The translations under genes were made by a program, and so were the position numbers. The notes under the pieces are model-generated. The model was not told the origin of the DNA, searched no databases, and worked only from the letters and a program-made list of their open reading frames with translations. DNA of 64,000 nucleotides from Parietichytrium sp. I65-24A (taxonomy: Eukaryota; Sar; Bigyra; Thraustochytrida; Thraustochytriidae): contig BLSF01000077.1 in assembly GCA_012862575.1 (NCBI GenBank), forward strand, positions 72,390 through 136,389. The letters run 5' to 3'. Positions 1 through 64,000 of the stretch are shown here, piece by piece (the first letter of the stretch is position 1; each line of letters starts with the position of its first letter).

Positions 1-1230
1 CCATCCCACACTCAAAGATTTACATCTCTGACCAACGATAAGCTTGAGTGGGCTAAAACAGCAAAGAGCACTTGCGACATTCGCCTTTTGAAGTTAGTTA
101 CTTGGAAGCTTTTCTTTCCAACCTCTACTTCCCCACTTCCCTCTCAAAAAATCCTTTTTGGAAAATTTCCAAGTTGACAGAAGCCAAACTGATCTAACTG
201 ATCCGACCAATGTTTAGGCGTAACGACCGCTAGCAGAGCGCAGTGTGCACTAGTGCGTTGACGTAGCGTAGGGACTGCTACCGGTGGTGGTAGGTAGGGT
301 TGCAATATTGTTTAGGTGGTGGTGTAGGTGTAAGTGTACTAGACTAGATGTGAATGTGTGCAGTGTCAATTTTCAGAATCAGAAATTCACAATCAGAACA
401 ACAGTCGATCAATGAGCACGCAGTTTGTGCAAAAGTAGGAATGGTTGTTAGTTGTTTCTTGCGAGCAAAGCGGAGACTAACTTCTGGCAAAAGCATTTTG
501 CATTGCCATTTGACCTCGCTCCGGCCCTCAACAGACCGTGTGGGATCGATGTTTCGGAGAGTTTGAGAGTGCACTAACAGTGTTGTAGTTCCTTTCTGTC
601 ACACAGCTTTTGCAGCGGAGTTGAGCTCAGCTTGCAACTCCGCTTGCTTGGCCTTTTCGAACCGGTCGAATCGCCTTGCAGGGCTTGCGATCATTGTGGA
701 GCGCAGCGTAAAGCACGGTTCGACTTGTGGAAGCAGAACATAACTTTCCCCCCTTTGCATGTGAACGTGCAGTAGGACAAAGAACGAAGAATGGTTTCAT
801 GCTTCACACAGCTTGTCTTTGAGTTTGCTACGAAAGCTCAATGAGCTCCCTTCACTGTGTCCAGCTCAGAAACTTGGCAGCGCTGAAGCTTGGGGCAACC
901 GATTTTGACTTGAGGGGCAGGCGCGGACAGAAGTGATAGTCTATGCTAGCCAAGTCCAAGTCTCTTTTGGATTCCCCTGCCAGCACTTGAAAGATGAGAA
1001 AGAATCGGGAAAGATGCCGGGAGAGTAACAGAAATAGGTCGATGGGATTCCGATCGGCTGCCACAATCGGCTAACCCTCACAGGAAACCGCAGCAAGAGC
1101 GAGTCGGTGGAAAGTAAAGTTATGGGAAAATTGCTCGAAGAGTTTTGTTGTCACAGTAAGTAATCAAAGACGAGAGGGCCGTTCGCAATCCTGAACGGGT
1201 GGCAGGTAATAATCAGTCTCAGAGCGCTCA
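1..1230. other. Intergenic, left edge
   Basis: No reading frame here looks like a protein I can recognise. Short overlapping frames at about 344-574 on both strands show no conserved motif. It lies beyond the 3' end of the minus-strand coiled-coil gene, so part of it will be that gene's 3' UTR. Confidence 0.6.
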
Positions 1231-3641
1231 TCAGGCCTCCGCCTCCGAGAGCGTAGTTTTCAAAGCTTGCAAACTCCGACGCAAAAAGCGATACTTTTCC
1301 ACTAGGTTGTCCAAGGTAGTGTCTTCCAGTACTGTAAATTCTTCAGAGGTAGCATACGCTGCTGGCAAGCACTTGGAGCAGCAGCGAGCGTTGGTGGGCA
1401 AGACTAGAGATGGTGATTCCATGAGCTCGAAGCACTCCATGCAGGTGAGGTCGCCTTCCATGGCCCCATTCGCTTGCAACGCTGCATTAATGGCGTGACT
1501 CATCTTTACTTGGGATGCGCTCATCCGCTCCTCCTTTTCCCTAGCCCGAGCAACCTGATCATCAGCAAGTGTCAAGCGGTCGGAGGCGGTCATGATCTGT
1601 TGATTCTGTTCAGTAATTTTCTTCCTCGCTATCTCTAGCGCGCTCGCCAAGGTATCCACCTGGCGTTTCGCTTGCGACTCGCCAAGCTTTGAAATCCGTG
1701 CGACTTCTTCAAGCTGACCCAACTTGAATTGGTACTCCATCACTGTACAATTCATCTGATCCAGCTCGCCAGTTTGACGTAGCGCACTTTGTGACCTACT
1801 GTTCAACGCATCTTCCAATTCGGAAATCTTCTTTCGGAATAAGTCGCGCTCCTGCGACAATAACATCTTGTGTTTGTCCCTGGACTGAGCGACCTCCGTG
1901 CTGAGCTTGCCCACTTGCTCGTACAGCTTCGCTGCCTTGAGCCTTTCTTGCTGTAATTCGACGTCCCGTTCAGACAGACGGTGCTCATGTTGCCTCTTCA
2001 GGTCTTCCATCGAGCTGACCTGTGCCTCGAGCTGACCTATTCTTTCGCTCGCACTGTGGATCTGCGCCTTTCCTCGATGATCTGCATCGGCAAGTTTCCG
2101 CTTAATATCATCGGACTCGCGCTCCAAAGCTACCTGTAGCTTCACGCTCGCATCCAGCTTTGAATCCGCCAAGGCTGCCCTCTCCCGGGCGCTACCAAGC
2201 TCTGCTTCCAACTTTGCCAGCCGCTCGTCGCTCTCCATCTTTGATCCATGTGCCGAAGCTTCGAGGTCCTCCAGCGCCTTCTTATGTTCCGTGTCTTGCC
2301 GCCGGAGCTTGCTCTCCAGCGAGGCGACCTCCTTCGACCTCGCTTCGAGAGACTTTAAATGAATCTCGCGCTCTTTATGTAAAACTTCCTCCACGTCGCT
2401 GCACTGCTTTTCCAACACCGCAATTTGTTTACTTAGTTCGCGGCTGTTTGCAACATCTTGTTGATGTCTTTGTAAGCTTTCAATTCGACTCTCAGATGCT
2501 TCAACCTGTGCACTTTTCTGCGCAATTGTTTGTTCCATTTTCACAGTCTTGGCCATCAAACTTTCCTCCCGAGCTTGCGAACGAGACAGCTCTTGTTTCG
2601 TTCGCTCGAGCTCCACGAGAGCCTCCTTGAGTCGAAGCTGAGTGGCCTCCAACACCCCAAAGCGCTCGTCGCTGCTGTCATTGGAACCCGATTCAGCTCG
2701 AGTATTTGAGATGCTCGGCTTTTCGCAAGCTGTCGTTCCTTCCGGTTTATTCTTTACCTCTGTGTCAGCGCCAGCCGCACCTGTGCCTCCGTGGAAATCC
2801 GGGCCTTTGTTTAGTAGGCTCGACCCTGCCCTCCGAAGCGCCTGCTCTTTGACCCATTCCTTCTTTTCGCTTTGCAAAACTTCCACCTCCCTCTGAGTCT
2901 CCCCAAGAGTGAGCTTCAAATGAGTAACAACTTGATTCGTGGAGTCTAGTTGCGCTTGAAGCCTGCGCTTTTCCTGCAACGAGGAGCGAGCAAACTCCTC
3001 GAGCCTCGCATTAGCCGCGCGATCTTCTTTCTCCAAACTCGCCAAAACCGACTCCACTGTGCTACGAAGCTTTTCAAGCATCGGCCCGTGGGCTGCGGCG
3101 TCATTTGTGGCACTAGGCTTAGATGGCTGTTCGCTCCTGCGGCGCAAGATGGCGGCAAACAAGTCTTTGTTCTTCCGCAGCTGTCCGAGCGCTTGTTCCT
3201 CTTGGTCAGGGACTTTGGACAGGCCGATGATCACGCCCTGCAGCTGAGCGATCTGAGCGCGCTGCTCTGCCAACTTCGCTGATCCGAGCACTTCACCGAC
3301 TTTGGAGCCCTTCTTCTTGTCGCCGATCCTCTCCAGGATCAACTGCGCTCTCTGAGCCTTTGGCGAGGCAAGCCTCTCACCGGCATCCTCGCCGCGCACA
3401 TCGCGATGTGGCAAGGCATCAAGGACACCGTGTCGCATCCGATTGCGCGAATTATCAACCACCATGTGGCCAGTCTTGAGCAATGCGTCCGCGAGAGCGC
3501 AGACTTGCTGCAAGCTCGCACCCAGCTCGAAAGCGAGCAGCTCACGTGCCTGAAGTCTTCTTGCTATGTAAACCTTTGGTCAAAGCTAGCGAAGGAAAGG
3601 AGACAACAGATCCCTACGAGTGCTGGCAGTTCGGCTGGCAT
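1231..3641 (-). CDS. Long coiled-coil protein with degenerate RING-like C-terminus
   Basis: Predicted join of exon 1 (3641-3618) and exon 2 (3549-1231), about 780 residues. The long frame opens at a TTG with no nearby ATG, but a 68-nt GT-AG intron (3617-3550) joins an ATG at 3641 to it in phase 0, giving MPAELPAL followed by ARELLAFELG. Most of the protein is heptad-rich alpha helix with many Glu, Lys, Gln and Leu residues, as in cytoskeletal or centrosomal scaffolds. Near the C-terminus is a Cys-rich patch (CMEC, then CCSKC about 15 residues later) resembling the first half of a RING finger; the second zinc-binding half is not evident, and the patch is followed by a helical tail (LVEKYRFLRRSLQALK). 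A Bre1-like E3 ligase was considered, but the incomplete RING makes ligase activity doubtful. Role unknown; a structural role is my inference. Confidence 0.75.
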
Positions 3642-4773
3642 TTGCCCGCCAGTCAAATTCTCTGTGAATGTGTAAAGATGCGAAACTTGCATTATAAAAC
3701 TCAAGCTCTGTGTTGGCACCGGGTGTACTCAAGTATCTGGAGTTGCAATCGCCGCGGTCATGGCGACTCGAGTCGCAACTACATGCTCATGCTCATGCTC
3801 GTGCTCATGCTCGTGCCCACGTTCCCACACCAGCTGGAAACAACAGCACATCGCAGTTCCACGCTGGCTGTGAACACCATCAAGGCGGAGAGCTCAGATC
3901 AAATTCCCTGTCAATACATCTAACAACCACCTGCATTTGCTTGTACACTTGGCGTTCGTTCCAATCAAAATAACCTCAAAAAATTAGACGGAGAAAAAAG
4001 AAAAGACCTTTTAGAAATATATCCGTTACCGGTCATTTTTGCCAGTGCTGTGTTTACAAAATACAATAGCAAATATTTTTTTAGGGCAGTAAATTATAAC
4101 GCTGAGACCGTAGAACATGGCGAAAGCAGACGTCCATTTTAGAGCGATTGCGGTCAGTTCGGGCTGGCTTTGGAGGCTTGGCTATCTGTGAGTTCAGAGC
4201 CAGAGACGTTCTCGCAGCGCTGTTCTGCAACTCGGCCAGTGACTCACTGTCGACCCTCAAAGGACAGTAAGAAAGTAAAATACTCACAACTGACATGCTT
4301 GGCTCGTTGTTATCAGCTCTTGTTTCGTTGCCGTGCTCTTCGGGTAGAGCCAGATCAAGAGAACGGGTCACTAGAGCCGGTGACAAGCACTGCTGTGAAG
4401 GCTTCGCCTGTAAAGTAGGTTTTGATAGGCATTTTTGTCTGCATAGGAAGATTGACTTTCTTGTGCGGGGACAGTGGCCCCGGGAACAAGCTCCAGCGCA
4501 CTTTGCAAGATGACAGTCAGTGCCTGCAACTTGAGCTGAGATTTTCCAACATTTTCTTTGCGCTAATGTTTCGGAGATTTTGGTGAATTCTCTTCGATAG
4601 GGGAAGCTATTGTAGATCGCAAGGGTTAGAAGAGTCTTCAGACCCAGCACACCATACACTAGCTGTGCGTCAGAAGCATCGAAGAAAGCTCATCAGATAG
4701 GTTGGCAGTCACGACTGCGTGGAGGAAGCGGTTGCCCCGCTTTAGCCGCGAAGCAAGGGCACGGTTCTCTGCA
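3642..4773. other. Divergent intergenic region with short codon-like repeat
   Basis: Spacer between the 5' ends of the minus-strand coiled-coil gene and the plus-strand kinesin, so it should hold two divergent promoters. At about 3783-3822 there is a short ATGCTC/GTGCTC hexanucleotide repeat. A 192-codon minus-strand frame (4081-4659) opens with GTG and has no recognisable features. Confidence 0.5.
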
Positions 4774-7064
4774 ATGATTCGTGCAGTAGTTCGAGTGCGC
4801 AAATGCTCAAGCGAAGCGCCTGCGGTAATTGCAAATGCGAGCTCCAGTGAGAGCGGACAGGGGCGCGGAGAGTTTGTGCAGATTGGTGGGCGAAGTTTTG
4901 GGGTATCTGCGTGCGTGGACGGGACACAGAGGGATGTATTCGAGGCTGCCGATGGAGCTAAATTAGTGCGGCATGCTCTTGATGGCTATGCCGCAACAGT
5001 CTTTTCATTTGGTCAGACTGGAGCTGGGAAAACTTACGTAAGTTGTGAGGTCGGAAGAAATTCTCCTTCCCCAGATCGGAGCCACACCTAACCGATTTCT
5101 TTCGCACAGTCGATGTTTGGAACAACGGGAACTGATGGGTAAGTTCTTCAGACGTTGTTGGAGGGTTTGTTTTTTTTGCAAAAATCTATTTCTCACATTT
5201 TTTGCCCATACGATGGCCACGGCTGCTTCCGGGCTCACATCGGCGATGTAGCTGTTTTGGTCTGTCCATTGAGACTTTGTATCGCGCACTCGAGACGCCA
5301 GAGTATCAGAATGTCTCCATAAAATTGAGCAGCGTTGAAATTTTCAACGAAAAAGTGATTGACTTGCTCGGGACTCTGGACAGTTCAAAGCCGCACAAGG
5401 TGAGGCACAAGGAGCCGGAATCATTGGGTTTGCAGTGGTCTGCTCGCGAAAATGGCTTCATCGTGAAAGGGGCAACATTTGTCGAATGCAAAACGAAACA
5501 AGTTGCGCTGGATATGTTGAAGCTCACAATGTCGACAAGACGAGTAGGTTCACACCGGATGAATTCGAGATCAAACAGAAGTCACTGTATTACATTTATT
5601 TACATCAGCAACCCGGAACAGAGCACTTTTGGCAAATTGACATTTTGCGACCTTGCTGGTTCTGAGAGACTGAAAAAGACTGAAAGTACTGATCCGAAAG
5701 TCTCTGGACATATTAACAAGTCTTTGTTTACTCTCAGTAAGGTGATACGCTGCATCGAAAAGAAAGTCCGGGCTCCCTTTCGCGATAGTGCGCTCACGAA
5801 AGTACTCTGCTCATCTCTTGGCGGAACAAGTATGGCCACTCTCATCGCATGTGTCTCAGATCGGGAAGATGACGTGTCTGAATCAATCCGTACCCTCCAA
5901 TTCGCTTCGCGTACCATGAAAATCGAGAATCACCCAGTTGTGCACCGAAGCAAGCACGAGCAGCTTGTTCACGAGCTGAAAACCAAGATAAGAGACCTAG
6001 AAACGCAGAACGCGATTCTTCTAAAAGCTCTTGAAGAAAAGGAAGTGGAGTTAGAGCAGCGTGAAAAATTGGTGGAGGAACAACTGGAAAGTCTCAAATC
6101 GAGCAGCGACGTGAAGCAGGAAAACACAGCTGCCGAAACCGACCATTTGTACTCAAGCGAAAGTTGGTGCACGGAGAGCGACGATGAGGAGAATGGTGAC
6201 GATGTTCCGGAAGAGAACGATTCGCCCAAGGACGGAGGTCCTGCAGATTTTGAGGACAACCCGCATCGACTGGGAAAACCAAATCAAGGAACTGAGAATG
6301 ACCAGAAGGTGGCATTCGAACCACATGGCTCACGGAACTCGAATGAGGCAGAAGACACTCAAATGAAAGCATACTTGACAAACTTCCTTCATAGTTATTT
6401 ACAAGCGAAGACAGCCTCGCGACCAGTCCAAGATGAGGCGCAGTACCAGCAGAACGAAATAACGACTCGGGCGAGTCCACACTCCAACCTTCGAAGTGAA
6501 GCTATTCGCATTCCTCAGACCTGGTCAATGACACAAAATGTCAACGGTAGCGCTGTGCCTGCTGCGAGCGTTTCAAAAGCATCGGTCCCGGAGATTCCCT
6601 CGCGATCTGTTGGCGTCAGTCCCCGGACAAAGCGAATACTCAAGCCAAACCAAAGTAAAGGACGGTCCAGCGCTCGGACAACTCAAGTAAAAGGCTTTGA
6701 TCAGTACAATAGACGTGGCGAATCACACACGGAATCTCGTTACGAGCCAGAAATTCAGTTTCATTCGGAAGATTTGGGGTGGGGGGTCGCTGGGGAAGAT
6801 GTCTCTGCAGGTCCTCTGTCCAGTAGTGTCAAAATTCCGGACATCCAATCTCACAAGATCTCGGTTGTGACTTTAGCAAGTCCAACAAAGCGTAAAGGCA
6901 TTCGAAAACCTGTGAGACATTCCTCTAAAAGTCCACAAAAACGCAGTGGGATGAGATTGCAAATTCCATCTGTAAGCGAGCAAGAGAAGCAAAACATGAA
7001 ATCCGTCCTTTCTTCATGGATGTCAAATCATCGAAACAGAAACTCTGACTCATTTTGCTATTGA
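4774..7064 (+). CDS. Kinesin motor protein, three exons
   Basis: Exons 4774-5037, 5110-5138 and 5252-7064 join in frame to 701 residues; introns of 72 and 113 nt have GTAAGT donors. The motor domain starts at the N-terminus (VVRVRK). It contains the P-loop GQTGAGKTY, which continues across introns 1 and 2 as SMFGTTGTDG, then switch I (NSRSNRSH), switch II (DLAGSERLKKT) and INKSLFTLSKVI, followed by RTLQFASRTMKIEN. All nucleotide-binding motifs are intact, so an active plus-strand-encoded microtubule motor is expected. A coiled coil follows (about residues 270-320), then a long acidic and Ser/Arg-rich tail without a recognised domain. ATG 4774 was chosen because it precedes the conserved first strand closely; an in-frame ATG at 4702 would add 24 residues. 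Kinesin subfamily is not assigned. Confidence 0.92.
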
Positions 7065-7548
7065 ATTGATTGTATTATAAAAATATTGTTCGCACATGAA
7101 AATCAACTCTCACGTTCAGCATTCCAGCATCAAAACAGTACAGAATAGAATCTGTTCAGGGTACCACGAATCCAGCAAAGCAACTGGAGTTTGCCATCCC
7201 TACGCGGGAGAACCTCTGTACAGAACTTTGCAGCAACGTATCTCACACCAGAAAACACGGGTGAGTCAACAGTTGTAAACCCAGGCATCGATTTGCCTTC
7301 TTGAAGGTAAAGTTTTCGCCCTGCCTTTCAAGTCGGAGTTCTCGCCGAGTGAGCAGCCGGAATATCCGGAGTTGATTTGTCAGTGTAGACATATTGAGAA
7401 GCACGCTATAAGCCGAGTGGATGGCTTTTCTAACCTGGCATGTAAAGAATAGGACTTGAGCTTTATAGTTGCTCCAAGCGAAAAGAGGGAGTGAACGAAG
7501 ATTTGCGAGTCTGAAATTAAATTTGTCGAGAGCGATTTACATTTACTG
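7065..7548. other. Convergent spacer
   Basis: Lies between the 3' ends of the kinesin (+) and the PH-domain gene (-). It would contain two 3' UTRs; no gene is seen. Confidence 0.6.
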
Positions 7549-8808
7549 TTAGTCCCAACTCTCGTCAATCCAAGCTGGATCTCCTCTTCGCGACGATCTC
7601 TCGCGCTGAGGGATATGTTTGTTGGCCAAGGTTGGGGAGGTTGGGATGTTTTTAGACTTGGACTTTGTTGAAGATGACTTTTTGCCCGGCATTGAGCGTT
7701 GTCTGGAGCTGGCACTGGATATTCCCAGGGTTGCGCGAAATTCCTCATCGTCCTCGCTATCGTCTTCAAGACCAGCGAGGAGGTTAAGCCCTTTGTTAAT
7801 TTGGTCGCTCTCAGGAACTTCAGTGCCTCTTTTGCTACGGCGTGGGTTTTGACTTGCATTGTTGCTTCCTTCAGACTCTTTACTCTCAAACTCCTCATCG
7901 CTAACGTAAGCTTCCATGGTAATAATATCCTCGGTCTTTTTCGAAGCCTTCTTCTTGGGAGGGATCTTAGGCTTTTCGTTTTGGCCCTTTGACCTTCTTG
8001 GGGCGTCTGCCTCCTTGGAGCTCGTCAGTAGTGAGCTTGGTTTGCTCGTTGCTTTGCTGGGCGCGACTTCTTTTTGAGCCTGATCATCGCCACTTTCCTC
8101 GACCTCCGTTCCTGGGCTCGGCTTCTCTTTTGCCGAGGACTTGGACAAAGACGATCGCTTAGAGGACTTTTTGGAAGACGACGTCGAAGGCGACGAGCCT
8201 GATGCGGGGGAAGACTTCTTCGACTTCTTCTTTGAGCGCTTGACCTTTGTCTCCCTTGTCGGGCTGGCGTCGAATAAAGGAGATTTTTCGGCCTGCATCT
8301 CGCTCCTTTGCACGCTCTGTTGCAGATCCAACTTTTGGAGAGTTTGCTCGATCCGCTCCATGATGTGATCTCGAGTGTCGACGGCGGTGAGCGGCTTTGC
8401 GATCTCTCTCAAGGTTTCTTTGCCGTTTCTTTCGGTCCATATCTCCATACGCCTACGTAGCTCGCGGACCCAAAGCTTTGCCTCGTCTCTTGAAGGCGTT
8501 CGGATGACCAGTCGCCTCGACCGAGCGTCAATTTCGATGCTGTACGTTCCGTACTCGTCCCTGTTAAAGCTATCCTCAAGGCGAGACTCGCTGTTGAGCA
8601 CCCTGATGCGCAGCACTTGTTGAAAGTTGATAATACCGCTCGGAGCCTCTCCAGAGTAAGGATCAGCGCTCTTGAACCACTTGATGCGATCCTTCACAAT
8701 GACAAAGTACCTTTTGCTCCATGCCTTTGTCAGGTGCCGCGACACCAAGCTCGTTTCATGCGAGCTTCGAAGCTTATAGAACCATCCCTTGACCTGATTG
8801 TTCGCCAT
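7549..8808 (-). CDS. PH-domain protein with Ser/Lys-rich tail
   Basis: 419 residues from ATG 8808; the frame stays open upstream to about 8925, but the upstream residues look non-coding and the domain starts directly after MANNQ. An N-terminal pleckstrin-homology domain spans about residues 5-118: VKGWFYKLRS, KRYFVIVKDRIKWF, and the closing helix with the invariant Trp (AKLWVRELRRRMEIW). PH domains bind phosphoinositides or proteins at membranes. After residue 160 the sequence is low-complexity and alternates Ser, Lys, Pro and acidic stretches, probably disordered. The stop lies 484 bp from the kinesin stop, in convergent orientation. No catalytic domain is seen; a membrane adaptor role is inferred. 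Confidence 0.85.
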   Translation of the reverse strand: MANNQVKGWFYKLRSSHETSLVSRHLTKAWSKRYFVIVKDRIKWFKSADPYSGEAPSGIINFQQVLRIRVLNSESRLEDSFNRDEYGTYSIEIDARSRRLVIRTPSRDEAKLWVRELRRRMEIWTERNGKETLREIAKPLTAVDTRDHIMERIEQTLQKLDLQQSVQRSEMQAEKSPLFDASPTRETKVKRSKKKSKKSSPASGSSPSTSSSKKSSKRSSLSKSSAKEKPSPGTEVEESGDDQAQKEVAPSKATSKPSSLLTSSKEADAPRRSKGQNEKPKIPPKKKASKKTEDIITMEAYVSDEEFESKESEGSNNASQNPRRSKRGTEVPESDQINKGLNLLAGLEDDSEDDEEFRATLGISSASSRQRSMPGKKSSSTKSKSKNIPTSPTLANKHIPQRERSSRRGDPAWIDESWD

Positions 8809-9822
8809 GTTGTCTCTCGATCCTGGTGCGCTGCCTGAGTTACTCTCGCGCTTGCATCCCTTTGTGCTCCACCCTCCGGATCTCTGGCTCTGGCGCAGGC
8901 ACTTGCGACGAGCGCGCCAACGCAAAGCTCGATCTGCCTGTTAGTGACAAAGCTTCCTGCCACCGCCCTGCCCTGATTCGGTCTTGCCGATGCTGCGGAA
9001 GGTTGCGTTTCGATCGATCGATCGACCGAGCAAGTAAGCGGCTCCGCTGTGGTTTGTTTTCTGTACACAATGCAAACTTTACATCCGCTACCCAATGCAA
9101 TTGCAACGCCTCCCTAACGACAACTTTCAATTCATTATGAACATTGACTGTGAATGAAATGATGTGAGATGGAACGAGGGTTCACAGCAAGTACATAGGG
9201 CCGACTTTCCTAGCAGTGTACTTCACTATGTAAAAATTTTTTCGCCATAGGAGTTGAGCTCTTATACTTATCTATGTGATACCATAGCGTCTGAGTCTGA
9301 GATCGTGGTTGTCAACGGATCCGAACTCGTATATCTTCGAGTTGGACAAGTCCAAGTTCAAGTTGTTAGTACTGTCACCGGTAACTTGTGGAGTTTGGCA
9401 ATTTCGACGGAGCTGGCAGCCATGTGCACGTGCGAAGGTCCGTTACCTGGCCAGCCACAGATAGTTAGAGTGATTGTGCTGAAGGTTTTGCCACCTGATA
9501 ATGCATTCATTTGATTGAAAGAGTTGTACTAGTGGCTAGCTCTAGCAGATTCAGAATGTGACCCCAGAGCATATCTGAGAGCCATAGCTTTGCAGGTAAT
9601 TCTGACTTGTGATGCTGAAGACTCTCGTGCATCGCAGTGCTTGATGCCGAGTTTGAAACGACACGCACACGAGTCACGAGTCATGGCCGGGTCTGTTGAG
9701 CTTCGGATGGAACATGTTTCTAAATATTCTAAATTGCCGATCTGGTAGTCAGGAGGGGAAGGAATTATGAAGTGGAAAGGAGTGAACATGCTTTACAATT
9801 AATCATTGAGCGTATGGCTGCT
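8809..9822. other. Intergenic spacer
   Basis: Contains the promoter of the PH-domain gene, with a short ATCG repeat near 9010-9025, and the 3' flank of the large VASt gene. A 96-codon minus frame (8840-9130) and an 86-codon plus frame (9254-9514) show nothing recognisable. A TGACTGTGAAT motif lies at 9145-9155. Confidence 0.5.
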
Positions 9823-12480
9823 CTAGGTGTCGAAACACGCTGGACTGCTCCTCGTTTCCATTCTGTAGAGCAAACTAATGAACAAGACAACAATGGCCTG
9901 CAGAAAAACGATTAGAGCAACAAGTCTCAGAATGTGAGTTAGCCTTTGCTGAAAATCGATCAGCTTGTCGCTTTGAGAATCGCCGACGGTAGCATAGTCC
10001 TTTGCAGGTTGCGAATGCATACCTGGCGGTCTGTGGAAGTCACTATTGTTCACAGGCTCTTCCTCCTGTTTAGCGCCCAAGCGATGAGACATAAATTCTG
10101 TCAAGAAAGGAAACCATACAGACCGGTAGTAGGAAGTCATGTCTCGCACCGTCGCAACGGTGATCACTTGTTTGAAGATGTTGGTATCCACAAAAACCAC
10201 ATCTTGGGTCACCAGTAGACGCGTGGTGTTTTTAGAAATGGGTTCCAGCACAAATCTGGTTATGATTTTGAAGGTTTTGCCGTATGGGACGTTTGGGTTC
10301 ATCGTTAGGAGGTCGACGTGGTAGCCACACGCAGGAACGGCCTGCTTGATGAAGATCTCTGTATAGGCAGTGCTGACGGGCCTTATGCCCTTGCGTGGGA
10401 CTTTGTATTTGAGTTTCCTCGAAGCCCCCTCGCGCACGCCGGGCTCCCAGGGCTGTCGATCAAGCAGAACAGAGCCCTCGCTTTCGAACAGCCGATCCTG
10501 AAACATGTCCTCCGCAAAAATTGTATTGAACAGATCGTCGATAGGCGCGCCCATTATTTCATCCAAAAGAGTGTAGCGGTGCAAGCTTGGGACGACAAAT
10601 ACCGAAATACCGCTCTTCGACTTTATATATCTTTTGTCCCTGTCATTCGCTCCCAGATTTTTTACTTCGGTAGACACGAGCTTATTTGAGCCATCCTCGC
10701 CTGCTTTGCTTTGCAAGGATCTGACGATATACCCTATGTGCTCAGACTCTCGGATTGCACTGATTTTGGTCGACTCCTCCAACGCTTCCACGTATTGCGA
10801 AACAACGCTAGCACTCTCGCTGCGAGAGATCTCGAGCCGCAATCCTGCCACCCAGGCGTCCTTTTCTATTGCACTGCCCGCGTTGATGGTTCGTTTCGAC
10901 GACTCGCCAGAGATGTGCAGATGAAAGTAACCCTCCTCGGTTTGCGAGAAATCGGTTTCGTCCACGAAACACTCCGAGTCCAAAGGGAGGATCACGTCGG
11001 ACTGATGCTTTTGCTGTTGCTTTTCGACAGAGGAGGAGGCGTGAAGGAACTCTCGCTGAGATGGGTCCGATTCTGCGTGAACGAGGATGTAAGAAAACGG
11101 GGCCCATCCGAAAACGTGTCGCGGGGCATTTTGAGCGTCAAAATGCTTCTCTCCGTTCTTAGGCTGTCCGATCCCGGTCACGATACTTGCAAATCGGTTC
11201 GTCCAAGGCTTTCCGTTTTCTTTCAGTCCGACCCAACCTTCATACCGAATGCGAGAATTCGCGCCAGGTTCCTGATTCTCCACGCTCGACGAGGACGTCT
11301 CCGGCTGACACACCCGTACCTTCTCGCGAAACCATCTTCGCCGGCGGGCTATGTACTTTTGCTCGAATTCCACCCTAACTTTCCCGGAGGCAAGATCCTG
11401 GTCGATATCCCGTTGAGATGCCCCATAGATCCAACCCTGTGGGCTCAAATTCTTGTCCACCTCGAAAGGCTTGCTTACTCTCCAGCCGTCGAGTACCTCG
11501 CCGCTGAGCTCGCCCAGCGATTGTTTAGCAAAGGGGTTCCCAACACGATCGCAGAATCGCGATGGCATGGGCGACCACCTATTTTTTGATACCAAAGCCT
11601 GCATTTCCCAGACTTCGTCGGTTCTCTTGGAGTGGTATTGGTCACACAATAGCAGATTTCGCTTGGAAACTTGAAAGCGTTCGTCCTGCGAAAGGGCACG
11701 GCGGATTTTGGCGCCATCACTCTTCTGGCAGCCCATTTTGTTTTCACGCATGCTTGGTATTCGTGCCATGTGGCTTGAAGCAGTTGATCTGCTTGCCAGA
11801 AAACGTCGTTGAAGGCGCTGGATAGCGGCCAGACACCGCTTTGCCCGCAATTCGATCAGCTGCTCCTCGTACAGTCCCGCGCGATGGCGCAAAAGTGCAA
11901 TCCACCGTGGAACAGCGTCGAATTCCTGCGCGTTCGCCATCGTTCGAAAGTATACCGTCTTCGAGCCGGAAGGAGACTGCGAGCCATGTACATCCTCTGC
12001 GCCCTTCTTTGAGATCTCCACTACAAAATTGTTCCCGTCCACGGCTCGCACGCTGCGCACCCACGATAGTTCTGCTCGCCAGTCCGATGGGCCCCTCGGA
12101 TCCGAGGCCTTTCTCGCTTGGAGCATGCCATTCTCGACCGACACCATGGAATGCCGCCAGAGATCCTTTTCATCAGATATCCCCAGCGACCGTGCCAGCT
12201 TCTTCCCAAAGTTCATCTTCTTCACGCTCAGCCAACCCCCGGCGGCATCTCTTGACCTGTCCTTCTGATCGGACTTTTCATTTCCAGCTTTGCCAAAGTC
12301 GCCCACTACTTTTCCACTATTGCTGACATTCTCGCGCCGGCGCGTTGCACTCTCAGGACTGGCCGGCGGTGACGTTAGCGCCAGGCCAAACGCCACTCCG
12401 CGCACGTGCAGCCCGAGCGCTTGCGTCAGCAAGTTGTCAGCGCGAGCGTCCCAGACCGACATGCCCTCTCTCGCGGGCAT
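9823..12480 (-). CDS. PH-IQ-DysF-PH-VASt membrane protein, putative lipid transfer
   Basis: 885 residues in one exon from ATG 12480. Domains in order: a PH-like domain (about 80-200), an IQ motif (about 212-230, LRAKRCLAAIQRLQRRF), a dysferlin-like region (about 287-392: VWEMQ, RWSPMPSRFCDR, LDGW, GWIYG, then RRRRWFREKV), a second PH domain (about 411-552, ending DAWVAGLRLE), a VASt/StART-like domain (about 638-800), and a hydrophobic C-terminal anchor (about 851-872). VASt domains of the Lam/Ysp2/GRAMD1 families move sterols at membrane contact sites; DysF modules occur in ferlins, TECPR1 and Pex30-type peroxisomal and ER proteins. The anchor, two PH domains and VASt suggest a contact-site tether that binds one membrane by lipid recognition and sits in another, but this is inference. 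PH1 and DysF were assigned by eye and are the least certain. Confidence 0.85.
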   Translation of the reverse strand: MPAREGMSVWDARADNLLTQALGLHVRGVAFGLALTSPPASPESATRRRENVSNSGKVVGDFGKAGNEKSDQKDRSRDAAGGWLSVKKMNFGKKLARSLGISDEKDLWRHSMVSVENGMLQARKASDPRGPSDWRAELSWVRSVRAVDGNNFVVEISKKGAEDVHGSQSPSGSKTVYFRTMANAQEFDAVPRWIALLRHRAGLYEEQLIELRAKRCLAAIQRLQRRFLASRSTASSHMARIPSMRENKMGCQKSDGAKIRRALSQDERFQVSKRNLLLCDQYHSKRTDEVWEMQALVSKNRWSPMPSRFCDRVGNPFAKQSLGELSGEVLDGWRVSKPFEVDKNLSPQGWIYGASQRDIDQDLASGKVRVEFEQKYIARRRRWFREKVRVCQPETSSSSVENQEPGANSRIRYEGWVGLKENGKPWTNRFASIVTGIGQPKNGEKHFDAQNAPRHVFGWAPFSYILVHAESDPSQREFLHASSSVEKQQQKHQSDVILPLDSECFVDETDFSQTEEGYFHLHISGESSKRTINAGSAIEKDAWVAGLRLEISRSESASVVSQYVEALEESTKISAIRESEHIGYIVRSLQSKAGEDGSNKLVSTEVKNLGANDRDKRYIKSKSGISVFVVPSLHRYTLLDEIMGAPIDDLFNTIFAEDMFQDRLFESEGSVLLDRQPWEPGVREGASRKLKYKVPRKGIRPVSTAYTEIFIKQAVPACGYHVDLLTMNPNVPYGKTFKIITRFVLEPISKNTTRLLVTQDVVFVDTNIFKQVITVATVRDMTSYYRSVWFPFLTEFMSHRLGAKQEEEPVNNSDFHRPPGMHSQPAKDYATVGDSQSDKLIDFQQRLTHILRLVALIVFLQAIVVLFISLLYRMETRSSPACFDT

Positions 12481-13256
12481 GTATGTATGTGCGCCGCCAA
12501 TCTCGCACGAGGCTCAAGGCTCAAAAGGCTCAAGGCTTGGAGATCGAGAATCGCACGGAGATGTCCTTGCCGACTCGCTCAATGAATAAAAGTGCCAAGA
12601 GATGGTTCGCAGCTAGGAATGGCAACTTGTTGCAACACTCTTCTGTCGATGGAAGATGGAAGATGGAAGATGGAAGATGGAAGATGGAAGATGATCTAAA
12701 CTCCTGTCTCTGTCACACGAGGAAAAGTTGCGTACTAGTTACACGCACAGTCAGTACCGGTACGTTATTGGCACGCAAGTGCTACTCTACCTTTAGAGTA
12801 GCAAGCAAGCAAGCAAGCAAGCAAGAGCTCTCAAGGCTTGTATCGCTTGCACCGGTACTGCAACAACTGTAACAACTGCAACTCAAAACCCAAACCCAAA
12901 ACGCAAAACGCAAAACCCAAGGCCCAAAATGCGCGGTTCTCCTGGCGCTTGCAGTCCTATTCACTCAAGTTGAACGTGGGTCTCTTCAGTCTCTTCCGCT
13001 TCAAAGATTCTTATCTGTTGGACTGTGAACTTGTGAAAAAGTGAAAGGGGTCTCTTTGATTGTTCGGTCGATCCATCAACGGCGGGCATCGTGGACATCG
13101 GGCTTGACGACAAAACATGTAATTTTGACTGACTTATAGTCATTGTCTTGCAAACCCCCCCCCAGAAAACAAGGCCCAAAATGCGCGGTGCTCCTGGCGC
13201 TTGCAGTCCTATTCACTCAAGTTGAACGTGGGTCTCTTCCACTTCAAAGTTTCTTA
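12481..13256. repeat. Repeat-rich spacer
   Basis: Holds a GATGGAA tandem repeat (about 12648-12693), a (GCAA)6 run (about 12801-12825), A/C-rich degenerate repeats (about 12885-12920), and the first unit of a direct repeat of about 252 bp (first unit from 12919, second from 13171). The second unit runs into the 1.95-kb tandem duplication. No coding sequence is supported. Confidence 0.75.
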
Positions 13257-13592
13257 TTTGTTGGAATGTGAACTTGTGAAAGGCGTCTCTTTGTTTGTTC
13301 GATCCATGCATCAACGACGGACATCGTGGACGTCGGACTTGACGACAAAACATGTAATTTTGACTGATAACTTTGTCTAGCAATTGTGACACTCTTCGCG
13401 GTAAAAAAAACAAGGCCGATACTTGGGCACTGATCGGCACGCTAAAGTTCTGACACTAACTTATACGCCGAGCTCCAGGCGGAGGTCTGCGCAAACATGT
13501 TCACGGCGAATAAAAGCCAGTGAACTTTCGAAAAAAATTCAAACCATAATTAATTTTCTTTGTTCTTGCGCGTTTTCTCGTGCATATGCCTT

Positions 13593-13994
13593 CTACCTGC
13601 AGTAGCAGCACGGACCGGAACCGCATCCATTAACGTAGCACGCGAGCGTCTCGTTCTTCTCATCGACTTTCATCACCAGTGTGTCACCCTTAGCGTTGAT
13701 GTAATGCGCGTTGCCCATTCTGTTCAACAAGATGCAGCAACCAAAAGGGATTGTACCGATACCGGGCCACAGGCACCCATCGCACTCTAGATTGTACACG
13801 CACGCGATCGGAAATTTGCACGGCTTCATGCAATGCACTACATAGCACCCGCTTTTGGCAGCCCTCCTGTCCTCCGGGAGCCCGCGGCAATAGGCCAGCG
13901 CTTCGCCCTGCGGCAGTTTGCCCATCTCTCTCACCATCGACTCAACCTGGGGCGGCTGCATGCGAGCCTCGCTTTCGATGGCACCTCCAAACAT
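13593..13994 (-). CDS. Small Cys-rich protein, copy 1
   Basis: 133 residues with 14 cysteines, starting MFGGAIESEA. I do not recognise the family. The first 35 residues are Cys-free and the rest is dense in Cys (SGCYVVHCMKPCKF, IPFGCCILL, and a C-terminal run of five Cys in the last 16 residues). There is no signal peptide, so a metal-binding or cytosolic disulfide-poor protein is as likely as a secreted one. The frame is open upstream to 14240, but the upstream part differs by indels between the two tandem copies while the region from MFGG on is identical; the ATG at 13994 is therefore preferred. Confidence 0.65.
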   Translation of the reverse strand: MFGGAIESEARMQPPQVESMVREMGKLPQGEALAYCRGLPEDRRAAKSGCYVVHCMKPCKFPIACVYNLECDGCLWPGIGTIPFGCCILLNRMGNAHYINAKGDTLVMKVDEKNETLACYVNGCGSGPCCYCR

Positions 13995-14440
13995 TTTGTT
14001 AGTTCGGGACTGCACAAGTGAGTCACTTGAGCTTCTGCAGCAAATGAAAGCTGCCCGCTTCACGAGCAGCGAGCTGCTTTGCGTCTGCGGGAAACGAGTA
14101 CACGCTTCAGTTCTCAAAGCTGGATCAATGCCCAGCGTGGCGAGGATGAGCGAATGTGACTGCGTGTTCACGTTTCCATTCTTCAAACTGGCTGTATTTC
14201 CAGTTTCCACATGTTCCCACCGTGACATCTTTCCACTCAACGGACTGCACCCATCCCTTTGAACTTTTTGCGATTGAATAGTTGGTTTTATCGATTTTTA
14301 CTGTACTGCAAGAAGGGCATACGTCCAAGTTGCTTTCGTTTTACGTTGTTCTTCCTCCCGCAAACGTAGCGCATCAGCTAAGCGAGCTCTGAGTCCAACT
14401 TGAACATCATGCTAAAGCCACATCTTCTTTGCCGATTTTC

Positions 14441-14499
14441 CGCAGTTTCCGCAGTTTCCGCAGTTTCCGCAGTTTCCGCAGTTTCCGCAATTTACACAG
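14441..14499. repeat. 9-bp tandem repeat (CGCAGTTTC), copy 1
   Basis: About six units in a row, decaying into CAGTTTACAC-like variants. The matching place in the second large copy (about 16406-16440) has only about three to four units, so the array length differs between the copies. Confidence 0.85.
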
Positions 14500-15202
14500 T
14501 TTGCACAGTTTGCACCCAAACCCCCAAAATGTGCGACGAGTAATAGGTTTTAATAATTCTCCCTAAGTGAGAACGTCAGCAAATGATGTCATCTCTTTTC
14601 GTTTCGCCAAAAAAAAGAACAAAAGAATGGACTCGTCCAAGGCTAGGAGCTCCTAGGCCCAGTAGGTGTTTTCCGGAATGATCGCTTTGTTCTTTTTGGA
14701 GAGAAAAAGCCTCCTTACATTTGTATTTGAATGATCGCTTTGTTCTTTTTGACCAGAGAAGTAATTTAGAAAACATACAAGTTCTCCTGCTGTAAAGATT
14801 GCAAAATTAAAAAAATTTGAGCTACTAATCGAAGGCGAAGGTGTGCATGCGTATCGCACTGTGCGATGCGAACACAAGATCGAATGGCTCTTGGCGCAGC
14901 TGAAAGGACACCGAAGCAAAATAGATAAAGAAAGAGACTCTTCCGCTGTACTAGCTTTTTTGTTTTAATACATACCATCTTTGACACTTTCGCTTGAAAA
15001 ATCTTAAAGTTTGGCGTTTTGAAGCCACCAGGGGAGAAATAGGCTCTTGCGTACAGAACACATGGGTAAGGAAAATCGCGTCAAAGTTCTGGCGAGAGGT
15101 TTGGGGAGAACAGAATTCGGTTTGCATTGGTAAGGTGCGTTCCCAAAGGAGATTGTAGCACACTCCTGCTCTGTTCGTTTCCACTCAAAATCTCAACATC
15201 TC

Positions 15203-15203
15203 N
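15203..15203. other. Undetermined base at duplication seam
   Basis: A single N lies exactly where copy 1 of the 1.95-kb duplication ends and copy 2 begins. It looks like a placeholder gap between joined pieces. Confidence 0.9.
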
Positions 15204-15204
15204 G

Positions 15205-17171
15205 TTTGTTGGAATGTGAACTTGTGAAAGGCGTCTCTTTGTTTGTTCGATCCATGCATCAACGACGGACATCGTGGACGTCGGACTTGACGACAAAACA
15301 TGTAATTTTGACTGATAACTTTGTCTAGCAATTGTGACACTCTTCGCGGTAAAAAAAACAAGGCCGATACTTGGGCACTGATCGGCACGCTAAAGTTCTG
15401 ACACTAACTTATACGCCGAGCTCCAGGCGGAGGTCTGCGCAAACATGTTCACGGCGAATAAAAGCCAGTGAACTTTCGAAAAAAATTCAAACCATAATTA
15501 ATTTTCTTTGTTCTTGCGCGTTTTCTCGTGCATATGCCTTCTACCTGCAGTAGCAGCACGGACCGGAACCGCATCCATTAACGTAGCACGCGAGCGTCTC
15601 GTTCTTCTCATCGACTTTCATCACCAGTGTGTCACCCTTAGCGTTGATGTAATGCGCGTTGCCCATTCTGTTCAACAAGATGCAGCAACCAAAAGGGATT
15701 GTACCGATACCGGGCCACAGGCACCCATCGCACTCTAGATTGTACACGCACGCGATCGGAAATTTGCACGGCTTCATGCAATGCACTACATAGCACCCGC
15801 TTTTGGCAGCCCTCCTGTCCTCCGGGAGCCCGCGGCAATAGGCCAGCGCTTCGCCCTGCGGCAGTTTGCCCATCTCTCTCACCATCGACTCAACCTGGGG
15901 CGGCTGCATGCGAGCCTCGCTTTCGATGGCACCTCCAAACATTTTGTTAGTTCGCGGACTGCACAAGTGAGTCACTTGAGCTTCTGCAGCAAATGAAAGC
16001 TGCCCGCTTCACGAGCAGCGAGCTGCTTTGCGTCTGCGGGAAACGAGTACACGCTTCAGTTCTCAAAGCTGGATCAATGCCCAGCGTGGCGAGGATGAGC
16101 GAATGCGACTGCGTGTTCACGTTTCCATTGAAACTGGCTGTATTTCCAGTTTCCACATGTTCCCACCGTGACATCTTTCCACTCAACGGACTGCACCCAT
16201 CCCTTTGAACTTTTTGCGATTGAATAGTTGGTTTTACTGACTGTGAATTCTAAATTCTGATTTTTACTGTACTGCAAGAAGGGCATACGTCCAAGTTGCT
16301 TTCGTTTTACGTTGTTCTTCCTCCCGCAAACGTAGCGCATCAGCTAAGCGAGCTCTGAGTCCAACTTGAACATCATGCTAAAGCCACATCTTCTTTGCCG
16401 ATTTTCCGCAGTTTCCGCAGTTTCTGCAGTTTCCGCAATTTACACAGTTTGCACCCAACCGTACCCAACCCCCAAAATGTGCGACGAGTAATAGGTTTTA
16501 ATAATTCTCCCTAAGTGAGAACGTCAGCAAATGATGTCATCTCTTTTCGCTCCCCATAGTTTCGCTATGTTTCGCCAAAAAAGAAGAACAAAAGAATGGA
16601 CTCGTCCAAGGCTAGGAACTCCTATGCCCAGTAGGTGTTTTCCGGAATGATCGCTTTGTTCTTTTTGGAGAGAAAAAGCCTCCTTACATTTGTATTTGAA
16701 TGATCGCTTTGTTCTTTTTGACCAGTGAAGTAATTTAGAAAACATACAAGTTCTCCTGCTGTAAAGATTGCAAAAATAAAAAAATTCGAGCTACTAATCG
16801 AAGGCGAAGGTGTGCATGCGTATCGCACTGTGCGATGCGAACACAAGATCGAATGGCTCTTGGCGCAGCTGAAAGGACACCGAAGCAAAATAGATAAAGA
16901 AAGAGACTCTTCCGCTGTACTAGCTTTTTTGTTTTAATACATACCATCTTTGACACTTTCGCTTGAAAAATCTTAAAGTTTGGCGTTTTGAAGCCACCAG
17001 GGGAGAAATAGGCTCTTGCGTACAGAACACATGGGTAAGGAAAATCGCGTCAAAGTTCTGGCGAGAGGTTTGGGGAGAACAGAATTCGGTTTGCATTGGT
17101 AAGGTGCGTTCCCAAAGGAGATTGTAGCACACTCCTGCTCTGCTCATTTCCACTCAAAATCTCAACATCTC
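15205..17171. repeat. Tandem duplication, copy 2
   Basis: Second copy of the 1.95-kb unit that starts at 13257. Differences include a one-base insertion near 15956, a short indel near 16131, an insertion of about 20 bp near 16240 and a shorter 9-bp array. Since the copies are joined at an N, this could be a real tandem duplication or two alleles or contigs placed end to end. Confidence 0.9.
15541..15942 (-). CDS. Small Cys-rich protein, copy 2
   Basis: Encodes the same 133 residues as the copy at 13593-13994; by eye the coding sequences are identical at the nucleotide level. Upstream, a one-base insertion relative to copy 1 changes the reading frame, which supports starting at the ATG at 15942 rather than at an upstream codon. 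Function unknown; whether two genes truly exist depends on the assembly question at 15203. Confidence 0.6.
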   Translation of the reverse strand: MFGGAIESEARMQPPQVESMVREMGKLPQGEALAYCRGLPEDRRAAKSGCYVVHCMKPCKFPIACVYNLECDGCLWPGIGTIPFGCCILLNRMGNAHYINAKGDTLVMKVDEKNETLACYVNGCGSGPCCYCR

Positions 17172-17295
17172 AACATCAGGATTTGCTTGTCCACTCCCGC
17201 GCAGGTCATGGCATAAGCTGAGGTAAAATGCAATGATTCACTTCACCGTCCCACGACTCGCAGGGGCCAAACAGCGTCTGACTCCGTTTGAGCAA

Positions 17296-17652
17296 TTATG
17301 CGGTGTCCATCGCAGTAGCTTCATCTGTTGTTTTGTCGGCGAGCACCTCTCTGAGAAACCTTTTTGCCACAACTAGTTTATCCGCTGCAATCTGCGCGTC
17401 CTTGTGCTTGCCGTACGAGCTTCTCTCGAATGGAATGTACTTTTCCAACCTGGGAATCTCAACTGCCACGCGGTCGTGCACTTCATTCAGGCTCTCCAGT
17501 ATCTTGGCAGAATGCTGGCCCAGCAGTTCAGTGTCCACGCGCTCGCCCTTGCCGAGACCTTGTAAATGCTCCACTGTATTTTGAGTGAGCTCCACTACTT
17601 TGAGCACCAACTCTTCTGCCGCGTCCAAATTTTCCAGCGTGCTCTGCGTCAT
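17296..17652 (-). CDS. MED11: Mediator subunit 11-like protein
   Basis: 118 residues from ATG 17652; upstream the frame is open only to a GTG. The sequence is almost wholly helical: STLENLDAAEELVLKVVELT, then a second long amphipathic helix and the signature-like segment ERSSYGKHKDAQIAADK before the last helix. This matches the order and the GSSYSSRKDCQMAL-like motif I know from MED11, and the length is normal for it. MED11 pairs with MED22 in the Mediator head and contacts the general transcription factors at RNA polymerase II promoters. It lies 120 bp beyond the end of the tandem duplication. Confidence is moderate because short helical proteins are easily misassigned. Confidence 0.6.
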   Translation of the reverse strand: MTQSTLENLDAAEELVLKVVELTQNTVEHLQGLGKGERVDTELLGQHSAKILESLNEVHDRVAVEIPRLEKYIPFERSSYGKHKDAQIAADKLVVAKRFLREVLADKTTDEATAMDTA

Positions 17653-18706
17653 GATTGCTGTTGTTGTTCCGTACACGTGTTCTAAACTTTAAATAAACAC
17701 ACCTTCTCCGTCGATCCCTTTCTTGAGAACGCTTGAAATTTCTGCTACGTGCTTACCGTCAATGTATCCAATGTATATCCAATGTATCAAATATATTGTC
17801 GAATCAGTATCGCTCTTCGTTCTCACGTTTTACCTTTGTTCCAAAAGACTTTTGTTTCGCTTCGATCTCTCTGCTCACTCAGCGATCAGAGTGAGATTAG
17901 GTCGAGCGATGTTACCGGAATAGGCTCCAACAACAGGTAGGTACTCGGGGACCGATACTACTACCTCGATTTAGAGTTATACTCTAACTGAGAGTGGTTT
18001 CTTATCGTACCCGCACCTGTCACACGTGGTACTCGCTGTGAAACATTGTGAAACCTAACCTTTGCCACTCCTAGGTTTAATCATATTACAGTCCTATGGA
18101 TTTCAGCAATACCAGACTACATCAAAATAGTATTGAACAACGAGGAAATGACAATATGCTTATGATTGAAAGCCACATTAATGCTATCCTATAAATCAAA
18201 TCCTATGAAATATATGTCTAGAAGCGTTCCGCAGTTGTATACCTAGCAATGCTAAGGTAATGCTACTAAACTGGTAAGGATTTCTACTCGTAGCTAGAGA
18301 CCGTGCGCGTACGTACACACGAGTACACCGCATAATTGGAGATTCACAGAGAGTAGCATATGATAGCATGTGATAGTAAATGATACATACGCAGGCTTGG
18401 ACGGTTACATTCGGATAGGAGAAGACACTGAGAGCATCAGTCTCAAAGTGAAGATTGGTTATCGTTAGCACGTGGACGACTGGACAGACTTTGGAGCAGG
18501 TGACAGTGAAGATAGAAATTTGAAATCTGACATTTGAAATTTGACATCTGACATCTGAAATCTGAAAGAATTGGTTGAATTTGATTGATTCTGCGATTGA
18601 TTGGCACACGGATTGCTTTGTTGAATGACCGCTTCCTCTGTCTCAAGTTTGAAGTTTGAAGTTTGAAGGCTGACTGCGAAGAGTACGAGGAGAGCAAGAA
18701 GAGTGA
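17653..18706. other. Divergent intergenic region
   Basis: Between the 5' ends of the MED11-like gene (-) and the sulfotransferase (+). At about 18518-18570 there is an interrupted repeat of GAAATCTGACATTT-like words, and at about 18648-18668 a short TTTGAAG repeat. No gene is seen. Confidence 0.6.
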
Positions 18707-19944
18707 ATGTTACCACGCAACTCGCAGCTGCGGACAGCTCTTGCCTGCTTTGTCATCTTTGCTCTGTTGTTTTGGGTGAAAGAACGGATTCTTGGTGATG
18801 ATGCGAACGTCGCTTTAGAGCCTTTGGGCAGCAGCGAAGCTGTCATACTTCGAGAAACAGTCCACGACTCGGACAATCATGCGCCTCAGAGAGAGTATAG
18901 TGTGAACCCGTCTGATGCGGGATTGGAGTTGTTCGCACCTGGTAGTCTTGCGAATACGAGCAGACTGGAGGTGCTAAAAAGATGCAGCAAGGGGCATGCC
19001 AAGTTTTCGGTCTATTATAATTTTTGCGCATATTCGGTACGTTGAAAAGTTGCCGTCTAGCTTTCGCCCTGGATGTGTGACTGACTTTTTGTTTGCTCGA
19101 GTACGTCTGCAGCCAGACTTCAAGGTTCTATTGTATGTAATCCCAAAAGCTGGAAGCTCCACTCTAAGGCACGCCATGAAGGACCCGGGCTCATTTCAAG
19201 CAAAAGAGCTTCCGCCGTTTGAGTGTTTGCGTATGTGGAACGATGAAACTGCGCACTACATCAAAGGAACATTGGTGAGAGAGCCTCTTGCAAGATTCTT
19301 TTCGGGATACGACGAAATGATGAGCCGGCTCATGATGGAAGCGAACAGACAACCGCTAGCGAAATATGCCCGTTTCTTTCAAGTACGTGTACCATCGTGA
19401 CGTTCTCGTGTTTCACTTACTTTTTGCCCTGCTAACATGAACATGAGTGTAGCCCTTTCAAAACGCAACATCTCGGGACTATAAAGCTCTTTTCGGCGAC
19501 ACGGAAGGGGTCGCCAAACTTACAGCTGCATTCGAAACTTTCGTAGAAGACTTTGACGGCAAATCTCTAGTTGACATCCACTTGCACCCGCAAACCAATC
19601 AGCTTTGGAATATTTACACGGACAAAGTCTTCGATTTAGATGTACTCCTTGAGTTGAGCGACTTTGACGAAGCAATTGACGCACTCGCAAATCGAGTTGG
19701 CGCTGCGCCACCACGTAAAAAGGTGGGAAGGTCAGCGCCAAGAAGATTTAACGTGTCCGCATTATCGTCAGCTACTGTCCAGAAGATTTGTGTTCTGTTA
19801 GCGAGAGATTTTTGCTGCCTAAACTACCCGCTCCCGGAGCCTTGCACCAGAGAAAATCTTGCACAGGGAAGCAGGGTGATGTGTCAAATTTTGCCGAACA
19901 AGACAAGGGTGGGGGAGCCTGACATAGACTTTATTCTGTTATGA
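18707..19944 (+). CDS. Type II membrane sulfotransferase, three exons
   Basis: Exons 18707-19036, 19113-19382 and 19453-19944 join in phase 0 to 363 residues, with introns of 76 and 70 nt. A signal anchor (about residues 9-25, ALACFVIFALLFWV) is followed by a lumenal stem. The catalytic part shows a 5'-phosphosulfate-binding loop (YVIPKAGSST, directly after the first splice junction) and a 3'-phosphate motif (VREPLARFFSGYDEM), as in the carbohydrate sulfotransferase families that use PAPS. The C-terminus has LNYPLPEPC, common in HNK-1/chondroitin-type enzymes. It should act in the Golgi, sulfating a glycan; the acceptor cannot be read from the sequence. The short distance from anchor to catalytic loop (about 90 residues) is typical. 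Confidence 0.85.
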
Positions 19945-20092
19945 TTTTCGTATCTAAACTTGAATTGTGAACAAACTTATCATGCTGTGTAATGTATAGT
20001 GTTGGCAGCTCTTGCCACCAGCAAGACACAAGACCTTGATGTTAATTTAATTTTATTTTTTGAACGCAAGAAAAGGAGTTGATTAGGACCAT

Positions 20093-21514
20093 TTACTTGG
20101 TCGGGAGAACCTCACGCTTCACCCCGATAAGGAGGTCGCGAGAGATTGCCGTCAAAAGCTGTTCGTCAGAGAACTCCTCGTAGTTGTCTGGCGGATGAGG
20201 CACCACCATGTACCTGCAATCTGCGGTGCTGTCATGGACTCTCAGCTGCACCTCGTCTGGAACCACGGTGCCAAACTCGGCCAAAACCTTTCTTGGCTCA
20301 CGTACAACCCGCGAGCGATAGGAGCGTGACTTGTACCACGCTGGAGACGGCCCTAAGAGCCCCGTCGGGTAGCAACTGCAAAGGGTGCACACGATTACGT
20401 TGTGCACATCTTTGGAATTGAATACGGTGACCAGCTTTGTTGCTGCGTGCGGATTGCTTCCCTCCATACCATTGTCTTTAAGTGCTGAATTTGCGTCCTT
20501 TTCGAGAGCAGCACGGAAGCTTGCATCTTTCCAAGCCTTGAGCACAATTTTCGCACCGTTTGACACCGAGCCCTTGGACTCTGCGGCCTCTACAGCTCCA
20601 CGAAGTTCCTCGCTTGTCATTGCGCCTTTCGCGATCAAGGCTTCAATGAGGCCGGTAGCAAATTGTTCGTCAAAAGACTCCGGTCCTTGGGCGTCGATCG
20701 CGTTTTGCTCCACTTTGACTCGCTCTTCATGGCTGTGTTCCTCCCCATCATCGTGATGGTGGTGGGCATGGTCGCCATGACTGTGACCATGGCCGTGATC
20801 GTGGTCATGGTCACCGTGCGAGTGGTGCGGCGGCGAGATCGACCGCTGGCGGCTTCGTTGCTCTTCCAACTCGCTCTCTGTAGCCGCGCGAAGCCATGGC
20901 TGATAGATTTCGATGTCCACAGTGTCGTTGGCGCTCCCATCGTACAGCTCCCAAATGTCTTGCTGAAAGAAGCGCACCCGGTACAGAGGCTGGGTTTTGC
21001 TTTCTTCGTGAAAAGCAAGCTGCTCAGGCTGCTTGAAGTCGCCTACGTATCGCTCGATACGTCCCACAACATCAAAAATATAACCTGGGGTGCGCAGGTG
21101 TGGCTTGCGAAAGCAAGTCTTAAATTTTTCAGAACGTACACGTACGAGGTCGTTGACTTCGAAGCGCTTTTGATTGTCCTCGGTAGCTTCGTCACGCGGC
21201 AAGATGTACTTGTTGACGTCCTCGCTCGTGAGCACCCCACGCTCAAGCATGATCTGCATGATTGACCGCGCCCATTTTCCATAGTACGTTGAGTTCAAGT
21301 ACACTGGCCGAGGTAAGTTCTCCACTCCCCTCCGCATCTCGTCCACACTCAGCAGCTTCTTGATGGCCAGGACTGCCAGAAGCGAGTGAATTTGCTTCTC
21401 CCAGAACACCATCGGCGAGTCCACGCACCTTTCTGCATCGAGCGCCGCGTAGAAGCTCGTATCGCCTCCCACATCATGCGTTCCGAGAGCGCCAACGTCT
21501 CCGCGAGTCGCCAT
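20093..21514 (-). CDS. Fused beta-alpha nitrile hydratase, cobalt type
   Basis: 473 residues from ATG 21514 (MATRGDVGALGTHDVGG); the open frame extends further upstream, but the GTHDVGG start matches bacterial beta subunits. Beta part about 1-210: FWEKQIHSLLAVL, YYGKWARSIMQIMLERG, PHLRTPGY, LYRVRFFQQDIWEL and VDIEIYQPWL. Linker 230-262 holds about 16 His among Asp, Gly and Ser. Alpha part about 268-473 contains the metal-site motif VCTLCSC (Cys 376, 379, 381), then GPSPAWYKSRSYRSRVV and PRKVLAEFG. Thr after the first Cys is typical of cobalt enzymes (iron enzymes carry Ser). The enzyme hydrates nitriles to amides. In bacteria the subunits are separate genes with an activator; a fused, His-rich form is known from Monosiga brevicollis. 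No targeting signal is clear from ATG 21514. Confidence 0.93.
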   Translation of the reverse strand: MATRGDVGALGTHDVGGDTSFYAALDAERCVDSPMVFWEKQIHSLLAVLAIKKLLSVDEMRRGVENLPRPVYLNSTYYGKWARSIMQIMLERGVLTSEDVNKYILPRDEATEDNQKRFEVNDLVRVRSEKFKTCFRKPHLRTPGYIFDVVGRIERYVGDFKQPEQLAFHEESKTQPLYRVRFFQQDIWELYDGSANDTVDIEIYQPWLRAATESELEEQRSRQRSISPPHHSHGDHDHDHGHGHSHGDHAHHHHDDGEEHSHEERVKVEQNAIDAQGPESFDEQFATGLIEALIAKGAMTSEELRGAVEAAESKGSVSNGAKIVLKAWKDASFRAALEKDANSALKDNGMEGSNPHAATKLVTVFNSKDVHNVIVCTLCSCYPTGLLGPSPAWYKSRSYRSRVVREPRKVLAEFGTVVPDEVQLRVHDSTADCRYMVVPHPPDNYEEFSDEQLLTAISRDLLIGVKREVLPTK

Positions 21515-23322
21515 CTTATATCCTATAGCCTCCAAGCGAGTCTCCCAACCACACGAGATGGCTTTCTTACCGTTGCTTTCTTGGTCTGCCAGTGCTCGTC
21601 TCGATTCACTGTGCGAGAGAGTTGGCTCTCCACGTCCAACTCCTTTCACGAACAGAAACGCCACCGAGTATTGAGTACTCACAGTACTCACTGTTCCAAT
21701 GTGGCGTTGCGTTGTGCTCTGAGTACTGACTGGCTCTGAGTACCTTTACGAGTACTGAGTATTGTGAGTACAGAGTACACAAGTCTCTCACTATTTCCCA
21801 ACGTGTCCTCTCTCGTCTCTCTTTCACTTTCCACTTTTCACTTTCACTTTCACTTCTCTCATCTTCTCTTGCTTGTCTCATTCTTCCCATCGCATCCGTC
21901 GTGCCGTACTTCTATATTTATACGTAGAATAGTCGTAGTGCGCACACACCAGCGAGAAAGAAGATCAGAGTTGACATGTGAGATCTTTTTGTCGTGTGAG
22001 ATGGAGTTTAGCTTTAGTGATGTTCCTGATTGGCTGCGAAATAGATTGTTGGAGAAAGACCTGAACTAATGGGATCTGGTGGGTGGGAAAAGAAAGGGTT
22101 GTGTGGCAGGCTGTAACTATTTGGTACCGGTACGATGAAATTTACAAAAGGATTCTGAATTCTGAATTCTGAATTCTGGATTTTCATTGACTTTAGTTTA
22201 AATTGTGAGTGACCTTTACTTGTACAAGTCTGAGGCAATGAAACAATCAATCAAGGACTTGCTTTTTACTTGCTTCTTCCAAAAGCCATTCTTTCTTGTT
22301 TGTTTGTTTGGTTGGTTCTTTCTTTCGACTCTTCGACAAGCCCCTCTCGATTGTAAAGTAATTGACTGTTATCTAAAATCGATCAAGCAACTGCAAAATC
22401 ATTCAACTGAACAGTGAGAACACGAAAAAAGCAAAATAAGACAAGTCCAATGACTGACTGCTGTTTTGTCCATTTGAATTCTGAAATGTCAACAAAAGCG
22501 GACTGGGAAACAGAACAGGGGGGAGATGGGGAGAGAGCATTCTCAAATGAAAGCGTCTCTCTGTCTTCCCTCATTCTCCAAACATATTTTTCTTTTCCCC
22601 AAAGCTCGGTATCTTTCCGCCGCCCCTCCGCACTGCATGTGAGCGAGATTGCCCAACGCACGATGGCGTCCATGGTGGACAGCATTGCGGTGCGCCAAGG
22701 ATCGCCAAGTGAAGAAAGCAAGATAGCCGCTTCGCCCCACTTTTACTACACGCTTTTCAACATGATCAAAATACACGAGTGCGGCGCTGAATATATATAT
22801 CGCGCACGGGGTACACTGAGGACTGAGGACGGAGAATTGCGTGGAGCTGGCGAGGCGATGGCGAGCGGATGATCCAGGGAGCGCGGTGTTGGCGTCGGGG
22901 TAGTTTGTTTGAGTGTAGTATTTGTCATTATTTGTCGGTCACAATTTGGCGTATGCCGAACTGGAATGAAAGTGTGCTTTTGACGATCAATCTAATCGAC
23001 CTAATCGACCTGTGGACGAAAAACATGTATCTAAGCTCGGAATCTCCAACCTCAAGTCTGTCTTTGTCGCGGTACTGAGTACTGTGTTGATTAGCTGTGG
23101 ACAGGAAGCGAAGGCGAATGAACAGAATTGATAGACTCTCGGATTGTATGAACAACAGGGTCTCATGTGCTCGCAGGCACGTCTTCGCAGTTGGAAACAC
23201 TCGTTGGGGAGTAACTTTAAAATTCCTCTAGATACGAGAGGAGCGCAGTCGGAGCAAAAGGGCTTCAGGTGGTGTTGAATGATTGATTGCGTGCGAATAC
23301 TAGGCTCGTAATTATGGACAGA
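21515..23322. other. Intergenic with microsatellites
   Basis: Contains GAGTACTGAGTACT-like repeats (about 21670-21775), CTTTCACTTT repeats (about 21828-21860) and an AATTCTG run (about 22151-22178). A 152-codon plus frame (22414-22872) has no domain and ends in low-complexity sequence; I do not call it a gene. Confidence 0.55.
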
Positions 23323-26300
23323 TTAGTGCATGGCGAGCGCAAGGGATGCGTGCGAACGCTGTCGCAGCATTTGCGCATGTGTTTTCACACGGCCGATAGT
23401 GGATTTAATTCCATCGCGGTCAAAGATTGAAGGATGCCAAATGAAGACGCGAAGAAAGAGAGCAAGTTTTTGAGGGAACCCAACCCTCTCTTCTTCCTCG
23501 TCATCGTCGTCGTCTTCTCCCTCGGCCTGCTCCTTGTTCTGCGTCTCCAATGTGCCCCCATCAGGTAGAAGGCTCTTGGTGGACTGCCGGTGCAGAGAAA
23601 ACTCTTTCCCCAGCGAACGCACAAGCTTTGTCAGGGCTGTGGCATCGCATAAGAATGCCATTCGCGCGGTCGCTTCCAAAAACTCTACAAAAGAGATGGA
23701 CAGGTGGTCGTCCGAATTCATCTCATCGATTGCATGAATCATGGAGAGACGGTACGTCAGCTTTGCGTCTCTCTCGCTGCACATAGCTTCCGTGAACACC
23801 CCAGATACAGAAAGTAGGTTCTTCCAGCCAATTACAGTGAGGCGCTTTTTCTTTCGGTTCATTTTCGCGTCCGCGCAGCGATTGAAGAGGAGTTCAAGAA
23901 TAGGCAGATACTTTTCGAAAATTCTGCTCGTCTGCTCTGTCCACAAGAATCTTTCCCGAAACACCTGTGGGTTTTCGATTTCTAGATGGGGGATGAAGTG
24001 CTGGTCAATCAGCTTCCGAAGAGCCTCCGCTGGCGTGGTGACCTTTTTGGGCACCATGAACTTTTGCATTGCGACGCGAACAACGATTTCCATAAACTCG
24101 AAGCGACACAAGTCGCGATCTGGATTGAGCTTCTTCCCCTCGGAAGACACCGCTTTTGATGTTTGCGCATCATTCACGTTGGTTATTACAAAGATGTTGT
24201 CCAGCTCGGCTATTGAGCATTCGTGATCAGGAATATTACATTGCTGGCAAAGATCGGTGAATGCATTCCAGGAGACGGAGCTGACGGATTGACCAGAGGA
24301 GTTGGCGCAAAACATAGTATACACTGCACGGAGTAGATTGTAATTCTCCTGCAGCATAGAAAGGACTTCCAAGCGCTCCTGTTCGTCAGTAATAAACTTG
24401 CGATACTTGCCGTACTTGCAGTCTGCCTGGTACGAACGCACAACGAAATCTGTCGTCTCGACCGGGTATTCCTTGAACACGCCATGTGCCTTTTCCCAAG
24501 CGAGATTCTGCTGAAGCGCAATCCCTGCGCCAGTGTTTGAGACGGCCGACGGCAATGGGGCATTTCGAGGGATCGCTCGCATGTCGCAGGGAAGTAACTC
24601 CTCCTCCCTCGGCATCACCCGAATAGCATGAACTCTGAGCCTGCCGGCGGAGCCACCTGAAGCTTGGTTCTCTGGTGGCGCGTCACGGCCTTTCCAAAGA
24701 AATGGTGGTCGGCGACTGGAGGTCGTTTGGCCCCTTCTACGCTTGGCAAAGTCTCTAAAGCTTTTGTGGGCATCTTCGGACGCCAGCAAAGTGTGCTGGT
24801 TGGGTGAAAGCGTGTTGATGGAATTGTTGATCGTGAAAAAGAATTCGCAAGGTCCAGGTGGGAGCATGACATACGTTTGATACCGAAAGTCGCCTTTGAC
24901 GTAAGCAAGCTGGTGGGGCCGGGTGAACCCATCCGTGCTCAAATACACGCACACATCCAAAGGCGGTGGCATCTTCGCTTTCGTGGCCACGGAGACTCGC
25001 TTGACCTTCTCCTTCATTGGATTGCTATTAAGCTTGGACTTGGCCACTTCCTTGTCAGCATCTCTCTGCATCTCCATCTGAAGCCGTTCAACCACAGCTT
25101 GTTCTGCGGACGCGTAGTCCAGAAACTCAATCCTAACCTCCTGCCATTTTCCACAGATCCAGCACGCATGTGTGTCAGGGTCATCGAGGCGCGAAAGTCT
25201 GGTCATTTTGGGGGATTTGCTCTGTGACCCTGGTGCGTTATCGTCTTGCCATGATGTGAATGGCTCGTACACAGTCGCCCTGGCAGTCGCAACTGAGAGG
25301 CGAGACTCGTTGGATGCCCTTGGTTCGATTGCATCGTCGAGTTGTTCTTCATCAAGAGATGGCAAGTTGTCAGATTCATCCGTCGCGCCGTTTTTCCTCG
25401 CTTTGGCAAGAGAGGAGATCGCAATCACCGCTGAGCGGAAGGTTTTGAAGCGGCGCGATGAAGACAGAGCTGGCACCGCCTGTTCGCCAGGTGTGTTTTC
25501 TGTGTCCTTGGAAGGATTCTCCAGCATTGCTTTGAGTTTGAGCGCAGGAGTAGTAGCAGTAGCAGGAGCAGGAGCAGGTCCAGTCAGGGCGACTTTTGGC
25601 GTGTTGCCCACGCGACTATTTCCATGGGGTGTCGCAGAAGAGGCGATCCTTGCCGGGCTTTCCGTTTCAACTTGCGGGCGACTTGGGTCGCAAATAGAGC
25701 CCGCAATGTTTCCGGCTCCACCATGGCTTGCGAGAGAGCTCTGCCATCGATTCTTTCGCTGGGACAAATATCCCGCAGAAGTGACCCGATGCGCGTTCCC
25801 AGCCATATGAAGGCCAAACAAAGTTCGATTCGAGTTAAGACCAGCGGATAAAACCTTGCACTGCTCGGGGTCCATGTGATTGAAGGAAAGGTCCAAATGA
25901 GCCAAAGCCCTGTTACGGGCCAGCGCTGTTGCGAGGGCGTCAACAACAGTGCCAAACATGTTCCACCGCAAGTCAACGATTTCGAGAGTGGAATTTTTTT
26001 GCAGGCCGACGCAGATGGCTCGTGCTCCTTGTTGCGACAGATTGTTCCAGGCTAGATTGAGGGACTTTAGAGACGTGTTTCGTTCCATCATTGCTCCGAC
26101 GCTCGAAGCTGAAGAGTGGCTAAGCCCCGTATCAGCGAGCGACAGTGACTTGAGGCAACAAGAGTTCTTCTTGAGCGCGGCGCAAATGACGTGCAGGTCT
26201 TCCTGCTTGATCACGATAGAGCTTAAATTCAGCGCTCGCAAGGACCGTGACTGGGTGAGAATTTGGGCGAGGGCAGCGGCTCCATCAGCCGATATCTTGT

Positions 26301-27270
26301 TGTGACTTATGTCAAGGCTTCGTAGCCTCGGAAACGACGCCCCGGCGAGGAAGCTTACAACTCCAGCGTCGGTCAAGCGGTTGTTGCTCAGGTTGATGTC
26401 TTTTATCCTTTTCATGGTCTGCACAGCCTGATGCAGAGGTGCCATGTAGCGATCCCCAATTCCCAAATTTGAGAGGTCAAGAGAGGAAGTAAGAGTTGAG
26501 CTTCCAGCCAATCGGAGGGGTTCAGGCACAATCATTGCGCCTAGGCATTGTTTCAAATACTGAATTTGGGGAGACTCGCTTCGCTTGGCATTCACAAAGT
26601 CATGTAAGCTCTGGTAGAGTTGGAAAAGCTTTTGCTTTGCTTCAATTCGGTCATGGTTGGCGAGCCATGGCTCCGCCTCAGCTTGCGGTAGAGATTCGTC
26701 TAGCTTTTCAGCGCCAAAGAAGTCTTCAGCCTTGACCATCGGAGCGAGGAGCGGCCGGGTGCGCTGGTGCTCTTGGAGCTGTGTGATTAATTCTGCAAGC
26801 TCTGGCCAAATAGTTGCATTGTTGCGATCTGCAAGTGAATAAATGAATGCCGGGTTATCCAATTGGGCAATAAGAGTGTTGAGTTTGGACTCTGTGCTGT
26901 CGAGGCCGGACTGGGGCTGTCGCCTTTTTCTCCCAGAGGACTGGCGATCGGGGCAAGCTGTCAGATCATCCAGAGGCGCCAAGGTAGGGCTTTTGGACCC
27001 AGCCTCGCGTCGTTTGCGATTGTTGCGCTTCATTGAGGCCTTGACGGAGAAGTATGTCTCATAGTTTCCGCTCTTTAGCGCGAGATCTGCGACCTTTTTC
27101 TTGCTGATTCCTCTTGAAGTGACTCTTTCCTCTTGCTGTTTCGAATCGTCGCCAGGGCCATTCTCCCCACCCTCAACATCTCCTTGGCGAATGACATTCT
27201 TCTCCAGATCTGCAAACTTCGTCTCCAGTTGATACTTCCACGAGCTGATGAACCTCTCCCGAGGGATCAT
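23323..27270 (-). CDS. Leucine-rich repeat protein with C-terminal EF-hand-like region
   Basis: 1315 residues from ATG 27270; the frame opens at a TTG at 27315 just after a CAG, so a short upstream exon is possible and the N-terminus is uncertain. Residues about 265-500 hold about eight LRRs of the ribonuclease-inhibitor type (LRSLDISHNKIS, LKSLNLAWNNLS, LEIVDLRWNMFG). The middle is disordered and Ala/Ser-rich. At about 780-860 is a beta-rich segment (DVCVYLSTDGF, YQTYVMLPPGPCEFFFTIN). The last 350 residues are helical, resembling degenerate EF-hand repeats seen in protist LRR proteins (MNSDDHLSISFVEFLEAT), with an acidic patch before the end. An axonemal or cytoskeletal scaffold is a guess; no enzyme domain is seen. 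Confidence 0.85.
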   Translation of the reverse strand: MIPRERFISSWKYQLETKFADLEKNVIRQGDVEGGENGPGDDSKQQEERVTSRGISKKKVADLALKSGNYETYFSVKASMKRNNRKRREAGSKSPTLAPLDDLTACPDRQSSGRKRRQPQSGLDSTESKLNTLIAQLDNPAFIYSLADRNNATIWPELAELITQLQEHQRTRPLLAPMVKAEDFFGAEKLDESLPQAEAEPWLANHDRIEAKQKLFQLYQSLHDFVNAKRSESPQIQYLKQCLGAMIVPEPLRLAGSSTLTSSLDLSNLGIGDRYMAPLHQAVQTMKRIKDINLSNNRLTDAGVVSFLAGASFPRLRSLDISHNKISADGAAALAQILTQSRSLRALNLSSIVIKQEDLHVICAALKKNSCCLKSLSLADTGLSHSSASSVGAMMERNTSLKSLNLAWNNLSQQGARAICVGLQKNSTLEIVDLRWNMFGTVVDALATALARNRALAHLDLSFNHMDPEQCKVLSAGLNSNRTLFGLHMAGNAHRVTSAGYLSQRKNRWQSSLASHGGAGNIAGSICDPSRPQVETESPARIASSATPHGNSRVGNTPKVALTGPAPAPATATTPALKLKAMLENPSKDTENTPGEQAVPALSSSRRFKTFRSAVIAISSLAKARKNGATDESDNLPSLDEEQLDDAIEPRASNESRLSVATARATVYEPFTSWQDDNAPGSQSKSPKMTRLSRLDDPDTHACWICGKWQEVRIEFLDYASAEQAVVERLQMEMQRDADKEVAKSKLNSNPMKEKVKRVSVATKAKMPPPLDVCVYLSTDGFTRPHQLAYVKGDFRYQTYVMLPPGPCEFFFTINNSINTLSPNQHTLLASEDAHKSFRDFAKRRRGQTTSSRRPPFLWKGRDAPPENQASGGSAGRLRVHAIRVMPREEELLPCDMRAIPRNAPLPSAVSNTGAGIALQQNLAWEKAHGVFKEYPVETTDFVVRSYQADCKYGKYRKFITDEQERLEVLSMLQENYNLLRAVYTMFCANSSGQSVSSVSWNAFTDLCQQCNIPDHECSIAELDNIFVITNVNDAQTSKAVSSEGKKLNPDRDLCRFEFMEIVVRVAMQKFMVPKKVTTPAEALRKLIDQHFIPHLEIENPQVFRERFLWTEQTSRIFEKYLPILELLFNRCADAKMNRKKKRLTVIGWKNLLSVSGVFTEAMCSERDAKLTYRLSMIHAIDEMNSDDHLSISFVEFLEATARMAFLCDATALTKLVRSLGKEFSLHRQSTKSLLPDGGTLETQNKEQAEGEDDDDDEEEERVGFPQKLALFLRVFIWHPSIFDRDGIKSTIGRVKTHAQMLRQRSHASLALAMH

Positions 27271-28169
27271 CCTCAGTGCAGGCGTTTGCAAACACCTTCG
27301 GGCTTCCTCCGCCAACTGAGGCTAAGTTGCAAAGCAGCGAGCAAGCGTCGCACGCATCCGGCGCCGGTTTCCAGTGCTCTTCTCAAACGCACACAGTCTC
27401 AATGCAATGTGTTCTCTTTCTTGTGTCCTCTCTCAATCTATCTCGCGCACACGTGCTCTTCTTGCGAGTCAAAAGTCGCCTAAAGTGCGATCAGACGTAC
27501 CTGCCGCTACTGTTTACTATAGGAATGTCTCCGTACCGCTACGAGTCGTCGCACTTTTTCGGAATTCGTTAGTTCGGATGGCAAATTAACTTTACTTAGC
27601 AAACTGGTCAGCGTCAAGCAAACGCCTCGAGCGGAATAGCTACTATGATAGAACAGAGTGCCGAGTACGCACGATGTTTCAATCGAAGCGAATCGAATTG
27701 AAACCCTTTCCGCACTTTCCGCACTTTTCGCACTTTCCGCGGCGCGAACTTGGAAGCGTAAGCAAGCGTTCCTGGTCACAACGACTTTGTTCGGTTTGAT
27801 CACGAACAGAGAACACCTATATTGTTCGTTTATATTTAGCCACGCAAAACATTACGCAAACATTACATATCCCGCCATAGAGTGAGGTACTAGTCGAACA
27901 AAAAAAATGAAAAGTAAAGTTTGTTGATGTTTGTTGACTGTGAATGAATGAATTTTGGTTTTGGAAAATTTTTACACAGGTACATACAAAATGGGGAGGG
28001 AGCGATGTCGTCGCCTCACGATAGACTCGGGTCTCCATGAATCAGCATCTTGCACCAAGGATGGAAAATAGGTGAAACAAGAAAAACGATAAATACAGAC
28101 TCTAAGCGAGATATAAAAAGGGGGGAAACTGGGGGACGGGACATGTATAGACATGTAAAAAGACGTTGA
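27271..28169. other. Intergenic spacer
   Basis: Upstream of the LRR gene (-) and downstream of the zinc-finger gene (-). It has a CGCACTTTTC/CGCACTTTCC repeat (about 27712-27742) and a TGACTGTGAAT word at 27935-27945. No gene is seen. Confidence 0.55.
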
Positions 28170-29378
28170 CTACTCGACTTTCTTCATCAAACCCTCGATG
28201 TAAGCAGCGTTGACCTCGACCTTGTCCGACTTGATCTTCTCCGCGCGTGGACAAGGCATCTTGTGGCACGAGAGGACGTGTCGGCGGAGCTCCGAATGGC
28301 AGGCGAAGGACTTTGCGCACTCCTGAACTGGGCAAGGGAATGGCCGGATGTTGCTGTGCATGCGAATGATGTGCATCCTGAGGTCCGACTGGCGAACGAA
28401 GGAGCGCGTGCAGCCGTCAGCCAGGCACTTCCAGTTCTTCGCCATCAAGTGGACATTACGAACATGGAGGCGCAGGCCTTCTCCGGTAGCGTACTGCTTC
28501 TTGCAATCTGGAAAGTTGCACTTGAAGAGGTTTGGGCCGATCATATGGGTTTCGCGGTGCAGCTGAAGTGCTTCGCTGTTTTCGATTTTCTCCAGGCAAA
28601 ACTCGCAGTGCTTGACCTTTCCACTGCGCTTGCAAGATGAATCGTAAGCGGACTTGTTTTTGACAATGTGCACAGGGGCAGCTGCGGTGTGCTTGGCGCT
28701 GCAAGACATGACAGGTGCAGACGCCGAGAGGTCATCCATACATTTAGGCCTGTTGTTGCGCATAAAGTGAGCTCCAGACCCACTGGGGCTCGCCTTGCGC
28801 TTCTTGTTTGTTGGCGATTGTTTGGTGAAGCGGTTGACAGCTTGTGGCTTGAAGCTGACAGGTGGGGCGCAGACGGCCTGGGTAACCTTTGGAGTGGCCA
28901 TGCCACTCGGAAGAACCGCAGCAGGTGGCGATGATGGGATGCGCACGGGCGCAAGAAGTTCGCGAGGGTTCGCGCCCATCAGTGGCTCCGACTCTTTCGT
29001 ATCCAACACGACTGAGTCGAGAGGCTCCACAGCCCAGGTGTCGAGCATCGTTTTAGGGGTAGGGTCGATCTGTCCGAGATCGATCATAGGGACGTCCGCG
29101 TCGAATGCGCCGAGAGAAAGGCTGGTGTTCAAGGACGGCGCGCCGAGGAGCAGCTTGGACTCTTGGAGGAGGCCTCCTGAAAAGTCATCGAGCTTGTCAA
29201 AGTCGGCGTTGAAGTCCAGGCCGAATGGGTCGGTTTCGCTGCTCCTGTCGGAAACAGACCAGTCCTCATCGGTCTCTGCGAGTCCGGCAGCGGCCTCCGT
29301 GAACTTGAAGTCTTCCCATAGGTCAGTCTCCGCGGAGAAGTCCATGACAATGTTGTCGAGGTTTGTAGCAAAGTCCAT
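28170..29378 (-). CDS. C2H2 zinc-finger protein, probable transcription factor
   Basis: 402 residues from ATG 29378. The first half is acidic and hydrophobic (DFSAETDLWEDF, GLDFNADFDKLDDF), like a transcriptional activation region, then Pro/Ser-rich with a basic patch (TNKKRKASPSG). The C-terminal third has four C2H2 fingers: CEFCLEKIENSEALQLHRETH, CNFPDCKKQYATGEGLRLHV, CLADGCTRSFVRQSDLRMHI and CPVQECAKSFACHSELRRHV, each with a plausible second His pair. The spacing of fingers 2-4 (C-x4-C) and their arrangement recall TFIIIA/Zic-type fingers. The protein is expected in the nucleus and to bind DNA; the target is unknown. TFIIIA itself would have nine fingers, so that identity is not claimed. 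Confidence 0.85.
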   Translation of the reverse strand: MDFATNLDNIVMDFSAETDLWEDFKFTEAAAGLAETDEDWSVSDRSSETDPFGLDFNADFDKLDDFSGGLLQESKLLLGAPSLNTSLSLGAFDADVPMIDLGQIDPTPKTMLDTWAVEPLDSVVLDTKESEPLMGANPRELLAPVRIPSSPPAAVLPSGMATPKVTQAVCAPPVSFKPQAVNRFTKQSPTNKKRKASPSGSGAHFMRNNRPKCMDDLSASAPVMSCSAKHTAAAPVHIVKNKSAYDSSCKRSGKVKHCEFCLEKIENSEALQLHRETHMIGPNLFKCNFPDCKKQYATGEGLRLHVRNVHLMAKNWKCLADGCTRSFVRQSDLRMHIIRMHSNIRPFPCPVQECAKSFACHSELRRHVLSCHKMPCPRAEKIKSDKVEVNAAYIEGLMKKVE

Positions 29379-30260
29379 CTTGTTTGTTTTCGTTTCTTCT
29401 TCTCCTTCTCGAAGACAGACAGGCAGGCAGGCAGGCAGAGTATAAAATAAAATTAGGCAGTGCAGGTGAGTGGATCAAGATCCGAAAGCAGTGTAGCTTT
29501 TGATGTTTCCTTCGGAAGCGATGCTAGCTTCTCTTTCCTTTCTGTCTACAGGCAGCAGGGTGTGACAAGAGCCGATAATTTGTTGCGTAGGCAAGTGTAC
29601 TTTTGAGTATGCGCGCGAAACGAAGATCAACCCGTTTCGTGCATACAATTGTACACAGCCGACAACAAATATACCGGTGTTGCGCTACCGCCTTATTTTG
29701 GCCAACTCCTCACTCCTCACTCCGCCGACGCTGCGCTCTTCTAATCTCCACACTTTTCTTCTTCTCCTTCTCCTTGTTCTTCTCCTCGCCACTCCGACTT
29801 TGCTCTCTTTCGATGATGATCTTTCTATCTTTAACTTCTCTTCTTCCGATACTTGAACGTTGTTGCAATCTCTCAAAGGATCCAATTCACGTAGCTTGGT
29901 CACGTTTTGTAGTTTGGGGAATGCTGCACCGCAGATTCCAACCTCCTACATTGCCCGCTTGACCCATAGCCCCGCTTAGCATCTCGCTAGGCCTCCGCTT
30001 TCAGCCCATAGAGTTACCATGCGCCGTGTACGACTCGCTAGAGAGCGCTGGCGAGAGCGTAGGCGGAGGTGGGAGGGCGGTAGGAGTGCGTGGGATGGGC
30101 GTAGGAGGTCGATTTCTCTCCTATTTCTTTCTTGCTTTCTTTCTTTCTTTCCGTCTTGGTTTGTTTGTTTGCATTGATTGATTGAGTGATTCGTTCCCTC
30201 TTTTGCAAAGTTGTTTCGTTTGGTGTGGAAAGTGGAAAGTTAGAGTTGGGTGGGTGGGTG

Positions 30261-30296
30261 GTGAGTGGGTGAGTGAGTGAGTGAGTGAGTGAGTGG
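30261..30296. repeat. GTGA microsatellite
   Basis: GTGA tetranucleotide array of about nine units with one interruption. Confidence 0.85.
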
Positions 30297-33200
30297 GCTG
30301 AACAGGCTCTTGGCGTATTGGCATAGAGGAGAATTGGGGGGACGACTGCTAGCTGTTAATTAATAAATTGTATTAAATCATGCATCGTAATAGCGCTCCC
30401 TCCCCTCGGGAGATTTTCTTTCGCCTCCTCTTCCTCTTCCTCCTCCTCCTTCTTACCTCCTCTCCTTCCTTTCCTCCTTCTATAACGAAAGATAAATCCC
30501 GCGAGCTCTTCTCTTTGGAGCGGTGATGATCGTGATGAACATGATGATGTTGATGATGATGATGCATGCATGCTCTAGTAGTGAGATGCGGCGCGCTAGC
30601 ACCCGCGCCTCGCCAAGTCCTTCCTCGGTGCGGCGTGTCACCGTCTCAGTAATCCGGGCGGAGGGGGGAGGAGGAAGGAGGAGGAAGGAGGAGGGAATCT
30701 TCTACTGTTGCACTCTTCGGCAGTAGCTTTGAAAGCTACAGAGATGGAGGATGAAGAGGGGTGCAACCGAGAGAGGAAAGGACTAGATCGCTGTGAGGAG
30801 GAGGCCCAGAGAGGGGCGAGCACTGCATGTGTGGGTTCCTTCTTTCTCCCCGCTTTTCTCTCTGGAAGTTTCGCCGATTCGAGGAAATTATTTTTCGATC
30901 AATTCATTTTGTTTGTTTTTATTTATTTACAGTTTCTCGAGGCTCTCTCATCTTCCCACGTTCTTCTTTCCTCCTTCTTTGCGCAGGTTTCAGAGGTGTT
31001 CATTGGAGAAAAAGATTCTTCCGGTCTTTCGGACCAGCTAGTTTCCCCGGTTTCCCCGCTTAGTACCCGCAAGTATCCAGTAGTGTTGACTCTCCGGTCC
31101 ACTTCAACAATTCGATGAAAAGACCAGAGTCGGGAAAACCGAGACTGTGTGACGCGAGTCATCGAAGATTGACAGAGAAATTTCTCTTACTTTAGATCAG
31201 ACTTCAGATTTTTTCCAAACACTAATTTCTCTCTCTCTCTTTCTTTCCTGCATCGATCGATAAGAGCCTCGGTCGCATGCACTTCATATCATGAACTCGT
31301 GTAAAATTAAACCAGCGATTTCGGATGTAGAACTGTGCAGTTGCTGAGATCAAAGAGCTTGCGCCTCTTTTATTCTTCCACAGAGTCGGAGCTGCCAAAG
31401 AGTAAACTTACTAAACTTACGACGAGTTTAGAGAAGAGGTGTACCCAGCATAGCAGCCGCGTAAGTATGCGCTGCGGCGGGTCATCGTCACACTGTGTCT
31501 TATGGCCGCAACTATCGGCGCATCTATCATCGCCGCCGTGTCATGGTAGTCATGGTGGCACCATCGCCGTCATCGCCATTGCGACTGGGTGAGAGTGACG
31601 ATGGCAGACTGACTGACTCACTGACTGACTGTACTGGTATTGTGTGTTCCATAAATAATATGTTCATTTTGGATGTCCGTGGAAGAATTGTTTGACAGTC
31701 AAAGTGGTCATTCTTGATCTCGAGCAATCAAAATTCAGCCAAGTCAGAATTCAGATAAATGTTTATTGAGTTTCGGAGTCTGTGTGCATCTGTGTGCAGA
31801 GCTTTCTTGAGGAGTGGAAATGGAATTGGTGATGGAGATGAGAAAAGATTGCGAGCGATCATCATCATCATCGATTGGTGACGAGCGAAGGGGAGGGCGG
31901 TTGGAGAGGGTCAAAGCTGTTGAACTTGGCAAGGCGCAGCCGCCTCGCGCGCGCGCTTTGCTTTGGCATGTGCGATCGCAGCCGCTAGCTAGATTTGGTG
32001 GCTTGTGATTTTTCTCATAGCCAAGCTGAAGCTTGAAGAGCTGTACGTGAGAGAGAGCTGGACGTTGAAACATTGCGCGCTGCGGCCATTCGGCGCTGGG
32101 TCATACCTGGCTGGCTGGCTGGCTGGCTTCCTTCAACTGGTCGATCCGCTCGACGGTAAAAGTTCAAGATTCATTTGATCGATCATTTTTTCTTTCGGTC
32201 TCATTCGTGAACGAATGAGTGCATGAACATGCATGAACGCAGGAACGCGCAAGATGGGTCGATGCGCTGGGGTCCGCCGCGCCGTGTCATATTGCGATGC
32301 GTGCCACAATGGGCCATCCAGCGAGACACAGCCAGAGTAGCCAAGTAGATGCGTTGCTGAGGGGCAGCCAGCGAATTCTGGCGTTCAGTCCTCCACTGTC
32401 AGTCCGATATTTTGGCCTGGTTCTACTCTCCTCATAGCTCGTGACTCCTGGCTCCTGGCTGTTGCTGGCGTCCTCGCTCTCCACTGTCCACTGTCCACTG
32501 TTCACTCTCAAGCGACACTGCACCAAGCGGTTTCGCAATTCAGGAGTTGGCGCAGTCTTGCTGTTCGTCTCCTTTGCTTGCTTGATCTTGCTTGCCTTTC
32601 TCCGTTCGCTCTCATTTGACTTGAATGATTTTTCAATCAATCGATACAATCGATTCCAGTTTGATTGTTGAGTTAATTTGATTTTAATTTCATTAGTGAA
32701 CAAAGATCAGAATTCAGAATTCAGAATTCAGAAGTGAATGCTTTTCAGAATACAGAAGCTACACAGCAGCTCGCTCTTTCCGCTTCAATAATAATTTATT
32801 TATATAAACGTACGCGTTGCGCAACAACTATGGAGCCCCGAGTCCTCAGTGTCGCAAGCTAGAGCCTTTTCTAGAGGTGATAATTGAGATCATGGGTTGA
32901 TAATTAAGACGTAAAAGGTGAAATAAATTTGATGCACTCTGAAAAACAACTCAAACTTGGGAAACTAACGAGGAGAGTTGCGAGTGTTGCGAGAACGAGA
33001 TTTGACTTGACTAACTTATACGTATTATTACCTATCACTGTGCATACCTTCCGGCGCACGTTTTTTTTCCATCTGCATCTCTGGTGCATTCCGGTGCGCT
33101 CCACTCTCACTCTCACTCACACTTACATTGATTCTTTTTAATCTGCTGACCGCTATTGATTCAGATCTACTACACTCTACGTTCTAGACTCAACAACTCA

Positions 33201-36200
33201 ACAAAGCTTTAGCTCTCACTGGAACGAGACTGGAGTTTGATTTATCATTCACGGTTGCCTTTCTAACTACTAGCTAGTCAGTGACTGTGAGGCAAAGTGC
33301 AACTTGTGAGGAATTATGCCGCGTTTTTTTTCCCTGGTTTCACATTTCACATTTTTGCTCTGGCGATGATGCTCGTCACTTGTCGCACGATGCCTTAGCG
33401 TTTTACCCAGATGGCGCATAACCCTCGAAGGACAATGCCTGCCCTTCTTTCTCCCCGTGCCGCACATCCTTTTTTTAGAAATCCAGGTAGATGAGCTACT
33501 AGGAGGCAACGAGCGGTGGACGATCCACTTAATGTTTATGATAGACAGACTCTTATACGGAGGAGGAAGAACTGGGCCGCAGGGACGACACGCACAAGAT
33601 GACATCATCTAAAGTTGACGATAAATCAAAATCACATGAATGACGTGATGGGCCTGGGTGCTAAGGAATCAGAGCTGACCCTATTGCGGCTAGAGAATAG
33701 GAAAGTGCTTGATTGGGAGAGTACTTGAACCACTTGTGAGGAGAGTAAAATTGCAGTGAAAACTGCTCGCATCGTAACTTTTATGCCATTCTGGCACAAG
33801 AGCACCCAAAAAAAAAAAAAAAGAAGAACCAAAAGCTCTTCACACTCACAGTACCTACACCTCTTATCACATAAAACTGAGTAGAATTTAGAGAAATCAG
33901 ATTAACTTTCCTAAAGATGTGTCCGACTTCTTCTCACTTCTCACTACTTCCGCCTCCTTCCTCCTCCCGCTCGCTGGACAGCTCCTGGCGTCACTCCACA
34001 GCGATCTCAACAGAGAAACCCCGAGAGGGGCAAAAGTTAAAGCAGGTATACATCTTGGCTACTTAGGCTGCTCTACGTCACGTTTAGGCATTTATTGAAT
34101 TTTATAAATTTTCATTCAGCTGTTCAACTGAACAGTTGAAACTACAGTCCCATTTTCTTCTTTCGTTCAGGAGGAAAAAAAGAAAGTAAAAAAGACGTCA
34201 TTGCTTTCCCTCCTCTGTCTGCACTGCTCCAGCGAAAGTAGGCCGTTGGGGGACTAGCAGGCATCTTACCATTCCATTAAGAGTCGGGAGGAGACCTGTG
34301 AAACGATTGGCGAGGTTTTGGCGATGGGAAGTTTGGGCAGTTGCTACAGTCTGGCTATCCAGATGGGTAGTGTGCGGGACCTTGGATTTATCTTGGATCA
34401 TCTTTGATCCGTCCTTTCTTCTCACAGTGTCAGTCAACATTTACTGACAGAAGACTGCATCATGTCAATGAAAACAATTGTTTCACTATGTTTCACTTAC
34501 TTTTCGAACTCATCAGCCCGAATGAGTGAATGCAGTTCAGAAAACAGAGAAATATTTGCGGAAAAAATCGGTTTGAGCTGGAAGTGCTGGAAGAGGGGAT
34601 GGGAATGAGAGACGATGGAGGTGTGCTGCGGACCACGTCCGAATCCCGAGCAAGAGATTTGGTTTCTCACATCTATAACTCACAAGGCACGGCTCATCGA
34701 TGAGAACTTGTATCCTTTTAAATGAGACAATCCATTTCACGGCAAAGTCGATCGACGTTTTGGGCAAAAGCTTTTGTACGTGCAAAAGCAACAACAATAA
34801 AAACAAAAGACAAGGAAAGTTGAGGTGAAATTGGCTGAGCTGAGCTGAGGCCTACGCTTTTTAACGGTTCATGTCTCCTGTTCTCAGTCAGTGTACTACT
34901 CGAGCATCATGTCAATTAAACTACCGCAAACGCGTGCAGCTTTGGGGAGGTAAAACTAACAGCCGCAGAATACACCGGTACTTTTTCAAATGCAAAAAGC
35001 TTCCGGAATTCGGAAGATAACGCTCTCTCTCTTTCTCTCTCTGTTGTGCTACTTGTGTCGATCGAAACTTCATTCGCAGTCGATCGCCATCGATATCATG
35101 TCGATGGTCACGCTCCTGACGGCGAGCAAGTGTGAAAAGGTCAGGCGCGTGTGCCCGCACTCAACTTTTGAAGGGAAAGAGCTCGAGCCTTCAGCCACTT
35201 CAGCCGCAGTTTCCGCGTTCTCGCGGGCACTTCCGGTAAGCCAGCCATGCACAGAAGCCACGTGTGCGTGTGCAAGTTGGAAGCTTGTGATATATGCCGT
35301 TGTCTTTATTGTTGTTGATCATCAATCAAGATCAATCGTCAATGTAAAACAAAGCAAAGTGCGCAGTGAAAAGGCTCGGAGCAAGAGATGAAAGATGATG
35401 AAGAGAGCTTATGGCAGATCGAATTCGCACAATCCATCGGTCACCTGAGCGAAGGAAGGAAAAGCTGTAGTGCCGGTAGGCAACGGCGCAATTTTCAGAA
35501 GCAACGAAACTAAAAGTTTGGCTGACAGGAAAGCAGGATTCAGTGACCTCTAAAGCTGGACTTGTAATCCACAGTATCTTGCGGGCATTGTGAAATGTGT
35601 AATATGAAATGCGATTGACCATCTCTTTCCTCCCCCTTCGTCGCAGCCATCCATTTCAGACCCTGCCTCTGCTCCCTTTTTAGACCGTGCCACTGCTCGT
35701 ATTCTCTACGCATATCCATGAGACCCGAGAAAGTTCCCATCGCGCCATCAGCTCACGATCGAATGCGTTTGATCCCTCGTTTTTTCTTACTTCTTCTTTT
35801 TTTCATCAAGATCTTGATCAAGAGACCTCTGATGTAAGTAATAAGATTCTCCCTCGCATTTTTTTTCTGCAAGGTGTCATTTGTCTTGAGGCGTTAAATG
35901 CTGAATTCTGAAAAGTGCTGTTTTAATTGAAGAGCGTTGCAGAGCGCTTGTTCAATGAAAATGACAATGTAGAGCGTTGTTCATGAAGAGCTTTGAAGAG
36001 CTACGATCTCTCTCGGAGTTACCTTTTACCGGGTCGCAATGATCCAAAAATATTAAATGCATTCATTCGCTCTCTCACAAAGACGCTCGTGATGAGTCCT
36101 CCATCCACCAAGTCAATTCACCTGCGAAAATGAGAGGCGGGAAAATCGATTGGATACTAGATTGTATAACCTTCACTTACCGAAACTGACAGTAGTAGAA

Positions 36201-36470
36201 AGAAAGAAAGAAAGAAATCGTTTGAGCCACACTTGCTCACGCGATGGTGCACATTCCACTCTCACTGAATACTCTAACCACCCCCTACACACTTGCTGGC
36301 GTTTTCCCACGCAACATGCCAGGTGTTAGGAATATGTGGTAGAACAAGTGTAGAGAAACGTGTTGGCGTTTTGGCGACGATCTTTTCAGAATTGACAGGT
36401 TTCTGGTACTTTGGTGTTATTCAATGCTTAGCAGAGGCTATGCGGGGAAAAGGTTCCGAGGAAGGAGAAG

Positions 36471-36498
36471 AGAAAGAAAGAAAGAAAGAAAGAAAGAA
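36471..36498. repeat. GAAA microsatellite
   Basis: About seven uninterrupted GAAA units; a related shorter run lies at 36195-36215 and another near 36584-36604. Confidence 0.85.
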
Positions 36499-39400
36499 GA
36501 GGAACAAGAAATTTCTTCACCATGCTCACACGACAGTCCACTGTATCCAATGGATGCGTTTCCTGTCGGAGAAGGGAAAAAAAGAAAGAGAGAAAGAAAG
36601 AAAGACACAAGTTACTGGAAGGGATGTTGTTGGAGGGTGGAAAGGACTGAAAGAGCTTGGAAGCTGTGAAATGGATTTTCTCATAAGCTTAGCTCTTCTG
36701 CTGGCTTCATGAGATGATGCGAATTCCAACACTCCGATGAGCGAAGGTTTTCTCTCGTCAACAATCTTGTCCAAATGAACATGAACATGATCATGATCAT
36801 AGAGACAAACGACTGCAAATGAAAAGACTTTGCCGCACTCTTCAATGATGAGAAGACCGACTGTGAGCGCTTTTCAGGGTGGGAGCGGAGCACAGTGAAA
36901 GAGGCGAAGAAAAAGAAAGAAATGCGAAGAAGCGGGGTCAAAGAAACCCACGGTGTGCGCATTAGTCCTCGCGTCGAAGAGAGTAGAGTATCCATCGATT
37001 GCGACTGCAGGTCCATCGTCCTGATTGGAGAATCATAGTTCACGCTCCAGCTTACCCAATAAAAACATTATGTTCAAAGCGAAAATCGACTGCGAGTGTT
37101 TGTGCAGAACTCAGAAGATGCAAAGCGCAGCGCGGCTCAGTACACAGCTCTTCGGTCTTCTAAAGTTTACCTGGGTCCTTCGTCTGACTAGCGTGTGTGT
37201 TTGTGTGACGCGTCGGCTGTGGCTTCTGGCTTGGGCTGGTGTGCACCTGCTCTCAAACTTCTCAGACCCAGACTCTGTTTAAGTTTGCGTCACACAACTC
37301 ACACAAGTCACAGAGCAACGGAACCTAGCGAGTTGACCTATTTCAGCAGCGTTCAGAAGACACTCTCATCAACATTAATAATAATAATCTTGATCGATAA
37401 CCGAGTTCAGACATCAGACATCCAGTAAAATGATGGAAAGAAGAAATTCAAAGTCCAGAAATCACAAGTCAAGCATGTTCAGACGACTGAAATCCTTGTT
37501 GCTAACAATCGCTCGCTTGCTCGCCCGCTCCGCCAAACGGGCTACTGAGCGCGGCTTTGCGACTTTGCGAGTTCCGAAGCGGCTATCTGCGCCGCGCCTC
37601 TCTCCACGTGCAACGCTGACAGTCCACACGTCACGTCGAACGAACCTGAGTGCCGGCTCTGGCGCCCTCTTTTCAGCAGCGTATTTATTAGTCAGCCGCT
37701 GCTCACCCAAGTTCTCCTGATCCCCAAAGAGCTAGAGCTTACGCACTCGGGACTCAGCCCGGCTGATCTCGAGCGAGGGATGTGGCGCGCAAAGCGTGTG
37801 CATCTCGCGCGGTTTATTGCGCTCATTCCTATTCCTTGCACGGTTTTGGATGCGAAGTTTTCGCAGATTGGTGAGAACAATAGAGAAAATGATTTACAGT
37901 TGAACGAAAGGCAAGTAGCGAGTTATGCACACGCGCACGCGCTCATGCTGGCAGCAGTCTAAGCTCCGCGTCGGGTTGGTCGAGTAAAGTGTTACACTTC
38001 ACAGGGCAGAATGAGCTCGCTCGAACGAACTTGGAATGAGCCAGGGTGAACTGCGAGCTGCACACTCTCTCCGTTTCTCAAATAGTTTTCGTTCATTTTT
38101 CATTTTTCATTTTTCAGAACAGGCTAACTGTTCAACTGTTCATGTTCATTGAAAAGCAAGTTGACAATCGACTGTGAAATTTATTTGCTCACGTGCAACC
38201 ACGCACGGCTGCAAAGTATAGTTGAATTGCATTCCTGAGTAGGAAATTTCCTGTGCGCGAAAGATCGTCCAAGATCCTTCGAACTTCAAAACTTTACTTC
38301 GAAATCCTTCCACAAAAGTGGCACCGGAATTCCGAAATAATTCACTAATTCATTATCCTGCTCGGAATTTTACTGGTGTACGTACTACACAAGCACCTGT
38401 GGGGTATCGACGCAATCAACTTCCCAAAGGCGCTCTTTTAAATCAACAAAAAAAGGTGAAAAAAAAGAAAATGAGCAGCGGAGCATGAGATCTTGTGAGA
38501 AGTTTTCATCTCCGACCTCCTTACGAGTAAAGCCAAACTGTTTGGAGAGTTAGCGTGTGGATTAGCAGTCTAGTAGCAGTCTGGCTGATAGGCTGATGTG
38601 AGGGAGTGCGAGCTCTTTCTCTCTCTCTCTCCCTCTCTCTTTTTCTCTCTCTGGTCCTTTACCCACAAATTGTGGTAATTCTTTCTCAGAAAAGGTGAAT
38701 TATGCCGGAACTCGGTGGTTTCATTGTTTTCCCGTCTCTGGCGAGATCCTGGAAAAAGGTAGAGAATTTGGAGGATGACGACCCCTCACTTATCACCCAA
38801 ATTCCAGAGGAGAAGGAAAAAAGAAAGAATTGACCTTTGAGGGTTCCTCCGAGTGAGGAAAAGACAATCTTTGAAAGCAAGGAGTCCGAACTTTCCCCGA
38901 CTTAGTTGAAGTGGACAGAATCTGCTGAACTTGCCCACTCTCCCTATAAGAGCATTCTATTTCCCCGAGAGGAGAAGCTGATGGGAGGCCGGGAGGAGGA
39001 TGAACTCCCAACCATCAGTGGACTGTGCGGGAGTCCGGAAAAAAGCAGAAACCACCAGTTTCAGATCTTCGTTAGGACTCCGGCAATTTCACTACCCGAT
39101 ACGATAAGATCGACCTGCGTGAGCTGGGGTCAGAGTGTGGCGCAACACCGGCTATTGACTGGCTAGTGAGCACATTTCGACCATAGCATCAATTACTATC
39201 TCTTTAGCGTTTCGGTTTCGAGGTAATTCTTTTGTGGATATTTCTTCTTGCGCTTACGAGCAGATACCTTCTCACACATTGAATGAAATCAAAAGCTCAA
39301 GTGGAAAAACGTTTTTTATGAGCGAAAGAAATGCTTGATGCCAGCTTCGCACACTCATAAATTTATAGAATTCAGAAGGCTCAGCACCCTCCTTTTTCCT

Positions 39401-40797
39401 CACAAAGTTTCCCCCACTCTTCTCGCAGATCGGGTCCTTAGGTCCTTTCCACTAGTATCGATAGCGCAAATGGTGTGCACCGTCACGAGTTAGCGGAGCC
39501 CAGTAGCAGCCCGTTACGGCGCAGTTGGAACCGAGGTAGAACCGACGTTTGATTTTCCGGTTCTTCACTGACTGTGAATTTTCTTCGCCCAGCAAGAGGA
39601 CGGAATGAAACATGATGAAGGGGCTCCCGTAGCGCCTCTTATATAATAAGGTAGCTCGCACACTTTCGAGTCAACAGAACGAGCTGACTTTTCGTTTCAG
39701 ATGAAAAGCTCCAAGATGTTGGAAATGTCTTTTCGCCATTGCCGCGTCAGACGACTGGCCCTACCGCTCAGGTAACACTTTGTTTAGTACCCTGCGACCG
39801 CCCAGAATACGCCTTCTGGTACTCCTATTACGCGGTATAGGCTCTAGCATAATGCGTTTCTTCTTCCTCCCAGCTTGAACTGCTCGGGCTCGTCACACTT
39901 GTCTTAGCACTCGCTCCCTCCAGTGGATCTCGGCGGTAAGGTAGACAGAACTATACCATCGTCTAAGGAGACTGATAAGGTTAATTATTGTTTAGCGTAG
40001 AAAAGCAGGAGGGAGGAGGCAAGAGAAAGGCCAGCAAGGAGAAGGAAGGAGCCCGAAACGCCAGGTAGCTCATAGAAATGGCGCGTGCAGTGTATAGTGT
40101 AAACCGTAGAACACATCTGGCGTTTGGAACCATCGTCAGAGTGGCGCGTCAGTGGCGGCTGTGGGCCCTCTTAAGTATCGTCTAAAGCAAACGCCTATGC
40201 CAGCGATGAGCAGGCTGCTCGGAGCGCAGGGAGTAGTGACGTCAGCACATTGAGTTGCTGTGGCGTTTGACGTCATGGCTGAAACCACCAGTGATGCGTC
40301 ATTCCTCGGATCATTTGGAGACATTGGATCTTTTGGATTCTTTTTCTCTCTCTCTCTCTTTCTGTCGCTCCTTCCTTTCTTCCGTTCCTCTTCAAATTTT
40401 CATTTCTTCTTCCATTCAATTCATTTCTTTTTTCCCCGTATCTTTTGAGCTTGTAGAAACCAGAGAAAGGCGGGACTCAACGTCACCTCGAAACATGAAA
40501 ACACGAAAATAAAAAATTATTAAAAATCAATTTTGGAAAACCTTTCTCACTCTCTTCTCCCTCTTTTCATCCATCCCGGTAGGGCTCCTCACCCGAAACA
40601 CTAGCCTCCCCGCGATTTCTGCAACTGCTGCAAGTACAAGGACTGTCAGCCAGGCTGTGTTCGTTCGCCGCAGAAGAAGGAAGATTCTAAAATTAAAAAC
40701 AAACAAACAAATTTACTTGCCGGTACTGGGTACTCAGTACTCGAGTACTCAAGTAACTAAAAACTGACAGGGAATGGACAGAACAACTAAGATATAC

Positions 40798-40854
40798 CCT
40801 CCCAGTCCTCCCAGTCCTCCCAGTCCTCCCAGTCCTCCCAGTCCTCCCAGTCTC
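40798..40854. repeat. 9-bp minisatellite (CCTCCCAGT)
   Basis: Six perfect units in tandem on the plus strand, ending in a truncated unit. No coding frame uses it. Confidence 0.9.
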
Positions 40855-43363
40855 CGAACGAACAGCAGCTTGCAGTTTTTACATTGACATGTGAATGTGA
40901 ATTTACGATTGATTAAAATAACGCCAACTTGTCCTTTGCGGCCGCATCTCCTTCAGAGGAAAGGTTGAGGGCCGCGTGAGGGGAAAGGTCGACACTGGCG
41001 TTTTTTGGACCAGTATTTCCAGCGCCCCGAAAGCCTCGAATTTAGAAGGGGAATTTGTTGAGTTTTAGATTCGTGTGCTCTAAAAACAGTACCCTAGGTT
41101 TGAGTGTCACGGTGTGTCATGGCAAGTTGTTGACCCGACACTTGACACTTGGCACATAGGACGAGCAGCAGCCCTTTTCTTCCATCGCCTTTGATTGATT
41201 GGTTGATATTGAAAGTGACAAAGCATTTTACAATTTTATCAGTACTGGCACTATGCAAATCGGCAAAAAGACGAAGCCAAAGGCGGACAAGCAGTGAGAT
41301 AGTGCTGTGATGTGCTGTGTGCTGATGAAATGGCCTTACATTACGCAACACACGCTCCATCGACTAGGTCAGATCCGGTTGGAAGTAGAGAGCACTTGTT
41401 AGGTTTCGTGTGACTGTGACTTGACTGTCATTCTGTTTTTCTCCTGGATTAGAGGTTCAGGGGTATTTCAGAGTTTCAGAAACTTCGAAAGGTAGAATTT
41501 AGAATGTAGAATTCAGTACAGTAGAGAAGATTTCACTGCTCTCATTTCTCTGAGCAGAATTACAAAACAAGGACATGGCGCCACATGCGTATTTTCACGT
41601 ACTCCATGGCAAACCGCCCCTGACGGCATGCCATCCGGAGTATGACGCACTTGCCAATGCACAGTGCAATGATCAATGATTGCCACAGTTGGAACGGACA
41701 GGGACTCAGACCATGTACAATGACAAGGTTGACAAGGTTCGCGTTTGCATCGTTTTCGACACGCACGTTTCGACAGAGCGAATGCAAGTCCATCATCGAA
41801 AAAAGTCGAATTCCGAAGAGCGAAATGCTTCAAAGGCCTTTCGCACCTTGCGCAGTCACAGTCAAGTCGCGATGCAAGCTTGTGGGTGCATCCACTGCTT
41901 CTCCTTGCGGCAACCGCGATCCTCGTCTCCAAACAAACCGTGGTCTGGGATGTCTGGGAGTGCAAGATTGCGGGGGTGTGCGCCCCGTTTGAACTTACTG
42001 GCAACTCCAACGGGTTCGGCTCGTACGGGAGAGCGGCTGAGAACTCACAACAAGAGCCTGAGATTGGACCTGACGCCCTGAAACAACGGCAATGCGAGCC
42101 TTGCAGTGGTACGCAATGGTACGAGTGCTGTTCGCAGAGCGCCAGGTCCGACTCTTGTTTGTAATGGTGGACTGTCGGTCAAACTTGGCTGGCGTGAAAC
42201 TGGAGCCACGTTCGAGTGTCGATGGAACGATTTATTGCATTTTGAGCGCTGCAATTCAAAACCAACTGAAACGAATGGATGCTCGGGTGCAATGCAAAAT
42301 GGATTCTTCTTCTTTTTCTTTTTCTTCTTCTGTTTAATGTCAATCTGGATAAAATAGAATTAATCGAAAACTTAGATGGTCTAGTAGCTAGAGTTTACTT
42401 AAAAAGTAGGCGACAAGTTGCTCGGAAACTGTGAGAAGCTGATTTCACATGTGACAAGCGAGCGATCAGTGCAACTTGCAATTTTTTTTTTCTTTTTAAC
42501 GCTTCTCCAACTTGCAATTTTCATTTTTTCTTTTTAACGCTTCTCGTCGATGTTTTGACTTTGAGTTTGGCGGACGAACAGTGACGCGCCGGGCGCAACC
42601 AATTTCCCTTCTAATGTCATAATTCCTGAATCTCTGAATTCCTGAATTCCTGAATTCCGAAATTTGACTTTTGCCGATAAATTACTTCTTTCTAATTTTA
42701 CAGTCTTCTGTTCTTCTCAAGTTACAGCTCAGCTTCCGAACAGCTGGGGCCGCGCAATCTCGCCGAACAGTCAATCTGCTCAGCTCACAGGCCAAGCGAG
42801 TCAAGTGAGTCAAGTGGATCCATTTCTTCTTGCCGTTTGCTCTTTCTGCGGCGGGTCTAAATCTAGTGGCAGGGCCCGTCCCCTTTCGTTTCTCAAGTTT
42901 TCACATTTCTCGTCCGGATGTACTCAGTACTTACGAGCGCCAGGGAAGGAGGAAGAACGTGAAGAGCGATGTATTTGATGTATTGGCAACGCAACAAGTT
43001 GGGACGGAAACTGCTCGTCCGCGACGGCGCGCAGCAGAGTTGGAAGAAGCTTTTCGAGGTTTCTCCGTCTTTTTAATGTGGGTGTGTGTGGATGAAAACG
43101 ATGGTGCTGGCTCGCAGTGCTACAATGCACCACCGGTGCAACATTGTTGAAGAAGAAATTTCTCAATGCTCTGAAAACTCTGAAGCGCTTTTTTCTGTTC
43201 ACTTTTGCAACTTTGGCTGTCATTCCGCTCTTCTGATTTTCTTTCGCTACTTTCACGAAGTGGAAAGAAAAAAGGAAAACATGTTCAAAAAACCCTTCAA
43301 AAGAAAAGTTTCATGTGTCCATTCTATCTTGCGCCCCCCGCAAAAAGTTCACAATGAAGGGAG

Positions 43364-43370
43364 TATATAA
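43364..43370 (+). promoter_or_regulatory. TATA-like box of 5S rRNA gene 1
   Basis: TATATAA at -33 to -27 from the mature 5S start. The second 5S gene has TTTATAA at the same distance (43962-43968), and the intervening 26 bp (ATGTGCGCTGACTTAGCC and on) are the same in both, so the spacing looks functional. Confidence 0.7.
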
Positions 43371-43396
43371 TGTGCGCTGACTTAGCCATCTGCCGT

Positions 43397-43514
43397 AAGC
43401 TCGGCCACCCTTCATGTCGTGCACCGGAACTCATCCGAACTCCGAAGTTAAGCCATGACAGGCTAGGTCAGTACTACCGTAGGGGACTAGGTGGGAAGCC
43501 CTGGTACCGAGCTT
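43397..43514 (+). rRNA. 5S ribosomal RNA, copy 1
   Basis: 118 nt. The internal element GAAGTTAAGC sits at nt 48-57, the same place as GAAGCTAAGC in standard eukaryotic 5S numbering. Helix I pairs AAGCTCGG with CCGAGCTT, and helix II pairs TGTCGTG with CATGACA. The gene is followed immediately by a T run, the RNA polymerase III stop signal. The promoter is partly internal, with a TATA-like box upstream. A second copy follows 481 bp downstream. Confidence 0.95.
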
Positions 43515-43545
43515 TTTGTCGCAATTTTTTTTGGAGATTATTTTG

Positions 43546-43916
43546 TATCTCCATGGAGGTTTTGGCCCTGAAGCTGAACGCTTCTTTGACTTCGTCAAGG
43601 ATGAACTCAAACATCGTGGTCGCGTAAATCCTGCCTTAGAAATCTCCTATATGAAACAAACGGTTGCATGCGTTCACATCAAGGCTTCCGTTGACGGCAT
43701 CATCAAAGGCGCCAAAAAGATTGCACAGCGGTGCAAAGGCTCCATGTGGGCCACTCCTGCTGATGGTTACACCCGCGAGCTGGATCTTTTCACTGACGTC
43801 CACACTTTGCCTACGGGCTTGCACATGCCGGCTGCGCCACTTGTGCTTGTTTAAAGGGCTCGTAGACCCGTTTCTCTATAGATTAATTTTTTTTAAGCAA
43901 GTTTTCGTCTCTTTTG
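43546..43916 (+). mobile_element. 371-bp insertion with a coding-like fragment in the 5S spacer
   Basis: Comparison with the second 5S unit shows a filled site here and an empty one there: the spacer reads ATTATTTTG directly followed by AGTCTG at 44143-44157, whereas here the two halves are separated and flanked by a 5-bp TTTTG repeat (43541-43545 and 43912-43916). Inside, 43546-43854 encodes YLHGGFGPEAERFFDFVKDE and about 80 more residues in one open frame to a stop, with coding-like composition. I do not recognise it firmly; the C-terminal end of a retroelement polyprotein, such as a 5'-truncated LINE, is a guess. Loss from unit 2 rather than gain in unit 1 is the alternative, but the short direct repeat favours gain. 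Confidence 0.45.
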
Positions 43917-43994
43917 AGTCTGTAAAGCGCCAGGACAGCCGCGCATTTTGGACTTTGTTAGTTTATAATGTGCGCTGACTTAGCCATCTGCCGT

Positions 43995-44112
43995 AAGCTC
44001 GACCACCCTTCATGTCGTACACCGGAACTCATCCGAACTCCGAAGTTAAGCCATGACAGGCCAGGTCAGTACTACCGTAGGGGACTAGGTGGGAAGCCCT
44101 GGTGTCGAGCTT
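43995..44112 (+). rRNA. 5S ribosomal RNA, copy 2
   Basis: 118 nt, nearly identical to copy 1. Helix I differs by paired changes: AAGCTCGA with TCGAGCTT instead of AAGCTCGG with CCGAGCTT, so base pairing is kept. In helix II one G is replaced by A, giving one weak position. A T run follows the gene. The same upstream box and flank are present. It is on the plus strand, 160 bp upstream of the OMS1-like gene. Confidence 0.93.
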
Positions 44113-44171
44113 TTTGTCGCAATTTTTTTTTTCGAGGTCGAGATTATTTTGAGTCTGCAAGCTCTCCAAGC

Positions 44172-44240
44172 GCCAGGAGAGCCGCGCATTTTGGACTTTG
44201 TTAGTATGTAATGTGCGCTGACTTGGCCATCTGCCGTAAA
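44172..44240 (+). repeat. Orphan 5S upstream flank
   Basis: Matches the 43931-43996 stretch that precedes 5S copy 2, including GTGCGCTGACTTGGCCATCT and the CCGTAA just before the gene start, but the 5S body is missing. The TATA-like word is changed (TATGTAA). It ends 32 bp before the ATG of the methyltransferase gene. Confidence 0.85.
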
Positions 44241-44272
44241 TTTTGCTGTAAATTTTGCCAAGTACTCACGAA

Positions 44273-45013
44273 ATGAACCGCGCAAGATGGGCTATCGCGG
44301 GGGTCGCCGTGTACGGCGTCGGAGTGGTTGTTGGCGTGAACGTGCTTGGTGGTAAGAAGGACTGTGGATGTTCGGGAGATTCTAGCATGGGATTGTGCAG
44401 GTACGACGGGCTGGCAGAGAGCTACGATGACAAGATCGGCGCCTCAGAACGCATGGGCGGCATACTCGACATGCGGAAAAGGGTCGTCGCTGGAGCTTCG
44501 GGAAAGGTGCTGGAAGTCGCGGCTGGGACCGCTCGCAATCTGGAGTTCTATGGACAGGGCGTGGCGGCGCTGGTCATGGCGGACATCAGTGAGAACATGC
44601 TTGGCAGAGCCAGGACCAAGGTCGGCGATCGGCGGATGGAGAATGTGAGCTTCGCCGTGGCCGATGTGGAGAGCCTGCCTTTCGATGACGCTCAGTTCGA
44701 CTCAGTGGTGGACACCTTTGGCCTGTGCTCCTCGAAAGACCCGGTCAAAGCCATTCGAGAAATGGCGAGAGTTTGCAAACCAGGGGGCAGCATTCTCCTG
44801 CTCGAGCACGGCAAGTCACACTGGTGCACCCCAGTGAACTGGTACCTCAACTGGATGGCCCCGCGCCATCTGAAGAACTGGGGTTGTGAATGGAATCGCG
44901 ATATTCTCCACATTGTTGAGCAGTGCACCGGGGTGCAGACAGAGCGCCAAGACACTCATCACTTTGGCTCGACGTATGAGATTGTTCTTAGGAAGAACAT
45001 TGCCACAGGCTGA
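44273..45013 (+). CDS. OMS1-like mitochondrial methyltransferase
   Basis: 246 residues from ATG 44273; a nearby TTG upstream is not needed. An N-terminal hydrophobic segment after a basic start (MNRARWAIAGVAVYGVGVVVG) fits a mitochondrial inner-membrane anchor. A class I SAM-dependent methyltransferase fold follows: motif I VLEVAAGTARNLEFYG, motif II VMADISENML, then FDSVVDTFGLCSSKDPVKAI, MARVCKPGGSILLLEHGKS. The tail HLKNWGCEWNRDI...HFGSTYEIVLR matches the specific C-terminus of yeast Oms1 homologues, which act in the mitochondrion. UbiE/COQ5 is the related alternative, but the anchor and tail favour OMS1. Its 5' flank contains the orphan 5S-type upstream sequence. Confidence 0.88.
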   Translation: MNRARWAIAGVAVYGVGVVVGVNVLGGKKDCGCSGDSSMGLCRYDGLAESYDDKIGASERMGGILDMRKRVVAGASGKVLEVAAGTARNLEFYGQGVAALVMADISENMLGRARTKVGDRRMENVSFAVADVESLPFDDAQFDSVVDTFGLCSSKDPVKAIREMARVCKPGGSILLLEHGKSHWCTPVNWYLNWMAPRHLKNWGCEWNRDILHIVEQCTGVQTERQDTHHFGSTYEIVLRKNIATG

Positions 45014-45080
45014 CGACATTTCGACGCTCTCCATTGCTGATGCAGCACAACAGTGAGACAATCGTTTGGAGTATCGCAGC

Positions 45081-45942
45081 TCAGGGACAGCAGCTCGATT
45101 GCTTAGAACTAGACGACAGATCGTCCAAATGTAGTGGCTCGCCGCGCCCTTTGCTTTTAGGAGGCTGGCTCGCGCTGTTTGCCAGTGTGTCTGGCTGCGC
45201 ATCCAATTGTAGTTTGTGTATCCTCGTTGAAATGGTTGAAAAAATTCCGTCCACGTTGATCCCTTCTTTTGCGCTCGCTTCTAGGTACACAGCATTGCGG
45301 CTCACCGCGAATTCGCTGGCTTCTGCGGCCGAAACCTTTCTTTCTGCGGAGAGATCAGCCTTGTTCCCGACGACAATGATGACGACGTTTTCTGGGCCAA
45401 CTTGCTTAAGCTCATGCACCCAATTCCGCACCCCCTTGAACGTTTCACGCCTTGTAATGTCATAGACCACAATAGCAGCTTGCGCGCCGCGATAGTACAA
45501 CGATGCTAGACTATGAAACTTTTCTTGCCCCGCTGTATCCCAAATTTGGAATTTGATATCCTCCCCGGAACTTGACTTGACAACTTTGGAGAGGAACGAA
45601 ACGCCTACGTTTGCACAATGAAAAGAAAGAATTGTTAAGATTCATGCTCGATAATTCTTCTTTCCCCAGGTGCCTTTTCCCGAATAATATTTAAAAATGG
45701 AACATTGAAAAATGGGAGGGGGGAAGGGGGAGAAACACCCGAGCCCCAGTTCTCACACACTCACCTATCGTCACACTCGGGTCCTCCTCAAAGACGCCCT
45801 TCGTAAATCTCAACATGAGCGATGACTTGCCCACGCCGGTATCGCCCAACAGCACAACCTTCGCTGCCTTCGCCGGGACCTTGAGCTCCGTCCCGCCTCG
45901 TTTCGACGCCTTCCCCGAGCGCGATGTATTTTTACTCAACAT
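45081..45942 (-). CDS. Rab5-like small GTPase, two exons
   Basis: Exons 45942-45765 and 45604-45081 join in phase 1 to 233 residues; the intron is 160 nt. After a Lys/Ser-rich N-terminus come the G1 loop GDTGVGKSSL, the switch I TIGVSFLSKVV formed by the splice, switch II WDTAGQEKFHSLASLYYRG, G4 GNKADL and G5 ETSAK-like EASAKEG. The combination HSLASLYYRGAQAAIVVYDI is typical of the Rab5/21/22 group, which controls early endosome fusion. The C-terminus ends in SSCCP, a double-Cys geranylgeranylation signal. Catalytic Gln is present in switch II. It is convergent with the methyltransferase, 68 bp apart. Confidence 0.92.
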
Positions 45943-46633
45943 CTCTCTCTTTCGCCTCTCATTCGTTATCAAGGCTCTCAACAAAACCGGCTCCGCTTCC
46001 GGCCCTTTCCCACCGATCCAATTCACCACCCACTTTCCGTACGATCTATGGCCACGCGCGCAGCACTTCTCGCGCAAGATCTTGTATGACACGCGGCGTC
46101 GCTAACTCCAAAACCAGCTCGCCCACTCGCTCAAGACTCGGCTCTTGTGCTTTCAACATTCCACAAATTCATCAACTGCGATCGTCGACATTACTTTTCA
46201 CTTAAGTCAAAGGTACGCGATGCCAGTACACACTCCAAAAAATTGCACGCCTCGAACGCCTTCGAGCCCGCCGCCTAGGAGTTTTATACGCATGCCATAA
46301 GAGGTGGTAACGGCTCTCGCGGGTCTGGCGGGATGAGGTACAAGGACATTGAGTGGGAACATTGATGCACAGCAAAGGTGAACTGTGGCGCGCGAGCGGA
46401 AGCGATGCATAAAGGGGTTGCAGGCGCTCGTGAGAAGGAAATGTTGAGGGCCGAAAAGCCGTGCAAAAGTCTGCCGGTCGTGTCACTGCTATTCAGGAGT
46501 TTAGAAGTTTAGAAATTTAGGGATCAAGTGCGCCGTTGTGGAATCTGCGAGCTTGGCCGTCGCGGGCTTTGGGGTGCGAGCGTTGGCTTTCAAAAGCGCC
46601 TAGTCAGGGTCTTTCTGCGGGGAGTTTGCCAAG
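45943..46633. other. Divergent intergenic region
   Basis: Lies between the 5' ends of the Rab gene (-) and the coiled-coil gene (+), and so holds both promoters. A 94-codon minus frame (46202-46486) has no recognisable features. Confidence 0.6.
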
Positions 46634-48565
46634 ATGGAGTGGGCGGAAGATGGCGACGTCCTCGTTCACGTGGAGGAGAACGTGGAAAAAATTGCTAGTC
46701 TCGCAGAGAAGCAGGTAAAGTTGTCAAGGGAGAGAAGGACGAAGCGCGACGAGATAGCTCTCCGGCGGAATGGCCAGCTAGTAGATTTGGCCGCAAAAGT
46801 AGAAGCTCAGGATAAACAGATGAGGCAAATGCAGATGGAACTACAACTCTCAAAGTCTCAGTGCGCTTCGCTTTCAAGAGACAAAGCGGCGACCGAGAAC
46901 GAGCTTGCTTTGGCATCCGAAAAGTCGCTCAAGCTGCAAGCAAAGCTCGCCGCAGCAAACGGGGTTTTACGTGACTCGCAATCCCGAACCGCTACTGAAA
47001 AGCTGGCGCAGCGCGAAAACGACTTTCTAGCTGCGAACGCGTCTCTCGCATCGACTCTTGCGAGGGTACACGAGTTGGAGAGACAGAACGAAGAATTACG
47101 CGGCGAAGTCATGCAGACCAAGTTCGCGAAAGAGCTACAAGCCAAGGATCTGACTTTGGAGAAAAACAAAAGCGCCGAGCTGACCAAAGAGGTAGAGAAT
47201 CTTCGAGCCCGCCTGTCAAAGGAATCGGAGCTCAAAGCTATGCTCAGGCAACGCGGAGCAATTTACCGCGAAAAGGCGCTTTCTTTGGAGAAGAGCACTA
47301 GCGCGGAAGCTCTTCGCGGGCTCTACGAAGAGAAACTGAAGGATACAGAACTGCATTTCTTGAAAAAAGAGCGCTCGTTCCAGGCCAATGCTCACAGACG
47401 TGTATTAGAGCGTGAAGAAAACATTCACAAAATGTACAAGACGATAGCAGACGATGCGATAGACAGTGCTCGAAAAGCCATGCAGCTCAACATCAAAAAG
47501 TTACAGCAAAGCAAGTGTGCTCTGGAAGACGAAATCAAAATCCTTCGAGAAACAACCATACCTATCAAGTTACACCGGGAATTGGTCGCTCAAGCATCTA
47601 AAGTTCGCCAGGAAGCTGAGAAATCAGTCGCCTTGGGAGCGAGTATGGCGGATGCTGAGATAAGAAAGACCACCTTGTTGCAACACAAACTAGATTTGGC
47701 GCAGCAAAGCGCAGAAAAGAAGCATAAACTTATGGAGTCCCAGCTCGGCGAGCGGCTTGCAACCATCCGCATACTGGAGAGCTCACTCGCAGAGGCACAG
47801 ACGACGGCAACCGAGCGCAGCAACCGAGCAAGTCATCTGGAAGCCGAGCTGGTGCGCTGTGCCACGCTCATATCAAAGCACGACGAACTGTACGCACAAG
47901 CAAAGCAGAGCGAAGCAAAAGCAATGGAGAGGTTAAGAATGGAGCGCGAGCGGAATCTCACGGACCAAGGACAGCTGAAGCAAAACATCAAGGACCTTGA
48001 ACAAGCAAAATCCGAGCTCCACGCGCATCTTGCCGAACGAGAAGGTGCTCTTGCAGCGCTTCGCGACTCGAATGACTCTCGAGACTCGCAGATGGCAGAC
48101 GAGCTTCATGCATCTCATCAGAACCTCGCAGTTTTGAAAGGCAAGCACGAAACACTGATGAGCTCAATGACATCTGTGCTCCAGGAGCTGGAGACATCGC
48201 AAGAACTAAATCGAATTTCGGAGCAACAACTGCAGCATTTGCAGAGTCAGCTGGATCAAGCTGTAGCAGAGCTGGGTGTTCTACGAAACTCCAAAGAGCA
48301 CGCGCTGAAAGCGGCTCAACAGTCATTCAACGAAAAAGTCGGAATGCTTCGAGCCAGCCACGCAAAGCAACTGGCTGCAAAGGAAACTCTTGTCAAAGAA
48401 AGGTTGGCATCTATTGAGAGAAAGTTCTTGCAGACACGGAGCGGGCAGTCACGGCCTCAGACTCCGAAAACAAGCCAGTCCGCTCGTGCCCCTGTCCTTA
48501 AAAATAGAATCGAAGCGGCAGTGATGGACTCGGACCTCGACCAAATCGAACAAAAGGACTCGTGA
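46634..48565 (+). CDS. Coiled-coil protein
   Basis: 643 residues in one exon from ATG 46634. Almost all of it is predicted coiled coil: long Glu/Lys/Gln/Leu helices such as KLSRERRTKRDEIALRRNGQ, and LEKSTSAEALRGLYEEKLKD in the middle. A short Ser/Pro/Gln-rich tail with SRPQTPKTSQSARAP lies near the C-terminus, which could be a phosphorylation site region. There is no enzyme, transmembrane or lipid-binding domain. Such proteins often scaffold centrosomes, flagellar bases or vesicle tethers; which one cannot be decided here. Confidence 0.75.
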   Translation: MEWAEDGDVLVHVEENVEKIASLAEKQVKLSRERRTKRDEIALRRNGQLVDLAAKVEAQDKQMRQMQMELQLSKSQCASLSRDKAATENELALASEKSLKLQAKLAAANGVLRDSQSRTATEKLAQRENDFLAANASLASTLARVHELERQNEELRGEVMQTKFAKELQAKDLTLEKNKSAELTKEVENLRARLSKESELKAMLRQRGAIYREKALSLEKSTSAEALRGLYEEKLKDTELHFLKKERSFQANAHRRVLEREENIHKMYKTIADDAIDSARKAMQLNIKKLQQSKCALEDEIKILRETTIPIKLHRELVAQASKVRQEAEKSVALGASMADAEIRKTTLLQHKLDLAQQSAEKKHKLMESQLGERLATIRILESSLAEAQTTATERSNRASHLEAELVRCATLISKHDELYAQAKQSEAKAMERLRMERERNLTDQGQLKQNIKDLEQAKSELHAHLAEREGALAALRDSNDSRDSQMADELHASHQNLAVLKGKHETLMSSMTSVLQELETSQELNRISEQQLQHLQSQLDQAVAELGVLRNSKEHALKAAQQSFNEKVGMLRASHAKQLAAKETLVKERLASIERKFLQTRSGQSRPQTPKTSQSARAPVLKNRIEAAVMDSDLDQIEQKDS

Positions 48566-49282
48566 TTTCGTCCTGGCACGAGATCCTGACCCGTTTTTTT
48601 TTCCTATTCTTATTAGACACACCCATCTGCGTATATCTGCGTATATCTGGGTGCTGCGTGTGTGCGTGGATTTGTTATTGGGGTTCAGACCGAAAACCCA
48701 GACGAGTGTGTGCAACTTTCATTACAGCGCGCTCGGCTCTTGCCATTTTGACTTGAGCGACTTATAGAATAATGCACTGGCATTCCATCTTTCTCGAGCC
48801 TCCTTTTTGATTGATTGACTGCGAGCTTCTCTTCCGATTTTGATTGACAGCGAACGACTTTGACGAGAGATTGAACGCCGGTACCGGTACTAGTACTCGA
48901 ATCACTTCATGACACGCTCTACTCATGCTCTTGGAAATCACCACACCTCTTCTTGCACAATGGCCGCGACTCAAAGGAATACAGGTACAGTCCGTGACCC
49001 GTGTGACTGACTGACTTCAAGTTGCCCCTTTGCATGTTAGTTCTGACTGTCACACGGTGCGACGCACTCACTGTCAGAGATGCGCACTTGTACAACGACG
49101 CACATCCTTGCTCCTGTTACTGTTGCTTACTTTGCTCTGTCTTTCGTCTGCGCCGTGGTAGTGCGATGCCAGTGATGTCCACACCAGACCTTCTATTCTA
49201 ACTGTGGCTGCTCCGCAAATTAATGGCTGTGTATTCTATTGTTTTCGATGCAGGTCTGCGTGCGCAGAAGGATTTGGAAACA
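48566..49282. other. Intergenic spacer
   Basis: No gene. Contains palindromic GGTACCGGTACTAGTACT-like sequence near 48881-48896. Similar short palindromes occur near 12755, 22121 and 40720. Confidence 0.55.
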
Positions 49283-49397
49283 CCAAGTCAGAACGGTGGA
49301 GGACCGAACTCTTGACCTGTTTTTCGAGTGGCGTTGAGTTAGAATTCGTAATGCAGAGCTATCCCTTCGCCACTGTGGCACAGTGTACATCAGTGAA
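49283..49397. repeat. Partial leading copy of duplicated unit
   Basis: About 115 bp that repeats at the start of both following copies (49399 and 50468). It ends at an N (49398). It is closer to the second full copy than to the first (it shares the GTGGCGTT and GAATTCG variants). Confidence 0.8.
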
Positions 49398-49398
49398 N

Positions 49399-50466
49399 CT
49401 AAGTCAGAACGGTGGAGGACAGAACTCTTGACCTGTTTTTCGAGGGGCGTTGAGTTAGAACTCGTAATGCAGAGCTATCCCTTCGCCACTGTGGCACAGT
49501 GTACATCAGTGAACGAACGCACCGCATGAGTGAAAAGTGACGGCCTGCTGGAAGTGTTGGAAGGATGCATGACTGTGAATCCAAACCACGCTCATACTCT
49601 TTGTTCTTTTAATTATAGGGTGAAAAGTGTAATGGATCGAAACAAAACTTGCAATGTTCAATTCTTTTAGAACATTGACTGTTGCAATGACCGTGTATGA
49701 AAATAAATCAAAATAAAACACACGAAGGAAACGCTTTCAGTTTGATCTTGATAATCTTTCAATCTGACCAAAACGGAGCCGACTCTCCCCAAGTTAACTA
49801 TTCAACAATACAATAAACGTTAACTATTCAACACAAAACCACTCACTCCTCGCGAAGCCTTTCAGTCCGGACCGCTACCTTAACGAAAACGGAGCATTTT
49901 CTATCGCTCGTAGTAGCAGCCGAAAGTGGTCGGTCCCAAAACTTCCGAATTCCAAACTGCTCAAAGAAGAAGCTGCGTAGCTTCACTCGGGAATTTCTTT
50001 TGCGGTAAAGACTCATGCACATTCTCACGATCTCACGTTCTCACGTTCTTCCATTCCAAAGTATCCTATCTGTGACAAACAAAAAAACAAGCCTTCACAC
50101 GTCCGAGAGTCTCTTGATTAAAGCTTCACAATGCGCTCGTGCGAGGAAGGGACGCAGGGACGCAGGGACGCGAGTTTCGAGTCCTGACGGTCGCAGTGTT
50201 CGCGGTAAGTAAATCATGAAGGCAGTCGCAGTCGCATCCCGAATGCATTTGTGGCCCACGGCAAGGCGGACGGGCAGGTTCGAGACCGACTTTCTAGCGA
50301 ACCGTCCGCCGGGAAGAGTGTGACAGTCTCTTCTTGTCTACTGTGAAAGGTGAGTCCTCGTGCTCACGGGCAGTCAGTCGGTCCATCGAAAGTTGTGCAC
50401 AAAATGCAGATCGTGCAAAGCAGCAACACTTTCCGAATCGAGAGTTGCTATCAATGCAAATGAGAC
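49399..50466. repeat. Tandem duplication, copy A (about 1.07 kb)
   Basis: Nearly identical to 50468-51521, with indels near 49770-49810 and 49925-49940. No coding frame is supported. Undetermined bases flank it at 49398 and 50467. Confidence 0.85.
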
Positions 50467-50467
50467 N
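50467..50467. other. Undetermined base at second duplication seam
   Basis: Single N at the junction of copies A and B; a like N at 49398 marks the start of copy A. Confidence 0.9.
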
Positions 50468-51521
50468 CCAAGTCAGAACGGTGGAGGACCGAACTCTTGA
50501 CCTGTTTTTCGAGTGGCGTTGAGTTAGAATTCGTAATGCAGAGCTATCCCTTCGCCACTGTGGCACAGTGTACATCAGTGAACGAACGCACCGCATGAGT
50601 GAAATGTGACGGCCTGCTGGAAGTGTTGGAAGGATGCATGACTGTGAATCCAAACCCCGCTCATACTCTTTGTTCTTTTAAGTATAGAGTGAAAAATGTA
50701 ATGGATCGAAACAAAACTTGCAATGTTCAATTCTTTTAGAACATTGACTGTTGCAATGACCGTGTATGAAAATAAATCAAAATAAAACACACGAAGGAAA
50801 CGCTTTCAGTTTGATCTTGATAATCTTTCAATCTGACCGAAACAATACAATAAACGTTAACTATTCAACAATACAATAAACGTTAACTATTCAACACAAA
50901 ACCACTCACTCCTCGCGAAGCCTTTCAGTCCGGACCGCTACCTTAACGAAAACGGAGCATTTTCTATCGCTCGTAGTAGCAGCCGAAATCCCAAAACTTC
51001 CGAATTCCAAACTGCTCAAAGAAGAAGCTGCGTAGCTTCACTCGGGAATTTCTTTTGCGGTAAAGACTCATGCACATTCTCACGATCTCACGTTCTCACG
51101 TTCTTCCATTCCAAAGTATCCTATCTGTGACAAACAAAAAAACAAGCCTTCACACGTCCGAGAGTCTCTTGATTGAAGCTTCACAATGCGCTCGTGCGAG
51201 GAAGGGACGCAGGGACGCAGGGACGCGAGTTTCGAGTCCTGACGGTCGCAGTGTTCGCGGTAAGTAAATCATGAAGGCAGTCGCAGTCGCATCCCGAATG
51301 CATTTGTGGCCCACGGCAAGGCGGACGGGCAGGTTCGAGACCGACTTTCTAGCGAACCGTCCGCCGGGAAGAGTGTGACAGTCTCTTCTTGTCTACTGTG
51401 AAAGGTGAGTCCTCGTGCTCACGGGCAGTCAGTCGGTCCATCGAAAGTTGTGCACAAAATGCAGATCGTGCAAAGCAGCAACACTTTCCGAATCGAGAGT
51501 TGCTATCAATGCAAATGAGAC
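50468..51521. repeat. Tandem duplication, copy B
   Basis: Second copy of the unit starting at 49399. Contains an extra AATACAATAAACGTTAACTA repeat near 50843-50890 relative to copy A. Confidence 0.85.
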
Positions 51522-52100
51522 TTTCGCTACGGCAGGTGTGCGAAATGTGTGAACGAGGAGTGTACTAATGCTTTCCATTGGATGAAAACGGGACCGACTT
51601 GGCCACTTGGGCTGCCGTGCCTCTATTCTATGTCAATGGACGATGGACGATGGACGATGGGAAGCTTTGGGAGAAATTGGTCGTGAATTCAAGTGGAGGG
51701 AGGCCGCTCCAGGTGGGCCAGCGGAATAGCTGTGGGTCGTGGAAGAGAGGGCTGGCCCCTTTTCGGTCAGATCGGTCAAACGCAAAGCAAAGTGGGAGTT
51801 GCGAACGAGTGAGTGAGTAGACAAACAAAGACCGCAACAAGTCGAATGTGAATGAAAAGGCGTGCCTTCTTCTCATTTCGTTCAAGCAGACTTTTTGAGT
51901 CACCCTCCGTGGCACACAGATTGTAGTCCTGTGTGGGTGGTAGCAAGTTGAGAGAAACTGGGATCCTGACGGCGAGCAATTTGCGCAAGCAGTTCGCCAT
52001 TCGAAGAAAATATATTTTCGTCAGTCCCCAAATTGCAAGAGCGCCTCGGGCCAAACGGAGCTGTGACAGCTGTGATCGTGGAACTGGAACCGCGTAGAAG
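51522..52100. other. Upstream region of protease gene
   Basis: Contains a GATGGACGATGG repeat (about 51637-51662). Short frames on both strands show no features. It should include the promoter and 5' UTR of the subtilisin-like gene. Confidence 0.6.
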
Positions 52101-53357
52101 ATGAAGTTTTCACTCAGTGTGCTCGCAGGCATTCTCGGGGCTGCGCTCGCTCAATCTCTAGAGCAGCCGACTCAACCCACCACTTTCTTTGGTCGAAGGC
52201 TTGTACAGACAGAACGCGGGACCTGGATCGAGAGTCACTACATCGCAACAGGAGAGAATGACACCATCTGCGAGGAGCTCAAGGAAGAGATTGAGGCTTG
52301 GAAGGCTGCTCGTCGAAACAAATTCCTACGTAGCGTCGGCGTCATCGACGATGACGAGAACACGACGGAAGCTCTTCAAGTTGATCTCTCTTGCTTTGTG
52401 CCGTTCAGCGGCCCTCAGGAGCTTGCAGAGTTTGTTGGAAACAGAACTGGGGTGCGTCGAGTAGAACAAGACATGCTTGTGCAGCTCTCGGCAAGCAGTC
52501 CTCTGAGCTGGGGCCTAAATCGCATTGACCAAGCAAACCTACCACTGTCCAGCGGAGTTGCTTATGACCCTGCTTACACGGGCAAAGGGGTCAACATTTA
52601 TATTTTGGACACTGGCATAAGAACAGACCACTCCCAATTCGGCGGCCGAGCGTCATTGCAGTGGTCTGCTTATTCCGAGGCAAATACGGATTTGAATGGT
52701 CACGGAACCCACTGTGCAGGTACAGCAGGCGGATCTTCGATTGGTGTTGCACCCGAAGCCACCATTATCGGTGTCAAGGTTCTTGACCAAAGTGGCTCCG
52801 GTAGCTACTCTGGGATAATCGCTGGAATTGCCTGGGTAGTCCAGAACCAAAAGACAAACTACAACGGCGAATCGGCCGTAATCTCAATCTCTCTCGGAGG
52901 ATCAAAGAGCTCTGCTGTGAACAAAGCTGTCAAAGCTGCCGCAAATGCCAAACATCTCGTCGCTGTTGCAGCTGGAAACGAGAACATGAACGCTTGCAAA
53001 TTCTCGCCGTCCAGCGCAGGCGGAAAGGGAAATAAGAAAGGAGTTATAACCGTGGCAGCCTCCACGATCACCGACGCTCGAGCGAGCTTTTCCAACTATG
53101 GAAAATGTGTGGACATCTACGCTCCCGGCGAGAATATTCTTTCCGCGAGCATCAGCTCGGCATATTCTTATCGATGGATGAGCGGGACCTCAATGGCAGC
53201 TCCGCATATTGCAGGTGCGGCAGCCGTCTTTCTCGAAAAAAACAAGATGAGCGCTTCTGCTGCTCGCAAGAATCTCTTCAAGTCTGCAGCCAGGCGGAAG
53301 ATTTCGAACACGCGCTATTCCGGCAGCAACTACCTGTTGCAGATTCCTCAAAACTAA
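52101..53357 (+). CDS. Secreted subtilisin-like serine protease (S8A, proteinase K type)
   Basis: 418 residues in one exon from ATG 52101. A signal peptide (about 1-18, MKFSLSVLAGILGAALAQS) and an inhibitor-I9-type propeptide (about 45-130) precede the catalytic domain. Catalytic Asp 170 (IYILDTGIRTDHSQF), His 201 (GHGTHCAGTAGG), oxyanion Asn 293 (AAGNEN) and Ser 364 (SGTSMAAPHIAGAA) are all present, so an active, autoprocessed endopeptidase is expected. The domain ends soon after the Ser motif with no membrane anchor or added domain, so it should be secreted or lysosomal. The compact build resembles fungal and oomycete proteinase K-like enzymes. Confidence 0.95.
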   Translation: MKFSLSVLAGILGAALAQSLEQPTQPTTFFGRRLVQTERGTWIESHYIATGENDTICEELKEEIEAWKAARRNKFLRSVGVIDDDENTTEALQVDLSCFVPFSGPQELAEFVGNRTGVRRVEQDMLVQLSASSPLSWGLNRIDQANLPLSSGVAYDPAYTGKGVNIYILDTGIRTDHSQFGGRASLQWSAYSEANTDLNGHGTHCAGTAGGSSIGVAPEATIIGVKVLDQSGSGSYSGIIAGIAWVVQNQKTNYNGESAVISISLGGSKSSAVNKAVKAAANAKHLVAVAAGNENMNACKFSPSSAGGKGNKKGVITVAASTITDARASFSNYGKCVDIYAPGENILSASISSAYSYRWMSGTSMAAPHIAGAAAVFLEKNKMSASAARKNLFKSAARRKISNTRYSGSNYLLQIPQN

Positions 53358-54611
53358 GCACAGGCCTCGCGCTCATGCTGCACTTTATGTCTCATCCTTA
53401 TGTCACTTTTTCACATACATTTCAACTTCTCAACTGATATTTTTTGTACTCCGTTTCCGAAGCATTCATTTGGCCGGCATTGCGTCTCATACGTTCATTT
53501 GAGAAGCTCGCCTGTACTTTTCCTGAGCCGACTTGGGTTCCACACTCAAATTCTAGATTCCGAAGAAGACGAGACCCATGCTGCAAGTCGTCAAGGTGCA
53601 TGTAATTTCCAACAACCACAATCGCATTTCATTTGTATTCGCAAAAGAAGAAAACCGTTCAAGCTGACAACAACAAGACTCCGCACCAGTTCCAACTCCA
53701 ATCAACATCGAAACCATCCAGCGCAATGCTCATCAATTCTCCCAACTCTCCAACCTCCAGACACTATACGCTACGCCTACTACCCCACGGGCCAACCAAT
53801 GCATACTTCCTCGCCCGCATCAGTTAGCATCCGCGACAAATAGTGTCCGCCGGCCGACCTACCATTTCGTCTACCATGTGACTATCCCTTCCTCTAACTC
53901 CACTTCAGATCAACAGAACAAGACAGCTAAAGTAGCGAAAGAGAGACACACAGAGAAAGCAAAAAAAAAACTTCGTTGAACGCGTACACATAAACTATCA
54001 ACGCCGTGTCTCTTGCGGCTGCTCCCACTGCAGTCTTGGCCAAGCAAATTGCGTTCCGCACGCAATCAGCGCATACTGCAATCCGCATCGGCGTGCCGCT
54101 GTCTGCAAAAACCTGGGCGGGAAATCTGGGCGGGAGTTTGGGTGAATAACGCGAAGGACGCGAAGGACGAAGGACGGGAATTGGCAGCGCGGACTTGGGC
54201 TCGTGCTGGGTAAGCTCTTTTGACTGGTGTACATCGGGACAGCTTAAGAGTTTGAAGCGAGATTTGGTAGCGGTGTCGGTGTCGGTGGGAAATTTCATCG
54301 CTCACATTGAGGGTTTGTTTGTTACGGCTGAAGTCTGATTTTCCAGCGATAGTTTCACTGGGAGTCGATTCTGGGCATCAGGTTTGATCACAGCAGGCTG
54401 GAGTATCATTTTCATTGGGATTTGAGCAGAATTCGTGGACGGAACTCTGATTTTCCAGCGATAGTTTCACTGGGGCATCAGGTTTGATCACAGCAGGCTG
54501 GAGTATCATTTTCATTGGGAATCGAGCAGAATTCGTGAAGTGTGAGCCATTCTGGAGTTGGGCGAGATCGTTTCGAGGACGGAACTCTGGAAGCTGCCTG
54601 GACGAGAGAAA
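53358..54611. other. Intergenic with tandem duplication
   Basis: A 112-bp direct duplication lies at 54334-54445 and 54446-54538 just upstream of the Prp22 gene. The two units share about 90 bp (CAGCGATAGTTTCACTGG, GGTTTGATCACAGCAGGCTG), with a short insertion in the first. No gene is seen. Confidence 0.75.
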
Positions 54612-57600
54612 ATGTCGGCAATGGATGAGCTGGAGCGCTTGGCTGTAGTTGCGAAGGTAACTCGCGAGCTCGAATCCCGACTAGGTCTGGGAGACGCTGT
54701 ATTGGCGGAGTTTCTCGTCTTCACGGCTCGCGAATGCAACTCTGCTGGCGAGTTTGTCAAAAAGCTACAGGAGCAGGATGATTCTTTTCCCGTGCAATTG
54801 GCCCAAGACATCTATCAGGAGGCGAACGGCGGAGCAAACGCGGTGGCGAAAAACCTTACTGCGGACGGCCCGAACGCCAATCACGGAGCAGATTCTGGAG
54901 ACACAGAGTCAGCACGGTTTCCCGGTCTTGCAATGAAAAACGCGGGGAAAGAAGACGCTGGGGAGAGGGCCGAGTCTTTAACGGAACGCAAGCTGAGGAT
55001 GCTGCGCGAGAAACTAGAGTCAGAGAAGCGATCTGGAGGGAGTTCGCATGCGCCAATGTCTATGAAAAGACCGCGTGAAGTGGTGGAGTCGCAACCACTC
55101 GAGGGGAAGATTTACGAGGGCGTGGTTGCAAACGTGGTAGATTACGGCTGCTTTGTCGATCTTGACGGATTCCGTGATCCAAAGAGCAGGAATGGTAAAG
55201 TGTCTGGCTTGTTGCACAAAAATGAGCTCGCTAGTAACTTGGGCTCGAGGCATCCCAAAGACGTTGTCCATCGCGGAATGAAGGTTTTCGTCAAGGTGAC
55301 GCGAGCTGGCTCTCAAATTCGCCTGTCCATGCGGGATGTAGATCAAAGAACTGGTCACGCTGTCAGCAGCAGATACGACCAAGTAGGGTCTTACTCATCA
55401 ACTGTGTCGGGAAGCACCTCGCAGTATTCTGGACGAGCTGGTGGAGCGAATGGCAGCTCAAATGGCCGCAAAAAGCTTCAACGAACTGAAGAAGAGTTGT
55501 GGGCAAACAATCAACTTATCAACAGTGGTATCCTACCCGTAGAGTCGTACCCAACCTTTGATGAAGAGGAAGGGCTGCTCGGCTACGAAGAAACGGAAGA
55601 AGCCATGGAGATCGAGAAACAAGATGAAGAGCCAGCGTTTTTGAGAGGTCAGACAGAGCTTTCCACGGAGCTCACGCAAGTGAAAATCACTAGAAACCCT
55701 GAAGGCTCGCTGCAACGCGCCGCTACAACCCAAGCGCAACTCACTAAAGAGAGGAGAGAGTTGCGCGCGATGCAGGAGCAACAGATGATAGACTCCATTC
55801 CCAAGAATCTCAACAGGCCCTGGCACGATCCAATGTCCGATGCCAAAGAGCGTAGTCTGGCTGCAGAGATTCGCGGCTTTGGGCTTCCGGGGTACGAGAT
55901 GCCAGAGTGGAAAAAGCAGTCTATGGGAAACTCAGCTGGCTTTGGAATGGTTAGCAGCAAGTCAATTCAAGAGCAACGCGAGAACCTGCCCATTTACAAA
56001 CTCAAAGAGCCACTCCTCAAGGCATTTATGGAGAATCAAATTCTCGTTGTAATTGGTGAAACTGGCTCTGGAAAGTCAACCCAAATGACCCAATACCTTG
56101 GCGAGATCGGATTCGCAGACCGTGGGATGATTGGGTGCACCCAGCCCCGCCGCGTGGCTGCAATGTCCGTAGCAAAGCGTGTGGCGGAGGAATACGGCTG
56201 TCAGGTTGGGCAAGAAGTGGGTTACACCATCCGCTTCGAGGACTGCACCGGCCCAGAAACTAAAGTGAAGTACATGACTGATGGGATGCTTATGCGCGAG
56301 ATTCTGATTGACAGCGAGCTGAAAAGATACTCTTGCATCATCTTGGATGAAGCCCATGAGCGCACAATTCACACCGACGTGTTGTTCGCGCTGCTTAAAG
56401 GTTTACTAAAGCGCCGCAAGGACTTTCATCTCATCGTGACGAGTGCCACCTTGGACGCAGACAAGTTTTCTGCTTACTTTTATAGCTGCCCCATCTTTAC
56501 CATTCCTGGGAGAACGTATCCAGTTGAGATCATGTACACCAAGGAGCCGGAGTCAGATTACCTTGACGCGTCGCTTGTGACCGCCATGGAAATTCACCTG
56601 AACGAGCCCGCTGGGGACATTCTGTTGTTTCTCACAGGACAAGAGGAGATCGACACGGCCTGTGAGATTTTGTATTCTCGGATGAAAGCACTAGGCTCCA
56701 AGGCGCCAGAGCTAATTATTCTCCCGGCATACGGAGCACTTCCCTCAGAGATGCAAAGTCGTATCTTTGAGCCTGCTCCACCAGGCGCTCGCAAGATTGT
56801 CATCGCAACAAACATCGCCGAAGCCTCTATCACCTTGGACGGGGTATATTACGTTATTGACCCTGGCATGGCCAAGCAAAGTGTTTACAATGCAAAGATG
56901 GGAATGGATTCCTTGGTCGTCGTTCCGATATCTCAGGCATCTGCAAGGCAGAGGGCAGGTCGCGCAGGTCGCACAGGGCCAGGAAAGTGCTATCGTCTGT
57001 ACACCGAGATGGCGTTCAAGACCGAAATGCTTCCTACGTCCGTGCCGGAGATTCAGCGGACGAATCTCGCCAATGTCGTGCTACAACTTAAAGCGATGGG
57101 AATCAATGACCTGCTCAACTTTGATTTCATGGACATGCCCCCGACTCAGACTCTTGTCGCGGCTATGGAAGGTCTGTATGCGCTCGGCGCACTGGATGAG
57201 GAAGGCCTTCTCACCAGGATCGGTCGAAAGCTTGCAAACTTCCCCCTGGATCCTATTCTCTCCAAAACACTTGTTGCCGGGGTTGAGCTGGGGTGTGCCG
57301 AAGAAGTCGTTACTGTAGTTGCAATGCTTAGTGTGGAAAACATCTTTTACCGTCCCAAGGAGAAGCAAGGACAGGCCGATCAAAAGAAAGCCCGGTTTTC
57401 GCAACCGGAAGGAGACCACCTGACGCTTTTGAACGTTTACAACCGGTATAAAGATAACCATGGCTCCACAGCCTGGTGCAACGAGAACTTTATTCAGCAC
57501 AGATCAATCAAGCGAGCGCAGGACATCCGAAAGCAGCTTGTTTCCATCTTGGAACGATACAAGATGCCAATCGAGTCATGCGGACGCAACTTCAAGGTTG

Positions 57601-57950
57601 TGCAGATGGCAATCGCGAGTGGGTTTTTCACCCATGTCGCGAAGCGCGACCCTCAAGAAGGTTATCGCACGATTGTCGAGGGAACCCCGGTGTACATCCA
57701 CCCAGGCTCCGCTCTATTTCAACGCAACCCCGAATATGTTCTCTACCATGAGTTGGTGATGACCACCAAAGAGTACATGCGCAACGTCATGGTTGTGGAC
57801 CCTCGCTGGCTATTGGAGGTTGCCCCCGCGTTCTTCAAAAAATCCGATCCCAACAAGCTTAACAAGCGCAAAAAGATGGAGAAAATCGAACCCATGCATG
57901 ACATGCGTCATCCAAAAGATGCTTGGCGACTCTCGAAACGCAAGGGTTGA
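54612..57950 (+). CDS. Prp22/DHX8-type DEAH-box splicing helicase
   Basis: 1112 residues in one exon from ATG 54612; the TTG upstream (54558) is not used. An N-terminal helical region is followed by an S1 RNA-binding domain (about 163-245, [19 protein letters not shown] ... [10 protein letters not shown]). The DEAH helicase core has GETGSGKST (about 482-490), [22 protein letters not shown], the [12 protein letters not shown] motif VI, then the winged-helix, ratchet and OB-fold region. The S1 domain identifies Prp22 (DHX8), which releases spliced mRNA from the spliceosome. Its tail ends [12 protein letters not shown], like family members. It agrees with the presence of introns in this genome. 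Confidence 0.96.
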
Positions 57951-58595
57951 TCTCATCACAAGCTAGCTAGGAACCAGTCCATCTCACCCGTGAACTCTGC
58001 ATGTTTTCGAGTTGCGCTCAGAAACTTAGAAAATATGAATGGCGCTTTACGTCGAATCTGATAACCAAAATATTTTCATTGTAAATTTCGAATGAAATTA
58101 AAGAAAAAACGATTTCTTTAAATGCAGTTGTTTTCTAGCTCTCACCTCGCGCGGATGGGTGAGTGATTACCACGTCTCCTTCCCGCATCAAAGGCATTCA
58201 TAAGCATAGGCAACTTCCGCTGCATTTGCGGCAAAACATAATCCTATTTAAAGAAAACTCCGAATAACAATAATTTAACCCACACTATTGACCGGCGAAT
58301 CAAGTCCCAAGTCTCACACCCTCTCCTACCATGTACTTAAAAGCAAGATTATTTGAAAATATTTTATGAATTCAACGAAAAGGCGCCCTGTGCTCCCCCG
58401 GCCGACACTATCGCAGCCACCCGCTTTCATTGATAGAAGTTTTGTGAATGTTTGTGACGCACAAGATCACGAGTGTGAGCTGAGATGTGTGTAAGACAAC
58501 AGTCCTGCACTGCCGCGACTCACAGCGCACTCTGTTCCATCGTCCATCGTCCATTTTCCATATAACTTGCACGACTGCGCCGCTCCCTCTCTCTC

Positions 58596-58626
<31 letters not shown>

Positions 58627-58915
58627 CTCTTCCTGCAGTGCTCACGCTTGTGAGACGCACCAAGTGCACCGTGCCGCTCGCTAACCACGGAGCTCTGGTG
58701 CTCAGGTGCGGGTTTGGGTTTGTGCAAACTTGGAGTTTCAAAAAAGGAGAGACTAGTGACCCAGGTGGCCCTGGCGGAACATCTTTATCTTTTGGGCAGT
58801 GATTTCAAAGCAAGGGCAAAGGGCCCTCTTGTTGTCGCTGGAAGAGCAAGGCGGAGAATAGAGAGCGAGAGATCTTTGGAAGTCGTGGTTCGATTTGTTG
58901 GGAAAGATTGGCAGG
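57951..58915. other. Intergenic with TATC microsatellite
   Basis: (TATC)n with CT flanks at about 58585-58628. No gene is seen; a small plus frame at 58714-58941 overlaps the next gene. Confidence 0.6.
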
Positions 58916-60247
58916 ATGTTGGCCTCGAATGTATGCCGTAGAGCACTTGCGGCGGGGACAAGGAGTGGCCTGAGGTTCTCGTCTTCGCAAAGCGCGGTGA
59001 ATCGTGCGCTTCCAAGTACGTGGAAGCTCGGCGCGCTGGCATTTACTGGACTGGGAGTGCTTGCGGTTGGAGCTAGCGCAGCAAGGGCCGATGGCGAGCA
59101 GGGCAAACCCTCTGCAGAAAAGAAAAAAACAGTCATGACTTCTAGTTTCACCTACTTTAGCGCGAAAAAGCTCTCTGATCCGGACGATGTCAAGGTTTTC
59201 TCCGGAACTGGAAATCCCGAGTTGGCCAAAGATGTGGCCGAGTACCTCGGAGTGCGCCTCGGAGACGCGGACATTGGGCGATTCGCTGACGGAGAAGTAG
59301 CCATCAAGGTGAACGAGAATGTGCGTGGTAAGCATGTAATCTTGGTGCAAAGCTGCTGTCCGCCTGGACTTGACGACGGCTTTATTGAGCTCTTGCTTCT
59401 CGTCTCCACAATGAGGCGTTCTTCCGCCAAGACGATCACAGTTGTAATGCCCTACGTGCCGTACGCGCGCGCGGACACGAAGATCGACATGCGATCTCCC
59501 ATCGCTGCGCGGGACACGATGGAAATGCTATCAGTGATGGGCATGGACCGTCTTGTCGCCATCGACATGCACGCCGGTCAGCAACAGGGCTTCTTGGGCC
59601 CTGCCGTCCCTTCCGACAACATTTCTGCAATCAAGGTCGGTGCTCTCTACTTTGCGGAGATGAAAGACTTGAGCTCTTCAAACTTGGTAGTGGTTGCCCC
59701 AAATGCAAAGGCAGTTCCACGGACAAAGGACTTTTGGAACGTTCTTATCCAGCGCGGATTTCCTGAGGCTCGATTTGCAATGGCCCTCCGACAGCCTAAT
59801 CTGGAGCAGCAGAACCGCAAGACGAGGATGTTCAAGAGTGTCTCGCCAAAGAACCAATCAGCCCCGCAGACTTCATCCCATGGCTACACCGTGGGCCCTG
59901 AGTACGAGGTCGTTGGCGATGATCATATCCAAGGAAGCGATGCTATCATTGTCCAGGACATTATTGACGGCGCCGAATCTTTGTGCAAAGCTGCCAAAGC
60001 ACTAAAGGATGGCGGAGCTCGGCGCGTATTCGTATTCGCAACGCACGGGCTCTTTAGTGCGCAAGCTGTAGACCTCATTGACAACTCGTGTATCGACAAG
60101 GTTCTCGTCTCAAACACGGTAGCTTGCGGTAAGGCTGGCAGATCTGAGAAGATCGAGTGGATTTCTGTTGCCCCCCTTCTCGCCGAGACAATACGCCGTA
60201 TTTGTGAGAAGGAGTCTCTCTCTCCCCTATTCAAGCTGCCAGCATAA
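58916..60247 (+). CDS. Mitochondrially targeted PRPP synthetase-like protein, altered active site
   Basis: 443 residues from ATG 58916. The first 30 residues (MLASNVCRRALAAGTRSGLR) are basic and Arg-rich, like a mitochondrial presequence, followed by a hydrophobic stretch (about 38-55). The rest matches ribose-phosphate pyrophosphokinase: FSGTGNPELAKDVAEYLGV, FADGEVAIKVNENVRGK, YVPYARADTKIDMRSPIAARD and DMHAGQQQGF. Two expected catalytic features are changed: the PRPP-binding loop (normally DDMVDTAGT) reads VQDIIDGAESL (about 346-356), and the flexible-loop KRR region is not conserved (AMALRQPNLEQQ), with an insertion of about 45 residues. It may be an inactive, regulatory subunit like PRS-associated proteins, or a divergent enzyme. 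Genes with canonical motifs elsewhere would be needed for PRPP supply. Confidence 0.88.
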   Translation: MLASNVCRRALAAGTRSGLRFSSSQSAVNRALPSTWKLGALAFTGLGVLAVGASAARADGEQGKPSAEKKKTVMTSSFTYFSAKKLSDPDDVKVFSGTGNPELAKDVAEYLGVRLGDADIGRFADGEVAIKVNENVRGKHVILVQSCCPPGLDDGFIELLLLVSTMRRSSAKTITVVMPYVPYARADTKIDMRSPIAARDTMEMLSVMGMDRLVAIDMHAGQQQGFLGPAVPSDNISAIKVGALYFAEMKDLSSSNLVVVAPNAKAVPRTKDFWNVLIQRGFPEARFAMALRQPNLEQQNRKTRMFKSVSPKNQSAPQTSSHGYTVGPEYEVVGDDHIQGSDAIIVQDIIDGAESLCKAAKALKDGGARRVFVFATHGLFSAQAVDLIDNSCIDKVLVSNTVACGKAGRSEKIEWISVAPLLAETIRRICEKESLSPLFKLPA

Positions 60248-61875
60248 AATCCTTGTTTCCATCTTCTGTTTCTAGTGCATCCGACTGCATTCAAATTAGG
60301 ATAAAGGTCTACAACTTCTTGACCATTTTCTTCTTCACAATTCGGCAAATTGAAGTACGCCACCCAATTACACGAAATCACCATAAGCTCAAAATTGTGA
60401 TGGCCTGCGTCACAAGTAGCGGAGTCACCTTTAAAAAAATAGTTAAAATCCTGAGCTCGAGCGAGAATTGCGATCCTGAGCAACCCAAAGGCGGATCTAG
60501 ACAGGGCACCAATCGCAGCACAGTTGCAAGGCATGCAAGACCCTTCCTCTGCCAACATCTATGTTCGCATATTCGATTTCAGCTGACTGACAGCGAGTAA
60601 CATTCACTGTCACCATCAGAAAATAAGAACACCATCATTGCATCACCATTTCCTTCCTAGTAGGGCTTTACCGAATTGATAGTGTGATAGTGTAGGAACG
60701 GAATGGTATGGCATCTACATCACTTTGGAAACGACTAGAATTTGTCCGGTGAATGGATTTACAGGTTCACAGATTTTACTGTTTTTATACTGCTCTAAAA
60801 AATTAAAAATTGAACTTTGAACTTGGACTGTGAATCCACTGACAACACCGCGGCAGTGCCAGCACTATCAAGAAGAGCAATTTCGCTATTGTTTGGTCTT
60901 CGGAGCACAGTGAGTCGGGACGCTTGCAAATTCCAGAGCTCCCCGGGTTTGCGCCAAAGGAGGGATATGTGTTCTTACTGTCAAGCTGAATTAGACCTAG
61001 CTGAGAAATGACTGACAAGCCTGCCGTCGACGCTTGCTGCTGTGCTTTCCAACGCTGAAAGTGTGTCGTCCGTCAAGGGAGGAATCTGTCCGATGTTCAT
61101 TGAAGCCTCCTCAGAAGAATGCTAATTTTTAGACTTGAAGCTGCAGGAATTCGTACTGATGGTTGTCGAAGTATTAATTCGTAGCGCTGTTGTGCAGTGA
61201 CTCTTTTCACAGCAGAAGCTTGCTGCGCAACCAGGAGTTTGCATTTGCTGTGCAACCGGAATTCGGAAGTTTGCATTTGCAAGGTGTCTCTCAGGCGACA
61301 CTCCAATTAAAAAAATTCACGCTGCTACCTTTCGAATTCGGACCGTGAAATAACCGTACCCTGAGAGTGGCCATCCATCACGATTGCACGGTTGAAAAAC
61401 TGCAGAATTCAAAGAGCGTGATACAATACCTCCCGCCCTGTTCAACTTGAGTCTTAGACGGGAGAGAGAGAGATTGTATTAGTTGTACCAGGTTTGTCGG
61501 TTGAGATGCTAAGTTTTCCTTTCATGGCCCAGCTTGCGTGCTTTTGAGTCAATACTGTGGCAATAAATTGCCCTCTCACAGCGCATTCTCAGTATAGCAA
61601 GTCTTCCCGTGGACACGAGTAGAACTTCAGCCGGACCTCCGGCCGCCATTTCAAGCTACAGAAAAGCAGGCGATCCTATCAGATAGGTTGAACCTCGGTC
61701 CCAAGCTAGAAACAGACATCTATGCTCTCGGAATGTCAAGTGTGGTGCATTCACTGTGATTTTTGAGAGCGGATCTCCTGGGCAGCAAGAGCAGCGCGAA
61801 AGCTGCAGCTGCAGCCGCAGGCGAAGGGAGCAGCTATCTTGATTGGTCGAAGGCAGGACTCGCTTACGCGGCGAG
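60248..61875. other. Intergenic spacer
   Basis: No gene. A GACTGTGAAT word lies at 60836-60845. Short frames on both strands have no features. The last few hundred bases should contain the promoter of the multi-pass protein. Confidence 0.55.
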
Positions 61876-63934
61876 ATGTCTAAAAACGTCGAGCAAAAAG
61901 GTGAGAAGGCCGAGGACCGTGCCGAGACGAAGAATGTGGTGAAACCTGCGGCAGATCATACTGATGAGAGCGAGATTATCGACAAAAATGGTTTATCTAT
62001 TTTAAAACCTTTGCAAGGGGACCCTGACAAGCGGGATGTCATCCGCAGGGCTTTTATACAGACTCCAGAGCCGTTCGGTGGGCGCAAGAGGCTGATCTTT
62101 CGAGCGCAGAAGTTTTGGTGGAACTTGCTTCGCCTGTCATTGCTCTTACTCTCGGGAACGCATTTTTTGAGGACGTCGTGGACCGTGCAAAATTTGTTTA
62201 AAAGCGGGGCCAAGTATGCGGAGCAGTGGGCAGTCTACAGCGAAAAGTTTGCCAACCGAAATACCCGCGATACCCTGGCGTACTTGGATGGAGTGTCGCA
62301 ATTTGAAGACTTGAGCGAGAGAATGCAAGTGCTTCACCAGGCACAGCTCTCCGAAGACAGTACTTTCAATGGTGCCAACAAACACAGCGTCTACATGGAA
62401 CTTATGTCGACACTCCACTACAGCGGGAATAATCGTTGCAAAAAGATGCCAGGGGTCTACAAGCTCTCAAAGGAGTCGTGGAAGACTCAGTGGCTGGTGT
62501 ATATGGTCGAAGAGACAATGATGATCTCCACTGGTGTAAAGAGTTTCGAAGGGGATCAGCGCACGACTAGCTTAGATCCCTTGGGATTGCTCAAAGAAGG
62601 GTATTGGGTAACGAGGAAGTCAATTGACATTCGGACTTTGGGAGGCCTTGAGTCCATGGCCGCTCAGCTCGATTTAGACGAGCTCCCCGCGAATGCAACC
62701 GGCCTCAACGTGACTTTGTCTGGGAACCGATTCAACCTGAAGTCCACCTGCATTGGCTGCGAGGATGCTTCGGTGATGTTTACCTACTTCTGCGATCTCA
62801 ACGTTGACTTTGTGACCTTGGATGATTCAATAATGTTTACTATCAATAGCGCCGTGCCAGCAACCCACGAGGCACTGAACCAGCTCAACATCGGGCTGTC
62901 GATAGTCTGGACTTGGAGAATGACAGCAGGGGACTCCTTCCGAGCCCTCGCTCAGTGTATCATCTTGTACTACTTTGTGATGCTTCAAGGCTATGGCCTG
63001 CTGCCTAGTAAACTGATTTTCAACATGGACGAGAGCAAATCCCCCTCCTCGTCGACGCCCAGCTTCAGAAAAATGTTACGAAAGTGGAATCTTTTGCCTG
63101 AGCGCGTAGGTCTCGCGTATGATGGTGTGCAGCCGTACTTGTTTCAGCACAATTCTTGGGCTCTCATAGTCATCAATATGCTTGCCCTTGGTTCTGACTC
63201 GCTGACTACGATTGCATACATTAGGGAAACTGCCAACTATGCGCTTTACACAAAGGAATTCTGGCCAATATGTAAGTTACTCGTTGATTTTGTAGTCCCA
63301 GAGGAGATGAAAAGGAGTTTTTGCGATTCTGACCCGTTCCTCAATACTCAGACTGGATGTGCATCTACGGCCTCCGCTTTATGTGGTTCTACCTATTCAT
63401 GTTCAAGGGTGTGAAATACATTTGCGTGAAGCTTCACTTTGTTAGACTCTGTCGCTCGCTTACCTGCGTGTGGTACAATTACATGGTGGCGACACTGCTG
63501 TCTATGTTTTGGAGTGAGAGCTTGACGTTGAAGATCTACGGCTCCGAAGTAGAGTTTTCAGGGCAGCCAAGCGTTGCAGATATGATGAGTGTTGAGTTTC
63601 TCGGGAGCTTTTATGTCATTCGTCTCTTCCCTTACGCCCTGACGCTTATATTAGTCGGTTTTGGCGTGATGATCATGAACTTTATCTGGAACACGTACAC
63701 TTTACGAATTAGAAACTCGCTGGATAGTTTTCTGATTGAGAGCACCACCTGTAAGTCCGGCATCTTGACCCGCTCATTTGCGTTTTAGAGGGTTTTATTA
63801 TTTATCCTTCGGCAACCAGACATTTCTGACCGACTTCGACTTTCTATTTTCTACACAGGTGTGTGCGGGTCTCACGGGTTGCCAACTATTTATGACTCCG
63901 GAACTCAGAAAAAATACTACCTCGCTGATGCAGG
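61876..63934 (+). CDS. Multi-pass membrane protein, partial (5' exons)
   Basis: Exons 61876-63271, 63352-63751 and 63859-63934 join in frame; introns of 80 and 107 nt have GTAAGT donors, and a third donor GTAAGT follows at 63935, so the gene continues beyond the right edge. At least 624 residues are visible. The frame opens at a TTG (61843); ATG 61876 gives an N-terminal tail rich in charged residues. Hydrophobic segments lie at about 80-105 (FWWNLLRLSLLLLSGTHFL), at 350-385, and four or more after residue 440, in part spread across intron 1 (FYLFMFKGVKYICV, PYALTLILVGFGVMI). The loop at about 285-320 (SGNRFNLKSTCIGC) is Cys-bearing and could be lumenal. I do not recognise the family. Confidence 0.8.
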
Positions 63935-64000
63935 GTAAGTTGGAGTTACTTGCAACTGAGCGATTCTCAGATTACAGACTAACAAATTTGGGCTGTCCTG

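Follow-up and report, generated by a model that had tools for sequence, protein, structure and literature searches.

The window, by which we mean the whole stretch of 64,000 nucleotides analysed here, belongs to contig C77 of an assembly of 42.5 Mb in 172 contigs and carries on its minus strand a gene for a nitrile hydratase (NHase) whose beta and alpha parts lie in one protein. The plus-strand frame at 20093-21514 is interrupted by stops, and the minus-strand frame is open over 21691..20093, which amounts to 532 codons counted from GTG. The first ATG of this frame, at 21514, gives a protein of 473 aa and matches the start of a bacterial betaN protein in alignment; from the open frame, the Pfam matches and this alignment we annotate the coding sequence of a beta-alpha fusion NHase at 20093..21514 on the minus strand, with no intron needed.

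Three Pfam families match above the Pfam cut-off and, in the numbering of the 532-aa frame, follow each other as NHase_beta_N (70-162, E 8e-20), NHase_beta_C (171-268, E 2e-14) and NHase_alpha (346-524, E 5e-65). On the minus strand of the window the betaN domain lies at 21185..21514; it shares homology with the betaN subunits of bacteria and, more remotely, with the activators of cobalt-type (Co-type) enzymes; the SH3-like betaC domain, placed by Pfam and alignment, occupies 20888..21184, and the alpha domain, placed by Pfam and by matches in the PDB, occupies 20096..20680. The joint between beta and alpha (20681..20887, minus strand) is about 66 aa long and contains a His-rich stretch at 20723..20833, which sits where bacterial alpha subunits have their own His-rich N-terminal tail. 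With 16 His in 37 residues this stretch is far from chance, given that the median His content in the alpha cores of related bacterial enzymes is 1.7%. The translation also contains the cobalt-type active-site motif VCTLCSC, at 20372..20392 of the minus strand. An initial annotation had described one gene encoding beta, a His-rich linker and an alpha part with VCTLCSC, and the single frame and the Pfam order betaN-betaC-alpha bear this out; its count of about 16 His stands as well.

Among known structures the protein matches nitrile hydratases, many of them named as cobalt-type, and, more weakly, thiocyanate hydrolase. It misses the NCBIfam equivalog cut-offs, with 201.7 against 249.85 bits for alpha (TIGR01323) and 105.2 against 152.2 for beta (TIGR03888), low scores that would be expected of a diverged fusion since these models are built on two-gene bacterial proteins. 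Judged by its sequence, the gene most likely encodes a cobalt-type nitrile hydratase that belongs with the beta-alpha fusions of eukaryotes and is predicted to form amides from nitriles and water.

The final helix region of betaN (bacterial pattern YY..W...LIEKGV; in the window within 21185-21514) is similar to alpha's first helix region (within 20096-20680). The betaN and alpha profiles cross-match weakly, and MAFFT placed one against the other in a mixed, misaligned alignment of beta and alpha fragments; this likeness possibly reflects an old duplication.

Host genome and residency of the gene

Unspliced searches of the genome found one copy of alpha and one of betaN, with nothing further for betaN at E up to 10, and none of the 14 control genomes gave a match to NHase alpha. 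The same window holds eukaryotic-looking genes (kinesin, PH, VASt, LRR, C2H2 finger, helicase and PRPS), and the GC3 of the NHase gene, 0.627, falls among the values of nine other window ORFs, which span 0.483-0.702. As the window and its contig both carry eukaryotic genes and GC3 is similar, the NHase gene looks resident in a eukaryotic genome and is not, on this evidence, a contaminant. Viral contigs yielded no relative to patterns drawn from this single protein, the reach of which is thus that of close relatives.

A fused DHFR-TS is a mark of non-opisthokonts, and in this genome DHFR and TS are fused in one frame. A fungal-type fatty acid synthase, known as a single frame from Schizochytrium, likewise occupies a single frame, of 4180 aa (L009, L010; contig C40). 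Searches of the genome found no member of the chlorophyll-binding family and no match to PfaA above the cut-off; two TPI genes are present, and a GAPDH part was not seen by eye in frames within about 1.5 kb of them. A short 18S pattern, with one mismatch allowed, had no match. The genome fits a labyrinthulomycete-like heterotroph, a reading with which the labyrinthulomycete genomes described in PMC10101102 (36 to 66 Mb, GC 43-47%) are not at odds, and an opisthokont host is improbable. The His-rich joint would then be no opisthokont mark: given this reading of the host, its presence here argues against the opisthokont character that Marron et al. (2012, PMC3323583) took it to be, while recording it in Thecamonas also.

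Two 5S rRNA genes lie elsewhere in the window, at 43397-43515 and 43995-44113, spaced by about 600 bases. The neighbour of the NHase gene at 19119-19941 is sulfotransferase-like and has an apparent single intron, with a weak match below the cut-off in its first exon and none in its second.

Bacterial relatives and their gene order

A tblastn search of plasmids gave 178 records, all below 60% identity, and the top two places are three-gene enzymes, of Streptomyces and Planktothrix. A scan of bacterial genomes confirmed 592 stretches, of which we examined the best 80; these loci were picked by closeness to the window alpha, and their make-up is therefore no census. Within the best 80 of 592 the order betaN-betaC-alpha is found in 68 of the 80 loci and the order betaC, alpha, betaN in three; a second betaN copy comes before the genes in one locus and after them in one, betaN and alpha are fused and followed by betaC in one and stand alone as a fusion in another, a fused beta precedes alpha with no activator in one (L050), alpha, beta and activator follow each other in two, and alpha stands alone in two, on contigs that end early.

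Activators were assigned with a profile built on five known ones, and we did not count as activators the second copies of betaN in L023 and L101. An activator-type gene was detected in two of these best 80 of 592; where alpha is flanked on each side by 1.5 kb or more, as in 73 loci, 71 show none. The L050 locus, from Paenibacillus abyssi (5169-6573), consists of a fused beta and then an alpha with a tail of 15 His, with no activator detected nearby.

His-rich tails of the alpha subunit

The N-terminal tails of alpha in the best 80 of 592 loci hold a median of five His and a maximum of 17, the latter in L023; at least three are present in 67 of the 80, at least five in 44 and none in four. The four loci with zero tail His are loci with no detected activator; among 76 bacterial relatives that have no detected activator, 64 have at least three. 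All these counts depend on alpha starts chosen by rule, GTG included, and the two-gene sequence L112, which has no usable start, was excluded from them. The set of 80 three-gene sequences that we used for the compositional comparison consists of 75 from the genome scan (best 80 of 592) and five from plasmids, and the median His content of its tails is 15.3%; the corresponding values are 1.7% for the alpha core, 3.1% for betaN and 3.3% for betaC.

We considered the His tail as a substitute for the activator by comparing tails with and without activator genes, and do not claim it: at least three tail His occur in 68 of the 80 three-gene sequences and in nine of the 13 activator-bearing ones, and the His counts of the two groups do not differ significantly (Mann-Whitney p 0.095). 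Nine activator-less three-gene sequences (eight actinobacterial and one from Eremiobacterota) have few His, from one to four, and the activators themselves (n=13) carry 1 to 8 His within their last 45 residues. Because activator-bearing enzymes have such tails too, and the difference is not significant, His beside alpha is common to these enzymes in general and no mark of a missing activator.

In two bacterial ORFs, L031 (3154-4149) and L080 (5557-6588), a single frame encodes both betaN and alpha, and the joint bears a His motif; betaC is a gene of its own after the fusion in L031 and was not detected in L080. Their joint sequences, SHDHDGKPIQED in L031 and DHDHDGKPIQED in L080, share HDHDGKPIQED, and THTHDGKPIQED (HDGKPIQED) is present in L044 and L060, where alpha is separate and its tail free. 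The sequences closest to the two fusions are L094 and L100, whose tails are also free and rich in His but lack that motif; as L044 and L060 are less close, the motif that they share with the fusions may be older or convergent. Whichever its origin, fusion in L031 and L080 has moved a His-bearing tail into the joint.

Phylogenetic placement

The trees hold bacterial and a few archaeal sequences, the window protein being the sole eukaryotic one. In the alpha tree of 100 sequences, the bootstrap of which had not fully settled, the window protein falls with 80 three-gene and two undetermined sequences, apart from 17 two-gene sequences (97/86); with alpha alone, the AU test did not reject a placement of the window protein with the two-gene sequences (p-AU 0.135). 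The five nearest sequences by path in the beta tree (97 sequences) are all three-gene. In the combined tree of beta and alpha, which has 96 sequences and omits L103 (a long branch, left out by our choice) and L058, L064 and L080 (no full beta), the window protein groups with 69 three-gene sequences at 100/100, on a branch of 0.54. Next outside these 69 stand the two-gene L108 and L050, in neither of which an activator was detected. The nine activator-less three-gene sequences with few tail His, mostly actinobacterial, go with three two-gene sequences in the combined tree (81/83), but in the alpha tree they are neighbours of the other three-gene ones.

The AU test rejected a grouping of the window protein with the 17 two-gene sequences (5e-6). 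As that constraint also forces those 17 together, we rely on a grouping with 12 two-gene sequences that form one side of the free tree, chosen after the tree was seen, which was likewise rejected (p-AU 9e-7). The window protein is itself a long branch (1.4), and its placement outside the 69 three-gene sequences was not rejected (p-AU 0.124), so that it may be either nested within them or sister to them. In sequence, then, it appears as kin of the three-gene, activator-less class of NHases; being a single ORF and not three genes, it is a fused relative and not a member of that class.

Activator search and cobalt supply

The initial annotation had supposed that a separate activator would be missing, and in unspliced searches of the genome we found no Co-type activator: PF21006 returned the window gene alone at E up to 10, and TIGR03889, a model that is also silent in every control genome, returned nothing. 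The PF21006 search bears on the activator because betaN and activator models cross-match when our own profiles are used, the Co-type activators being distant kin of betaN. No NicO transporter was found in this genome; five of the 14 control genomes give a match.

The genome contains nine cobW-domain matches, all above the Pfam cut-off. The three proteins that were fetched all have CxCC, and two of them have His runs, for example EHGHGHSHGDHG in L113; the motif GxxGxGK is present in L114 and L115 and absent from the L113 frame. The two His runs of L113, which accompany a CVCC, closely resemble the His joint of the NHase.

Discussion

Fused NHases are known and in print for many protists (Marron et al. 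2012, PMC3323583; Foerstner et al. 2008, PMC2603476), and the view of the initial annotation that their eukaryotic spread is patchy is supported; Marron et al. report NHase genes across five supergroups, with fusions in several. A likeness between three-subunit and eukaryotic enzymes is equally in print: Guo et al. (2020, PMC7329996) call the three-subunit ScNHase of Streptomyces canus similar to eukaryotic NHase and describe it as working with no activator, by direct uptake of cobalt under reducing conditions, with its betaN part, AnhD, acting as a metal and subunit-swapping chaperone. In a literature search conducted largely without subscription papers we met no tracing of the His joint to an alpha tail. 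No paper that we found brings together thraustochytrids and nitrile hydratase, and the labyrinthulomycete papers among the matches listed are without the enzyme.

The reading that we hold with moderate confidence is that the window protein is a fusion from bacterial three-gene NHases in which betaN, and not the His stretch, replaces the activator. The fusion would have arisen from, or would share an ancestor with, three-gene enzymes ordered betaN-betaC-alpha, for the most part having no separate activator gene and bearing a His-rich N-terminal alpha tail; joining of the three frames in operon order would then have made the alpha tail into the joint. The betaN domain would do the work of the activator, as AnhD is reported to do in the S. 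canus enzyme, so that no Co-type activator would be needed and cobalt would be inserted directly into alpha; the His stretch, which can probably be dispensed with, would at most raise the local concentration of metal. Weighing against this reading are the missed NCBIfam cut-offs, the AU result for alpha alone, the long branch of the window protein and the tree of Marron et al., in which eukaryotic and bacterial sequences separate with 100% bootstrap. Given the three-gene neighbours, their tails and the 100/100 tree, gene order, His stretch and independence of an activator probably predate the fusion.

The initial annotation had instead proposed the His stretch as a built-in cobalt carrier in place of the activator. 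The 16 His do adjoin alpha, the genome searches found no Co-type activator, and most bacterial relatives with no detected activator have at least three tail His; we nevertheless regard this proposal as very improbable and do not uphold it, for His tails accompany activators too, four loci with no detected activator have none, and a review (PMC7193024, citing Yang 2018) states that in Monosiga the enzyme does not need its (His)17 region to incorporate metal. Joints in other eukaryotes point the same way, that of Fragilariopsis being described by Marron et al. as without compositional bias and that of Salpingoeca as having only two His. A Pseudomonas beta-alpha fusion with a Pro-Gly joint was expressed with and without the activator gene by Xia et al. 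(2016, PMC4709657), who report that activity was detected and still regard the activator as a chaperone of the fused enzyme. Taken together, the reports on ScNHase, on (His)17 and on the Pseudomonas fusion make betaN the likelier substitute for the activator in our analysis. Cobalt might also be supplied in trans by a cellular GTPase of the CobW type (COG0523), a family to which Nha3, the activator of an Fe-type NHase, is assigned (PMC7689651), and the nine cobW-domain matches, with CxCC in all three fetched proteins and His runs in two, are in keeping with this. The presence of cobW says little, however, since the family matches 13 of the 14 control genomes and NHase alpha none; moreover, VCTLCSC is the Co-type motif and not the Fe-type case of Nha3, and the review PMC7193024 speaks of eukaryotic NHases as having no activator gene found, so that we consider supply in trans unlikely.

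The origin of the gene may also be sought in an ancient presence of NHase in eukaryotes, for which Marron et al. provide the occurrence in five supergroups, the lack of common intron positions and a tree that sets eukaryotic apart from bacterial sequences with 100% bootstrap. Against it, the combined tree puts the window protein among or next to three-gene sequences of bacteria, and the prokaryotic enzymes are described in Marron et al. as two separate genes; we find this explanation doubtful, if somewhat less so than supply of cobalt in trans, and an ancient eukaryotic presence is compatible with a three-gene bacterial source. For eukaryotic NHases at large, we would give about an even chance to descent from the bacterial three-gene class with betaN as activator, by one fusion in operon order that gave a self-maturing protein, the 'opisthokont' His stretch being inherited and then kept or lost by lineage.

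Were the derivation from three-gene enzymes true, the eukaryotic fusion would have a concrete bacterial source, and the extra inversion that Foerstner et al. needed for the beta-alpha order would no longer be required. The question of activator-free cobalt loading would shift from the His stretch, reported to be dispensable, to the betaN domain, and bacterial enzymes, natural betaN-alpha fusions among them, would be on offer for tests.

Comparison with known systems

The enzyme of Monosiga brevicollis and the eukaryotic fusion family have in common with the window protein a single chain in which a His-rich joint links beta to alpha, the Co-type motif and the want of a known activator. The Monosiga joint is a (His)17, whereas the 16 His of the window protein are interspersed with D/G/S/A; the Monosiga gene has one intron, and the host of the window gene, unlike Monosiga, is probably a non-opisthokont. 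ScNHase (AnhD-AnhE-AnhA) is a cobalt enzyme that shares the order betaN-betaC-alpha, with no activator gene reported, but is made of separate proteins, as is the toyocamycin NHase, for which three subunits are described and alpha alone is reported to be active. The two-gene Co-type enzymes share domains and active-site motif with the window protein; they have separate genes and an activator (NhlE, NhhG or P14K) and are not its nearest relatives in the combined tree. In thiocyanate hydrolase, the chains of which (PDB 2dd4) match the window protein, beta is likewise split and the gamma subunit resembles alpha, but the subunits are separate, and the window protein scores 161.2 bits with TIGR03887 (cut-off 291.45) against 201.7 bits with the NHase alpha model.
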